Source of the DNA: Panopea generosa | Lineage: Eukaryota; Mollusca; Bivalvia; Adapedonta; Hiatellidae | Assembly: GCA_029582155.1 (NCBI GenBank) | Contig: CM055895.1 | Span: 52,605,250 to 52,669,249, forward strand | Direction of reading: 5' to 3' | DNA: 64,000 nt | In this document: positions 1 to 64,000 of the stretch, piece by piece | How positions within the stretch are numbered: position 1 is the first letter of the stretch | How the letters are laid out: each line of letters begins with the position of its first letter | Notes under the pieces: generated by a model | Told to the model about the DNA's origin: nothing | Database searches by the model: none | The model's input: the letters and a program-made list of their open reading frames with translations, nothing else | Program-made: the position numbers and the translations under genes

Positions 1-938
1 TGAAAAACGGTAAAGGGGTAGAGATTGGAGATAGTGATTCAAACACGGATGAGGAGGAGAACAAATCATCGAAATGGTTTGATAATATTGAACCAATTAG
101 ACCATTCGGAGAAGTTTCTTTGGAAAGATACGGCAAATACAAAGTAAGATTAGACAGTGAGAATGAAAATTGTATTATATCTGCAGCAACATTCTTAGAC
201 ACTGGTGATATGGTTGCTATAGATAGAAGTAATCAAAAAATAAAATTTGTTGATTCTCAATTTAGATATATTTCATCGGAAAAGTTACCTGCGAAACCAT
301 GGGCAGTGTGTGTCAGAGGTATTGACGTATACGTGACTATGGGCAATACTCAAATACAACATCTGTTTATTAAGGACATGACGTTTGAACTTGAGCGTGT
401 TATTGACATCAAGGGAAGATGTTTGGGGATATGTTTGTTTGAAGAACATTTAGCTGTAGGTCTTCAAGTCGGCGAAGTGTGTTTAATTGATACTATGGGT
501 GAAGTGCGTGGTACAATACAATTGCCACAAGTAGACGGCGGCAAACCTTGCAATCCGTGGCACCTTTGTGAAACTCTAGAACACAATCTACTTGTGACTG
601 ATTCCGATGCACAGATGATATTTTGTCTCAACAAAACTGGTGATATTGTCTTTACGTTTAAGGGTCTAAGCTCACCACGTAGTACAGTAATCGACTCTGG
701 GGGCAATATAGTGATAGTGGGGCGGGATAAAGAAACAGGAGTCGTGGTGACGATGTTGCCCAGAGACATGGAACTGCATAACATGCTTCACATCGAGGAC
801 AAACCAGAGACGCGGTGTAGGGCATTATTGACGTGGGAACAACTGGAGTTTGTGCCGTACTGTGTCAGCTACAGACGAGACAATACCGTGGTGCTGGGAG
901 GTTTGCAGGAGATACTTAAAATAATGAAAATGGTGTGA
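1..938 (+). CDS. 3'-terminal coding exon of a TRIM-like / NHL-type beta-propeller protein (5' partial)
   Basis: The frame is open from the window edge (first full codon at 3) to TGA at 936-938, giving 311 residues. The first 40 codons are a linker with an acidic Asp/Ser/Glu patch (DSDSNTDEEEN). There is no convincing start, so the protein begins upstream. The rest is a run of short beta-strand-like blocks with Asp-Gly turns (DTGDMVAIDRSNQKIKFVD, CLFEEHLAVGLQVGEVCLID, IDSGGNIVIVGRDKETGVVV), ending in VVLGGLQEILKIMKMV. This matches the C-terminal propeller half of the TRIM-like proteins (RING/B-box/coiled coil plus NHL-like repeats) that are very numerous in bivalves; in those proteins the propeller is the substrate- or RNA-binding part of a candidate E3 ligase. 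The RING and B-boxes would lie outside the window, so TRIM identity is inferred from the C-terminal style only. A plain NHL or WD-like protein is the alternative. Confidence 0.72.
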   Translation, partial: KNGKGVEIGDSDSNTDEEENKSSKWFDNIEPIRPFGEVSLERYGKYKVRLDSENENCIISAATFLDTGDMVAIDRSNQKIKFVDSQFRYISSEKLPAKPWAVCVRGIDVYVTMGNTQIQHLFIKDMTFELERVIDIKGRCLGICLFEEHLAVGLQVGEVCLIDTMGEVRGTIQLPQVDGGKPCNPWHLCETLEHNLLVTDSDAQMIFCLNKTGDIVFTFKGLSSPRSTVIDSGGNIVIVGRDKETGVVVTMLPRDMELHNMLHIEDKPETRCRALLTWEQLEFVPYCVSYRRDNTVVLGGLQEILKIMKMV

Positions 939-1010
939 TATTGAACACAAACTGTTGAACGTAACGAACACTGAACAATTCCAAAATGATGTAGCAAATT
1001 GGACATCAAA

Positions 1011-1272
1011 AATAAAAGATAAATTAAATTTAAACCCACTAATGAGACATAAAGCGTTCTTTTTAAAATTGGTATGATAAACAAAACGTTTGGAGAAAGT
1101 TTCAAGATATGTTATATACTTCAAGATTTACAAGAGAAATTGAACTGTAAACAATTTATTATTAAATGTCCATCAATAATTTGTATGATATAATAATGTG
1201 TTAAGTTTCAAGGTCGCTCGTGCTAAGCATTAATGGGTACAGTGTAAAAATGAAATAAAAAATATAAATAAA
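1011..1272 (+). terminator. Candidate polyadenylation signals of the TRIM-like gene
   Basis: Canonical AATAAA hexamers lie at 1011-1016, 1254-1259 and 1267-1272, about 75 to 335 bases after the TGA. The paired hexamers at 1254 and 1267 in an A-rich stretch are the best guess for the main cleavage site. Signal position only; no transcript evidence. Confidence 0.4.
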
Positions 1273-1459
1273 ACTGTTCTCCCATTTTCGTTATAGTTAA
1301 AAGTGTTGATTTGTAAAAAGCTTTATGCCATTTATTCATTCATGCATTTATTCCAGAGTAATTTGGTCAGTATGTATAGTGATGTCATTTGTGTAAAACA
1401 TCGTTAATGCATGTGTTATAATTTAAAACATACAAATGAAGGCAATTTTGATTATGCAA

Positions 1460-2270
1460 CGGAAATAACTTGGACATTTAAGTTTGGCCTGTTGAGGTAT
1501 TTCAGATATATAACTACTGTGTAAGTTTGGTGACAGTCAAATGAAAACTTCAGGTGCTAGAGTGCACATAACTTCAAATAATTTTGAAAACTTCAACATT
1601 AATTATTCAATTCGGCTGTTGAAATTGTTCAATATAGTATTGCTTTAAAACAACTTTGTAAGTTTTATTTTTTCAAGTGAAAACTGCATGTGCTGGCGCA
1701 CACTCCAGTCAAATAACGCATTATTTGATGATTCAAGTGTCAAAATTCCAACCATGTTAAACCGAGTTGGACAGTTCAAGATATCGTCAGAAATATTTTG
1801 GTGATATAACTAGTGTGTATTAATTTGGTAATATCAAATGAAAGCTGCGAGTCCTAGAGCGCATATAATGCCAAAATCACCATTTTTTACCATTTCTCCA
1901 ACATCCAGTTTGACCAGTTCAAGAATTCGTCCGAGACATTTCGGTAACATAATAACTGTACTGTGTAAGTTTGATTTAGATTAAATGAAATCTTCGAGAG
2001 CTATGGCGCACACATCAAATACATGCACTTTTTGATAACTTAAGGACCATATCTCCGACATTAACTATCCGATTTGGCCAGATAAAGAACTTAATTATTC
2101 AAGGTCAAATAGGGCATGTTTTATGTATAACTCTAGGCATTAATAATCTTATATGGCCAGTTTAAGAACCAGTCCGAGATATTATGATTATATATTACTA
2201 CATGAATTTATGTTTGGTGACGATCCAATGAAAAGTGTGTGTTCTAGAGTACATACAAACGACGGACAGC
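1460..2270. repeat. Diverged tandem repeat, unit about 150 bp, roughly five copies
   Basis: A recurring block of the form tgtgtaagtttggtgat, then caaatgaaaact, then gtgctagagcgcacata recurs near 1515, 1660, 1815, 1962 and 2210, each time followed by a run resembling ccgagttggacagttcaag. Copies differ heavily, so the array is old. No coding potential was recognised. Confidence 0.55.
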
Positions 2271-2379
2271 GTGTCATCAGAACAGTTCACTACACTCTGT
2301 CTCAGCGGCGTGAACATTTGTGCCAAGTTATCAAGGGATGTAACTTCCGGTCCAGCTTGTTATCAAAACGTGAGAAAGT

Positions 2380-2465
2380 TTATCATTTACTTGCAGAAGG
2401 ATAGTGGTTCGGCTCAGATTCATTCTGAGGTGTTACTCCACTAATAAAACTGGATATGCCACATA
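2380..2465 (+). mobile_element. 3' fragment of a tRNA-derived SINE
   Basis: The stretch contains the tail of the SINE seen more completely at 58905-59105: aaggatagtggtt, ctcagattcattctgagg and ctccactaataaaactgg followed by atatgcca. The tRNA-like head is missing, as in a 5'-truncated retrocopy. Confidence 0.6.
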
Positions 2466-2499
2466 CTTAAGCTGTAATGTGTTGAATGAAACTAACTTG

Positions 2500-2990
2500 A
2501 AACCAATTCAGTTGTACATGGTGCCGGAAGTTTGGTACTGCACGTCGTATCAATGAGATAAATATTTCCACCAAAATCAAATTCCTGCAAAGAGTTTAGA
2601 AGATATCGAGCGACAACAAAAGTATGCCTCGTAGACCATTGACCTCTAAGTATGGCCTTGCCCTATATTGTACGTGGCTGGAAGCTATGTTATAAACGTG
2701 ATCTCAATATGATGAACAATCGTGCCAAGTTATATCAAATTCCTTTGAAAGATAATGAACGTAAACGAAAGTATGTCTATTTGACCTTTAAGAATGAAGT
2801 TGACCTCAATCGCACATGTTATGCACGTGATCTTAATAAGATGAACAATCGTGCCAAGTAACATCGAATTCCTTAGAAAGATAATGAGCATACACGAAAG
2901 TTTGTCTATTTGACCTTTAAGAAGTTGACTTCAATTGCACATCGGCTCAACGAAGCGAATGTTTGTGCCAAGTTAAATCAAATTCCTTCA
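2500..2990. repeat. Diverged tandem repeat, unit about 140 bp, 2-3 copies
   Basis: Blocks with gatgaacaatcgtgccaagt, then aaattcctttgaaagataatg, then cgaaagtatgtctatttgac recur at about 2710, 2840 and 2960. The 69-codon open frame across it merely repeats itself, so it was not called a gene. From about 3000 to 3390 I see only unclassified sequence. Confidence 0.5.
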
Positions 2991-3401
2991 CGGGGTTAAG
3001 CATATATGGAGCAGTCACAAAACGTTACAAACGGACAGAACATTCCTACCACCCGCGCCTAACCCCCACACCCACCTTCCGCTACACAGCAGGGGATAAA
3101 AAGGACATCAAGTGTATACAAGAAAAAGATGGATGGCGAGCGGCACTCAGAATGGCTCACCTTTATGTAGTATTTGTCTGGTTTCATGTAAGGGGAAGTA
3201 ACTTGTGAGAGCCTACGTACGAACTCTTAAATGAGGTTATGCTTCTTGCGTTTTTGCACTTCTTTGCATTACGGACTGGCTGGATGCTTACTTTTTATAG
3301 TTTATATTTTTATTTAACTTAGTTATTAAGGACTATTGCTCATTGCAATAAGAAGTTTATAATATTCGTTTTGGAGAGGTGGCATTTCATATCATTTTAT
3401 A

Positions 3402-4408
3402 CACATGGCACCCAGTTTTATTGGTGGAGGATTGATGGTAGGTTGTATGGTGTCTAGTGTTAATTTAAACACATGGCACCCAGTTTTATTGGTGGAGGAT
3501 GGATGGTAGGTTGTATGGTGTCTAGTGTTATTTTAAACGCATGGCACCCAGTTTTATTGGTGGAGGATGGATGGTTGGTTAGTTGTATGGTGTCTAGTGT
3601 TAAACACATGGCACCCGTTTTTATTGGTGGAGGATGGTTGGTTGGTTGGTGGTTGGTTGTATGGTGTCTAGTGTTTTTACAAACACATGACACCCAGTTT
3701 TATTGGTGGAGGATGGTTGGTTGGTCGGTTGGTGTTTAGTGTTAAACACACGACACCCAGTTTTATTGGTGGAGGATAGATGGTTGGTTGGTTGGTTGTA
3801 TGGTGTCTAGTGTTAATTTAAACACATGGCAATACGTTTTATTGGTGGAGGATGGATGGTTGGTTGGTTGTATGGTGTCTAGTGTTATTTTCAGCACATG
3901 ACACCCAGTTTTATTGGTGGAGGATAGATGGTTGGTTGGTTGGTTGGTTGGTTGGTTGGTTGGTTGGTGGGTGGGTTGGTTGGTATCTAGTGTTATTTTC
4001 AACACATGGCCCCAGTTTTATTGGTGGAGGATAGATGGTTGGTTGGTTGTATGGTATCTAGTGTTATTTTCAACACATGGCACCCAGTTTTATTGGTGGA
4101 GTATGGTAAGTTGGTTGTATGGTGTCTAGTAATAATTTAAACACATGGCACTGTTTTAATGGTGGAGGATGGATGGTTGGTTGTATGGCATCTAGTGTTA
4201 AACACATGACACCCAGTTTTATTGGTGTAGGATGAATGGTTGGTTTTATGGTGTCTAGTGTTATTTTAAACACATGGCAGCCAATTTTATTGGTGGAGGA
4301 TGGCTGGTTGGTTGTATGGTGTCTAGTGTTATTTTCAACACATGGCACCCAGTTTTATTGGTGGAGGATGGTTGGTTGGCTGTATAGTGTCTAGTGTTGT
4401 TTTCAACA
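3402..4408. repeat. Satellite, unit about 68-90 bp, about 13 copies
   Basis: The unit reads cacatggcacccagtttt, attggtggaggatgg, then (ggtt)n, then gtatggtgtctagtgtt. Unit length varies because the internal (GGTT)n run expands, most strongly at 3930-3985. The core ccagttttattggtggagg matches the reverse complement of the 3' tail of the SINE family in this window (compare 49352-49376 and 59080-59100), which suggests the array was seeded from a SINE tail. Confidence 0.85.
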
Positions 4409-4527
4409 TTTTTTTCAGTTATATTGCGACTTTCTCTACTTCAGACAGTTTTCTAAGTGCTGTCACAATAAAATATGATACCTTACCCAGCCACATTATA
4501 CTTACACCGGGCTGATGTCACTGATAT

Positions 4528-4599
4528 GTCCCAGCCAGGGATCGAACCAAAAACCTTCTGCATGGGAGGCAGCACTCTACCACTAAACCACTACTGCAG
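4528..4599 (-). pseudogene. tRNA-Gly-like head of a SINE (not a working tRNA gene)
   Basis: On the minus strand there is a tRNA-style A box (TGGTTTAGTGGTAGAGTGC), an anticodon arm with stem CTGC/GCAG around loop CTCCCAT (anticodon CCC), and a B box GGTTCGATCC. The acceptor and T stems do not pair, so this is a tRNA-derived SINE head or a decayed tRNA. It is followed on the plus strand by ggtggaggaatacctcag, the SINE body feature that leads into the 40-bp satellite. Confidence 0.6.
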
Positions 4600-4639
4600 T
4601 TACAGTTGGTGGAGGAATACCTCAGGAATACCTCAGATC

Positions 4640-5970
4640 CACAGACTCTTATACAAATAACTGGTGAATCCAACTAGAACCACCGCTCTTATACAAATAA
4701 CAGATGAATCCAAGTAGAACCACCGCTCTTATACAAATAACTGGTGAATCCAACTATAACCTAAGCTCTTATACAAATAACTGGTGAATCCAAGTAGAAC
4801 CAATGCTCTTATACAAATAACAGGTGAATCCAACTATAACCTAAGCTCTTATACAAATAACTGGTGAATCCAACTATAACCTAAGCTCTTATACAAATAA
4901 CTGGTGAATCCAAGAAGAACCTAAGCTCGTATACAAATAACTGGTGAATGCAAGTAGAACCTAAGCTCTTATACAAATAACTGGTGAATCCAACTAGAAC
5001 CTAAGCTCTTATACAAATAAAATGTGAATCCAAGTAGAACCTAAGCTCTAATACAAATAACTGGTGAAACCAACTAAAACCACCACTCTTATACAAATAA
5101 CTGGTGAATCCAACTAGAACCTAAGCTCTTATACAAATAACTGGTGAATCCAACCAGAAACTAAGCTCTTATACAAATAACAGGTGAATCCAACTAGAAC
5201 CTAAGCTCTTATACAAATAACAGGTGAATCCAACTAGAACCTAAGCTCTTATACAAATAACTGGTGAATGCAGGTAGAACCTAAGCTCTTATACAAATAA
5301 CTGGTGAATGCAAGTAGAACCTAAGCTCTTATACAAATAACAGGTGAATCCAACTAGAACCTAAGCTCTTATACAAATAACTGGTGAATCCAACCAGAAC
5401 CTAAGCTCTTATACAAATAACTGGTGAATCCAACCAGAACCTAAGCTCTTATACAAATAACTGGTGATCCAACTAGAACCACAGCTCTTATACAAATAAC
5501 TGGTGAATCCAAGTAAAACCTAAGCTCTTATACAAATAACAGGTGAATCCAACTAGAACCTAAGCTCTTATACAAATAACTGGTGAATCCAAGTAGAACC
5601 TAAGCTCTTATACAAATAACTGGTGAATCCAACTAGAACCTAAGCTCTTATACAAATAACTGTAGAATCCAACTAGAACCTAAGCTCTTATACAAATAAC
5701 AGGTGAATCCAACTAGAACCTAAGCTCTTGTACAAATAACTGGTGTATCCAACTAGAACCACAGCTTTTATACAAATAACTGGTGAATGCAAGAAGAACC
5801 TAAGCTTTTATACAAATAACTGGTGAATCCAACTTGAACCAACGCTTTTATACAAATAAATGGTGAATCCAACTTGAACCACAGCTCTTATACAAATAAC
5901 TGGTGAATCCAGCTAGAACCAACGCTTTTATACAAGTAATTGGTGAATCCAACAAGAACCGCTGCTCTTA
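4640..5970. repeat. Satellite, 40-bp unit, about 33 copies
   Basis: The repeating unit is ctcttatacaaataactgg, then tgaatccaactagaacctaag (split here for length). Early copies have aaccaccg in place of aacctaag. The unit aligns with the body of the minus-strand SINE at 49387-49425 (agtagaaccaccg, ttctt, aagtaactgg), so it looks like an amplified internal SINE segment. The array is cut at 5970 by a MITE and resumes at 6525. Confidence 0.9.
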
Positions 5971-6425
5971 GGCCTAAAATAAAAAGATGTTTGTTTCCGG
6001 TTACCCGACCGACCCTATATTTTAACTGCCGACTCAAAAGTTTTTATGTCCAAGAAATCGGCATCGGATTTCGAGCTCTTTTTGGTGATTTTCACAACGA
6101 AGTAATTCTTACGCACTGGTGCGCTGTGTCGTTTAGACGCTCGTAATCTCATTATAAAATAATCACTGCATACGCCTAGACGATATAGACTCAAAGAAAC
6201 GGTGCAAGGTATAATTGTTGCGAAGACAGTATAGCCTATATCAAATATCTTCCTCGGTTTATTATAGCCACTTCAGATTTATGATTCATATCTGAAATTG
6301 AGTACTATTTAAAAGATATATTACTTTTACACCACTACCCCCAAAATGACATATATAATTATGTAATAGAAACTAACAAACTCATTCATTTTGATGTTCC
6401 ATTTAATAAAGGAGTGTGGTAACGA

Positions 6426-6462
<37 letters not shown>

Positions 6463-6524
6463 ACCTACCGACCCATATTTTTTTGGGCATGTAACAGGAA
6501 ACAAACCTTCTTTTTTTTTAGGCC
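5971..6524. mobile_element. PIF/Harbinger-like MITE inserted in the 40-bp satellite
   Basis: The element starts GGCCTAAAATAAAAAG and ends with the inverted form CTTTTTTTTTAGGCC. Inside both ends the inverted match continues (GTTTGTTTCC-GTTAC versus GTAAC-GGAAACAAAC). It is flanked by a 3-bp duplication TTA (5968-5970 and 6525-6527), and removing it restores the satellite word gctcttatacaaat. GGCC-type ends plus a TTA duplication are typical of PIF/Harbinger. No transposase frame is present; a 30-plus adenine run lies at 6427-6457. Confidence 0.8.
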
Positions 6525-7745
6525 TTATACAAATATCTTGACGAATCCAAGCGGAACCACTGATCTTATAATTGGCAAACTTTCTAACATTGATGTTTTT
6601 GAGTTTGGACTGGGGGAAAGTGGAGCACGAGGTGTTAAGATATCAAAGTATTCATAAAGGTATCATCGAAAATCGGAAATGTACTGGATAACGAAACTTT
6701 AGCTCAATGCATACTTTGATATTCCTGATGTAAGCTATCTAATTTCTGGTGTTGAAATGGAAAAGAAAATATTTGAAGATTTAAATAGTATTTTAATGAT
6801 TTCGATAAAAAAAAAGCAATCTTTGGGGTGAATTGTTAAGTAACAACAGATGGTAAAACACAGCATAACTGAATACTTACAGCAGAGCGTGAGAATGAAA
6901 CATATGCACATAAACAATTGTAAATGACAAATGTTTGAGCGAAAAATATTTTGGCTCTATAACAAGAACAATTAATACCAGGAGAGAAACTTTTTTTTTG
7001 TTTAGTGAATTGATTATGAAACAGTTTAGTAAGGGCAAAGTTGATGCCGATTCACAACAATAATAGTTTATTACAGAAACAGACTTATCTCCCAATATGA
7101 AATTTATCTTTACATAATGCCACACAAAAATTATGTTTGTTAGTTTTTCACCAAAACAAATGATCCAAACAATAGATCTGTGACCAACTTATAGATCTAA
7201 CATTATTTCTTAACCAATGACAATTTTCAAAAATGCCTTTTTTGTACCACTTAATGATTAAGTTGGGTCAACTTTGTACCAGAGCGTTTTTCCCAGAAGT
7301 TGGAAAGAAGTCCAAACGTTCAAGATTGGGGAAAAAATGGAGTAAAAGAAGGGAAATTGGGATTTTTTTAAGGCTTTAGCAAACTGGAATATCAAGCACA
7401 CCACTGTTAAGATCATGTTCTAAACTTTATTCAGCAGGTATTACAATAATACTATATAGCAAGTCGAGATTTTTATCCCCTAGTGTAAGAAAAAATCCCC
7501 TTTAAAAAAAGGCCCTGTATACTGTTAGGAAACATGAAAGGGGTTGGTACTTTTTTTGAAAATACCTCGCTTGTCACTATTAAATTAAAAAATAATTAAA
7601 ACTAAATTAAGAAAAACTTCAGCAACTTTATCAACCTATATATTGCATCCAGTGTTGTGGCTGGAGAGAAAAAGAGCCCATACTATTAAATACACTTTAC
7701 CTTTTTCAAAGTAATATTGTATATAGGACTGTACTAAAATGCAAA
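6525..7745. other. Remnant of the SINE body, then AT-rich sequence without a gene
   Basis: After the MITE the satellite remnant resumes to about 6575 and runs into ttggcaaactttcta, tgatgtttttgag and gggggaaagtggagcac, which matches the next part of the SINE at 49425-49455. From about 6660 to 7745 I see no gene, only AT-rich sequence with short homopolymer runs. Confidence 0.45.
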
Positions 7746-9727
7746 GCTCAGCTGGTCTGTTTTACTACATCTTTCACCTTAAAGATCCCTTTACTTACTG
7801 ATCTAGCTGGGCTGTTTTAATACATTTCCCACCTAAAAGATCCCTCTACTTACTGATCTAACTGGGCTGTTTTAATACATTTCCCACCTAAAAGATCCCT
7901 CTACCAACTGATCTAGCTGGGCTATTTTAATACATTTCCCACCTAAAAGATCCCTCTACTTACTGATCTAGCTGGGCTGTTTTAATACATTTCCCACCTA
8001 AAAGATCCCTCTACTAACTCATCTAGCTGGGCTGTTTTAATACATTTCCCACCTAAAAGATCCCTCTACTAACTGATCTAGCTGGGCTGTTTTAATAAAT
8101 TTCCCACCTAAAAGATCCCTCTACTAACTGATCTAGCTGGGCTGTTTTAATACATTTCCCACCTAAAAGATCCCTCTACTTACTGATCTAGCTGGGCTGT
8201 TTTAATACATTTCCCACCTAAAAGATCCCTCTACTAACTCATCTAGCTGGGCTGTTTTAATACATTTCCCACCTAAAAGATCCCTCTACCAACTGATCTA
8301 GCTGGGCTGTTTTAATACATTTCCCACCTAAAAGATCCCTCTACCAACTGATCTAGCTGGGCTGTTTTAATACATTTCCCACCTAAAAGATCCCTCTACT
8401 TACTGATCTAGCTGGGTTGTTTTAATACATTTCCCACCTAAAAGATCCCTCGACCAACTGATATAGCTGGGCTGTTTAATACATTTCCCACCTTAAAGAT
8501 CTCTCTACCAACTGATATAGCTGGGCTGTTTAATAATTTCCCACCTAAAAGATCCCTCTACCAACTGATCTAGCTGGGCTGTTTTAATACATTTCCCACC
8601 TTAAAGATCTCTCTACCAACTGATCTAGCTGGGCTGTTTAATAATTTCCCACCTAAAAGATCCCTCTACCAACTGATCTAGCTGGGCTGTTTTATTACAT
8701 TTCCCACCTAAAAGATCCCTCTACTATCTGATCTAGCTGGGTTGTTTTAATACATTTCCGACCTAAAAGATCCCTAAATGATCTAGCTGCGCTGTTTTAT
8801 TACATTTCCCACCTAAAAGATCCCTCTACTATCTGATCTAGCTGGGTTGTTTTAATACATTTCTCACCTAAAAGATCCCTCTACTATCTGATCTAGCTGG
8901 GTTGTTTTAATACATTTCCCACCTAAAAGATCCCTAACTGATCTAGCTGCGCTGTTTTATTACATTTCCCACCTAAAAGATCCCTCTACCAACTGATCTA
9001 GCTGGGTTGTTTTAATACATTTCCCACCTAAAAGATCCCTCTACTATCTGATCTAGCTGGGTTGTTTTAATACATTTCCCACCTAAAAGATCCCTAACTG
9101 ATCTAGCTGCGCTGTTTTATTACATTTCCCACCTAAAAGATCCCTAACTGATCTAGCTGCGCTGTTTTATTACATTTCCCACCTAAAAGATCCCTCTACT
9201 ATCTGATCTAGCTGGGTTGTTTTAATACATTTCCCACCTAAAAGATCCCTCTACTATCTGATCTAGCTGGGTTGTTTTAATACATTTCCCACCTAAAAGA
9301 TCCGTAACTGATCTAGCTGCGCTGTTTTATTACATTTCCCACCTAAAAGATCCCTCTACCAACTGATCTAGCTGGGTTGTTTTAATACATTTCCCACCTA
9401 AAAGATCCCTCTACTATCTGATCTAGCTGGGTTGTTTTAATACATTTCCCACCTAAAAGATCCCACTACTATCTGATCTAGCTGCGCTGTTTTATTACAT
9501 TTCCCACCTAAAAGATCCCTAACTGATCTAGCTGCGCTGTTTTATTACATTTCCCACCTAAAAGATCCCTCTACTATCTGATCTAGCTGGGTTGTTTTAA
9601 TACATTTCCCACCTAAAAGATCCCTAACTGATCTAGCTGGGCTGTTTTTATAAATTTCCCACCTAAAAGATCCCTCTACCAACTGATCTAGCTGGGCTGT
9701 TTTAATACATTTCCCACCTAAAAGGAT
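7746..9727. repeat. Satellite, 55-bp unit, about 36 copies
   Basis: The unit is ctgatctagctgggctgtt, then ttaatacatttcccacct, then aaaagatccctctactaa; successive copies at 8101 and 8156 give a 55-bp period. From about 8770 rightward a shorter variant appears that lacks the ctactat segment and carries linked changes (gctgcgctg with ttttattac), interleaved with full units. The minus-strand open frame near 9545-9760 is repeat translation. Confidence 0.92.
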
Positions 9728-9839
9728 TCGTACAAAGTAACATAAAAATAACAAATACATTTGCAGAATTCATTTCTACAGAATACCAAATCAAAAGTAT
9801 GTGAGAAAAGTTCTGGAATTATGTGAAAAAATGAATGCA

Positions 9840-10200
9840 ACTCACTAACAGAGCTGACCAGATTTTCTAAGTCAAACCAGAGCAATAATTTGCATTATAT
9901 TCATGCAAGAGTTATCTGAGTTATTGTAGTAGGGTTGATGACTAGGAAGGCTTGTGTAAAGTTTCAATCAAATACATCAAGTGGTTGGTGAGATAAGGTA
10001 CTTGCATGCAAAACTTTAACCAGAATTTCTATTTAAGTGAAATAGAGCAATAATTTGCATTATATTCAATCAAGGGTTATCTAACTTAGTTATTATAGCA
10101 GGTTTGATGACTGGGAAGTCTTATGTGAAGTTTCAAGCCAATACATACAATAGTTACTGAGATAAGAACTTGCATGCAAAATTTTAACCAAGGTGTGATT
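9840..10200. repeat. Two direct copies of a roughly 180-bp dispersed repeat
   Basis: The words gagcaataatttgcattat, ggtttgatgactgggaag and cttgcatgcaaaactttaac occur twice, about 175-180 bases apart, and the second copy ends in ttaaccaaggtgtgattccg. The style matches the diverged repeat in ZNF598 intron 5. It is non-coding. Confidence 0.55.
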
Positions 10201-10570
10201 CCGATGCCCAGGTGAGTAAAATCGCTCTCTTTATTCTCCAAATAGTCAAGCTAAAAACAAAATCTTTACTGTTTTTCAACATGACAACTTTCAACAGAAA
10301 CATCTAGAATAAGGAAATCATAAATTCAAGGGTACACACATATCCGTTATAATAAAATACTTGCAACAAACTGTATGTATAATAAAACTTGGAATATGTT
10401 AATGTTGTTAGTCCACAAAAGAACTAAAACGTCGCAATTATAATTAAGTTTCCTTTACAATTATACTGCATTTAATAAATTCTGACTAATCAAGCCCACC
10501 ACCTAGCTAAATATACAATAATGGTGAAGCTTCTACAGGATTCTGTATCAAACTGGCCAATATCATTTAA

Positions 10571-10871
10571 GGCCAGAAAAAAACACCTGTGTTTTGGATT
10601 ATATGACCCAAATAATAGGGTAGCTAGGTAGGCAATTTTTTTTTTTATTCTAATTTATATTTCATGGAAAAAATATTATATTAAATAATTAACTATTAAA
10701 ATGTCAAATAAGCAAATTGATTTTAACTTGTTTTTCTGGCACATTCAGCAGATTTGTTCTTCAGTAATTCATATATTATAAAAAAATTCAAAATGAAAAA
10801 AAAAATTAGGGGCAGGACTCAATTTTAGGGTTGATCGGGTTACACTAAACACAGGTATTTTTTGTCTGGCC
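10571..10871. mobile_element. Second GGCC-ended MITE, PIF/Harbinger-like
   Basis: The left end GGCCAGAAAAAAACACCTGT and the right end, read inverted, GGCCAGACAAAAAATACCTG match over the first 20-25 bases and both continue GTGTTT. Flanking triplets are taa and aaa, an imperfect TWA-type duplication. It is 301 bp with no coding capacity. The family assignment rests on ends and flanks only. Confidence 0.6.
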
Positions 10872-11170
10872 AAAGCTTATTATATCATACAAACATAGTG
10901 CAATGTCGAGTTATTTATAATTGAACAATCTGCATCTCAAACTACCACCAATATATTCAAAGTCCCGGCTATTCACAATATTGAATGACCAATTGTGTAA
11001 GCCTATGGAAAAATGGTTGTGTTTGTTTTATTTTATTAAACAAGAAGATGAAATTAAAACTGCATATCTGTTTAAAGAGAATGTCAGAAGCATTAAAACC
11101 CCTATTAATTAGATGCTACTGATTGTTCGTATATCCTATAAAATTTAATTTCAATATTTCTTAGTATAAT

Positions 11171-11176
11171 TTTATT
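11171..11176 (-). terminator. Candidate polyadenylation signal of ZNF598
   Basis: TTTATT on the plus strand reads AATAAA on the minus strand, about 350 bases after the ZNF598 stop. A second one lies at 11032-11037. Between 11177 and 11526 I found no canonical hexamer, so this is the first candidate. Confidence 0.35.
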
Positions 11177-11526
11177 GAAAACATGACCAACAATATTTGA
11201 CTGAAAGAACTGGTCATTCAATGTGCCATTTAAACAGATTTTACCAACTCCTGATGCTTAAAAGTACACAAGAGATTGTATTCAACTGTAAACTAAAATG
11301 AAGAAACATCTGATTTTCTTAAATAAATTACAATTAAAAACAATGATTGCTTCTGTTGCATTTTACTCCTTAATTTACTTCATGAACTTATGCATTTTTT
11401 TCTTCAATCGATGCACTTAATATGTTTTTGTATGTAATATTGAAACTGAATACAAAACATCATTAATTTACACGAGTATCACAGTTTGAGAATTTATATG
11501 TAATAAAACACCTTCACATTTTCCTT

Positions 11527-13435
11527 TCATTTTGCTTTAAGCCATGAACCGGAAGAGAACCCCTGATTTGCACCATTCACCTCATTTCCCAATACTGGAA
11601 AGTCAGAGTCTAGGTTATGAACCGCCCCGTGGGCGTTATAGTCCTTTCTGATGAGCACCTGGTTGCATGTCTGACACGTCAAGAACCCCGATGCAGACTG
11701 CGTCCACGCACCTTTTGCTTTTCTTGATTTACCGCTAATTTTGAGCACATCTTCATCTATTTTCATACTGTCACTCATCATGTACACCGATAACAAATCT
11801 TGTTGCTTACCAATATCTGGTAACAATGCAAGAAGTTCTGGAAATATTTCGGCAAATTTGTCTTTCCCTAGAACTTCCTCACATCGCTTGTAGTACTGAT
11901 CAGCGGAGATTTCAGACTTTCTAAAATCTCCTGACAATAACCTGAAGTCTGGGAACTTTGTTGGATCGTGCTCACAACAAGACTGAATAATTGCAATAAG
12001 AGAACGGTTCCGGTCATTGAAGCCTTCTGGTTGGGAGTACTGGAAGTTCTTCAGGTTGGCAGACGTAGATATAACCTCTCCAACATTGCAGTTTGTTGTT
12101 TGAGATTGTAGAGACATACCAGTACTCTGAAGACTAAATCCAGGTGGAGGCTTGTTCCCAGCTGGCTTTGAAAATCCAGGTGGTGAGGTTAAAGACGGTG
12201 GTCCGCTTTCTTTTTTGAATCCAGGTGGTGGTTTTTTACTTTTAGCAGGAGCTCCAAGAGAAGGAAATTCTTCCTCTGCTATTGTGAATTTCACAGGTGG
12301 AACTTTAATTTCTCTTTCAGAATCATTTGAAATGATTTCTTCTTTTGTATATTCCAATCTTTTCTCAATTTTATCTTCTTTCTTCTTTTCTTTTGGTTTG
12401 TCAGGTTGAACCGTGACAGGTTTAGCTACAGATTTACCTACAGATTTGGCATCTGGCGGCCCCAAAAATTGTTTTCTTTGTTCATTTATTCGAGGTTCTT
12501 TTTCAGCTGCACTAGATATTGTTGCAGAAGTTAGAAGCAAACTTGCTATATCATCAAGTGAAGAATTACCTTTAAGTACATCTTTTTTTACTGCTAAATT
12601 ATTATTTTCATTATTTACTTTTTCCTTCTTTTTCTTTTTCTTATTTTTAGTCTTTTGTTCATTTTTAGGAGAATCTGGTATATTAACAGGACTATACCTG
12701 TCTATGATATTTATATCGTCATTTACAGCATTTGAAGGTACTGGAACATTATTGGATTTAGCATGCTTACTAAACTGACTATCTTTTCCACTTTTAAACC
12801 ATTTCATATTAGAACTAGATGATGCATTAGAGGGTCCTCCCAAACTTGGGAAATCAGAGTCGCTATAACCTGTTTTACCTGAAGCTGAAGGTGGTCGATT
12901 AACTTTGGCACTTTTCTTTGTCACAGCACTAGAAGAACCAGATGAGACAGGTTTACCTTTAACATTTGCTTTCCCAGACTGTACCCAAGATCTCGAAATT
13001 GAAACGCTTGGTTTAGCACTAGCAGGTAACCCGGGAAAATCTTCCTCCACCTTTTTAGCACTAAAAGCTGGCTTATATGGAGAAATTCGTCCAGTTGAAC
13101 TCACTGCACTGTCTGTATTTGATGAAGTTTGATTTAATGTAGGGAAATCTCCAAGACCTAAAACACCATGTTGAACTGACATACTATGAGATATTGCGAA
13201 CCTGTCCGCTAGGGAAGATTTGCTAGGTTCAGTGACTGCGGTTGAGGTAGATGTTGTTGTAGGAGGTTTAGAAACAACTTTACCACTAAGTGTAGGGAAG
13301 TTATCATCATGATGGACAAAATCATCATCAGAACTCGAGTCAGATTTCTTTGCTGGTGGCTGTGTTTTCTTCTTAGTTTCGTCCTTCATTGTGCTGAGGG
13401 AGGCTTGAATTGCTCGCTCAACATCATTCTTCTCT
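11527..13435 (-). CDS. ZNF598: ZNF598 coding exon 6 (residues 311-946 and stop)
   Basis: The exon opens after acceptor TTACCAG and completes the Arg codon shared with exon 5. It begins with the UIM-like EKNDVERAIQASLS and is then largely disordered, rich in Ser, Lys and Pro. DFPxL-type motifs sit at about residues 357, 407, 443, 505, 700 and near the C-terminus (DSDFPVLG). PPPGF at about 713-717 and 740-744 (and PPGF near 729) match the consensus bound by the GYF domain of GIGYF proteins. A lysine block is at about 575-582. A conserved region (NRSLIAIIQSCCEHDPTKFP to FPELLALLPD) precedes the C-terminal finger CQTC...HGAVH. It ends WLKAK-TGA. Its long antisense open frames are shadows. Confidence 0.95.
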
Positions 13436-14826
13436 CTGGTAAGTTAATAACAGAAAACAAAATTCATTTTATGTAAACAAAGCACAAACAATGAACCTAG
13501 CATATACAATTAACAGTAAACTCATATTTCACATAAAAATGAGGAGTTTAGCTATGAGAGCTATACATATATATTAAAGACAACAGCAGTTTTATAGAAG
13601 TGTCGAAACAAGAGCACCGCAAAAAGGTGCAAACACTCGTCCACCTAGCAGGTCATGGTCAGTATTTAAAAAAAAAAAATTTAACCTGATGGTGAGAAGT
13701 TTGCAGAATCACTATCTATTACTGAAAAACAAAAAGAATTAGTCAAACCCAAGCTAAACAAGGTCTTTAACCAAAGGTTTTAGAGCCAAAAGTATGGAAA
13801 GGTAACATAATATGAATGTGTTTGTGAAGTTTAGTCACTATAACATATAAGTAGTTTGTTGAGAAATAGAGGAAGGCTGAGCTAAACATAGAATGCTAAC
13901 CAGACGCTGCAAGTATTAACTACTTACTAGTATTAACTAAGTCCAGTAAGTAGATTAAGGTAAGTGAAGTAAAAACTTTTTTACATGATCAATAATTGTA
14001 ACTGAAAAACTAAATAAATTTTTTAAAAAAATTCAAACCCGAGCTAAACAAAAAACTTTAACCTAAGGTTTTAGAGCCTAAAGTATGGAAAGTTAGGTAA
14101 CTTGGCGATATACATTGATTGTATAACATAATATGAATGTGTTTGTGAAGTTTGGTCACTATAACATTGGTAGTTTGTTCAGAAACAGAGAAAAGGCTGA
14201 GCTTAACATAAATTTTTAACCTGACAATGCAAGTATTAACTAAGTCCATTATGAAGGTCAAGGTCAGTGATGTAAACTTTTTTAAAATGATGGTGATCAG
14301 TTCTCAAAATCATTACCTATTACTTAAAAGCAAAATAGATTTAAAAAAAAAAAAAATCAAACCCAAGCTTAACAAAAAAAATTTAACCTAGTGTTTTAGA
14401 GGGTAAAGTATAGAAAGTTAAGTAAGTTACTATATAAATTATTTGAATAACATGATATGAATGTGTTTATGAAGATAAGTAACTAACTTTAATATATATA
14501 GGTAGTTTGTTCAGAAAGAGAGAAATGGCAGAGCTAAACATGAAACTTTAACCAAACGCAGACGACAACAACGACACCAGGGTCATGACAATAGCTCTTC
14601 ATTTTATTCAAAAAGACAAGCTAAAAAAACTCAAATCACATATATTTTGTTTGCTGCAATAGAACTTTTCAAATCCTTACCACTACTGTTCTGTTATAGT
14701 TCCCATAATAAGCAAAGCATGTGTTTTGGAGCAACATGGAGCACATATCTAGGTCCATCTCAGGGCAAAACATATTTTTGAATGCGTAGTTTATAAAAGA
14801 AACATGAAAACCAGAACATCACTCAC
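13436..14826 (-). repeat. ZNF598 intron 5 with a diverged roughly 300-bp tandem repeat
   Basis: Between about 13600 and 14590 the words ttttagagcctaaagtatgg, atatgaatgtgtttgtgaag, gtagtttgttcagaaa and aaggctgagctaaacat recur in the same order about three times. The last copy ends caacgacaccagggtcatga, then caatagctc, which resembles the end of a dispersed repeat known to me from mollusc genomes. The intron has GTGAGT (14826-14821) and CAG (13438-13436) ends. Confidence 0.6.
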
Positions 14827-14923
14827 CTGTCTGAAGTTCGTCCACCATGTCTCCCACCTCTAGATCCCTGGTGTCTGGGGCCACTGTTCCGCACATCTTC
14901 ATAGTCATTACGATTGGTCACAC
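14827..14923 (-). CDS. ZNF598: ZNF598 coding exon 5 (residues 279-311)
   Basis: A 97-base exon between acceptor TTTGCAG and donor GTGAGT. It encodes VTNRNDYEDVRNSGPR followed by an Arg/Gly-rich run ending GGRTSDR. It starts with two bases completing a Gly codon and ends with two bases of an Arg codon. The DYE-V motif matches the basic linker after the zinc fingers of ZNF598. It is too short to appear as an open frame starting with Met. Confidence 0.9.
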
Positions 14924-15304
14924 CTGCAAATGTGATAACACAATATGTACATGTCAATATTCTTAAGGACAAGCCTCAATTCTTCTTGCCAAACATTAAC
15001 ATTTAAATCATGTTAGTTGTTCTTTCTTTACATTATTTAAGGTTCAATTCAATTATTTCTTTTATAATGATAGTAATTTTATAATCATTTCATAAAAGAG
15101 ATCCAGAAATATCTAAGAAGTGATGTAAATGATAGAAGGTTTGGTTTTGATTATTGTTGGCTTTTATGTGTTTGTTTTTATCAGGGTTTTTTGAGAGGGT
15201 GTGAAGTGTGACATATGAGTATAATAATATCTTCATTTAAAGAAAAAACGCAGTTAGAACAATTTCTAATCTTCCCTGTGGTCCTCAATGATATGTAATG
15301 TATA

Positions 15305-16172
15305 CACTGCGGTCCCGTTATAACGCGGTCCGATATAACGCGAATTCCGTTATAACGCGGTTTTTGCTTGGCTCCCAATTTTTCGGCGGGGGGGGAAAGG
15401 TCGTGATACAAAACTTGAAAATATGCGCGAATGACCAAATGACAACCAAACAATAGATCGTCGCCATGTTTTGATTTGATAATCGCTCATCTTCTACTCA
15501 CCAATTAGCCTTGATTATAACAAACTGTTATAACCATTACCTCATGGTGGTTTAAAGGATTGTTTAAGGGATTGATTCATGCCAGCATTGACAATTAACA
15601 GTTTGTAATAATCCCGAGTGCTTCAATAAATGCTGACACGCGCCAAACACAGAAGCCATATGCAAACTTCGTTATTATCGAGTGATCACGTGATCAAGCA
15701 ACGAATCGGTTGACAGGTATTAATATATCGCGGGTATCTTATCGGATCGTAAACACAAACTTATTTTTATTATTTAATTGTTGTTAATACTTCAGATTTA
15801 TATTTTTAATATTTTTATACTAACAGCGTTGAGTTTAAATTGAAGCGCGATTTTTTATATAGACACCGTTTTTTCTCCTTCCGGGTTAAACGGAAATGGC
15901 TGCCAATTTTAGTATAATCAAAACAAGAAAACGTTTTTCTTTCTTTTCTTTTTTTGTATTAATTTCATACATATATAAGTGTATCTGTTGTAACTAAATA
16001 CGCGTTGTATCATATTACAATGCAAACAATACCATTCACAGTAGGACAGCACGATAGGTGTGAAAAAACGACATCGATTTTTTTCGAGGTAATTATCGCT
16101 ATAACGCGGTCCGCTTATAACGCGGTTTCGTTTTGTGGACCACAAGATCCGCGTTATAACGGGACCCGAGTG
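15305..16172. mobile_element. Non-autonomous Tc1/mariner-superfamily-like element in ZNF598 intron 4
   Basis: The left end CACTGCGGTCCCGTTATAAC and the right end, inverted, CACTCGGGTCCCGTTATAAC are followed by CGCGG on both sides: a terminal inverted repeat of about 25 bp with few mismatches. TA dinucleotides flank both ends (15303-15304, 16173-16174). Extra copies of ataacgcggt lie just inside both ends. It is 868 bp with no transposase frame. A TA duplication with GTTATAACG-type ends suggests the pogo/Tigger side of Tc1/mariner; the sub-family is inferred. Confidence 0.75.
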
Positions 16173-16298
16173 TACATCTGTTTGAAATGGATGCATTCTT
16201 TTAACAATACAACTAAACCATCAATGGTTATATCATAATGAGTTCAAAAAGGACTAGAAAGCACACAACTCTAATCCACTGAAAATGCAAAATCTCAC

Positions 16299-16522
16299 CT
16301 CTGCCTCTGTTTGATGGTCTTGGCACCAAGTTAATGTCTATGTTAATGATCCTTTCTTGGCGAGACTGAAGTTTAGACTGGGCCTTACTGTGGTGGGTGG
16401 CACGATGACCTTTCAAGTCTATCTCGGAACGAAATGCGGTCTCGAACTCTATTGTGGCACACTCCCCTTCCTCACACAGGTAATGGCCAGACCGAAAATG
16501 ATTTTTCAGTACTTCGTAATCC
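16299..16522 (-). CDS. ZNF598: ZNF598 coding exon 4 (residues 204-279)
   Basis: Acceptor TTTCAG precedes it and donor GTGAGA follows. It encodes DYEVLKNHFRSGHYLCEEG, then ECATIEFETAFRSEIDLKGH, then RATHHSKAQSK, a C2H2-type finger pair conserved in ZNF598/Hel2 (the human equivalent starts DYAYLREHFREKH). It ends in a basic stretch VPRPSNRGR. The 224-base length fits phase 2 entry and phase 1 exit. Confidence 0.95.
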
Positions 16523-16712
16523 CTGAAATTAACATTATAATACACAAATTATTGATAATATAATACTGCCATGTATACAATGTGTCAGAATTAACTAATC
16601 GATCTGTCAAAATTTATCATAAGGAATAAATTTTCATTTTTTTAACGTTCACATTTTCATGAATGTTCATCAAAGGATATTCATTCCTTATATTTATATT
16701 ATTACTACACCT

Positions 16713-17455
16713 AGTCTATACCAGCTTGCTCTAAGACATGCCTACGTTGTGTTCACCCAGTCTCTACCAGCTTGCTCTACGTCATGCCTACGTTGTGTTC
16801 ACCCAGTCTATACCAGCTTGCTCAGTCATGCCTACGTTGTGTTCACCCAGTCTATACCAGCTTGCTCTACGTCATGCCTAGGTTGTGTTCACCCAGTCTA
16901 TACCAGCTTGCTCAAAGTCATGCCTTCGTTGTGTTCACCCAGTCTATACCTGCTTGCTCTACGTAATGCCTATGTTGTGTTCACCCAGTCTATACCAGCT
17001 TGCTCTACGTCATGCCTACGTTGTGTTCACCCAGTCTATACCAGCTTGCTCTACGTCAAGCCTTCGTTGTGTTCACCCAGTCTATACCAGCTTGCTCTAC
17101 GTCAAGCCTTCGTTGTGTTCACCCAGTCTATACCAGCTTGCTCTACGTCATGCCTACGTTGTGTTCACCCAGTCTATACCAGCTTGCTCTACGTCATGCC
17201 TACGTTGTGTTCACCCAGTCTATACCAGCTTGCTCAAAGTCATGCCTTCGTTGTGTTCACCCAGTCTATACCTGCTTGCTCTACGTAATGCCTACGTTGT
17301 GTTCACCCAGTCTATTGGAGTTTGCTCTAAGTCAAGCCTACGATGTGTTCACCCAGTCTATACCAGTTTGCTGTAAGTCATGCATATGTTGCATTCCCCC
17401 ATCTATACCAGCTTGCTCTAAGTCATGCCTACGTTGTCTTCCCCGATCTATAACA
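16713..17455. repeat. Satellite, 46-bp unit, about 16 copies, in ZNF598 intron 3
   Basis: The unit is tctataccagcttgctcta, cgtcatgcctacgttg, then tgttcacccag. Because 46 is not a multiple of three and the unit lacks stops on the plus strand in most copies, overlapping open frames of 160-209 codons appear; they are repeat artefacts antisense to the intron. Some units are shortened to ctcagtcatgcc. Confidence 0.92.
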
Positions 17456-18597
17456 TTTAAACTGATTGGATACAGTAGAAACGGGAACCAGATTTATGTC
17501 TCACAACACAGTTATGCCCCTTTTTTCCACAGTAGCAAGATTCTTACGCTTAAAAGAAAGGCCTATGAACTTTGGTTATGAAATATTTTCAAAATGGTTC
17601 ATAGTGGTTGTGATTTCTTGCTGCAGATGAGTAGAGCAAAAGTTGGCATAGCATATACTGCAATAAGACACCACCGGTGTTAAAAAAGTGACTTATATAG
17701 GATTTCAACATATGCATGTATTTATGAGCACTTGAGGAATTCTTTTTTTCAAAAAAGCTCAGGGTGTCACTGCACCCTCTTTAAAAAAAAAACAAAGTGG
17801 ACAACCTACCAGTTGTTGTGCATTTTTATGCGGGTATACATTCCTGCTATGAAAAAAAATACTTTAAAAAAAATTCTATGTGGAATTCTTTTTTTTACCA
17901 TTGAAAACCTAGACCTAATTTTATATAGAACAAAGAACAAAATTCAACTGTGAAGTGAGACCTTAATAACAACCTATCATGATATTTTTGTATCACGTTT
18001 ATCAAAAAATTTATCAAAGCAAACAATGACCTTCAAGGCCATTCATTTATTGTCTATGAACAACAAAATTATATGTAGGTTCAATGAACTAGTAACCTCA
18101 CAAACGTAAAAATATCTATGTATTTATCTATGTACAGATCAGAGGTAACATACTTTTACTAATCCATTTACATATATTCCCATTTAGTTTTACCGTGTTT
18201 ATATATTTTTATAGGTAAATTATCAAAATAATAAATTACAGTATTTTTTTACCAAAAACAAAATTTATGTCCTGGACAAGTGATTCATAAACTATCAGAA
18301 GAGTAGACCACAAACATTTGGATTGTAGGTATCCAGATAATTTCACTACAATTTTATTTGGCCTATATTAAAATATTCTTTGTCACTTCTGGTAGACACA
18401 AAACAAATCATTCAAAATATTCTTGGTCATTACAAGATTGATTACAAAAAAAAAAAAGAAATAAAAAAGAATTTACCTACTTACCTACCCACCCCTAAAT
18501 GATACGAGTCAGAAGTGGTAACAAGCAATTATTTAAGGGTGGCCCTAAAGAGGGCTGTAACAACCTTAATTTATCGCTGACTTAATGTTTTACTTAC
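17456..18597. other. Rest of ZNF598 intron 3, no gene seen
   Basis: AT-rich intronic sequence with homopolymer runs. Around 18445-18500 an A-rich run followed by cctacttacctacccaccc resembles the end of the MITE at 5971-6524 and may be a degraded relative. The donor GTAAGT is at 18597-18592. Confidence 0.4.
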
Positions 18598-18809
18598 GAG
18601 AAGAACTCCTGTGAGCCGAGGCTTTCACAGAAATGACAATAGTAATGATCCTTCCTCAGATGCTTATAGAGCTCGTCTTTGTCCAGGTACCTCTCGTCAC
18701 AGAACTGACACAATGGGTGACCTTTGTACGACGTGTCATCCTTGTCTCCAACCCTACGGTGAGATGCCAAGCCTTGTCGATTGTACACCTTTCGTTCTCT
18801 TGTAAATAT
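18598..18809 (-). CDS. ZNF598: ZNF598 coding exon 3 (residues 134-204)
   Basis: It follows acceptor GTCCAG and ends before donor GTAAGT. It encodes IFTRERKVYNRQGLASHRR, then VGDKDDTSYKGHPLCQFCDE, then RYLDKDELYKHLRKDHYYC and HFCESLGSQEF. This is the most conserved zinc-finger segment of the family (human: GHPLCKFCDERYLDNDELL). It is 212 bases, in phase 0 and out phase 2. Confidence 0.97.
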
Positions 18810-19579
18810 CTGGACAAGAGGAAAAAGAAGTATTCAGAGAAGTATTCCGGGCTCCAGTACTCCGGACAAACGAGTTTTAATGGTATTTCAGCCTTGAAAT
18901 TCAGCATTTAAATTAAAGTTTATAAGTAAAACCAATATTAGATATTGACAATTGGTTACTGATGTATGATGTTAGCCCTCTATTATGGGCATTTTCAGAC
19001 CATTACATTTATTTTTTATTTCTTAAATCTGCATGACCTGACAAAAAACAACTTACTTTAATCTAGAATTATATTATAAGTGCTATGGATATAAAATTAA
19101 GAATAACTAAATAAACTGTTTGATTAAAGTTAAAAAACAGGGGATTTGCAAAAAAAAAAAAGCTGCTGTGTTTAATTAATTTTTGAATTTTCACTTGTCC
19201 AGTCAGGCTAGCAACCTTTATTTTACTTGTCCATACCCACGATTCAGTTTTAAAAACGCAAACTTTATAAATTTGGGTAAAACAATCAGCTAAGATAGGT
19301 CATATAAGATTAACAGAAACAGAAAATATAGTTCATTGTGTTTGTTATGAATCACATTGAAAGAAGCAAATAATCATGAACAAAAAAGAAATGGGTCAAT
19401 AATGAAAATGTTCAAGAAATATATGTCAAATATGCAAATCGAAAATACCAATGTTCTCAGATAACTGGATAAATACTACTAATACATCAGATACACAAAT
19501 TGAAAATACCAAAGTACACAGACTACTGGACAAATAATACTAATACATCAGATACAATTATATACTTAAATTAAACATG

Positions 19580-19586
19580 CATAAAG

Positions 19587-19672
<86 letters not shown>

Positions 19673-19679
19673 CTTTATG
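19580..19679. repeat. Perfect 100-bp palindrome with an (AT)40 core, ZNF598 intron 2
   Basis: CATAAAGGGC on the left and GCCCTTTATG on the right are exact inverted copies around an uninterrupted run of 40 AT dinucleotides. The whole stretch equals its own reverse complement. It could extrude as a cruciform, and the core length is likely polymorphic. Confidence 0.9.
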
Positions 19680-20149
19680 TGTATGTATATATAATTGTAA
19701 TCGTTCGACATCTTTTTTAAAATAATTTTAAAGAATTCAGTATTGTTTAGGCGTATTAATTAATTTATAATAATTAATTTATTATCTCTCCCATATATAT
19801 ATATATAGTAGAAATACAAGTTCTAGTTTGAACACATACTTGTATCAAATTTCCTTGAATATGATAAGACCACCTTGCTATTAAGACCACTTTTGTCTGG
19901 TCCAAAAGATAAGTCATAATAATATAGTAGTTTTACTGTAATGTATGTAATATTAAGTATACAAAGTGCAAATTGTCTACCAGCATCCACAAATGTTACT
20001 TCTGTATGCCCAAACTATTTTCACATTTTCATTTCAGAATAAATCAACATAATTTAAAATGCTTTTCTCCATGCAAGCCCCTGACTGTTTTCTTATATTC
20101 AACCATTTATGAAAATATACTGTTTAATGATGTCTTTCAATGATGATAC

Positions 20150-20389
20150 CTTTAATGACAAGCAGAGTCCACAGTAAAACAACGTATGAACCCGTCTCAT
20201 GTGATCTTGCAGTGATTTGAATGTCTTTTCGGGATATCTATCTTTACAAATGGTGCATCTGTGTTCCAGCAGTTCTTCAAACCTTGTTCTAATTGAATCA
20301 TTTTCAAACTGTATTTTCAATTTCCTGTTGAGTACGAACTTCCTCATGGGCATCTCACCAAATTTTTCCTTTTTCAACATGAAGAATAC
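20150..20389 (-). CDS. ZNF598: ZNF598 coding exon 2 (residues 54-133)
   Basis: Acceptor TTTGACAG comes directly before GTA TTC TTC, and the exon ends AAG before donor GTATCA; 240 bases, phase 0 to 0. It encodes VFFMLKKEKFGEM, then HRCTICKDRYPEKTFKSLQD, then HMRRVHTLFYCGLCLSLK. The finger CTIC...HMRRVH followed by FYCGLCL matches human ECPLC...HMRRQHELFCCRLCL. Confidence 0.96.
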
Positions 20390-21836
20390 CTGTCAAATAT
20401 ACCATATATTTCAATTCAAATGTTGTTTTAGAGTCTATGTAACGTTTATTAAATAGTACAAACTTTAGCTATTGACTAACATTATATAATACAAACTTCT
20501 CCACTTGCCATTTAAACACAGGGGCATCCCACACTTGACTATCACAAATGGAATTCCCCCTGCACTTGAATTCTTTAACAAAATGTTGCAAAAGCTTACT
20601 TTCCTCTTAATCATTATTTTTCTTTGCATATCTTTTCTCAATTTAATACCTAAAATGAATCATACTAAATATGATGACTTGAACTGATTAATATAAGTAA
20701 AAACTAAAATACAAATTACGGATAAAAATAAATAGAACAGTGCTTAAGTTATCTGTTTTAACAACTGGCAAATTATCAGATAAATACAAAGTGAAAGTTC
20801 TGACATATTTATGAAAATGAAAGTTCTGACATATTTATGAAAATTGCAAGAAAGAGAAAATAAAAAATATTAACTTTAATATTCTTTGTGAGAAAGAGAA
20901 AGTAAAAGACAAAATATTTAGACTTATCATGTACAAGTTTCCAAATTATCTAAATTTCAATGATGACTTTAATATAAACTTGAAAACAGATCTGTGTTAA
21001 AATGTCTTAGATTTTTTTAACGCCATAGGGTAATACTTGAACATTCACCTAGACAAAATTGAAAGTACCCGGTAACCTTCAAAACACATAATTAAAATTT
21101 GTATATTTTGCTTATTAAATAGATTAATTATCATTTTCATTTTTAAATAAAGAAACATAAAACTGGTACTGTTCCAAGTCTCTTATAAGGATATAGAGGT
21201 ATGTCTGTGTTTTTGGCACTTTTTGAGGCCAAAGTTAGACCCAATTCTCCTTGCCAAAGGGTGTTTTTCCCTACTAAACAGCAGATTAGATATACAAATA
21301 ATAAAAATGCTGTCCATTCACCTTATTTAATCAGGCTAATGATGGATTATGAGGATCCAAGGGAATCCTGGATTACCACGTACATTTCATTTCATATGTA
21401 TTCAATATTAAAACAGTAGTAAATGAAAACCCATTGCATTTCTAATATTCTTCTAAAAACTTTTTGTACTGTTTATATGTCATGCCGACGTTAAATACAA
21501 TTTGATTTTATTGGTTTTATTTTATTCTTAAAGGTAACTTGACCTCTGGTAGGAGGAAAGATATATTTTCAATACAACATGCAATACAGAGAAAATGTAA
21601 AGTCAGACAGCAAAATTTATGTTAAATCGCTCAAGTTATATATGTTTTAATTTGAAAATAGATTTCTTATAATTAATAACAACACGGTCTCCAACACCTC
21701 TTATACTCAATGCTACAGAATGATAGACTGGAACATTCCGCAACATGAACACTCCCATAAATGGTCTCATCTTGGATGGTCACATATTATTTTAACCGAA
21801 AACTGTTAAGACTACATTACTAAGAACTATAAATAC

Positions 21837-21995
21837 CTCAGGTAGATCGGTCCTACATATTGGGCAGTAAAACTGTTCACATAATGCCCTCATTCTGGTT
21901 GAACATTTGAAACAAATCGGATGATCACACTGTCCAATGGCAAAAATGTCAATGGCCTCGTGACAAACCAAACAAGTGTTTTCGGCAACTTCCAT
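21837..21995 (-). CDS. ZNF598: ZNF598 coding exon 1, RING domain (residues 1-53)
   Basis: It starts at ATG 21995-21993 and stops before donor GTATTT. All eight RING ligands are present in order: C8, C11, C23, H25, C28, C31, C44, C47 (CLVC, CDHPICFKC, CPIC). This is the short N-terminal RING that recruits the E2 enzyme. Just upstream, the minus strand reads ttaattttag then AT-ATG, a possible acceptor, so the start codon may sit two bases into a second exon. Confidence 0.96.
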
Positions 21996-21997
21996 AT

Positions 21998-22344
21998 CTA
22001 AAATTAAGTCTTATAACAGAGGGGTGAATTACTTAGTTATTTTTAACGTATTACTTTCGTTTTGAATGAATATGACACGTCAACAACGCGTTTTATAAAG
22101 TTTTAAGATCTAAAAATAGTGCCACCTTTCCGCCTAGTTGTGCAACAAGGCCTAGTTTATATCTCGGGAGGTACTAAATCCGGTCACATTCCGGCTTTCT
22201 ATCTCATGCGGCTGAACACAACAACACTATTCAATTCAATTTTATTCAGGCATAAAATATCAGTTTCCATATATTTATACAATAAATCCAAGAGGTTAAA
22301 CAATATCTGGATTATATAATATTATAATTCAAAATCCACTTACT
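21998..22344 (-). promoter_or_regulatory. Candidate 5' UTR intron and upstream non-coding exon of ZNF598
   Basis: A GTAAGT donor on the minus strand at 22343-22338 could pair with the tttag acceptor at 21998, giving a 5' UTR intron of about 346 bp. The first exon and promoter would then lie at or right of 22344; 22430-22560 is less AT-rich than its surroundings. This is inference from splice motifs only. Confidence 0.3.
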
Positions 22345-22569
22345 TCACAATATTCACGTGGTACAATCTTGCAAACTGGTATAACAATGTAATCTTCTTC
22401 CTTATGCAGTGCAGTGCCAGCTCTGAGTCATTGGCGCACTTGGTGTATGTACAATGTCGATGTGTCGCGCAATACTAAAAGTTTAAAAAAAAACCACATA
22501 AAAACATGAACGGCGTCGACCAGTGGTAGACGGCCAGGCCAGTCCAGACCAGAAGTCCTTTTTAGTCTA

Positions 22570-25330
<2,761 letters not shown>

Positions 25331-25339
25331 TACATGCAG

Positions 25340-26510
25340 CTGTTATATATGGAACCAAGGACTTATATACCTTGATGGAATTCACTTCCTTACAGTTCTG
25401 CTGTTCTGTCCGTTATAGTAGAATCGTTCAGAAGGGCACTACTGCTACGAGCCACTTGTCAATGTTTAAAACTACATTAACCAATCTGTACTTTTTTTCT
25501 CAATTAATCAAAACAATTAAATTTAGTTTAAACATAGATTTAGTTATGTTACAAGGGTTTGTATAAAAGGACAGGAAACTTGGATCTCTCTACTAAATGT
25601 TCATAAGATAGCACACACATAATTAGTAATTTGGTAAATTAATTATTCAGAATTCACAGGCAACTGATTTCTTATACATAAAAAATAAGGTGTGTGTAAC
25701 CATGGACTTGTATAGAATGATAGGAAACTTGCATCTCATGACGAAATACTGATGAAACAGCACACGAAGGATTCATAATTTGCAAATTAATCATTCATAG
25801 TTCACAGCACTGGTTTATTGTATGTAGACTGTAAGTTGTTTTTAATCTTAGATGTTTAAACATGGTTCGATCACGAAAAATGATCTTGAATTGAAGATAT
25901 TGAAGTTTGAAAGAAAAATTATCGTAATTTTTCGTTATTTTAGCTGCAGTATACAAATTTTGTAATCACAAGTATTTCAACAATTTTAAACTCAAATTTC
26001 CGGGAAGGTTATTGTTTTAATGACAATTTCATTCTGCCGTGTAAGAATTTTGATCTGTTTTCCTGAGATGAATGGCAATTAAGATAATTGAAAACGAGAT
26101 TTTGCGTGAATACGCAAGCGTTCACAAAATCTCAATCAATTGCCTTTCCTTCTTTATATAGTTCCTTGATGTAACCTAAGATGTTTTATAATGTTTTAAA
26201 CATGCAAAGTGTTGTTGAATTAAAAACATTGTAGTTTGGAGTAATTTCAAGAACTTTCCTTTTTTAGCTGCAGTATACAAAATTTGTAATCATAATACTT
26301 CAGCAATTTAAAACACAATTTGCTTGGAATTGTCTCGTTTTGTAGAGAATTTCATTGTGAAAAGAAAGAATTTTGATTGGTGTTCCTAAGGATTTATATA
26401 GTTCTTTGGTGTTCCCGAGATAAATGGAAGGTAGGATAAATGAAAACGAGATTTCACGAGATAATGTGTGAATACGCGAGCGTTCATATAATCACATTCA
26501 GATTATTTTC
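25340..26510. repeat. Two diverged tandem duplications upstream of synaptogyrin
   Basis: The words ggacttatat and ggacttgtatag, gataggaaacttgcatctc, and attcatagttcacag recur within 25340-25830. A second pair follows at 25840-26160 and 26170-26510, sharing agctgcagtatacaaa, tttgtaatca, aagaattttgat, tgaaaacgagatttt and gcgttca. The first of these ends in a small inverted repeat, gagattttg to caaaatctc, around tacgcaagcg. Confidence 0.55.
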
Positions 26511-26786
26511 CATATCAATATACGTCCCAGTGTTACAGAGAAGTAACATCTCTTATATTTATATTAAACACACGCCAACGGATTAAACTACAAGCTACAA
26601 CAACATACCTTACAGTTCTCTCCATTAATCTGACTATTTTTTGTCTTTTCAATGACGTGTTCATGTATTCTGCTGAAAATATCCGAAAGGAAAAGTGTGA
26701 ATATGTAGATAAATGACTAGATAGTTCCTCTCGCAAATGACGGTATTCTCAAATGTAGGTTTGGCCGTTGAAATCGATGGTCGTCG

Positions 26787-26975
26787 GTAAGTAAACTAGT
26801 CCGCAAAAATACGTGTAAACGTCATCAAAATCCGTTTTGGATAAAAAAGTGTTTTCTTTTAAAATATATTTTACCGATATAAATATCGAAATGCTTTTCT
26901 TTAAATAGTTCTGTAGTAAATGTAATACTCTTGTAATTAATCATTCAAAAGCTCATAAAATATTTATTTATGCAG
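26787..26975 (+). promoter_or_regulatory. Candidate 5' UTR intron of synaptogyrin
   Basis: A good donor (gtcgtcg|GTAAGT at 26787) and a plausible acceptor (tttatgCAG ending 26975) bracket 189 bp just before the coding start. If used, the start codon lies 43 bases into exon 2 and transcription begins left of 26787. Motif-based only. Confidence 0.3.
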
Positions 26976-26986
26976 CACAAAATTCG

Positions 26987-26994
26987 TGACGTCA
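26987..26994. promoter_or_regulatory. Perfect CRE palindrome TGACGTCA, 24 bases before the synaptogyrin ATG
   Basis: TGACGTCA is the full cAMP response element bound by CREB/ATF dimers. It lies 24 bases upstream of ATG 27019. It would be in the core promoter or the 5' UTR depending on the transcription start. Confidence 0.45.
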
Positions 26995-27018
26995 TAGAAA
27001 ATACACAGGACCTACAAA

Positions 27019-27120
27019 ATGTCACAACCTCAAGCCTATGGGGCTGGAATGGCCGGTGGGGCTTTTAACCCTATAGAGTTCATCAAAAGACCACAAGTGA
27101 TATTGAGAATTGTCAGCTGG
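27019..27120 (+). CDS. SYNGR: Synaptogyrin coding exon 1 (residues 1-34)
   Basis: Synaptogyrins are four-pass MARVEL-domain proteins of synaptic and other small vesicles, involved in vesicle biogenesis and regulated exocytosis. This exon encodes MSQPQAYGAGMAGGAFNPIE, then FIKRPQVILRIVSW, matching the vertebrate N-terminus (AYGAGKAGGAFDPYTLVRQP, HTILRVVSW). The donor is TGG|GTATGT, phase 0. The cytosolic N-terminus leads straight into transmembrane segment 1. The paralogue number cannot be assigned. With the two exons below, 159 residues are covered; vertebrate members are around 220-235, so the fourth helix end and cytosolic tail are outside the window. Confidence 0.93.
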
Positions 27121-27477
27121 GTATGTTCTCTCATTTGATTCATTCACTTCTTCGGAAAATGTAACTGTCATTAATTTATAATGGTTCGAATCTTGTCTTG
27201 TCTTGTTATGTTTTCATTTTCAGGTCCTGACTCACTCTCACAAGACTCTGTTTGTGTATGTTTTGTATGTATATATATATAGTGTATATGTCTTGTCAAC
27301 AATTTGAAATGTTACTATAACATTTGCAAATGTGTTATCTGATTTTTTAATTCGTAGGACATAACTGCATTTATTTCTTTACCCTGATATCTTTTTTTGC
27401 ATGCGTTGCCGTGTTTCATGAGTTTATGTGCTGCCGGCTGCAGTTCTGTTGATTCGTGCCTCTAAGAGTAAGACCTG

Positions 27478-28621
27478 CAGTGTTTTTTTTTCACCATTTT
27501 GGGAAGATGACCCATACCCGTGGAATTGGGAATTTTAGCTGTGTTTTCATTAAAATTGGGAAAAATTTGCTCAAGTGTATTAAACCCGATATACTTCCTT
27601 TATTGACAAGTAATATTTACTGATATCTTTATACTTACTGATAACTATCTATTCAATGTTAACAAATATCTAGCTTAACATTTTATTTAGCAGAGTATTG
27701 TTTGGTATTCTACAGAGCAATATCCCTTGTTCTAAGTGCCTTCAAGGCTGCAACAACTTCATCTAGTTGATAATTAATTGTTGAGGCGGTTGTCAGAATT
27801 AAGACATATTCTCATTAGAGCATTTAAAGTATGCTGTCCCATCCTTGATCAACTTCCTTGGTTGTGTCAGATACAAATAATAACTCACACAGTTTGCAGC
27901 AATAACCAGCCTTGGATGCACTAAAGTACAACCATGTATATGCTTTCATTTTGAAGAGCAAAAAATATGCTGTCAATCAGGCACAAGTTTATAATAATCA
28001 CAATCAGTATCTAACCAGTGTTGGTGAGAGAGTGTCCATAACTGATGGGACAATTATTGTGCTATTTTCAACACTCACAGGCTTCTGAGCAGGTGAGAAA
28101 GGTGTAAGACTAACACTTAAAACTGACTGTTAAAAGAAATTATCAATAGTTTGTTGTTTATTAGCGGGAACCTTTAATATCTTGAGGTAATATTTTGAAT
28201 TATGCAATTGTTTTGTTTATTTCACAATACATATAAACGCTTGCTAACGCTTCCACAAACTTAATAAGCGTCTGTGTTACAACGTTGAGGTTACAAAGAA
28301 CACTTTCTCCGAATCAATCAAATGCTCTAGAATCGTAAGAAAACTAGACTGCTTCACTGTAATTCCATTTTCCAAACCTTACAGTTACCTGCTTGGATCC
28401 GGTGCAGGAAATCAGTCTAAAGGTGTATGCGCAGAAAAGCAGTGTAAAAGCAGTTTCGTAATCAATTCAGAATGGCATAATTTTATTTTTCGAGGCAGTT
28501 TCACTAGTTTTTGAAACTTCCAATTGGTAATTTTTACCCCTCAATTGGGAAAAAAAGATACTATTTGCGATTGGGAATATGACATAATAACAGCTATAAA
28601 AATGGCCGAAAACAAACACTG
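27478..28621. mobile_element. Non-autonomous DNA transposon with CAGTG ends, copy 1 (1144 bp), synaptogyrin intron 1
   Basis: It begins CAGTGTTTTTTTTTCACC and ends, inverted, CAGTGTTTGTTTTCGGCC. Both sides are bordered directly by ACCTG (27473-27477 and 28622-28626), a 5-bp target duplication. Copy 2 at 37702 shares both ends and the internal words gacccatacc / cacccatacc, ggaattgggaattttag and cataataacagctat. CAGTG ends suggest a hAT-type group; 5-bp duplications also occur in Transib. No transposase frame was seen. Confidence 0.65.
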
Positions 28622-28626
28622 ACCTG

Positions 28627-29640
28627 TGCAAGATTCACGCATGCATGTTATTTGCCACATATGTCTGCAATCACATTTCAAACTCAAAGCAAAAATCTTA
28701 GTATTACGCATACAACATGTGCCAAAAACTTTTCAGGACTAGTCTTTTGGACCAGAGACATTCCTAAATTACATAGTCGGAATTCAATTATTATAAACAG
28801 CAGAATACCTAAATATTTACATTAAGTTTCATGTTGAAAATTGTTATCATTTAATCATAATTTTATTCATTTTCAGCAAATAAACTACAAATTTCTCCTA
28901 ATATCTTGCTCAGATTGTTCCATTTCGATATAAAGTCATAGAAAATAGTTGGGCTATACGTTTGGAAAAATTTTATAGTCCAGTTGAAAATGTCATAGAT
29001 TGGGTCTCAGATTATATCTTTTTTTTTGCCGACTGCACATACACAAAATAAAACAGAGAGTATATGTAATTAAGTCACTGATAAAAATTAACATAAAAAA
29101 TGTTATTCCAGCAAAATCATTATCTTTCTTAACCAGCCTTGACCATCAAAATTATGTAAACGCTTGAGAACTCATTGATTTGATCTCTCTTATTGGGTGT
29201 TTAAATTTAGGATATTCCCTCTGTGTATTAAATGTTTTTATATTATTTTTAGCACATTTTGAAATTGACTATTCAAAAAACAACAATTTCAAATGTTGTC
29301 ATAGTAAAAAGATTAGTGGTACATTATGGAAAAGTTTATAGCATTTAGAATGATGGTCTAGGTCATCTTTGTAGGATTGTATACCGGTAGTATCTCAAGG
29401 TTCTAGAAATGCTTTGAAAAAAAAAAATTGCAAATGGTGACAAAAATGGTTGTTAAAATTTATCTTTGTTTATCCATTTTAAAAATAGGGAAAAAATAAG
29501 AATATTATATAAAACTAACTACAACAAAATGTCTTAATTTGAAATTTCGTAAATATTTAACAATAAAGTTTATCACACAAAGATTCGTGATCAAGTCCTT
29601 TTTTGATACCAAATTCACAAAATCTTTTGTTGATAGTCCT
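28627..29640. other. Synaptogyrin intron 1, unclassified part
   Basis: AT-rich intronic sequence with no recognised gene or repeat. Confidence 0.4.
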
Positions 29641-29724
29641 GTAGGAGCTGTTGAAAAGCAACATTACTGCCAAGTTTTACAATTCTTTCCATGCAGACTG
29701 GAAAAGCAACATTGCTGCCAAGTT

Positions 29725-30030
29725 ATGAAATAATACTTTCTGTGCAGAACGGATAAGTAAGTAACATTGCTGCCAAGGTTAATAATAGTTTAGTTTAAAC
29801 CTATTTTTTTACTTCCATTGTGGAACAAGTTCTTACAACTTAGGCAAATCACACTTAAAGTATTCTTGGGTATAACCAGTACTAATCATATGCGGTGAAA
29901 ATGTCTTGCTCAAGGACATCACACATAGCCTTAGTGGAGGATCAAACCCATGACCCTCTGATCATGGGTTTGGTGCTCTACTACTGGACCACATGCTCCA
30001 CACATAATAAAGCCTTCTGTGCAAACCCAA
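29725..30030. repeat. Non-satellite cassette inside the array, copy A (contains a minus-strand SINE head)
   Basis: Starting atgaaataatactttctg, this 306-bp block carries gtttagtttaaacctattt, cttaggcaaatcac and a minus-strand tRNA-like head at about 29935-30003 (A box ggtccagtagtagagcacc; B box gggtttgatcc). It is nearly identical, without indels, to 31255-31560 (offset exactly 1530). Confidence 0.85.
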
Positions 30031-31254
30031 TGCAACATTGCTGTCATGGTTAATAATGCCTTCTGTACAGACTGGATTTAAGCACCATTGCTGCCATGGT
30101 TAATAATAATGCCTTCTGTACAGACTGGATTTAAGCAAAATAACTGCCATGGTTAAAAATGCTTTCTGTACAGACTGGATTTAAGCAACATTGCTGCCAT
30201 GGTTAATAATAATGCCTTCTGTACAGACTGGATTTAAGCAAAATTGCTGCCATGGTTAATAATGCTTTCTGTACAGACTGGATTTAAGCAACATTGCTGC
30301 CATGGTTAATAATAATGCCTTCTGTACAGACTGGATTTAAGCAAAATTGCTGCCATGGTTAATAATGCTTTCTGTACAGACTGGATTTAAGCAACATTGC
30401 TGCCATGGTTAATAATGCCTTCTGTACAGACTGGATTTAAGCAATATTGCTGCCATGGTTAATAATGCCTTCTGTACAGACTGGATTTAAGCAACATTGC
30501 TGCCATGGTTAATAATGCCTTCTGTACAGACTGGATTTAAGCAACATTGCTGCCATGGTTAATAATGCCTTCTGTACTGACTGGATTTAAGCAACATTGC
30601 TGCCATGGTTAATAATGCCTTCTGTGCAGACTGGATTAAGCAACATTGCTGCCATGGTTAATAATGCCTTCTGTACAGACTTGATTTAAGCAACATTGCT
30701 GTTATGGTTAATAATGCCTTCTGTGCAGACTGGATTAAGCAACATTGCTGCCATGGTTAATAATGCCTTCTGTACAGACTGGATTTAAGCAACATTGCTG
30801 CCATGGTTAATAATGCCTTCTGTGCAGACTGGATTAAGCAACATTGCTGCCATGGTTAATAATGCCTTCTGTACAGACTGGATTTAAGCAACATTGCTGC
30901 CATGGTTAATAATGCCTTCTGTGCAGACTGGATTAAGCAACATTGCTGCCATGGTTAATAATGCCTTCTGTACAGACTGGATTTAAGCAACATTGCTGCC
31001 ATGGTTAATAATGCCTTCTGTACAGACTGGATTCAAGCAACATTGCTGCCATGGTTAATAATGCCTTCTGTGCAGACTGGATTAAGTAACATTGCTGCCA
31101 TGGTTAATAATGCCTTCTGTGCAGACTGGATTAATCAACATTGCTGCCATGGTTAATAATGCCTTCTGTGCAGACTGGATTAAGCAACATTGCTGCCATG
31201 GTTAATAATGCCTTCTGTACAGACTGGATTTAAGCAGCATTGCTGCCATGGTTA

Positions 31255-31560
31255 ATGAAATAATACTTTCTGTGCAGAATGGATAAGTAAGTAACATTGC
31301 TGCCAAGGTTAATAATAGTTTAGTTTAAACCTATTTTTTTACTTCCATTGTGGAACAAGTTCTTACAACTTAGGCAAATCACGCTTAAAGTATTCTTGGG
31401 TATAACCAGTACTTATCATATGCGGTGAAAATGTCTTGCTCAAGGACATCACACATAGCCTTAGTGGAGGATCAAACCCATGACCCTCTGATCATGGGTT
31501 TGGTGCTCTACTACTGGACCACATGCTCCACACATAATAAAGCCTTCTGTGCAGACTGGA
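31255..31560. repeat. Non-satellite cassette inside the array, copy B
   Basis: Duplicate of 29725-30030 at a constant offset of 1530 with only a few substitutions (for example acgg to atgg near the start, and cacttaaag to cgcttaaag). The pair shows that a block of satellite plus cassette was duplicated together recently. Confidence 0.85.
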
Positions 31561-34500
31561 TTTAAGCAAAATTGCTGCCATGGTTAATAATGCCTTCTGT
31601 GCAGACTGGATTCAGCAACATTGCTGCCATGGTTAATAATGCCTTCTGTACAGACTGGATTTAAGCAAAATTGCTGCCATGATTGATAATGCCTTCTGTA
31701 CAGACTGGATTTAAGCAACATTGCTGCCATGGTTAATAATGCCTTCTGTACAGACTGGATTTAAGCAACATTGCTGCCATGGTTAATAATACTTTCTGTA
31801 CAGACTGGATTTAAGCAACATTGCTGCAATGGTTAATAATGCCTTCTGAACAGACTGGATTTAAGCAACATTGCTGCAATGGTTTATAATAATGCATTCT
31901 GTACAGACTGGATTTAAGCAGCATAGCTGCCATGGTTAATAATGCCTTCTGTGCAGACTGGATTAAGCAACATTGCTGCCATGGTTAATAATGCCTTCTG
32001 TACAGACTGGATTTAAGCAACATTGCTGTGATGGTTAATAAAAATGCCTTCTGTACAGACTGGATTTAAGCAACATTGCTGCAATGGTTAATAATGCCTT
32101 CTGAACAGACTGGATTTAAGCAACATTGCTGCAATGGTTTATAATAATGCATTCTGTACAGACTGGATTTAAGCAGCATAGCTGCCATGGTTAATAATGC
32201 CTTCTGTGCAGACTGGATTAAGCAACATTGCTGCCATGGTTAATAATGCCTTCTGTACAGACTGGATTTAAGCAACATTGCTGTGATGGTTAATAAAAAT
32301 GCCTTCTGTACAGACTGGATTTAAGCAACATTGCTGCCATGGTTAATAATGCCTTCTGTGCTGACTGGATTAAGCAACATTGCTGCCATGGTTAATAATG
32401 CCTTCTGTACAAACTGGATTTAAGCAACATTGCTGCCATGGTTAATAATGCCTTCTGTGCAGACTGGATTAAGCAACATTGCTGCCATGGTTAATAATGC
32501 CTTCTGTGTAGACTGGATTAAGCAACATTGCTGCCATGGTTAATAATGCCTTCTGTACAGACTGGATTTAAGCAACATTGCTGCAATGGTTTATAATAAT
32601 GCCTTCTGTACAGACTGGATTTAAGCAAAATTGCTGCCATGGTTAATAATGCCTTCTGTGCAGACTGGATTTAAGCAAAATTGCTGCCATGGTTAATAAT
32701 GCCTTCTGTGCAGACTGGATTAAGCAACATTGCTGCCATGGTTAATAATGCCTTCTGTGCAGACTGGATTAAGCAACATTGCTGCCATGGTTAATAATGC
32801 CTTCTGTACATACTTGATTTAAGCAACATTGCTGCCATGGTTAATAATGCCTTCTGTGCAGACTGGATTAAGCAACATTGCTGCCATGGTTAATAATGCC
32901 TTCTGTGCAGACTATATTAAGCAACATTGCTGCCATGGTTAATAATGCCTTCTGTACAGACTTGATTTAAGCAACATTGCTGCAATGGTTTATAATAATG
33001 CCTTCTGTACAGACTGGATTTAAGAAAAATTGCTGCCATGGTTAATAATGCCTTCTGTGCAGACTGGATTAAGCAACATTGCTGCCATGGTTAATAATGC
33101 CTTCTGTACAGACTGGATTTAAGCAACATTGCTGTGATGGTTAATAAAAATGCCTTCTGTACAGACTGGATTTAAGCAACATTGCTGCCATGGTTAATAA
33201 TGCCTTCTGTGCAGACTGGATTAAGCAACATTGCTGCCATGGTTAATAATGCCTTCTGTACAAACTGGATTTAAGCAACATTGCTGCCATGGTTAATAAT
33301 GCCTTCTGTGCAGACTGGATTAAGCAACATTGCTGCCATGGTTAATAATGCCTTCTGTATAGACTGGATTAAGCAACATTGCTGCCATGGTTAATAATGC
33401 CTTCTGTACAGACTGGATTTAAGCAACATTGCTGCAATGGTTTATAATAATGCCTTCTGTACAGACTGGATTTAAGCAAAATTGCTGCCATGGTTAATAA
33501 TGCCTTCTGTGCAGACTGGATTAAGCAACATTGCTGCCATGGTTAATAATGCCTTCTGTGCAGACTGGATTAAGCAACATTGCTGCCATGGTTAATAATG
33601 CCTTCTATACATACTTGATTTAAGCAACATTGCTGCCATGGTTAATAATGCCTTCTGTGCAGACTGGATTAAGCAACATTGCTGCCATGGTTAATAATGC
33701 CTTCTGTGCAGACTATATTAAGCAACATTGCTGCCATGGTTAATAATGCCTTCTGTACAGACTTGATTTAAGCAACATTGCTGCAATGGTTTATAATAAT
33801 GCCTTCTGTACAGACTGGATTTAAGAAAAATTGCTGCCATGGTTAATAATGCCTTTTGTGCAGACTGGATTAAGCAACATTGCTGCCATGGTTAATAATG
33901 CCTTCTGTACAGACTGGATTTAAGCAACATTGCTGTGATGGTTAATAAAAATGCCTTCTGTACAGACTGGATTTAAGCAACATTGCTGCCATGGTTAATA
34001 ATGCCTTCTGTGCAGACTGGATTAAGCAACATTGCTGCCATGGTTAATAATGCCTTCTGTACAAACTGGATTTAAGCAACATTGCTGCCATGGTTAATAA
34101 TGCCTTCTGTGCAGACTGGATTAAGCAACATTGCTGCCATGGTTAATAATGCCTTCTGTGTAGACTGGATTAAGCAACATTGCTGCCATGGTTAATAATG
34201 CCTTCTGTACAGACTGGATTTAAGCAACATTGCTGCAATGGTTTATAATAATGCCTTCTGTACAGACTGGATTTAAGCAAAATTGCTGCCATGGTTAATA
34301 ATGCCTTCTGTGCAGACTGGATTAAGCAACATTGCTGCCATGGTTAATAATGCCTTCTGTGCAGACTGGATTAAGCAACATTGCTGCCATGGTTAATAAT
34401 GCCTTCTGTACATACTTGATTTAAGCAACATTGCTGCCATGGTTAATAATGCCTTCTGTGCAGACTGGATTAAGCAACATTGCTGCCATGGTTAATAATG

Positions 34501-36455
34501 CCTTCTGTGCAGACTGGATTAAGCAACATTGCTGCCATGGTTAATTATGCCTTCTGTACATACTTGATTTAAGCAACCTTGCTGCCATGGTTAATAATGC
34601 CTTCTGTGCAGACTGGATTAAGCAACATTGCTGCCATGGTTAATAATGCCTTCTGTGCAGACTGGATTAAGCAACATTGCTGTGATGGTTAATAATAATG
34701 TATTCTGTACAGACTGGATTTAAGTAAAATTGCTGCCATGGTTAATAATAATGCCTTCTGTACAGATTGGATTAAGCAACATTGCTGCCATGGTTAATAA
34801 TAATGCCTTCTGTGCAGACTGGATTAAGCAACATTGCTGCCATGGTTAATAATGCCTTCTGTACAGACTGGATTTAAGCAACATTGCCGCAATGGTTTAT
34901 AATAATGCCTTCTGTACAGACTGGATTTAAGCAAAATTGCTGCCATGGTTAATAATATTGCCTTCTGTACAGACTGGATTTAAGCAACATTGCTGCCATG
35001 GTTAATAATACCTTCGGTACAGACTAGATTTAAGTAAAATTGCTGCCATGGTTAATAATACCTTCTGTACAGACTGGATTTATACAACATTGTTGCCATG
35101 GTTAATAATGTCTTCTATACAGACTGGATTTAAGCAACATCGCTGCCATGGTTAATAATGCCTTCTGTACTGATTGGATTTAAGCAATTTTGCTGCCATG
35201 GTTAATAATGCCTTCTGTACAGACTGGATTTAAGCAACATTGCTGCCATGGTTAATAATGCCTTCTGTGCAGACTGGATTAAGCAACATTGCTGCCATGG
35301 TTAATAATGCCTTCTGTACATACTTGATTTAAGCAACCTTGCTGCCATGGTTAATAATGCCTTCTGTGCAGACTGGATTAAGCAACATTGCTGCCATGGT
35401 TAATAATGCCTTCTGTGCAGACTGGATTAAGCAACATTGCTGCCATGGTTAATAATGCCTTCTGTACAAACTGGATTTAAGCAACATTGCTGCCATGGTT
35501 AATAATGCCTTCTGTACAGACTGGATTTAAGCAGCATTGCTGCCATGGTTAATAATGCCTTCTGTGCAGACTGGATTAAGCAACATTGCTGTGATGGTTA
35601 ATAATAATGTATTCTGTACAGACTGGATTTAAGTAAAATTGCTGCCATGGTTAATAATAATGCCTTCTGTACAGATTGGATTAAGCAACATTGCTGCCAT
35701 GGTTAATAATAATGCCTTCTGTGCAGACTGGATTAAGCAACATTGCTGCCATGGTTAATAATGCCTTCTGTACAGACTGGATTTAAGCAACATTGCTGCA
35801 ATGGTTTATAATAATGCCTTCTGTACAGACTGGATTTAAGCAAAATTGCTGCCATGGTTAATAATATTGCCTTCTGTACAGACTGGATTTAAGCAACATT
35901 GCTGCCATGGTTAATAATACCTTCGGTACAGACTAGATTTAAGTAAAATTGCTGCCATGGTTAATAATACCTTCTGTACAGACTGGATTTATGCAACATT
36001 GTTGCCATGGTTAATAATGTCTTCTATACAGACTGGATTTAAGCAACATCGCTGCCATGGTTAATAATGCCTTCTGTACTGACTGGATTTAAGCAATTTT
36101 GCTGCCATGGTTAATAATGCCTTCTGTACAGACTGGATTTAAGCAACATCGCTGCCATGGTTAATAATGCCTTCTGTACTGACTGGATTTAAGCAATTTT
36201 GCTGCCATGGTTAATAATGCCTTCTGTACAGACTGGATTTAAGCAACATTGTTGCCATGGTTAATAATGCCTTCTGTACAGACTGGATTTAAGCAACATT
36301 GCTGCCATGGTTAATAATGCCTTCTGTACAGATTGAATTTAAGCAACATTGCTGCCATGGTTAAGTATGCTTTTTGTACAGACTGGATTTAAGCAACATT
36401 GCTGCAATGTTAATGATGCAAAAAATTTCATCCAGACTGGAAAAGCAAAATCACT

Positions 36456-37444
36456 GAACTAGATTTGTTATGTTTTTCATGCCAAACAAAATGGTTAATC
36501 ACAGGTTTGCCTTCTGATTAGAATAGAGGGAATTTTAAAAATGTTCTTTTGACCAAGTGAATCCAAAATTGGCAGACTGGTACAAAGTTTGAGTTTTTTG
36601 TTCAGCTCTGATGATTTCTGTTTTAGTGCAGATGCTATATTATATCTGCATCATTTAAACACAACCATACTTCAATCAAAATTACTATGACATCAAATTG
36701 GCATTTTGTAAAACTAGTATTCAGTAGTCATTGTTTCTTAGTGCATATAAATAATATAATGCTTACTACGCTCGATACAGTTTTATTGCAGATATCAATT
36801 TTTAAAAAAAAAAAAAAGAAAACCTAATAACAATGCATAATGCTAGTCAACCCATAACTTTTCTAATCTCATTAATGAATCCCTTATCTAATGGTCTTAA
36901 TCTGCACACTACCTGCACTGCAGTTCCCATATTTTAAAAATAGACTGGGTACGTCTCCTAAATATATAATATTTCATAAAGCCCCAACTGAGTAATAAAA
37001 ATTCTTCAGAGAGTAAAGTTGTCTTATTTTCTACTATTGTAATGTGATGATGTCATAACGTGCTGTCTCTCTGTTTTCTAGATCTTCTTTGCTGTATAAT
37101 CTGGATACTGTTGGCATCAAAATACATGTATTCATTTGTGTACTTCCGAACATTTGCGGAGGTACAGTTGGAAAGCAACCAAGTCATTACGGAATTACAA
37201 AAATGTAAACAAAAGTTAAAAGCTTGCTCCGCTCCTTTAAGAAATACACATTTTGATCAAAGTTATTTGTTTTCTCTCTTTTTTAAAAACAATCACTTAG
37301 GGGTCAAAGAAAGGGTTTTAGCAATACTATAAACACATTTAATTGCAGTCATTTTTGTTATAATCAAAAATTGTTTATTTTGGAAGTTTAGTGAGGCTTT
37401 AATTATGAAGATGGAAAAATGGACGTGTTTCTGTTTAATTGCAG
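36456..37444. other. 3' end of synaptogyrin intron 1
   Basis: No repeat array. A 90-codon open frame at 37060-37332 shows no synaptogyrin or other known motif, so it was not called. The intron ends with the polypyrimidine-containing ctgtttaattgcag. Confidence 0.45.
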
Positions 37445-37664
37445 GTATTTGCCATAATAGTGTTCTCGTGCATATCAGCTGGAGGGTATTATGACCATTA
37501 CTGTCAGATGCGGGGCGACAGCAATGCCTGTGGCTATGGCATTGGCATCGGGGTGTTGGCGTTCCTCTTCTGTATAGCATTTTTAATTCTTGATGTTATG
37601 TTCGATAGCTTGAGCAGCGTTCAACATAGAAAATATGCCGTACTTGCAGACTTAGGTATTTCAG
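37445..37664 (+). CDS. SYNGR: Synaptogyrin coding exon 2 (residues 35-108)
   Basis: Acceptor TTGCAG comes before GTA, and donor GTGAGT follows TCAG; phase 0 in, 1 out. It encodes VFAIIVFSCISAGGYYDH, the end of helix 1 and the start of the luminal loop; then CQMRGDSNACGYG, the conserved loop (human CIYNRNPNACSYG); then helix 2 (GVLAFLFCIAFLILDVMF); then the cytosolic loop SVQHRKYAVLADLGIS. Residues NAC-YG and the KYAVLADLG loop are family hallmarks. Confidence 0.95.
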
Positions 37665-37701
37665 GTGAGTCTCAATGAAATGTTGATTGTGTTTGAAAAG
37701 T

Positions 37702-38039
37702 CAGTGTTGTTTTTTTTAACAATTTTTGAAAAATGTTCACCCATACCCTTGGAATTGAGAATTTTAGCAGCATTTTCATTACAATAAGGAAAACATTTGC
37801 ATTAAATCTATTTTTTTTTCAACTTCTAAAAGATTGTGCACTTGTTTCACTGACCATTTGATTGAAGAATCAATTTCATACTCAATTCAGAATGGGGGAA
37901 ACTTTGTTTATATTACTAAGTAATTATGGCAAGTTTCAATTTACAATTATTGAAGCTCTCAGCTGTGAATTTTTATCACTCAATTTGCCATTGGAATATG
38001 ACCTAATAACAGCTATGAAAGTGGCCAATAAAAGCACTG
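37702..38039. mobile_element. CAGTG-ended DNA transposon, copy 2 (338 bp, internally deleted), synaptogyrin intron 2
   Basis: It starts 37 bases after exon 2. Ends are CAGTGTTGTTTTTTTTAAC and, inverted, CAGTGCTTTTATTGGCCAC. Flanks aaaagt and aaaaga could be a decayed 5-6-bp duplication. Relative to copy 1 about 800 internal bases are missing. Confidence 0.6.
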
Positions 38040-38771
38040 AAAGATCATAAGTTGTCAGAATTTCATTTTTGTCAGTTTTTTTACTGTTGTATCATAATTT
38101 ATTATAAACTTGCACAAACTTTGCCAATATGTGAGAATGGTTGCCAGTTCCTTGTGAAAAAGCATAAAAATGCTTTCCAGATTCACTCTAAAAGTATTCC
38201 AACACAATAAAACTATAAACCATGTACATGATTTTGAGATGTACAAATGTTTCATTGGAAACACTGAATTACTATTCTAGTTATGTCAATCATTGAAATT
38301 ACCAAAAATAATATACTGTATAATCCAATAGTTCATTGACTTCAATTTGGTTTTGATTCGATCCGGTTTAAGGGTAACTTATCGTTAAATTTGTTTCCTC
38401 CTAGAAAGGCTATGATTATTTATATTTATTTTGAACGTTATTTACTGCATTTAAGTCAGCCTCAGATAAAATAGAATGTTGTCAGTGCAACAGATTTATA
38501 AGATTTTGAAGTAAATTGGATATTATCCTATCAGTTTGGTTCTAATTTGGTATCTGCCAAAATGAATTTGGTACTTTACACGTCATTTTTAGCTCATTTG
38601 GGTAGTAATTAATTCAATAAGTTTTACAACCTTTTTATTTTATTTATACAATATATACTTTGGCTTCCCATCCACTCAGTGGTCTTACTGCTAAGACTTC
38701 AACTGTGATTTTTTGTTAAACCCTTTACTCCATAGATACGCGTTTTCCCACACCAATCACAGAATGCCTTT

Positions 38772-38838
38772 GAAAACAGTGCAGGAAGAGTTCAGATTGC
38801 TCATAATGAGCAATCTGAACACTTCCTGCACTGTTTTC
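38772..38838. repeat. 67-bp near-perfect palindrome
   Basis: The 33-base arms start GAAAACAGTGCAGGAAG and differ at one position (a versus t at arm base 18). They meet at a single central A (38805). There is no loop, so it would form a foldback or cruciform rather than a classical pre-miRNA. Confidence 0.9.
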
Positions 38839-38886
38839 CACTCTGTCAGTTAATATAAACATAATTCACCCAATAATTCAAAAGCC

Positions 38887-38968
38887 TTCTATATTAGAGG
38901 TGTCAAAAGGCGTCTATATTAGAGGTGTCAAAAGGCGTCTATATTAGAGGTGTCCAAAGGTGTCTATA
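38887..38968. repeat. 25-bp tandem repeat, about 3 copies
   Basis: gtctatattagaggtgtca followed by aaaggc, repeated with little change, about 50 bases after the palindrome. Confidence 0.8.
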
Positions 38969-39249
38969 TGAAGTAAAGGGTTAATTTTCAACAGTCATTT
39001 CAGTAAACATTTTGGTAACAGTTTCCTGTGAACCTGAGCAGCATGTAAATATTATATTTTTTAAAAATCTCTTAAATTTTTCCTTAATGATTTTGCTGAT
39101 TTCGAAAAAAATAACTTGCATATTGTCATATTTTAGGCACTTTTCAAAATGGTATATATAAGGATACACACACATTTTGTTACAATTGGGTATTGAACGC
39201 TTTCTTCTGCATTTAAGTATTTTTGGTTCTTATTTTCATTACACTTTCA

Positions 39250-39535
39250 CGACGGGCCCGGTTAGCTCAGTCGGTAACTCGTCTGACTATCAGTCCAGGG
39301 GTCTTGAGTTTGAATCCCCATCTGGCAACAGTCTATTCGATGATCAATATACGACATTGTGTCTCATTATCATTCGTCTCTCACTGCTGTTTCAAGTGGG
39401 AAAGTTATCAATTATTTGTGGAGATTGGGTGTGCTCCAGTACTGGTTAACCTTTCAATATCGCAGAAAACAGTGGTTAGGTTAACTGATCATTTGTTGGC
39501 TCTAGATGGCATAAAATGATGCTAAATATTCAATT
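39250..39535 (+). mobile_element. tRNA-derived SINE, near full length
   Basis: The tRNA-like head has A box ggttagctcagtcggtaac and B box gagtttgaatccc. A body follows with acgacattgtgtctcatta, caagtgggaaag, tccagtactggttaac, cagtggttaggttaactgat, and an AT-rich tail. The head is degenerate and unlikely to be a functional tRNA. Relatives lie at 46378, 48765-49235 and 52690 in this intron. Confidence 0.75.
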
Positions 39536-40915
39536 AATCATTACGCTTTCTTTAAATTTTAATTGATTATTTAGATAAATATGATGCTTATCTGTTGCTC
39601 TGTGTAACCATGTTGCATTTATCATTAAAATTATTACAGAATGAGGTAATGTACGTTTATTCTTCTTAAAATGATTTGAGCTCACAATTAAATTGGAAAA
39701 ATCCATCAGTTATAATAATCAGATGAGGTATTTTATTGAAGGTGACAATTCATAGATCTCTTTTAACAATTGTAAAGAAAAAAAGCAAAACAACAACAGC
39801 AAGAATGTTAAGAGATCATCACATAACATGAAGCCAGAAAATGTTTAACAGAAAGCATAGTCATCAGGCCATAATAAATTCATTGCTAGTTTATATCATC
39901 TTCGCCCGCCCCTTAATTTTCATGCCACCAACCCATTTTATTTTCATAAAAAAAACACACAAAAAAAACAAGAAAAAGTAACAAAAAATATATAAAAAAT
40001 CCCCCCACACCCCCCTCACCCCCTTTTTAAGAAAAAAATGGATGATAATCTAGCAATTAATTTATAATGGCCTTAACTGATTTTGAGAACTACACATAAA
40101 ACTTGAAGCTTGTCTAGTTGTACAGGCTTTTAATTAAGTTGAACCTTTAGCTTGTATAACAGTATATGGCATCATAAAATATCATGGAAGCCAATTACAG
40201 ATTACCACAGCACAAACCATAATGATAATTCCATGTAAATGTAAAACTTAATGTTTTATGTTTCATGTTGCTTCACCATGTTGTATTTATATTGGTTGTT
40301 ACTGGAGTGAAAAATAAAGAATACTGGTACAGTAAATATTTTTTCTACTTTTTTGTAAACACAGTTTGGAAAGGTTTGGCATTGGTCTCTTATTATTACA
40401 TTATTGACTGGTTTACTACTTTGTCAGAATGTCTGGATGCTGTAGTCTATAAATAGTTACCGGCTGCACAAGCATGCAAACCATTATCAGTTATTTATTA
40501 TACTTCAATATCTTGTTATCTATAAATTGGGGACATATGATCTTGTTTATATGAATATATAACTGAAATTAATGAATTCACAATGTGTCTTGTTTCAATA
40601 AACATCAGAGAAGATCAGGCTGATAGAACGGTAACAATTCTGAATGCCAACTTTATGTAAATAATTTCAGGTCTCACTGCATAGTAGGATTTTGCACTGT
40701 TCTTTATAAAATAAGGTCTAGGATGTCCACAGTAAAAATAAATCTACATAGAAAAGGGCTTTTTAAGTATTTCTTTCCGAAGCATGAATGTATCTATGCA
40801 ATAAAAATGCTCAATATTTGGTAGTTTGACCAGCTTGTTTGTTTATAAAGACAGAGCAGTGACACCCCAAGTTTTTTTAAAAAAAGAAAACCATAATTGC
40901 TATAATATATATCCA
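39536..40915. other. Synaptogyrin intron 2, unclassified
   Basis: AT-rich; an A- and C-rich low-complexity patch lies at 39945-40030. No gene seen; the 63-codon frame near 40265 has no recognised motif. Confidence 0.4.
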
Positions 40916-40917
40916 TA

Positions 40918-43900
40918 TCTGTAGTATAAATGATGCATGACAAGATCTGTGTGGTGTTCTAGGGCTTCATGTACTACTGTAGTATAAGTGATCCATGACA
41001 AGATCTTTTTGGTGTTTTAGGGCTTCATGTACTTCTGTAGTATAAGTGATCCATGACAAAATCTTTGTGGTGTTCTAGGGCTTCATGTACTTCTGTAGTA
41101 TAAGTGATCCATGGCAAGATCTTTGTGGTGTTCTAGGGTTTCATGTACTTCTGTAGTATTAGTGATGCATGGCAAGATATTTGTGGTGTTCTAGGGACTC
41201 ATGTACTACTGTAGTATAAGTGATGCATGGCAAGATATTTGTGGTGTTCTAGGGACTCATGTACTGCTGTAGTATAAGTGATGCATGGCAAGATATTTGT
41301 GTTGTTCTAGGGACTCATGTACTACTGCAGTATAAGTGACCCATCGCAAGATCTTTGTGGTGTTCTAGGGCTTCATGTACTTCTGCAGTATAAGTGATCC
41401 ATGGCAAGATCTTTGTGGTGTTCTAGGGCTTCATGTACTTCTGTAGTATAAAGTGATCCATGGCAAGATATTTGAAGTGTTTTAGGGCTTCATGTACTAC
41501 TGCAGTATAAGTGATCCATGGCAAGATCTTTGTGGTGTTCTAGGGCTTCATGTACTATTGTAGTATAAGTGATGCATGGCAAAATCTTTGTGGTGTCCTA
41601 GGGCTTCATGTACTTCTGTAGTATAAGTGATGCATGGCAAGATATTTGTGGTGTTCTAGGGCTTCATGTACTTCTGTAGTATAAGTGATGCATGGCAAGA
41701 TATTTGTGGTGTTCTAGGGCTTCATATACTACTGTAGTATAAGTGATGCATGGCAAGATATTTGTGGTGTTCTAGAGCTTCATGTACTACTGCAGTATAA
41801 GTGATCCATGGCAAGATCTTTGTGGTGTTCTAGGGCTTCATGTACTACTGTAGTATAAGTGATGCATGGCAAGATCTTTGTGGTGTTCTAGGGCTTCATG
41901 TACTACTGTAGTATAAGTGATGCATGGCAAGATATTTGTGGTGTTCTAGGGCTTCATGTACTTCTGTAGTATAAGTGATGCATGGCAAGATATTTGTGGT
42001 GTTCTAGGGCTTCATGTACTACTGTAGTATAAGTGATGCATGGCAAGATCTTTGTGGTGTTCTAGGGCTTCATGTACTTCTTTAGTATAAGTTATCCATG
42101 GCAAGATCTTTGTGGTGTTCTATGGCTTCATGTACTTCTGTAGTATAAGTTATCCATGGCAAGATCTTTGTTGTGTTTTAGGACTTTGTGTACTTCTGTA
42201 GTTTAAGTTATCCATGGCAAGATATTTGTGGTGTTCTAGGGCTTCATGTACTTCTGTAGTATAAGTGATCCATGGCAAGATCTTTGTTGTGTTTTAGGGC
42301 TTGATGTACTTCTGTAGTATAAGTTATCCATGGCAAGATCTTTATGGTGTTCTAGGGCTTCATGTACTCCTGTAGTATAAGTGATCCACGGCAAGATATT
42401 TGTGGTGTTCTAGGGCTTCATGTACTTCTGTAGTATAAGTTATCCATGGCAAGATCTGTGTGGTGTTCTAGGGCTTCATGTACTTTTGTAGTATAAGTGA
42501 TCCATGGCAAGATATTTGTGGTGTTATAGGGCTTCATGTACTTCTGTAGTATAAGTGATCGATGGCAAGATATTTGTGGTGTTTTATGGCTTCATGTACT
42601 TCTGTAGTATAAGTGATCCATGGCAAGATCTTTGTGGTGTTTTATGGCTTCATTTACTTCTGTAGTATAAGTGAGTGGTGTTCTAGGGCTTCATGTACTT
42701 CTGTAGTTTAAGTTATCCATGGCAAGATCTGTGTTGTGTTCTAGGGACTCATGTACTTCTGTAGTATAAGTGATCCATGGCACGATCTTTCTGGTGTTCT
42801 AGGGCTTCATGTGCTTCTGTAGTATAAGTGATATATGGCAAGATCTGTATAGTGTTTTAGGGCTTCATGTACTTCTGTAGTATAAGTGATGCATGGCAAG
42901 ATCTATGTGGTGTTCTAGGGACTCATGTTCTTCTGTAGTATAAGTGATCCATGGCAAGATCTTTCTGGTGTTTTAGGGCTTCATGTGCTTCTGTAGTATA
43001 AGTGATCCATGTCGAGATCTGTGTGGTGTTCCAGGGCTTCATGTACTACTGTAGTATAAGTGATCCATGGCAAGATATTTGTGGTGTTATAGGGCTTCAT
43101 GTACTTCTGTAGTATAAGTGATCCATGGCAAGATATTTGTGGTGTTTTATGGCTTCATGTACTTCTGTAGTATAAGTGATCCATGGCAAGATCTTTGTGG
43201 TGTTTTATGGCTTCATGTACTTCTGTAGTATAAGTGAGTGGTGTTTTATGGCTTCATGTACTTTTGTAGTATAAGTGAGTGGTATTCTAGGGCTTCATGT
43301 GCTTCTGTAGTATAAGTGAGTGGTGTTCTAGGGCTTCATGTACTTCTGTAGTATAAGTGATGCATGGCAAGATTTGGGTGGTGTTCTAGGGACTCATGTT
43401 CTTCTGTAGTATAAGTGATCCATGGCAAGATCTTTCTGGTGTTTTAGGGCTTCATGTGCTTCTGTAGTATAAGTGATCCATGTCAAGATCTGTGTGGTGT
43501 TCCAGAGCTTCATGTACTACTGTAGTATAAGTGATGCATGGCAAAATATGTGTGGTGTTCTAGGGACTCATGTACTACTGTAGTATAAGTGATCTATGGT
43601 AAGATCTGTGTGGTGTTCTAGGGACTCATGTACTTCTGTAGTATAAGTGATCCATGGCAAGATATTTCTGGTGTTTTAGGGCTTCATGTACTTCTGTAGT
43701 ATAAGTGATCCATGGCAAGATCTGTGTGGTGTTCTAGGGCTTCATGTACTACTGTAGTATAAGTGATCCATGGCACAATATGTGTGGTGTTCTAGGGACT
43801 CATGTACTTCTGTAGTATAAGTGATCCATGGCAAGATCTGTGTGGTGTTCTAGGGCTTCATGTACTTCTGTAGTATAAGTGATCCATAGCAAGATCTGTG

Positions 43901-45892
43901 TGGTGTTCTAGGGCTTCATGTACTACTGCAGTATGAGTGATGCATGACAAGATCTTTGTGGTGTTCAATGGCTTCATGTACTACTGTAGTTTAAGTGATG
44001 CATGGCAAGATATTTGTGGTGTTTAGGGACTCATGTACTTCTGTAGTATAAGTTATCCATGGCAAGATATTTGTGGTGTTTTAGGGCTTCATGTACTACT
44101 GCAGTATAAGTGATCCATGACAAGATCTTTGTGGTAATCAAGGGCTTCATGTACTTCTGTAGTATAAGTGATGCATGTCAAGATCTGTGTGGTGTTCTAG
44201 GGACTCATGTACTTCTGTAGTATAAGTTATCCATGGCGAAATGTTTGTGGTAACTTAGGGACTCATGTACTTCTGTAGTATAAGTGATCCATGGCAAGAT
44301 CTGTGTGGTGTTCTAGGGCTTCATGTACTCTTGTAGTAGAAGTTATCCATGGCAAGATCTTTGTGGTGTTTTAGGGCTTCATGTACCTCGTAGTAGAAGT
44401 AATCCATGGCAAGATATTTGTGGTGTTCTAGGGCTTCATGTACTACTGTAGTATAAGTGATCCATGGCAAGATCTTTGTGGTGTTCTAGGGCTTCATGTA
44501 CTTCTGTAGTATAAGTGATCCGTGGCAAGATCTTTATGGTGTTCTAGGGACTCATGTACTTCTGTAGTATAAGTGATGCATGACAAGATCTTTGTGGTGT
44601 TCTAGGGCTTCATGTACTTCTGTAGTATAAGTAATCCATGGCAAGATATTTGTGGTGTTCTAGGGACTCATGTACTTCTGTAGTATAAGTGATGCATGAC
44701 AAGATCTTTGTGGTGTTCTAGGGCTTCATGTACTTCTGTAGTATAAATGATCCATGGCAAGATCTTTGTGGTGTTTTAGGGTTTCATGTACTTCTGTAGT
44801 ATAAGTGATGCATGGCTAGATCTTTGTGGTGTTCTAGGGCTTCATGTACTTCTGTAGTATAAGTTATCCATGACAAATCTTTGTTGTGTTTTAGGGCTTC
44901 ATGTACTTCTGTAGTATAAGTTATCCATGGCAAGATATTTGTGGTGTTCTAGGGACTCATGTACTTCTGTAGTATAAGTGACGCATGACAAGATCTTTGT
45001 GGTGTTCTAGGGCATCATGTACTTCTGTAGTATAAGTGATCCATGGCAAGATATTTGAGGTGTTTAGGGCTTCATGTACTACTGTAGTATAAATGATGCA
45101 TGGCAAGATCTTTGTGGTGTTTTAGGGCTTCATGTACTACTGTAGTATAAGTGATCCATGTCAAGATCTTTGTGGTGTTCTAGGGCTTCATGTACTTCTG
45201 TAGTATAAGTGATGCATGGCAAGATCTTTGTGGTGTTTTAGGGCTTCATGTACTACTGTAGTATAAGTGATGCATGGCAAGATCTTTGTGGTGTTCTAGG
45301 GCTTCATGTACTTCTGTAGAAGAAGTTATCCATGGCAAGATCTTTGTGGTGTTTTAGGGCTTCATGTACTTATATAGTATAAGTGATCCATGTCAAGATA
45401 TTTGTGGTGTTCTAGGGCTTCATGTACTACTGTAGTATAAGTGAACTATGGCAAGATCTTTGTGGTGTTCCAGGGCTTCATGTACTTCTGTAGTATAAGT
45501 GATCCATGGCAAGATCTGTGTGGTGATTTAGGGCTTCATGTACTTCTGTAGTATAAGTGATGCATGGCAAGATCTTTGTGGTGTTCTAGGGCTTCATGTA
45601 CTACTGTAGTATAAGTGATCTATGGCAAGATCTTTGTGGTGTTCCAGGGCTTCATGTACTTCTGTAGTATAAGTGATCCATGGCAAGATCTGTGTGGTGA
45701 TTTAGGGCTTCATGTACTTCTGTAGTATAAGTGATGCATGGCAAGATCTTTGTGGTGTTCTAGGGCTTCATGTACTAATGTAATATAAGTGACCCATCGC
45801 AAAATCTGTATGGTGTTCTAGGGACTCATGTACTTCTGTAGTATAAGTGATCCATGTGTAGTATAAGTAATGAATGGCAAGATCTGTGTAGC
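40918..45892. repeat. 5-kb satellite, 58-bp unit, about 85 copies, synaptogyrin intron 2
   Basis: The unit is tacttctgtagtataagtga, then tccatggcaagatctttg, then tggtgttctagggcttcatg; successive copies at 45541 and 45599 give 58 bp. Many units carry tactactgtagta, a short palindrome. A few units are shortened (gtgagtggtgtt, deleting the gatccatggcaag part) around 42670 and 43230-43320. Confidence 0.95.
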
Positions 45893-47378
45893 TCTTTCAT
45901 ATAAAAAAAAGATGATAAATTGAGTGTTTACAACAACAAAGATTGAGGCTCGTTCTATATAGTTTTTGTTTATGCTGTCTGTTTCTTTCTGTATGTATGG
46001 TATGTTAATGAGTTGTCCCATCAGTAAATTGGGAGTAAAACTGGAATGATCCTTACGACTGACTTCACCCAACCTTTATACATGTATGTTGATAGACAGT
46101 AAAATCTCATTCATTCAGCCATAATTATGGTATCCATTATTATTACTATTAGTTGTTTTCTGTTTTGGAGTTCTAGTTATATACTGTTTTTGATACCAAC
46201 CATTTATCTGATTGTGTTTCTGTGTCTGTATACTACGTTGAGAAGGTTGCTAGTTTTTCTGTTTTATGCATTCATTCTTGGTGATGTTTTTGTTATTCAT
46301 CATTTCTTTACAGCAAAATATCTTTTTTTCTGCATTTGTGAACATGGTCAGCAATGTTAGTCTCTCTGTCTAAGTGACAGGGCCCTGTTTGCTCAGTCGC
46401 AAATCAATCCACTGGGTCATTTATTTGAATCCCTGCAAGTGACAGTCTCTGTGATTGAAATAAACCAAACAAACGGGTAGAGGAATCTATTATTGAATTT
46501 TAGGAAATTGTTAGTCATGATATAAGTTGAATACCGGTATGCCTTCTATTGTGTAGATAGGAACTAATTTTGCCATTGATTTATTTAACAACTACATCTC
46601 TGCTCTGTGTTCAAAGTCATGATTTGTACAGAAGATTTGTATTTATATCAAGTGTACCACCATAACCATCACCTGGCATTGTCTTTATGGAAGCATTAAA
46701 CTGCATTTCGAAACAATTGGCTATTTATTTACCAAACAATATACTGCAAGGAATCGAGAGAAGCATACATTTCGCGTGGTATTTCTCTAGTTCTCTAGTT
46801 TGTGTCTTTGATCATGGTAGATTATTGTTGTAGATGTGCTGAGAAGTTAAAGATGCTGTACAGTATAGTACGTAGAGGCTGTAAATCAATATAACTTTTG
46901 TTAATCAATAACGATTCCCCCCCCCCCCCCCCTCCTTACACATCTTCTACAGGGAAAACACCATATATTGTATGACCAAGCTTTGGAGTTGAATATACAG
47001 CAGCTCTCCAATCCAAGTGAGAGTTCTAATGAAATGAGCCAATTTACCAATCAGCAGCCTCTTTGCATAAATCCCCATGTTAGCTTCCATTTGAGGCTAA
47101 CTAATTATTATATTCTTTCCATTTATCATAGTTGATTATGTAACTCTGATTTTCTGACATTTTCTGTTATGCACTTGTTCTGTGCTGGGAAATTGAATTA
47201 AATCAAATGCCCCAGGCAGAATATTTGATATACTGTATTAAATTTATATTTGTTGTGAAAATTTACCCATAATTGGAAATGTATCTTTAACTTAATAATT
47301 ACAATGGTGGTATTCAAATCTGATTGTGGTTGGTGACTTAAATACTAAAGGTACACATGGAAATGTTGAAATGGAATT
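45893..47378. other. Synaptogyrin intron 2 between satellites
   Basis: No gene. A degenerate SINE head lies at about 46378-46470 (gggccctgtttgctcagtcg, then ttatttgaatccctgc), and a C homopolymer at about 46917-46931. Confidence 0.45.
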
Positions 47379-48760
47379 TACTCATGTTCACACATATAAT
47401 CATTCTTCATGCATATAATATGTCCTTTACTCATGTTCACACATATAATCATTCTTCATGCATTTGTCCTCTACTCATATTCAACCATATAATCATTCTT
47501 CATGCATTTGTCCTCTACTCATGTTCACACATATAACCATTCTTCATGCATTTGTCCTCTACTCATGTTCACACATATAACCATTATTCATGCATTTGTC
47601 CTCTACTCATGTTCACACATATAATCATTCTATATGCATATAATATGTCCTTTACTTATGTTCACACATAAAATCATTCTTCATGCATTTGTCCTCTACT
47701 CATGTTCACACATATAACCATTCTTCATGCATTTGTCCTCCTCTACTCATGTGCACACATATAATCATTCTTCATGCATTTGTCCTCTACTCATGTTCAC
47801 ACATATAATCATTCTTCATGCATTTGTCCTCTACTCATGTTCACACATATAACCATTCTTCATGCGTTTGTCCTCTACTCATGTTCACACATATAATCAT
47901 TCTTCATGCATTTGTCCTCTACTCATGTTCACACATATAATCATTCTTCATGTATATAATATGTCCTTTACTCATGTTCACACATATAACCATTATTCAT
48001 GCATTTGTCCTCTACTCATATTCAACCATATAATCATTCTTCATGCATTTGTCCTCTACTCATGTTCACACATATAACCATTCTTCATGCATTTGTCCTC
48101 TACTCATGTGCACACATATAACCATTCTTCATGCATTTGTCCTCTACTCATGTTCACACATATAATCATTCTTCATGCATTTGTCCTTTACTCATGTGCA
48201 CACATATAACCATTCTTCATGCATTTGTCCCTTACTCATGTTCACACATATAATCATTCTTCATGCATTTGTCCTCTACTCATGTTCACACATATAACCA
48301 TTCTTCATGCATTTGTCCTCTACTCATGTTCACACATATAATCATTCTTCATGCATTTGTCCTCTACTCATGTTCACACATATAATCATTCTTCATGCAT
48401 TTGTCCTTTACTCATGTTCATACATATAACCATTCTTCATGCATTTGTCCTCTACTCATTTTCACACATAAAACCATTTTTTCATGCATTTGTCCTCTAC
48501 TCATGTTCACACATATAATCATTTTTTCATGCATTTGTCCTCTACTCATGTTCACACATATAATCATTCTTCATGCATTTGTCCTCTACTCATGTTCACA
48601 CATATAACCATTCTTCATGCATTTGTCCTCTACTCATGTTCACACATATAACCATTCTTCATGCATTTGTCCTCTACTCATGTTCACACATATAACCATT
48701 CTTCATGCATTTGTCCTCTACTCATGTTCACACATATAACCATTCTTCATGCATATATAT
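47379..48760. repeat. Satellite, 44-bp unit, about 31 copies
   Basis: The unit is tcatgttcacacatataatc, attcttcatgcatttgtcct, then ctac. Some units carry the longer catataatatgtccttt variant (47410, 47635, 47955). Plus-strand open frames across it are repeat translation. Confidence 0.93.
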
Positions 48761-48764
48761 GTCC

Positions 48765-49235
48765 AGTGGCTATGTGAGTTCCAATCACCTTTCAACCAGT
48801 CTCCTTGATGATAGATGTATGACATTGCATCTCCTTGTTATTCAACTCTTACAGCTGATTCAAGTGAAAAAGTTTTCAGTTTCTTTCTGAATTAGGTGTT
48901 TATACCTTTATTAAAGTCTCATCTATGTACAAACATATAAATAAAACATACAATAACATACATACAACTTACATAGCCAATCAATAGTAGAATTACAAGA
49001 GACTTATCACTATAAAATTAATTGACATAAAATATATACATCTATCACAGATTATACATGCTTTATATAAGAATAAGAAATATAGTATACAGCAATATAC
49101 ACCGTAAAAATTGAGAGACAGGTGCTTGAGTACTGGTTAACATTCCATGATCCCAGGAAAGAGTGGTTAGCTTAACTGATCATCTGAATACCCTCACTGA
49201 CGTCAAAATGAAGTTGAATATTCAAATCAAACAAA
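48765..49235 (+). mobile_element. SINE split by a 221-bp insertion
   Basis: The SINE 39250 body words occur in two blocks: 48800-48898 (gatgtatgacattgcatctc, attcaagtgaaaaag) and 49120-49235 (gagtactggttaac, gtggttagcttaactgatca). The AT-rich insert 48899-49119 is bordered by AGGTG on both sides (48894-48898, 49120-49124). Read on the minus strand the insert ends actttaataaaggta, as a truncated LINE 3' end might. Confidence 0.6.
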
Positions 49236-49344
49236 CACTCATGAAGGCGTAGCCATGTTAAAATATTGACCAACATTGTATTACTTTTTCTCTTTATTTT
49301 TAATTGTGTTTAATGCCATTTCCAACACATTTCAGGTTTTATTA

Positions 49345-49545
49345 TTATGGCATGTCCAGTTTTATCGGTGGAGGAAGACCTCGAACTGAGTAGAACCACC
49401 GTTCTTCCGCAAGTAACTGGCAAACTTTCTCTAATGAAGTTTTTGGAGAGAGTGGGACTCAAACCTATAACGTTAGCGGTGAGAGGTAGGTGATCTTGAG
49501 ATGGTGCCTTAGACCACTCGGTCGTGGAAGACCCTCCATTATATG
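49345..49545 (-). mobile_element. tRNA-derived SINE, near full length
   Basis: On the minus strand: A-box region cgagtggtctaaggcacc, B box aggtttgagtccc, then gaaagtttgccagttacttg, cggtggttctactcag and tail ctccaccgataaaactgg followed by acatgcc. It is the best local match for the seeds of both the roughly 70-bp and the 40-bp satellites. Confidence 0.75.
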
Positions 49546-50396
49546 ACTATTTGATACTCAGTATGTGTCAGTTGGTGGACATCACCACTCTTCACTTATT
49601 TTACCAAAAATCAAAGCTATTAAACTAGCTTGCTGACCTCACCTTCAGACTCTTTTTAAGAATACCTGCTTTTTGAATGGAATAGTAAAAACAAGAAGTT
49701 TGAAGGAAGATTGTTTTATCTTATGAGGATGTCAATAATAGGGATGCATATGTGGTTAAGTGGTCTATCTTTACATTCACATCAGTAGGTTTCCTCACAG
49801 TAGCCGATGTATCTTTAAATTGCCAATTATAAAACTCATTGTTTTAGATATAAATGATTAAACACTGTCTTTGATGTACCAGTATATGCAGATCTGATGT
49901 CTTCTGTCAGTAAAACTGGTTAACATATTTTATTGGTTGTTATGTATTTTTAAAAGGGAGTGAATGAGAATGTATTTTTTTGCAAATAAACCATAAAAAA
50001 TGATCTGTTCACAAATAGGTGTTCAACTTTACAAAAGTCAATTTTACCAGTACTCAGACACCAAGAACCATATTGATTCCCTTAAGAAAGAGGTTGTCTG
50101 GAAAATAAAAAGAAGATTTTTTTTTTAATATTTGATTAGCTTACATTGAATAAATGTATTTGGGACTCCAAAAATTGGGGTTGGGACCCTCAAATATTTT
50201 TTTAGAGTTTGTTTGACCCCAATATTAAAAACCATAGGAAAAATCCTGCATAACAATCATAATATATTGTGTAACAATTATAAAACTTTAATACAATACT
50301 ATAAGAGCAGCTGACGTGCCTGTTCTTTTTGCTTATTGTCTGGATTTAATATGTATTGAAACAGAATATGGACTGACAGAGTTTTACAAATAGTTT

Positions 50397-50790
50397 CCTT
50401 TCTTCAATACATAATAGTGTATTGTTTATTCCTTTCTTCAATACACAGTAGTGTATTGTTTATTCCTTTCTTCAATACATAGTATTGTATTGTTTATTCC
50501 TTTCTTAAATACATAGTTGTGTATTGTTTATTCCTTTCTTCAATACATAGTATTGTATTGTTTATTCCTTTCTTAAATACACAGTAGTGTATTGTTCATT
50601 CCTTTCTTCAATACATAGTAGTGTATTGTTTATTCCTTTCTTAAATACATAGTAGTGTATTGTTTATTCCTTTTTTAAATACATAGTATTGTATTGTTTA
50701 TTCCTTTCTTAAATACATAGTAGTGTATTGTTTATTCCTTTTGTCAATACACAGTAGTGTATTGTTTATTCCTTTTGTCAATACAATTAA
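50397..50790. repeat. Tandem repeat, 34-bp unit, about 11 copies
   Basis: The unit is tttcttcaatacatagtagt, then gtattgtttattcc. Each unit contains the inverted pair caatac and gtattg around a short centre. Confidence 0.9.
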
Positions 50791-51104
50791 TGTTAATAAA
50801 CAGGCATATGACGTAGTCAATTTTAGCAGCAAATGCAGAGATTTAGCTGGAGAATAACATAGGGTTAATTGTCTTCCAAAATAATTACACTTGCCAAATA
50901 ATTATAATCACCAAACCACCCTGTGCATTGTGCCTATGTGGTGTTATGTACCCCACCAACCATGGATTTGATTTTCAAAAAGGGAACACTTGTACTATGT
51001 TACCTGCGTTGAGTGTAATCTGTAGTCATTACAGTTTAGTTACTGACATCATGTTTTTGCTTTTAAATCTTTTCCATATTTAATCAGTTAAGGATTAAAA
51101 TCCC

Positions 51105-51222
51105 AATTTTGAGTTTTTAGAGGTTGATGAAAAACATTAGACTAGTTTATTGTTCGTGAAGGGCTTCTTGGCAACATTAAACTAGTCTTATGTTTTTCAT
51201 CACTTGATGAAAACTCAAAATT
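51105..51222. repeat. Long imperfect inverted repeat (42-base arms, 34-base loop)
   Basis: Left arm 51105-51146 and right arm 51181-51222 pair over 13 outer bases (AATTTTGAGTTTT), an unpaired block of about 7, then 22 inner bases (TGATGAAAAACAT, one mismatch, AGACTAGT). The loop is 51147-51180. Weaker similarity continues outside. It could be a foldback element or a transcribed hairpin. Confidence 0.85.
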
Positions 51223-52355
51223 CAGCTTTAAATCGTAATACCCGGTAATTACAATATATTTTCCAACTATTTCATTATTTTTGCCATTTTGATACTTAAA
51301 AAGCAAATGATATATTTTAAACCGCATAAATGGCATGAATGTATTGTCAACTTACTAAAAAAAGTGCACGGGTTTGTAGCACAACTTAAGGCAAATGTTG
51401 GGGGAATCTAACGGCAATGTGACGTCTCACCAGCAAATTAAAATGGTGCAACCAATGAAATGCAAATTGCTCCTTCTTAGCTCCACCTTGCAGCAAATGT
51501 AAAAAAATTATTCACACTAAAGCCATGTCCCTCTATTCTCTTTGCTGCAATGAGGTCAGGGCTCTCCAAGTGGGGGATTTTTTTATCATTTTCAGGGGAA
51601 AGGGGGATGTTTCTTGTAAAATTCTGATGGTAACTAGATACTAGTAACTATAATAAATGTTAAATTTCTGTGGGAGTGGTAAGGTTTCAGTGTTTAAAGT
51701 ATATACTGGTAAGTCAATTTCAGTCCTCCAAAAAAACAGCCAATCAAGGGGCTCTACTTAGATACTTAGTATAATAGTGGCAGTTTGACCTTTTGCACAT
51801 GTTTAAAAAGGTGAAACTGGATTTAGAATACTAGTACAAGTATACATTGTACTTATCTTAGCTTTGGCTGTTGAAGCAAGAAAACAGACATGGTTCTCTC
51901 ATTAACAAGTTGATTTACCATGGAACAAGTAGCTGAATCAATTCAATACAGCTACCTATATATTATTTATAGAGGCAAGGCACCTAATATGGATACTCTG
52001 TGAGTTCCTCTTACCTACCTTGTGTTCCTTATATTGAACAGTTGGGTGCTTTATTGATTGTAAAACATTTCATTCTTGCCGTAAAAAGGAGAGTATTTTG
52101 ATAGCCTCGTTTTTGTCTTCATGAAAACATCCCTGTGATCTGATCAATACAAATATTATGGGAAGTAAATCTGAGGCCTTCGCTGCCATAAAGATGGTCC
52201 TCATTGATTTCCAATCCGCACTTCCTTGAACGCATCAGATAAACATTTTTTTCCTATCGCTATTTTTTATAGGTCTAGCAGAGACAATAGATATATATTG
52301 TTATTTTTATTTGCTGTTAATATTCGTTTGACCAGTATTTGATTGATGTGATAAT
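51223..52355. other. Synaptogyrin intron 2, unclassified
   Basis: No gene or clear repeat seen. Confidence 0.35.
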
Positions 52356-52359
52356 TACA

Positions 52360-52700
52360 TTATTGTACCCCCGCAAAAATAATGTGGGGTGGGTAGGGCA
52401 GGTGGTGTTTATATATAGGTATTATTTTGTCCTGTTGTGTTATGCCCCGTCACTTCCCTTCATGTCAAATTGTGTTTGAACTTTTATTAGAGTTGTGATG
52501 TTGTCATGAAACATGGTACATGGGTAGACTGGATGGATTTGGTTGGATATTAAGCGTCATTTTTATGCCTATGAGGGCTAACATATGATCAGTTAAAACC
52601 TAATTATAACCACTCATGGGATCCTGGATGGTAACCATGCATCCATCTCTGCAAGTAAATGATAACTTTGAATTAGTGGTAAGAAACAAATGACAATGAG
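52360..52700 (+). mobile_element. Dispersed repeat with cccccgcaaa start
   Basis: ttgtacccccgcaaaaataa followed by gtggggtgggtaggg, and further in tatgccccgtcacttccctt, resemble a dispersed family common in mollusc genomes. The identity is from memory of its style, not from a search. Confidence 0.35.
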
Positions 52701-52806
52701 AGGTGAAGTTGGTATATCAATCATCACAGCGACTGTAGCCGGGTGGGGGTTCAAACAACCCTGGATTGATAGTCAGACGCGCTACTGACTGAGCTAACCG
52801 AGCCAG
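52690..52806 (-). mobile_element. SINE head, minus strand
   Basis: The minus strand reads ggctcggttagctcagtcag, tagcgcgtctgactatcaat, then tttgaaccccc. It is the same tRNA-like head as at 39250, less decayed in the A box. Confidence 0.65.
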
Positions 52807-54840
52807 GCTGGATGGAGAGGAAGGATTATATTGCTAAAGTGGAAAACTGTTTCCGGCTGATCATTCTTGTTAAGAGTGAGAGATATTAAAACAACAGTTT
52901 TAAATCATCTTCCCTGAATTACAAACTTTTAAACTCAAAAGAAACACAACTGTATGTATGGGGTATTTTCTTACATGAACATATTAAAATGTTTACACAT
53001 CTTTATATAAATTTCATTAATCATATGTATAGTCCGATAAGGTACAAATTGTTAGTTAAAACAGCAGTTAATCCACACTGACATTGCCTTCCATTGCAGG
53101 TTTGTGTCTGTAGTGCATTGATAAATATGACAGGTAAATGATAATGATCAGTAAATGGGAGTATTATGCTACTGAGCTGCCCTTAGTCTTCTGTGAGTTC
53201 TCGCCCATTGTAGTCGATCACAGTGGTGCTTGGAGTCAAAATTAGACCAACATTAGGACGTTGACAGTTAAAATTTAAAATGAAAGTGATGTGAAACAGT
53301 GTCACCTCTTATTGTCCCCGTTGCTGTCATAAAATGGTTGCGTAAATGCACCAGTGTAATTGCTTAATCCTGCTGTCATTTCACAAACAATGGACTCAAT
53401 TGTAAGTCTCTGTTATAATTCTTAAGTGCTTATTTGAACTACAAAATATATAATTAAAATTATCGTGCAGGAAATTCAATAAATTTCCGTGTAGAAATCT
53501 TAACTGAAAAATTAAGCCTTATTGGGATCTGGGTCCCCTCACACCAACCACCTACTAGAGGGGGAGGGCAAGACTTTCCCTCATACGGAGTCAGTCGAGT
53601 GATGCTTTAAAATCTGTATGTGATTAATCCCCTACTTAATAAACCAACTTTTAGACATATAGATTTTTCTGAACAGTTTCTGAATGTGAATCAGAAAAGA
53701 CTTACTTTAATCTTTTGTTTTCTGTCAGAACAGATAGAGAAAGCAGTGGAGGAAAATAATCATTAAGAAAGAACACTATTGAAAGCAGTCAGATAATTTG
53801 TCCGGCAACTGGTGCTTGTTGAAACATTTTTTGTTTGTTTTGCCAGTAAATTCTTTTCTTTCTGGAAGAGGTGATCAAGCTTACTGATGTAGCTTTGGGT
53901 TATCTCTGTAGAAAAGACTTCCTTGAAAATGATATTCTCAGCATATTGATGGCTGTACTATTGAAAGTGGTTGCCAGTCACTTAAGTAATGCCAATGGTT
54001 CTATGTGGAGTCGTGCATAACAGCGGCAGCTTTCCTTTACCACTAAAATTGGTTTGAATACACAGACATTTACAACTATCCAGCTATAATTTACAATATC
54101 ACTTTAATTAGTTATGTGCTAATTAGTAATTTTGACAGACCACCTGATGCACAGCTGTATGTCCGTGTCACTCTAGTGTAATATGTACAATGTGATCATG
54201 GTCACAATTAATTACTAGATTTTCATATTTTACTTGCCCAAACACTTTCGGAGGCATAATTTCCGGAAATGGCATCGCATTTTTTACCTTTTGATTGTGT
54301 TCTTTCAATGATTTCATGCCTAATTCAACTCTTCTGTTTTAATATCTGAAAAATAAAATAACACCCCTGCCCCCATTTTGAATTTTTTTTATGGAAAATA
54401 TTCAAATTAATTAACTATGTACATGTGCGCTTAATACACTTATATGATATTATTTAAGACAGTGTTAACATTTTTCTTCCACAATGCAATTCAAGCTCTG
54501 TTTCTCTCCAAGACATAACCCGTGTGGTTCTGGGTAAGATAGAATCACTGTCGCTCTCTGCAGACGGGTAGGAATCCGCCGAATTGGTGTCATGTTTATT
54601 TTATAACTTTTTGTCATTTTCATTATTGTGGTTTAAATAACCAACCCCTGTGTGGTTCCGGGGAGCCATTTGTGATGGTAAGAATAGGATCACTGTGGCT
54701 CATGCATGTTATAAGAAGCGACAATTTGAGTAATACAATAGAATTTGTTGAAACTTTGCAGTTCTGCAGGTATCAAGGTTCTAGGTTCATTCTGCATATT
54801 CATTTGTTGATGTTTTTCATCTGTATGTTAATTTGTTTTT
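52807..54840. other. Synaptogyrin intron 2, mostly unclassified
   Basis: No gene. Around 54510-54700 a short dispersed repeat occurs twice (cgtgtggttctggg and ctgtgtggttccgggg, each followed by agaat-ggatcactgt style sequence). Confidence 0.35.
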
Positions 54841-54990
54841 AGCTCTACTGACCAAAGGCCAGCAGGGCTTATGTCATGGTAATTGTCCATCGTCTGTCTG
54901 TTATTGAGGGCCGCATGGAAGATTAATTTAAACTAAATGTGTCACCCTCTATAAATAAAGTCGCTTATCTTATCTTAACATTTTTCTTGT
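54841..54990 (+). mobile_element. Dispersed repeat, possible truncated non-LTR element
   Basis: It begins tagctctactgaccaaaggc, then cagcagggcttatg, and ends ctataaataaagtcgcttat followed by cttatctta, which looks like a retroelement tail. Classification is tentative. Confidence 0.35.
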
Positions 54991-56089
54991 AGCACCTTCA
55001 TTTTTCATTGCATCTTGCCCAGCAGTTATATAGCCATAAGATCCTGGACAAGTTCTTGAACCAGCATGATTCATCCACAAATGCCCCCACCACAAGGCTT
55101 ATAAGCACATTTTAAGCAAAACTTTTTTCTGAAAGTTTAAGGCCTAGACCTTAGATATTTTACATGTAACATTTCATGAGGGTCCCCTGTCATTGGGGCC
55201 GCTATTTTGCCATTTTTTTTTAGGTTGTAAGTGGTGTTGTTTTTTAACTGAATTAAATAGCATACAGAACATGAACATAAATTCATATTTGAAATAAGAT
55301 GAGCAAAACATATAAGGTTTACAACATATCCAGATAATGTCTGTAATGTGCATCCCTATCATGTTGAAAGCGTCAATAGAAACATTAGCCTGATTCAGCA
55401 GGAGTCCCATAATCCATAATCGTCCAATATTGGAACCTCAAAAAGCTGCTTCCTGCAAGCCCAGCGGACTGAAGTAGAAAGAAGATTGATATTAATTTTG
55501 AAAGATCAGAGCGCGGAACAGAGACGATATTGATATTACTTTGTTACTGCCAGACTTGATGTTTTATTGTCCAGATTAATGGAACAATTTTCCGACATTC
55601 TGACAATAAATAAATTAAAAGTATTTGCTTCTATTAAATGAGGCACAATTTTAATATGTAATATAATCTGAACTGAACATCATGTGGAAAACAAAATAGC
55701 AATATTAATCTATACATCATGTGGGAAAATAAAGGGAAAAAAAACGTATCACTTCGTATGATAATACTATACTCCACAAACAAAACAACTTTGTGAAGAT
55801 TTTCTTCAAATGATTATTTTAATCCTTAATTTTGTATGCAGTGCTTAAGTTGAAAGTAAAAATGCTTCTTAAAATAAACCAATTAACACTGAAATTGTCA
55901 GTGTCCACTATCCAGTGCTGATTTTAACCTGTAATTTAAATTTCAATGCTTTATTCAGGAATCTCAATGCTTGAATACCCCCAAAATGTTCTATCTAGAG
56001 CACTGATAACTTTTCTTGGATTTTCTGGAAAAAAAGACATTTCAAAAATGTTCATTTTCTTACACGACTGTGTGTCTTAAAGCTATCGG

Positions 56090-56645
56090 ACCACAGTTTT
56101 TAGGTTACCTGAGACTTTGTTTCAAGGGACCTTTTGCTATCACCTTTTGTCTGTCATCGTGCGTCATACGTAAGCAATTGACATTTGATACTTCTCCTAA
56201 AAAAACGTAAGCTCAATTGTAATGAAATGTTGTATGCAGCTTCAGTACCTAAGGGTGAAAAAATAATTCAAGGTAAACTTTGAAAATCTTCTTCTTACTA
56301 TCAAAAGCACTAGGAAACAAATGGTGACCATGATTATGGACACATATGGGGCTGTTATAAAAATTGTGAATTGCATGTCCCTGGGTCTCACGGTTTGACC
56401 CTGGGGGTGGGGCTACTTTACTAAATCTATATAAGAGAAAATGACAAAAAAATGTTATTTCTTATGACTGAATAGATTAAGGTGAGTGTTTTTTGGTGTG
56501 ATTTGTTGTTGCTGATACAACGGTTAATGTAAATTTCATGGTCCCCACCCCATGAGGTCTTAGGGCGGGTTCATAGATTCATATAGCTTTATGTCATCAA
56601 GGATAACCAGGTGACCATTAAGGCCCATGAGCCTCTTGTTAATGG
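56090..56645 (+). mobile_element. Dispersed bivalve-type repeat, about 550 bp
   Basis: It starts ttttaggttacctgagac and ends caggtgaccattaaggccca followed by tgagcctcttgtt. The inner words gacatttgatacttctcc and ggtttgaccctgggggtggg are typical of a family I know from bivalve genomes. No coding frame. Confidence 0.45.
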
Positions 56646-56924
56646 TTCTTGCAGTTATACAAGAAAAGTCAAATATCAATTTAAAATTATTCCAATGGAT
56701 TAATCAGAGAAATGCCACGAACAAGGGAGTTAGATGTTATCTTAGCTGATGTACGCATCAGGGATCAAGCCAAGTCTGATAATTAGGGAGAAGTGACTTC
56801 TCCAAAGAGAGAAAATAGCCCTGGAGAAGTGATTGAAATTCAGGGAGAAGTGAGAACATGTTTATCAATAGACATACATGTACATATTTGTCATACTTAG
56901 TGTTTGCAAGTCCCTATTTGCCTG

Positions 56925-57015
56925 ACTCACCTTTCACTGCTGAGGTCCTGGATTTGAGCACAGCTCCGACCAAAACATAGCCAGCTGCTAGTGTAGGGCA
57001 GTGGTTCTCCTCCAA
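56925..57015 (+). mobile_element. Degenerate SINE head
   Basis: cctgactcacctttcactgc, then tgaggtcctggatttgagca with a B-box-like ggatttgagc, then cagtggttctcctcc, follow the plan of the SINE at 58905 in shortened form. Confidence 0.4.
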
Positions 57016-57339
57016 TTAATACCCACCTGTAAAAGTAGATATACTATATAATTTTATGAAAAATGGTTAAATGACAATTTATCAAAATTGCTGTTTTAAA
57101 TGAAATCACATTACTCGATTGGTCAAATGAAAAACTATGTATTTGATTTCTGTATAAATAACTCAACAATGTTGCTGAACTTGAGTCAGTGTTGCTTCAG
57201 ATGTTGCTACCATATTGATGCCGGATAGTCTTGGCCAATATTGACTGGACAATTGATTACTCGAACATTGCACAATGTTTTGGAGATAAGGTGAACCATG
57301 CCATTTATTTGCAGTAATTAAGTTGGCTTAGTGTTGTGC

Positions 57340-57480
57340 AGTCCTCATTAAATAGTGTTGGCCGCTTATGCGAGAGGTCGCAAGTTTGATCTCTAGCTTG
57401 TTTCTATGGCTTTACTAAAGTAACACTCAGTACCGGTTCTATCCAGGAAGTAGACCCAAGAAACATTCATATAAGTTCTG
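57340..57480 (+). mobile_element. SINE inserted in one copy of the segmental duplication
   Basis: A tRNA-like core (gttggccgcttatgcgagag, then gtcgcaagtttgatctc) and a body with gtaacactcagtaccggttc, absent from the second copy near 58390. Confidence 0.5.
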
Positions 57481-57642
57481 AGCTTACTATGCAATCAAGC
57501 TAAAATAAATTAATATAAACAAAATCAGATTTTATAATAAATTAAAACCATAAAATGATAATGTACATGTACTTGCAAGCAATTAGTAAAACACTGAATG
57601 GGAATGTAAAGTACTTCAGTCCTGTTAATTAATGATTCCCCT

Positions 57643-57687
57643 GTCACACACACACACACACACACACACGTCACACCATTATCAGAA

Positions 57688-57718
<31 letters not shown>

Positions 57719-57726
57719 AAGAAAAA
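57643..57726. repeat. Adjacent (CA)n and (GAA)n microsatellites
   Basis: A CA run at about 57644-57668 and a GAA run at about 57690-57723, separated by about 20 bases. Confidence 0.9.
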
Positions 57727-58904
57727 ATATTTCCATATTAAATTAAATACCATACAACCATCCCGTTGAATGATAATATTTCCATAAAACAATAAAATTC
57801 AATACAAGACAATAATCCAGTTAAAATCATTTTGGTTGCAGTCACCCATCCAAGTACTAACCTCTGTCTTCATTGCTTTATGTTCCAATAAAGTAAAAAA
57901 AGTTTTGGGAAAAATTCTGACTGGACCTGAAAAAATTATCTACACTCTAGTATAACCTGCTTACGGCCTTAAAAACTTGGAAAAAAAACTGTGAGTTATA
58001 TTCAAAGCTTCACGGTATTGAAAATCAGTTATGCAGAAAAACAGTTGCATTGTCCAAGCAGAGCATGTGACACTATAAAGTCTATGGCTGATCTATCATG
58101 TTTACATGGCCCTTCATGGCGGATATGTTTAATGATCATTGCCCCCTTTATAGTAATCACATTATACGATTGGTTAAAAATAATACAACTATTCATTTGA
58201 TTTCTGTACAAGTTGCTCTCCGATGTTCCTGGACTACATTGAACATTGCTTCAGATGCTGCCATGTTGCTAGGAGAGTCTCGGCCAATATTGACTGGAGG
58301 ATTGATTACTTGCACAATGTATTGGAGATAGCAAAGCTATCTTATTTGAACAATGTCATTTATTTGCAGTAATTAAGTTGGCTAAGTGCAGTACAGGCTT
58401 CATTAATGACATCTAATCCCCCTGTCTCTCTCCCTGTAAATCAGAGTTTGTATTAAATTAAAACTTTTAAATGATGCTGTACTTGCAAGCAATTAGTTCA
58501 GCACTAAATGGGATTGTAATTACCTGTTTATTAATTATGTTTTTACCAGGAGACGATATTTGTGACTGGCCAGACTGGGTTTTTCCATGTAGGTACAAAT
58601 GGGATGGGTCACATCTAATTAAGGGGAGAACCGGATGAGACAACTTTTACACATTCAGTTGTGCGGACTTATCAATTTTCAGTTTGTATTTTGTTTTGTT
58701 ACATCATGGTGTTCAACAGTTGCAGCAATATTATTTGATTGCATAGAAGTAAATCCCCATTTATTAATAGCTTTACATGAACAGAAACAGCTATCCTAGC
58801 TGTGGCACAAGTTATTCTTTCATGATTTCTCATTGTCATTCAAAGGACAAGTGTTTGGCCCAGGGCTAGAATTAAAAAGCTGTTTAACCAAATCTGACCT
58901 TCTT

Positions 58905-59105
58905 TGAAAAAGTGGGTCCTCCTTGGCCAAATGGTCTTAAGACATCTCAAGGTTACTTACCTCTTCACTGCTAAGGTTGTAGGTTCGAGTCTGGCCTACT
59001 CCAAACTCTTTGTGAGAAAGTTGCTGGATACTTGCAAAAGGATGGTGGTTATGCTCAGATTCATTCTGAGGTTTTCCTCCACCAATAAAACTGGACATGC
59101 CATTT
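58905..59105 (+). mobile_element. tRNA-derived SINE, full length
   Basis: Head with A box tggccaaatggtcttaag and B box taggttcgagtctgg. Body: gttgctggatacttgcaaaa, ggatggtggttatgctcag, attcattctgagg. Tail: ctccaccaataaaactggac, then atgcc. The fragment at 2380 and the minus copy at 49345 belong to the same family. Confidence 0.75.
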
Positions 59106-60104
59106 TATGAAATGTGTTGGAAAATGTGTTAAACCTCATTCTTTGAAACATATCAGACTAACCAACTTCAAAGTCAAGGTCATATTGCAGGGTGAATAGA
59201 TAAACTCTGCATTTGGTGCCAAATTGTGATTTACTACATACATGCTTAGAATTTATGAAATTGTCTTGACACAAGTGTGTTCACTTGACATTTTGTGCCA
59301 TAAAAGGGCTGCTATGTTCAAGTTCAAGGCAAATTTCAGTGTGAAAAGGAGAAAATGGGCCTATAACTCTATAATAAAGTTAAGATGCACGTTGTGTATA
59401 TAGGCATATTTCTTATATTAATATTTAACCAAATGTGGGCTCTTTTTTTATTATTGTGTATCATAGCAATATTAATAGAAAATAAATCAATCGACAGGCC
59501 AGACACCCACGTTTTTTTTAAATCACTATTAAATTTAAGAAAAATCCATTACAGAAAATGACTGCTTATGTTTCGGGCCATGGAGTCTGATCTCATCTAG
59601 CAGTCTCGATGCTGATACTGGTACATAAATAGGATTGTTTAAAGCCGCTTCCTTTCCTTTTGCACTTTAGTAATAGTTATTGATCGTTCTGCTGGTATTT
59701 TCATACATTTTACATATAAATTATATCTTAGCAGCTATCGCTGGGAGAAAATGACACATAATTGGTTCCAGTCAGATAATTACCCCATTTTTCCAGAGCT
59801 GGAGTCGAGCTGATATATAATCGTAGAATTTAGATTTATTTTTTGCAGTGTTTTATTTGTCAAGATTATGTATGAAGTTTTATTACTTAAGGTAGCAGTA
59901 GATTTTGTAAAACAATTTCATCATTTTAAGTTAATCTTAGCCGAAGATGTATCAGTATTTCATATTCAGTTATCAGTATTGGTTCATAGTTCTATTAATC
60001 TACCCATCACACCAACGTAAAAAAAATTAGGATGATCCATTTCTAATGTCTTTGTCTTTGACTTAAAGTGTAGAACCAAAACTGTTAAAAAATGTATATG
60101 AATA
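59106..60104. other. Synaptogyrin intron 2, unclassified
   Basis: AT-rich; no gene or array recognised. Confidence 0.35.
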
Positions 60105-62460
60105 TTATGACATGTGTAACAATGTAGTTCTGATGATTTTTATGACAGGTGTAACAATGCACTGTGACAGGTGTAACAAGGTAGTATAACAGGTGTAACA
60201 ATGCACTGTGACAGGTGTAACTATGTAGTATGACAAGTGTAACAATGTAGTATTACAGGTGTAACAATGTAGTATGACAGGTGTAACAATGTAGTATGAG
60301 AGATGTAACAATGTAGTTCTGATGAATATTATGACAGGTGTAACAGTGCACTGTGACAGGTGTAACAATTTAGTTCTATTGAATATTATGACAGATGTGA
60401 AAATGTAGTGTGACAGGTGTGACAGTGTAGTATGACAGGTGTAAAAATGTAGTGTGTGACAGGTGTAACAATTTAGTGTGACAGGTGTAAAAATGTAGTG
60501 TGACAGGTGTAACAATGTAGTGTGACAGGTGTAACAATGTAGTATGACAGGAGTAACAATGTAGTATGACAGTTGTAACAATGTAGTGTGACAGGTGTAA
60601 CAATGTAGTATGACGGGTGTAACAATGTAGTGTGACAGGTGTAACAATGTAATTCTGATGAATATTATGACGGGTGTAACGATGCACTGTGATTGGTTTA
60701 ACAATGCACTGTGACAGGTGTAACAATTTAGTACTTTGGAATATTATGACAGATGTAAAATGTAGTGTGACAGGTGTGACAGTGTAGTATGACAGGTGTA
60801 AAAATCTAGTATGACAGGTGTAACAATGTAGTAGTACAGGTGTAACAATGTAGTTCTGTTGAATATTATGACAGATGTAAAAATGTAGTGTGACAGGTGT
60901 AACAATGTAGTATGACAGTTGTTACAATGTAGTATGACAGGTGTAACAATGTAGTGTGACAGGTGTAACAATGTAGTATTACAGGTGTAACAATGTAGTT
61001 CTGTTGAATATTATGACAGATGTAAAAATGTAGTGTGACAGGTGTAACAATGTGGTATGACAGTTGTTACAATGTAGTATGACAGGTGTAACAATGTAGT
61101 GTGACAGGTGTAACAATGTAATTCTGATTAATATTATGACAGGTGTAACAATGTACTAAGAAAGGTGTAACAATGCACTGTGACAGGTGTAACAATTTAG
61201 TTCTATTGAATATTATGACATGTAAAAATGTAGTGTGACAGGTGTGAAAATGTAGTGTGACAGGTGTAACAATGTAGTATGACAGGTGTAACAATGTAGT
61301 CTGACAGGTGTAACAATGTAGAACGACAAGTGTAACTATGTAGAATGACAGGTGTAACAATGCAGTACGACAGGTGTAACAATGTAGTTCTGAGAAATAT
61401 TATGACAGGTGAAACAATGTAGTATGACAGGTGTAACAATGTACTATGAAAGGTGTAACAATGCACTGTGACAGGTGTAACAATTTAGTTCTATTGAATA
61501 TTATGACGTGTAAAAATGTAGTGTGACAGGTGTGAAAATGAAGTGTGACAGGTGTAACAATGTAGTATGACAGGTGTAACAATGTAGTGTGACAGGTGTA
61601 ACAATGTAGTATGACAAGTGTAACTATGTAGAATGACAGGTGTAACAATGCAGTATGACAGGTGTAACAATGTAGTTCTGAGAAATATTATGACAGGTGT
61701 AACAATGTAGTATGACAGGTGTACCAATGTAGTATGACAGGTGTAACAACGTAGTTCTGATGAATATTATGACAGGTATAACAATGTACATGTAGTTCTG
61801 GTTAATATTATGACCGGTGTAACAATGTAGTTCTGGTCCATATTATGACAGGTGTAATAGTGTAGTTCTGATTAATGTTATGACAGGTGTAACAGTGTAG
61901 ATCTGGTGAATATTATGACAGGTGTAACAATGTATTTCTGATGAGTATTATGCCTACAATCCAGTTCTGATACAGGTGTTACAATGTTGTTCTACTATCA
62001 AGTTCTGATACAGTGTAGCAATGTAGTTCTGATGAATATTATGCCAGATTATGTCCTGATACAGGTGTAACAATGTAGTTCTATTATCAAGTTCTGATAC
62101 AGGTGTAACAATGGAGTTCTGATGAATATTATGTCAGATTAAGTCCTAATACAGGTGTAACAATGTAGTTCTACTATCAAGTTCTGATACAGGTGTAACA
62201 ATGTAGTTCTGATGAATATTATGCCAGATTAATTCCTGATACAGGTGTAACAATGTAGTTCTGATGAATATTATGCCAGATTAAGTCCTGATACAGGTGT
62301 AACAATGGAGTTCTGCTATCAAGTTCTGATACAGGTGTAACAATGGAGTTCTGCTATCAAGTTTTATTACAGTTGTAACAATGTAGTTCTGTTGAATATT
62401 AAACCTGCTATCAAGTTCTGGTGCAGGTTGAATAGTCCATGTAGTTAGTTGAATATTATG
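60105..62460. repeat. Satellite, 22-bp unit, about 100 copies
   Basis: The unit is aacaatgtagtatgacag followed by gtgt. Longer spacer units (ttctgatgaatattatgaca) are mixed in and dominate after about 61760, where composite units of 60-90 bp recur (atgccagattaagtcctgat, then acaggtgtaacaatg). Minus-strand open frames of up to 199 codons are artefacts of the stop-free repeat. Confidence 0.93.
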
Positions 62461-62768
62461 GTTGCAATCAAGATATGTTGCTGTTGAGTGTCTTACCCAC
62501 AATTTCTAAAGTTTGAAGATGTAAAATACTACATGTTTGATTATTGGTCTGGACTTTCTGCTTTCTAAGTTTTTGGCAGCCAACATGCCATCTTGTTCTC
62601 TTGCCATATTATTTGGAGATTTGTCATTGGTTAACTCACTACCACAGAGGAGAAAACAATTGCAGACAGCAGATTATGGTTTTCCATGTGTCTGTCACAT
62701 GTTCTGGTTTGGTTAACACATAGTGAAGTAAACAATTACAGGTGTTGTGATATTGCCAGGTGTTTGTC

Positions 62769-63006
62769 ACATATTCAGCTTTATGGTTTGTCACATATTG
62801 AGGTCATGTTCTATTTCCTGTTTCAGCTTTATAGACATTCCTATGGTTTGTCACATATTCAGGCCATGTTCTGTTTCCTGTTTCAGCTTTATAGACATTC
62901 CTATGGTTTGTCACATATTCAGGCCATGTTCTGTTTCCTGTTTCAGCTTTATAGACATTCCTATGGTTTGTCACATATTCAGGCTGTGTTCTGTTTTCTG
63001 TTTCAG
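62769..63006 (+). repeat. 60-bp tandem repeat ending in the synaptogyrin exon 3 splice acceptor
   Basis: Units start tttcagctttatagacattc, then ctatggtttgtcacatattc, then aggccatgttctgtttcctg. They begin at 62821, 62881 and 62941 with exactly 60-bp spacing, and the true acceptor tttcag is at 63001. A partial, shorter unit lies at 62769-62820. Each unit copies the polypyrimidine tract, the AG and the first 25 exon bases. Confidence 0.95.
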
Positions 63007-63161
63007 CTTTATGGACATTCCTATGGTTTGTTGGCTTCTGCTACATGACAGATGCTTGGAGACGGAGAGGAGAATTCCCTGATGCCATTGCACCGGATGC
63101 ACGTGGAAGAGACAATGTACAGGCCGCAATAGCATTCTCTTTCTTCTCCATTATCTCATGG
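63007..63161 (+). CDS. SYNGR: Synaptogyrin coding exon 3 (residues 108-159)
   Basis: The acceptor is ttctgtttcag and the donor TCATGG|GTATGT. With the G from exon 2 it reads ALWTFLWFVGFCYMTDAW (helix 3), then RRRGEFPDAIAPDARGRDN (luminal loop), then VQAAIAFSFFSIISW (start of helix 4). This matches the vertebrate FWAFLWFVGFCYLANQW and AAIAFSFFSIFTW. Phase 1 in, 0 out. The next exon, with the end of helix 4 and the tyrosine-rich tail, lies outside. Confidence 0.95.
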
Positions 63162-64000
63162 GTATGTTTCAAATTTATTTTTAAGCTTGACTATTCTATG
63201 AATAGGTAAGCTTTTATAATCACCTGTTTGTCAGACACATGTGTCTGGTTTGTAACATCTGCTCAATAACACAACACAATGTTCCTTATCACAAGACCTT
63301 GCATGGGATTAAAGGGGTTGACCACGAACCTGCGATATATATGTTTTCATTGACATCCATTTGTGTACACAATTACCTATAATGCAATGCGCGCACCCCA
63401 AAACCGCCATTTTGGCTCCATAGAAAAACAGTTGCTGATAAACGCGGTCTACATAAAGTAGAATAACAATTGTTTGATTTGTGTATTGCAAACACTTGCG
63501 TGATAATATAATAGTAAATATCAGGAGAAGTTTGGAGATTTGTGTAAAATCTAACAAATAAAACTTTTTTTAGGAAAAAGAGATTTTTGTCTCTTAATGT
63601 TAACCTTACTCATTCAGTAGGTGTGAATATCGTCAGTAATTGAAACAATTTAGTTTACAACAACAAGTTTATGTGCATATCAGCAAATCTATGGATTAAC
63701 TTTAATAGTTAATTGATTGTTGTAACACAAATCCATCAGTGTGTTTCTGCATGGCTTCAAACTAGCTTGAACGGTGTCAGCAATTACCATTTATTATCAT
63801 TTACATAAACTTGTATAATTATACTACAATCAAAGAGGAGATAACATTTGATTCTTTTATTAAATTTTATATTTCTTTTTTTTATATTTTAATTAAAAAA
63901 TAATATGGTTATCAGGTAGGTGAACACTCATCCCGTGCTTGCGTTTGTGCTCACCAATTGCTCATTTTTTTAAAACTAAAATGTACAGAAAAAGTATTTC
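63162..64000. other. Start of synaptogyrin intron 3
   Basis: It opens GTATGT and has no further exon up to the window edge. AT-rich, no repeat array seen. Confidence 0.5.

Follow-up and report, generated by a model that had tools for sequence, protein, structure and literature searches.

In lancelets, "mirage" minisatellites have been described, in which a short unit repeated in tandem straddles the boundary of intron and exon, so that the splice site is copied along with it. According to the available parts of the principal report, both acceptors and donors are affected, the units measure 10-72 bp in Adh3 and 150-160 bp in the globin genes BflGb6 and BflGb9, inner units are homogenised while edge units are not, and haplotypes with 6 and with 3 units exist (PMC3087553). 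RT-PCR of the globin transcripts, together with the Adh3 data, suggested no interference with splicing, and a model of intron gain from mirages was presented in the same paper (PMC3087553). A second report, as far as its available text goes, describes for PGBD5 a 60-bp repeat present 2 or 7 times and a 108-bp repeat present 3 or 6 times over splice sites, depending on the assembly; the mirages of Adh and TnC are cited there as producing no aberrant mRNAs, and normal splicing of PGBD5 itself was inferred by the authors without mRNA across the repeats (PMC3902484). A search of the open-licence literature, made by a name that was tied to amphioxus, returned no mirages outside lancelets.

The window analysed here, a stretch of 64,000 nucleotides from the bivalve Panopea generosa, holds an array of this kind at the border of intron 2 and exon 3 of a synaptogyrin gene. 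Judged from its sequence, the array is a "mirage" minisatellite, with all the defining traits that are accessible at this level. As in lancelets, short tandem repeats of similar unit length span an intron-exon boundary with copies of the splice site; the array is local and not dispersed; the inner units are alike and the edge units divergent, in an array of only four units; and both acceptors and donors are hit, here by way of five other arrays of the same genome (L042, L054, L037, L055 and L103). The genes differ from those of lancelets, the host is a mollusc, and all full synaptogyrin decoys carry an in-frame stop that results from one base change.

Other systems share parts of this arrangement. 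As with NMD-coupled poison alternative 3' splice sites, splicing to an alternative acceptor in synaptogyrin would introduce an early stop codon far ahead of the final exon junction; use, regulation and conservation, however, belong to the known systems, and the decoys are known from sequence alone. The duplicated 3' splice sites of beta-globin (after Reed and Maniatis, as related in the available part of PMC5389562) also consist of a full acceptor copied with a short piece of exon, whereas the synaptogyrin array is natural, has three extra full copies and lies in a long intron. Splice signals are likewise copied in tandem within a gene when introns are gained by internal tandem duplication (PMC2891723, available part), but no new intron is evident in synaptogyrin, where the GTs are weak in comparison with the true donors.

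The synaptogyrin gene and its array

All features of the gene and of its array lie on the + strand. The coding part of exon 1 (27019-27120; 102 bp), which ends at a GT donor, and exon 2 (37445-37664; 220 bp), with the donor CAG/GTGAGT in phase 1, were identified by tblastn using a human SYNGR1 query, by a protein search of the animal's own genome and by the gene model. Intron 2 (37665-63006) is 25.3 kb long and rich in minisatellites by TRF. Exon 3 (63007-63161; 155 bp) encodes the third transmembrane helix, as numbered in the earlier note, by its MARVEL match and its alignment to 8a6m; it is followed by an intron of 1.03 kb and by exon 4, placed by the gene model at 64196-64405, outside the window. 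The joined exons encode a protein of 228 residues in which the Pfam MARVEL domain covers the full profile (E 1.3e-26), and its sole match among solved structures at E<=0.01 is human synaptogyrin-1 (8a6m, E 6.6e-50). Searched against the genome, this protein gave four matches at E<=1, which are the four exons; the gene is single-copy, and no retrocopy exposing the splice junction was seen among these matches. Transcripts that skip the 155 nt of exon 3 would be frameshifted. Pfam gave no match for four other open frames of the window. Two near-identical copies of an exon which we take, by eye, to be synaptophysin-like lie 0.6 Mb apart on one contig (L016, G000:C10:7139838-7143005; L017, G000:C10:6539617-6542784), and inspection by eye of this paralogous exon found a single acceptor.

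Four 60-bp units (62782-63021) abut exon 3 in such a way that the last contains the true acceptor; TRF reports the array at 62782-63031 with a period of 60, 4.2 copies and a score of 451. The best score among 500 Markov resamples of window positions 62401-64000 was 62, and chance resemblance as the source of the array is thus ruled out. The array before exon 3 that the earlier note had described is therefore real. Within each unit, 35 bp resemble intron 2 and the other 25 bp resemble exon 3. Unit A (62782-62841), unit B (62842-62901) and unit C (62902-62961), defined by TRF and unit alignment, are decoy acceptors with exon-like starts at 62827, 62887 and 62947, respectively; unit D (62962-63021) holds the true acceptor, the exon start at 63007 and the first 15 exon bases. 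In A, B and C a CAG is followed by the first 25 bases of the exon with a single mismatch, which replaces TGG by TAG. The length of shared exon sequence that had been noted before is thus right, with one mismatch, the TAG/TGG base itself, lying within it. Once the G from exon 2 is added, the decoys read GCT-TTA-TAG and the true exon GCT-TTA-TGG; the TAGs occupy 62832-62834, 62892-62894 and 62952-62954, and the TGG 63012-63014. The discriminating base falls at 62833, 62893, 62953 and 63013, precisely where it had been reported, and the tryptophan is conserved, as was also claimed: human synaptogyrin-1 has the same residue (SALWTFLWFVGFCY vs SAFWAFLWFVGFCY in the 8a6m alignment).

Further parts of the inventory needed amendment. 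The three decoys exist, but the positions first given for them (62821, 62881 and 62941) mark the first t of "tttcag" and not the exon-like starts. Also overlooked, beside the three full copies, was a partial fifth acceptor upstream: a degenerate remnant (62762-62781) includes a weak acceptor-like site, CAG/CTTTATGG, with an exon-like start at 62779. Reading from this start keeps the TGG and then meets a stop at a TGA inside unit A; this TGA lies upstream of unit A's own acceptor and is in frame solely for a start at 62779. Lastly, the base that makes each TAG also creates a new AG 8 nt downstream of the decoy acceptor, with exon-like starts at 62835, 62895 and 62955. NAGNAG-type tandem acceptors are competing acceptors 3 nt apart; the decoys lie 60 nt from one another and the TAG-made AGs 8 nt from the decoy acceptors, so the array is not of that type.

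The units align without gaps and differ at 3 positions between A and B, 4 between B and D, 7 between A and D and none between B and C. As 3 and 4 sum to 7, the distances are additive along the series A, B/C, D, and the identity of B with C indicates either recent growth or homogenisation in part of the array. That identity also favours an error of assembly in the number of units, and one published lancelet mirage was, according to the available text, aberrantly assembled in a draft genome; A, B/C and D differ, however, so at least three distinct units are real, and they reside in a chromosome-scale contig of 100 Mb. We find an artefact of copy number barely credible.

The sequence of the unit is confined to this locus. 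As a DNA query, it had one match in the whole genome (1.47 Gb, 39 contigs), at synaptogyrin, and with up to 3 mismatches allowed there were seven matches, four of them local and three elsewhere at 3 mismatches, against 16 for a control pattern; a dispersed repeat is thereby ruled out. At the four other exon borders of synaptogyrin in the window the best copy of a 60-mer matched at 27-29 of 60 positions, vs 52/60 for exon 3.

The decoys as splice sites

Splice sites were scored with generic matrices that approximate those of mammals. By these, the decoy acceptors score 10.1, 10.9 and 10.9, the true acceptor 10.6 and the acceptors of exons 2 and 4 score 9.0 and 12.3. Intron 2 and exon 3 together contain 1395 AGs, among which the decoys rank 8, 3 and 2 and the true site 5; by the same matrix the TAG-created AGs rank 27-29 and the remnant at 62779 ranks 212. 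The true site and the three full decoys also score above all 24 of the 24 myosin acceptors placed within 12 nt of the start of their match. Each unit has a pyrimidine tract and CAG, and a branch-point-like TGTCAC is found approximately 34 nt upstream of all four acceptors. Core signals, then, do not set the decoys apart from the genuine acceptor. The distinction lies in context, the genuine one being closest to the exon 3 donor and alone in running directly into an exon stretch longer than 25 nt. The decoys are unlikely to serve as cassette micro-exons, because their potential donors are weak: the GT repeated in each unit scores 2.12, and a GT in unit A reaches 3.63, vs 6.22-13.26 for the true donors.

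Related cases suggest how such competition might be settled. In human genes, long flanking introns reduce the preference for the upstream of competing 3' splice sites and favour the one closest across the exon; overall, upstream sites are still preferred in the available account (PMC9225289), and intron 3 of synaptogyrin is 1.03 kb. Where beta-globin acceptors were duplicated such that the upstream copy was followed by an exon piece of 14, 55 or 205 nt, the distal site alone was spliced, and inefficiently (PMC5389562, available part). Taken with the lancelet data, these observations would favour the true site, and the decoys would receive little more than occasional leakage. We infer that the acceptor at 63006/63007 should dominate, since no other lies so close to the exon 3 donor, over an exon of normal size, and since it is alone in having more than 25 nt of exon after it.

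Simultaneous occupancy of two duplicated acceptors was found in the same study to inhibit splicing in vitro (PMC5389562), from which one might suppose that the synaptogyrin acceptors bind U2AF and U2 together and so slow removal of the 25-kb intron. The evidence for such a brake comes from in vitro globin substrates only, and the lancelet globin haplotypes of 6 and 3 units appear from RT-PCR to be spliced regularly (PMC3087553, available part); we regard it as very improbable.

The consequences of decoy use can be read from the frame. The 60-nt spacing retains it, as the earlier note had stated and as both the unit alignment and the gene model bear out, and use of a decoy would lengthen exon 3 to 335, 275 or 215 nt and end translation after 109 residues. 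The decoy TAGs lie 327, 267 and 207 nt before the exon 3-4 junction. In mammals, NMD is as a rule triggered by stops that precede the final exon junction by more than 50-55 nt. The distance exceeds 200 nt for every decoy, so any leaked product would be eligible for NMD and would likely undergo it.

These properties would also suit regulated unproductive splicing, in which a set fraction of transcripts would be spliced to the decoys and sent to decay by the TAG, thereby fixing the level of synaptogyrin. The decoy scores match that of the true site, each decoy has its own branch-point-like sequence, the frame is kept and the stop falls 207-327 nt before the junction. For other genes, NMD exons are reported to control the levels of synaptic proteins, but in the available part of the same paper Syngr3 itself is under control of its 3' UTR (PMC3552424). 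Also against regulation, the stop is most simply a single inherited change with a chance of 23-24%, B and C are identical, such arrays are common in the genome, and their lancelet counterparts seem not to disturb splicing. Tuning of synaptogyrin level by this route, one of two outcomes entertained in the earlier note, is unsupported, and we judge it quite improbable. The other outcome, that the array is simply tolerated, is preferred on the strength of arrays at 5 of 98 other borders, the lancelet reports on splicing and a stop expected by chance about one time in four.

Origin of the array and of its stop codon

Tandem duplication across the intron-exon border, as proposed in the earlier note, is supported by the ungapped 60-bp units and by a 6-bp microhomology, GTTTGT, present on the intron side at 62762-62767 and on the exon side at 63026-63031. 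In this process the last part of intron 2 would have been duplicated together with the first part of exon 3. Slippage or end-joining at GTTTGT was probably the initial event, after which the array would have been amplified and partly homogenised. The upstream units each keep a branch-point-like sequence, a pyrimidine tract and AG.

The frame through units B, C and D is otherwise open, and a stop results from 4 of the 60 possible transitions, or 13 of the 180 possible changes; the chance of at least one in-frame stop from four transitions is 24%, and a mixed simulation gave 23%. The three TAGs are most simply explained as one change before amplification, not three events. The TAG may thus have arisen once, in a copy free of coding constraint, and then been carried along.

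The TAG could alternatively have been favoured as a fail-safe, turning what would be an insertion of 20 residues per unit into a transmembrane helix into a destroyed mRNA wherever decoys leak at a low level. In its absence this frame would run open through units B to D, it is present in 3 of 3 full decoys, and NMD is described as able to shelter the imperfect splicing of new introns (PMC2809761 and PMC2891723, available parts). Set against this, the TAG appears as a single event not rarer than chance, and the copies at L054, which have the same 60-nt in-frame period, meet stops too, within their intron-derived part, so that stops in decoys are ordinary. A protective role for the stop is accordingly unlikely.

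With regard to selection on the units themselves, no signal was detected, with little power to detect one. Only one of the seven inferred changes falls in the 25 exon-derived bases (P(<=1) = 0.14), which leaves room for some constraint on these bases and counts to that extent against neutrality. So too does the strength of the decoys, which are not weak at ranks 2, 3 and 8 vs 5 of 1395 for the true site and have a TGTCAC each. Nonetheless, we consider it highly probable that the array is a largely neutral mirage minisatellite made by slippage, with the true acceptor taking most of the splicing and leakage to the decoys eligible for NMD.

Arrays over other exon borders

Exon borders elsewhere in the genome were sampled from myosin and kinesin genes, and were assigned by a script using the generic matrices, some surely wrongly. 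The myosin sample comprised 30 exon loci, with acceptor candidates at 29 and donor candidates at all 30; that of kinesin comprised the 20 strongest of 118 matches, leaving out a near-duplicate (C3:4500416) and a stop-bearing match (C13:19211558), with 19 acceptor and 20 donor candidates. Five of these 98 borders, 2 of 48 acceptors and 3 of 50 donors, lie by TRF inside minisatellites that repeat the splice site.

Four of the five are in myosin genes, at 2 of 29 acceptors and 2 of 30 donors, and their units repeat the splice site with some exon bases. The array at L042, over the acceptor of a non-muscle-type myosin II exon, has a period of 44 with decoys at -44, -85, -129 and -173, and that at L054, over the acceptor of a class I-type exon, has a period of 60 with two decoys in 60-nt steps (...CAG/GTTTGCTAT), the CAG of one copy occurring as ACAG and of the others as GCAG. 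The best copy of the acceptor matches at 49/60 positions in L042 and 46/60 in L054, compared to 56/60 in synaptogyrin, and only these two of the 29 myosin acceptors have copies. At the donor of a myosin VIIa-type exon (L037), AAAG/GTRAGT is repeated with a period of 41, and at that of a class I-type exon (L055) the period is 34. The kinesin half, taken alone, weighs against a neutral origin for the synaptogyrin array, with 0/19 acceptors and 1/20 donors in arrays; at the one donor (L103), the splice site is repeated at each of ten 43-bp steps.

Outside the matches, arrays occupy 6.9% of the 30 myosin loci, near the 5/98 found for borders. The borders thus show no clear avoidance of arrays, which fits tolerance of them by splicing; the synaptogyrin array would have arisen in a genome in which arrays over splice sites are common.

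Two other long arrays come close to a border. At the myosin locus L051, read in reverse, the array reaches 1493 and the exon begins at 1501; at the kinesin locus L071 the array reaches 443 and the exon begins at 451. Both arrays thus end in the pyrimidine tract about 8 nt before the exon. The window itself has 34.9% of its length in arrays of period >=10, vs 10.7% for a set of 13 other stretches that total 100 kb, of which the flanks supply 70 kb. Its large arrays, with units of 40-58 bp, lie at 30032-36419, 40918-45856, 7750-9724, 47379-48754, 4646-5960 and 16708-17452. A minisatellite of approximately 22 bp (TGACAGGTGTAACAATGTAG; 60141-62401) ends about 360 bp before the exon 3 array, and many of its units hold CAG/GTGTAA, which is weakly like a 5' splice site. 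In the same genome, 169 matches to protein tyrosine phosphatase stretches were obtained on contigs C1, C3, C5, C14 and C19, with many of those listed clustered, in what looks like a large family expansion. A muscle-type myosin exon matched molluscan chains at 153-157 bits (scallop 1dfk, 1dfl, 1b7t, 1kk7 and 1qvi, squid 3i5f, and 2ec6 and 2os8), ahead of 3jbh at 133 bits and human-type Myosin-7 at 128, as expected for a mollusc; five other myosin exons searched in the same way belong to other classes and are uninformative on this point. COX1 gave no match at E 1e-5.

The synaptogyrin array extends mirage minisatellites from lancelets to a mollusc, and the sample suggests that in P. generosa several per cent of all exon borders may lie within mirages. 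If mirages stand genome-wide at about one in twenty exon borders, some could act as countable dampers, the TAG decoys of synaptogyrin diverting transcripts such that the number of units sets the level of protein; we would give this little credence. In any event, such arrays would provide a natural experiment on the choice of splice sites, with near-identical acceptors and donors at fixed steps, some of them marked by stops, whose use standard RNA-seq could reveal. Exclusive choice of the true copies would mean that context decides and not the core signals; if decoys are used, the number of units would be a heritable dial on the output of the gene.
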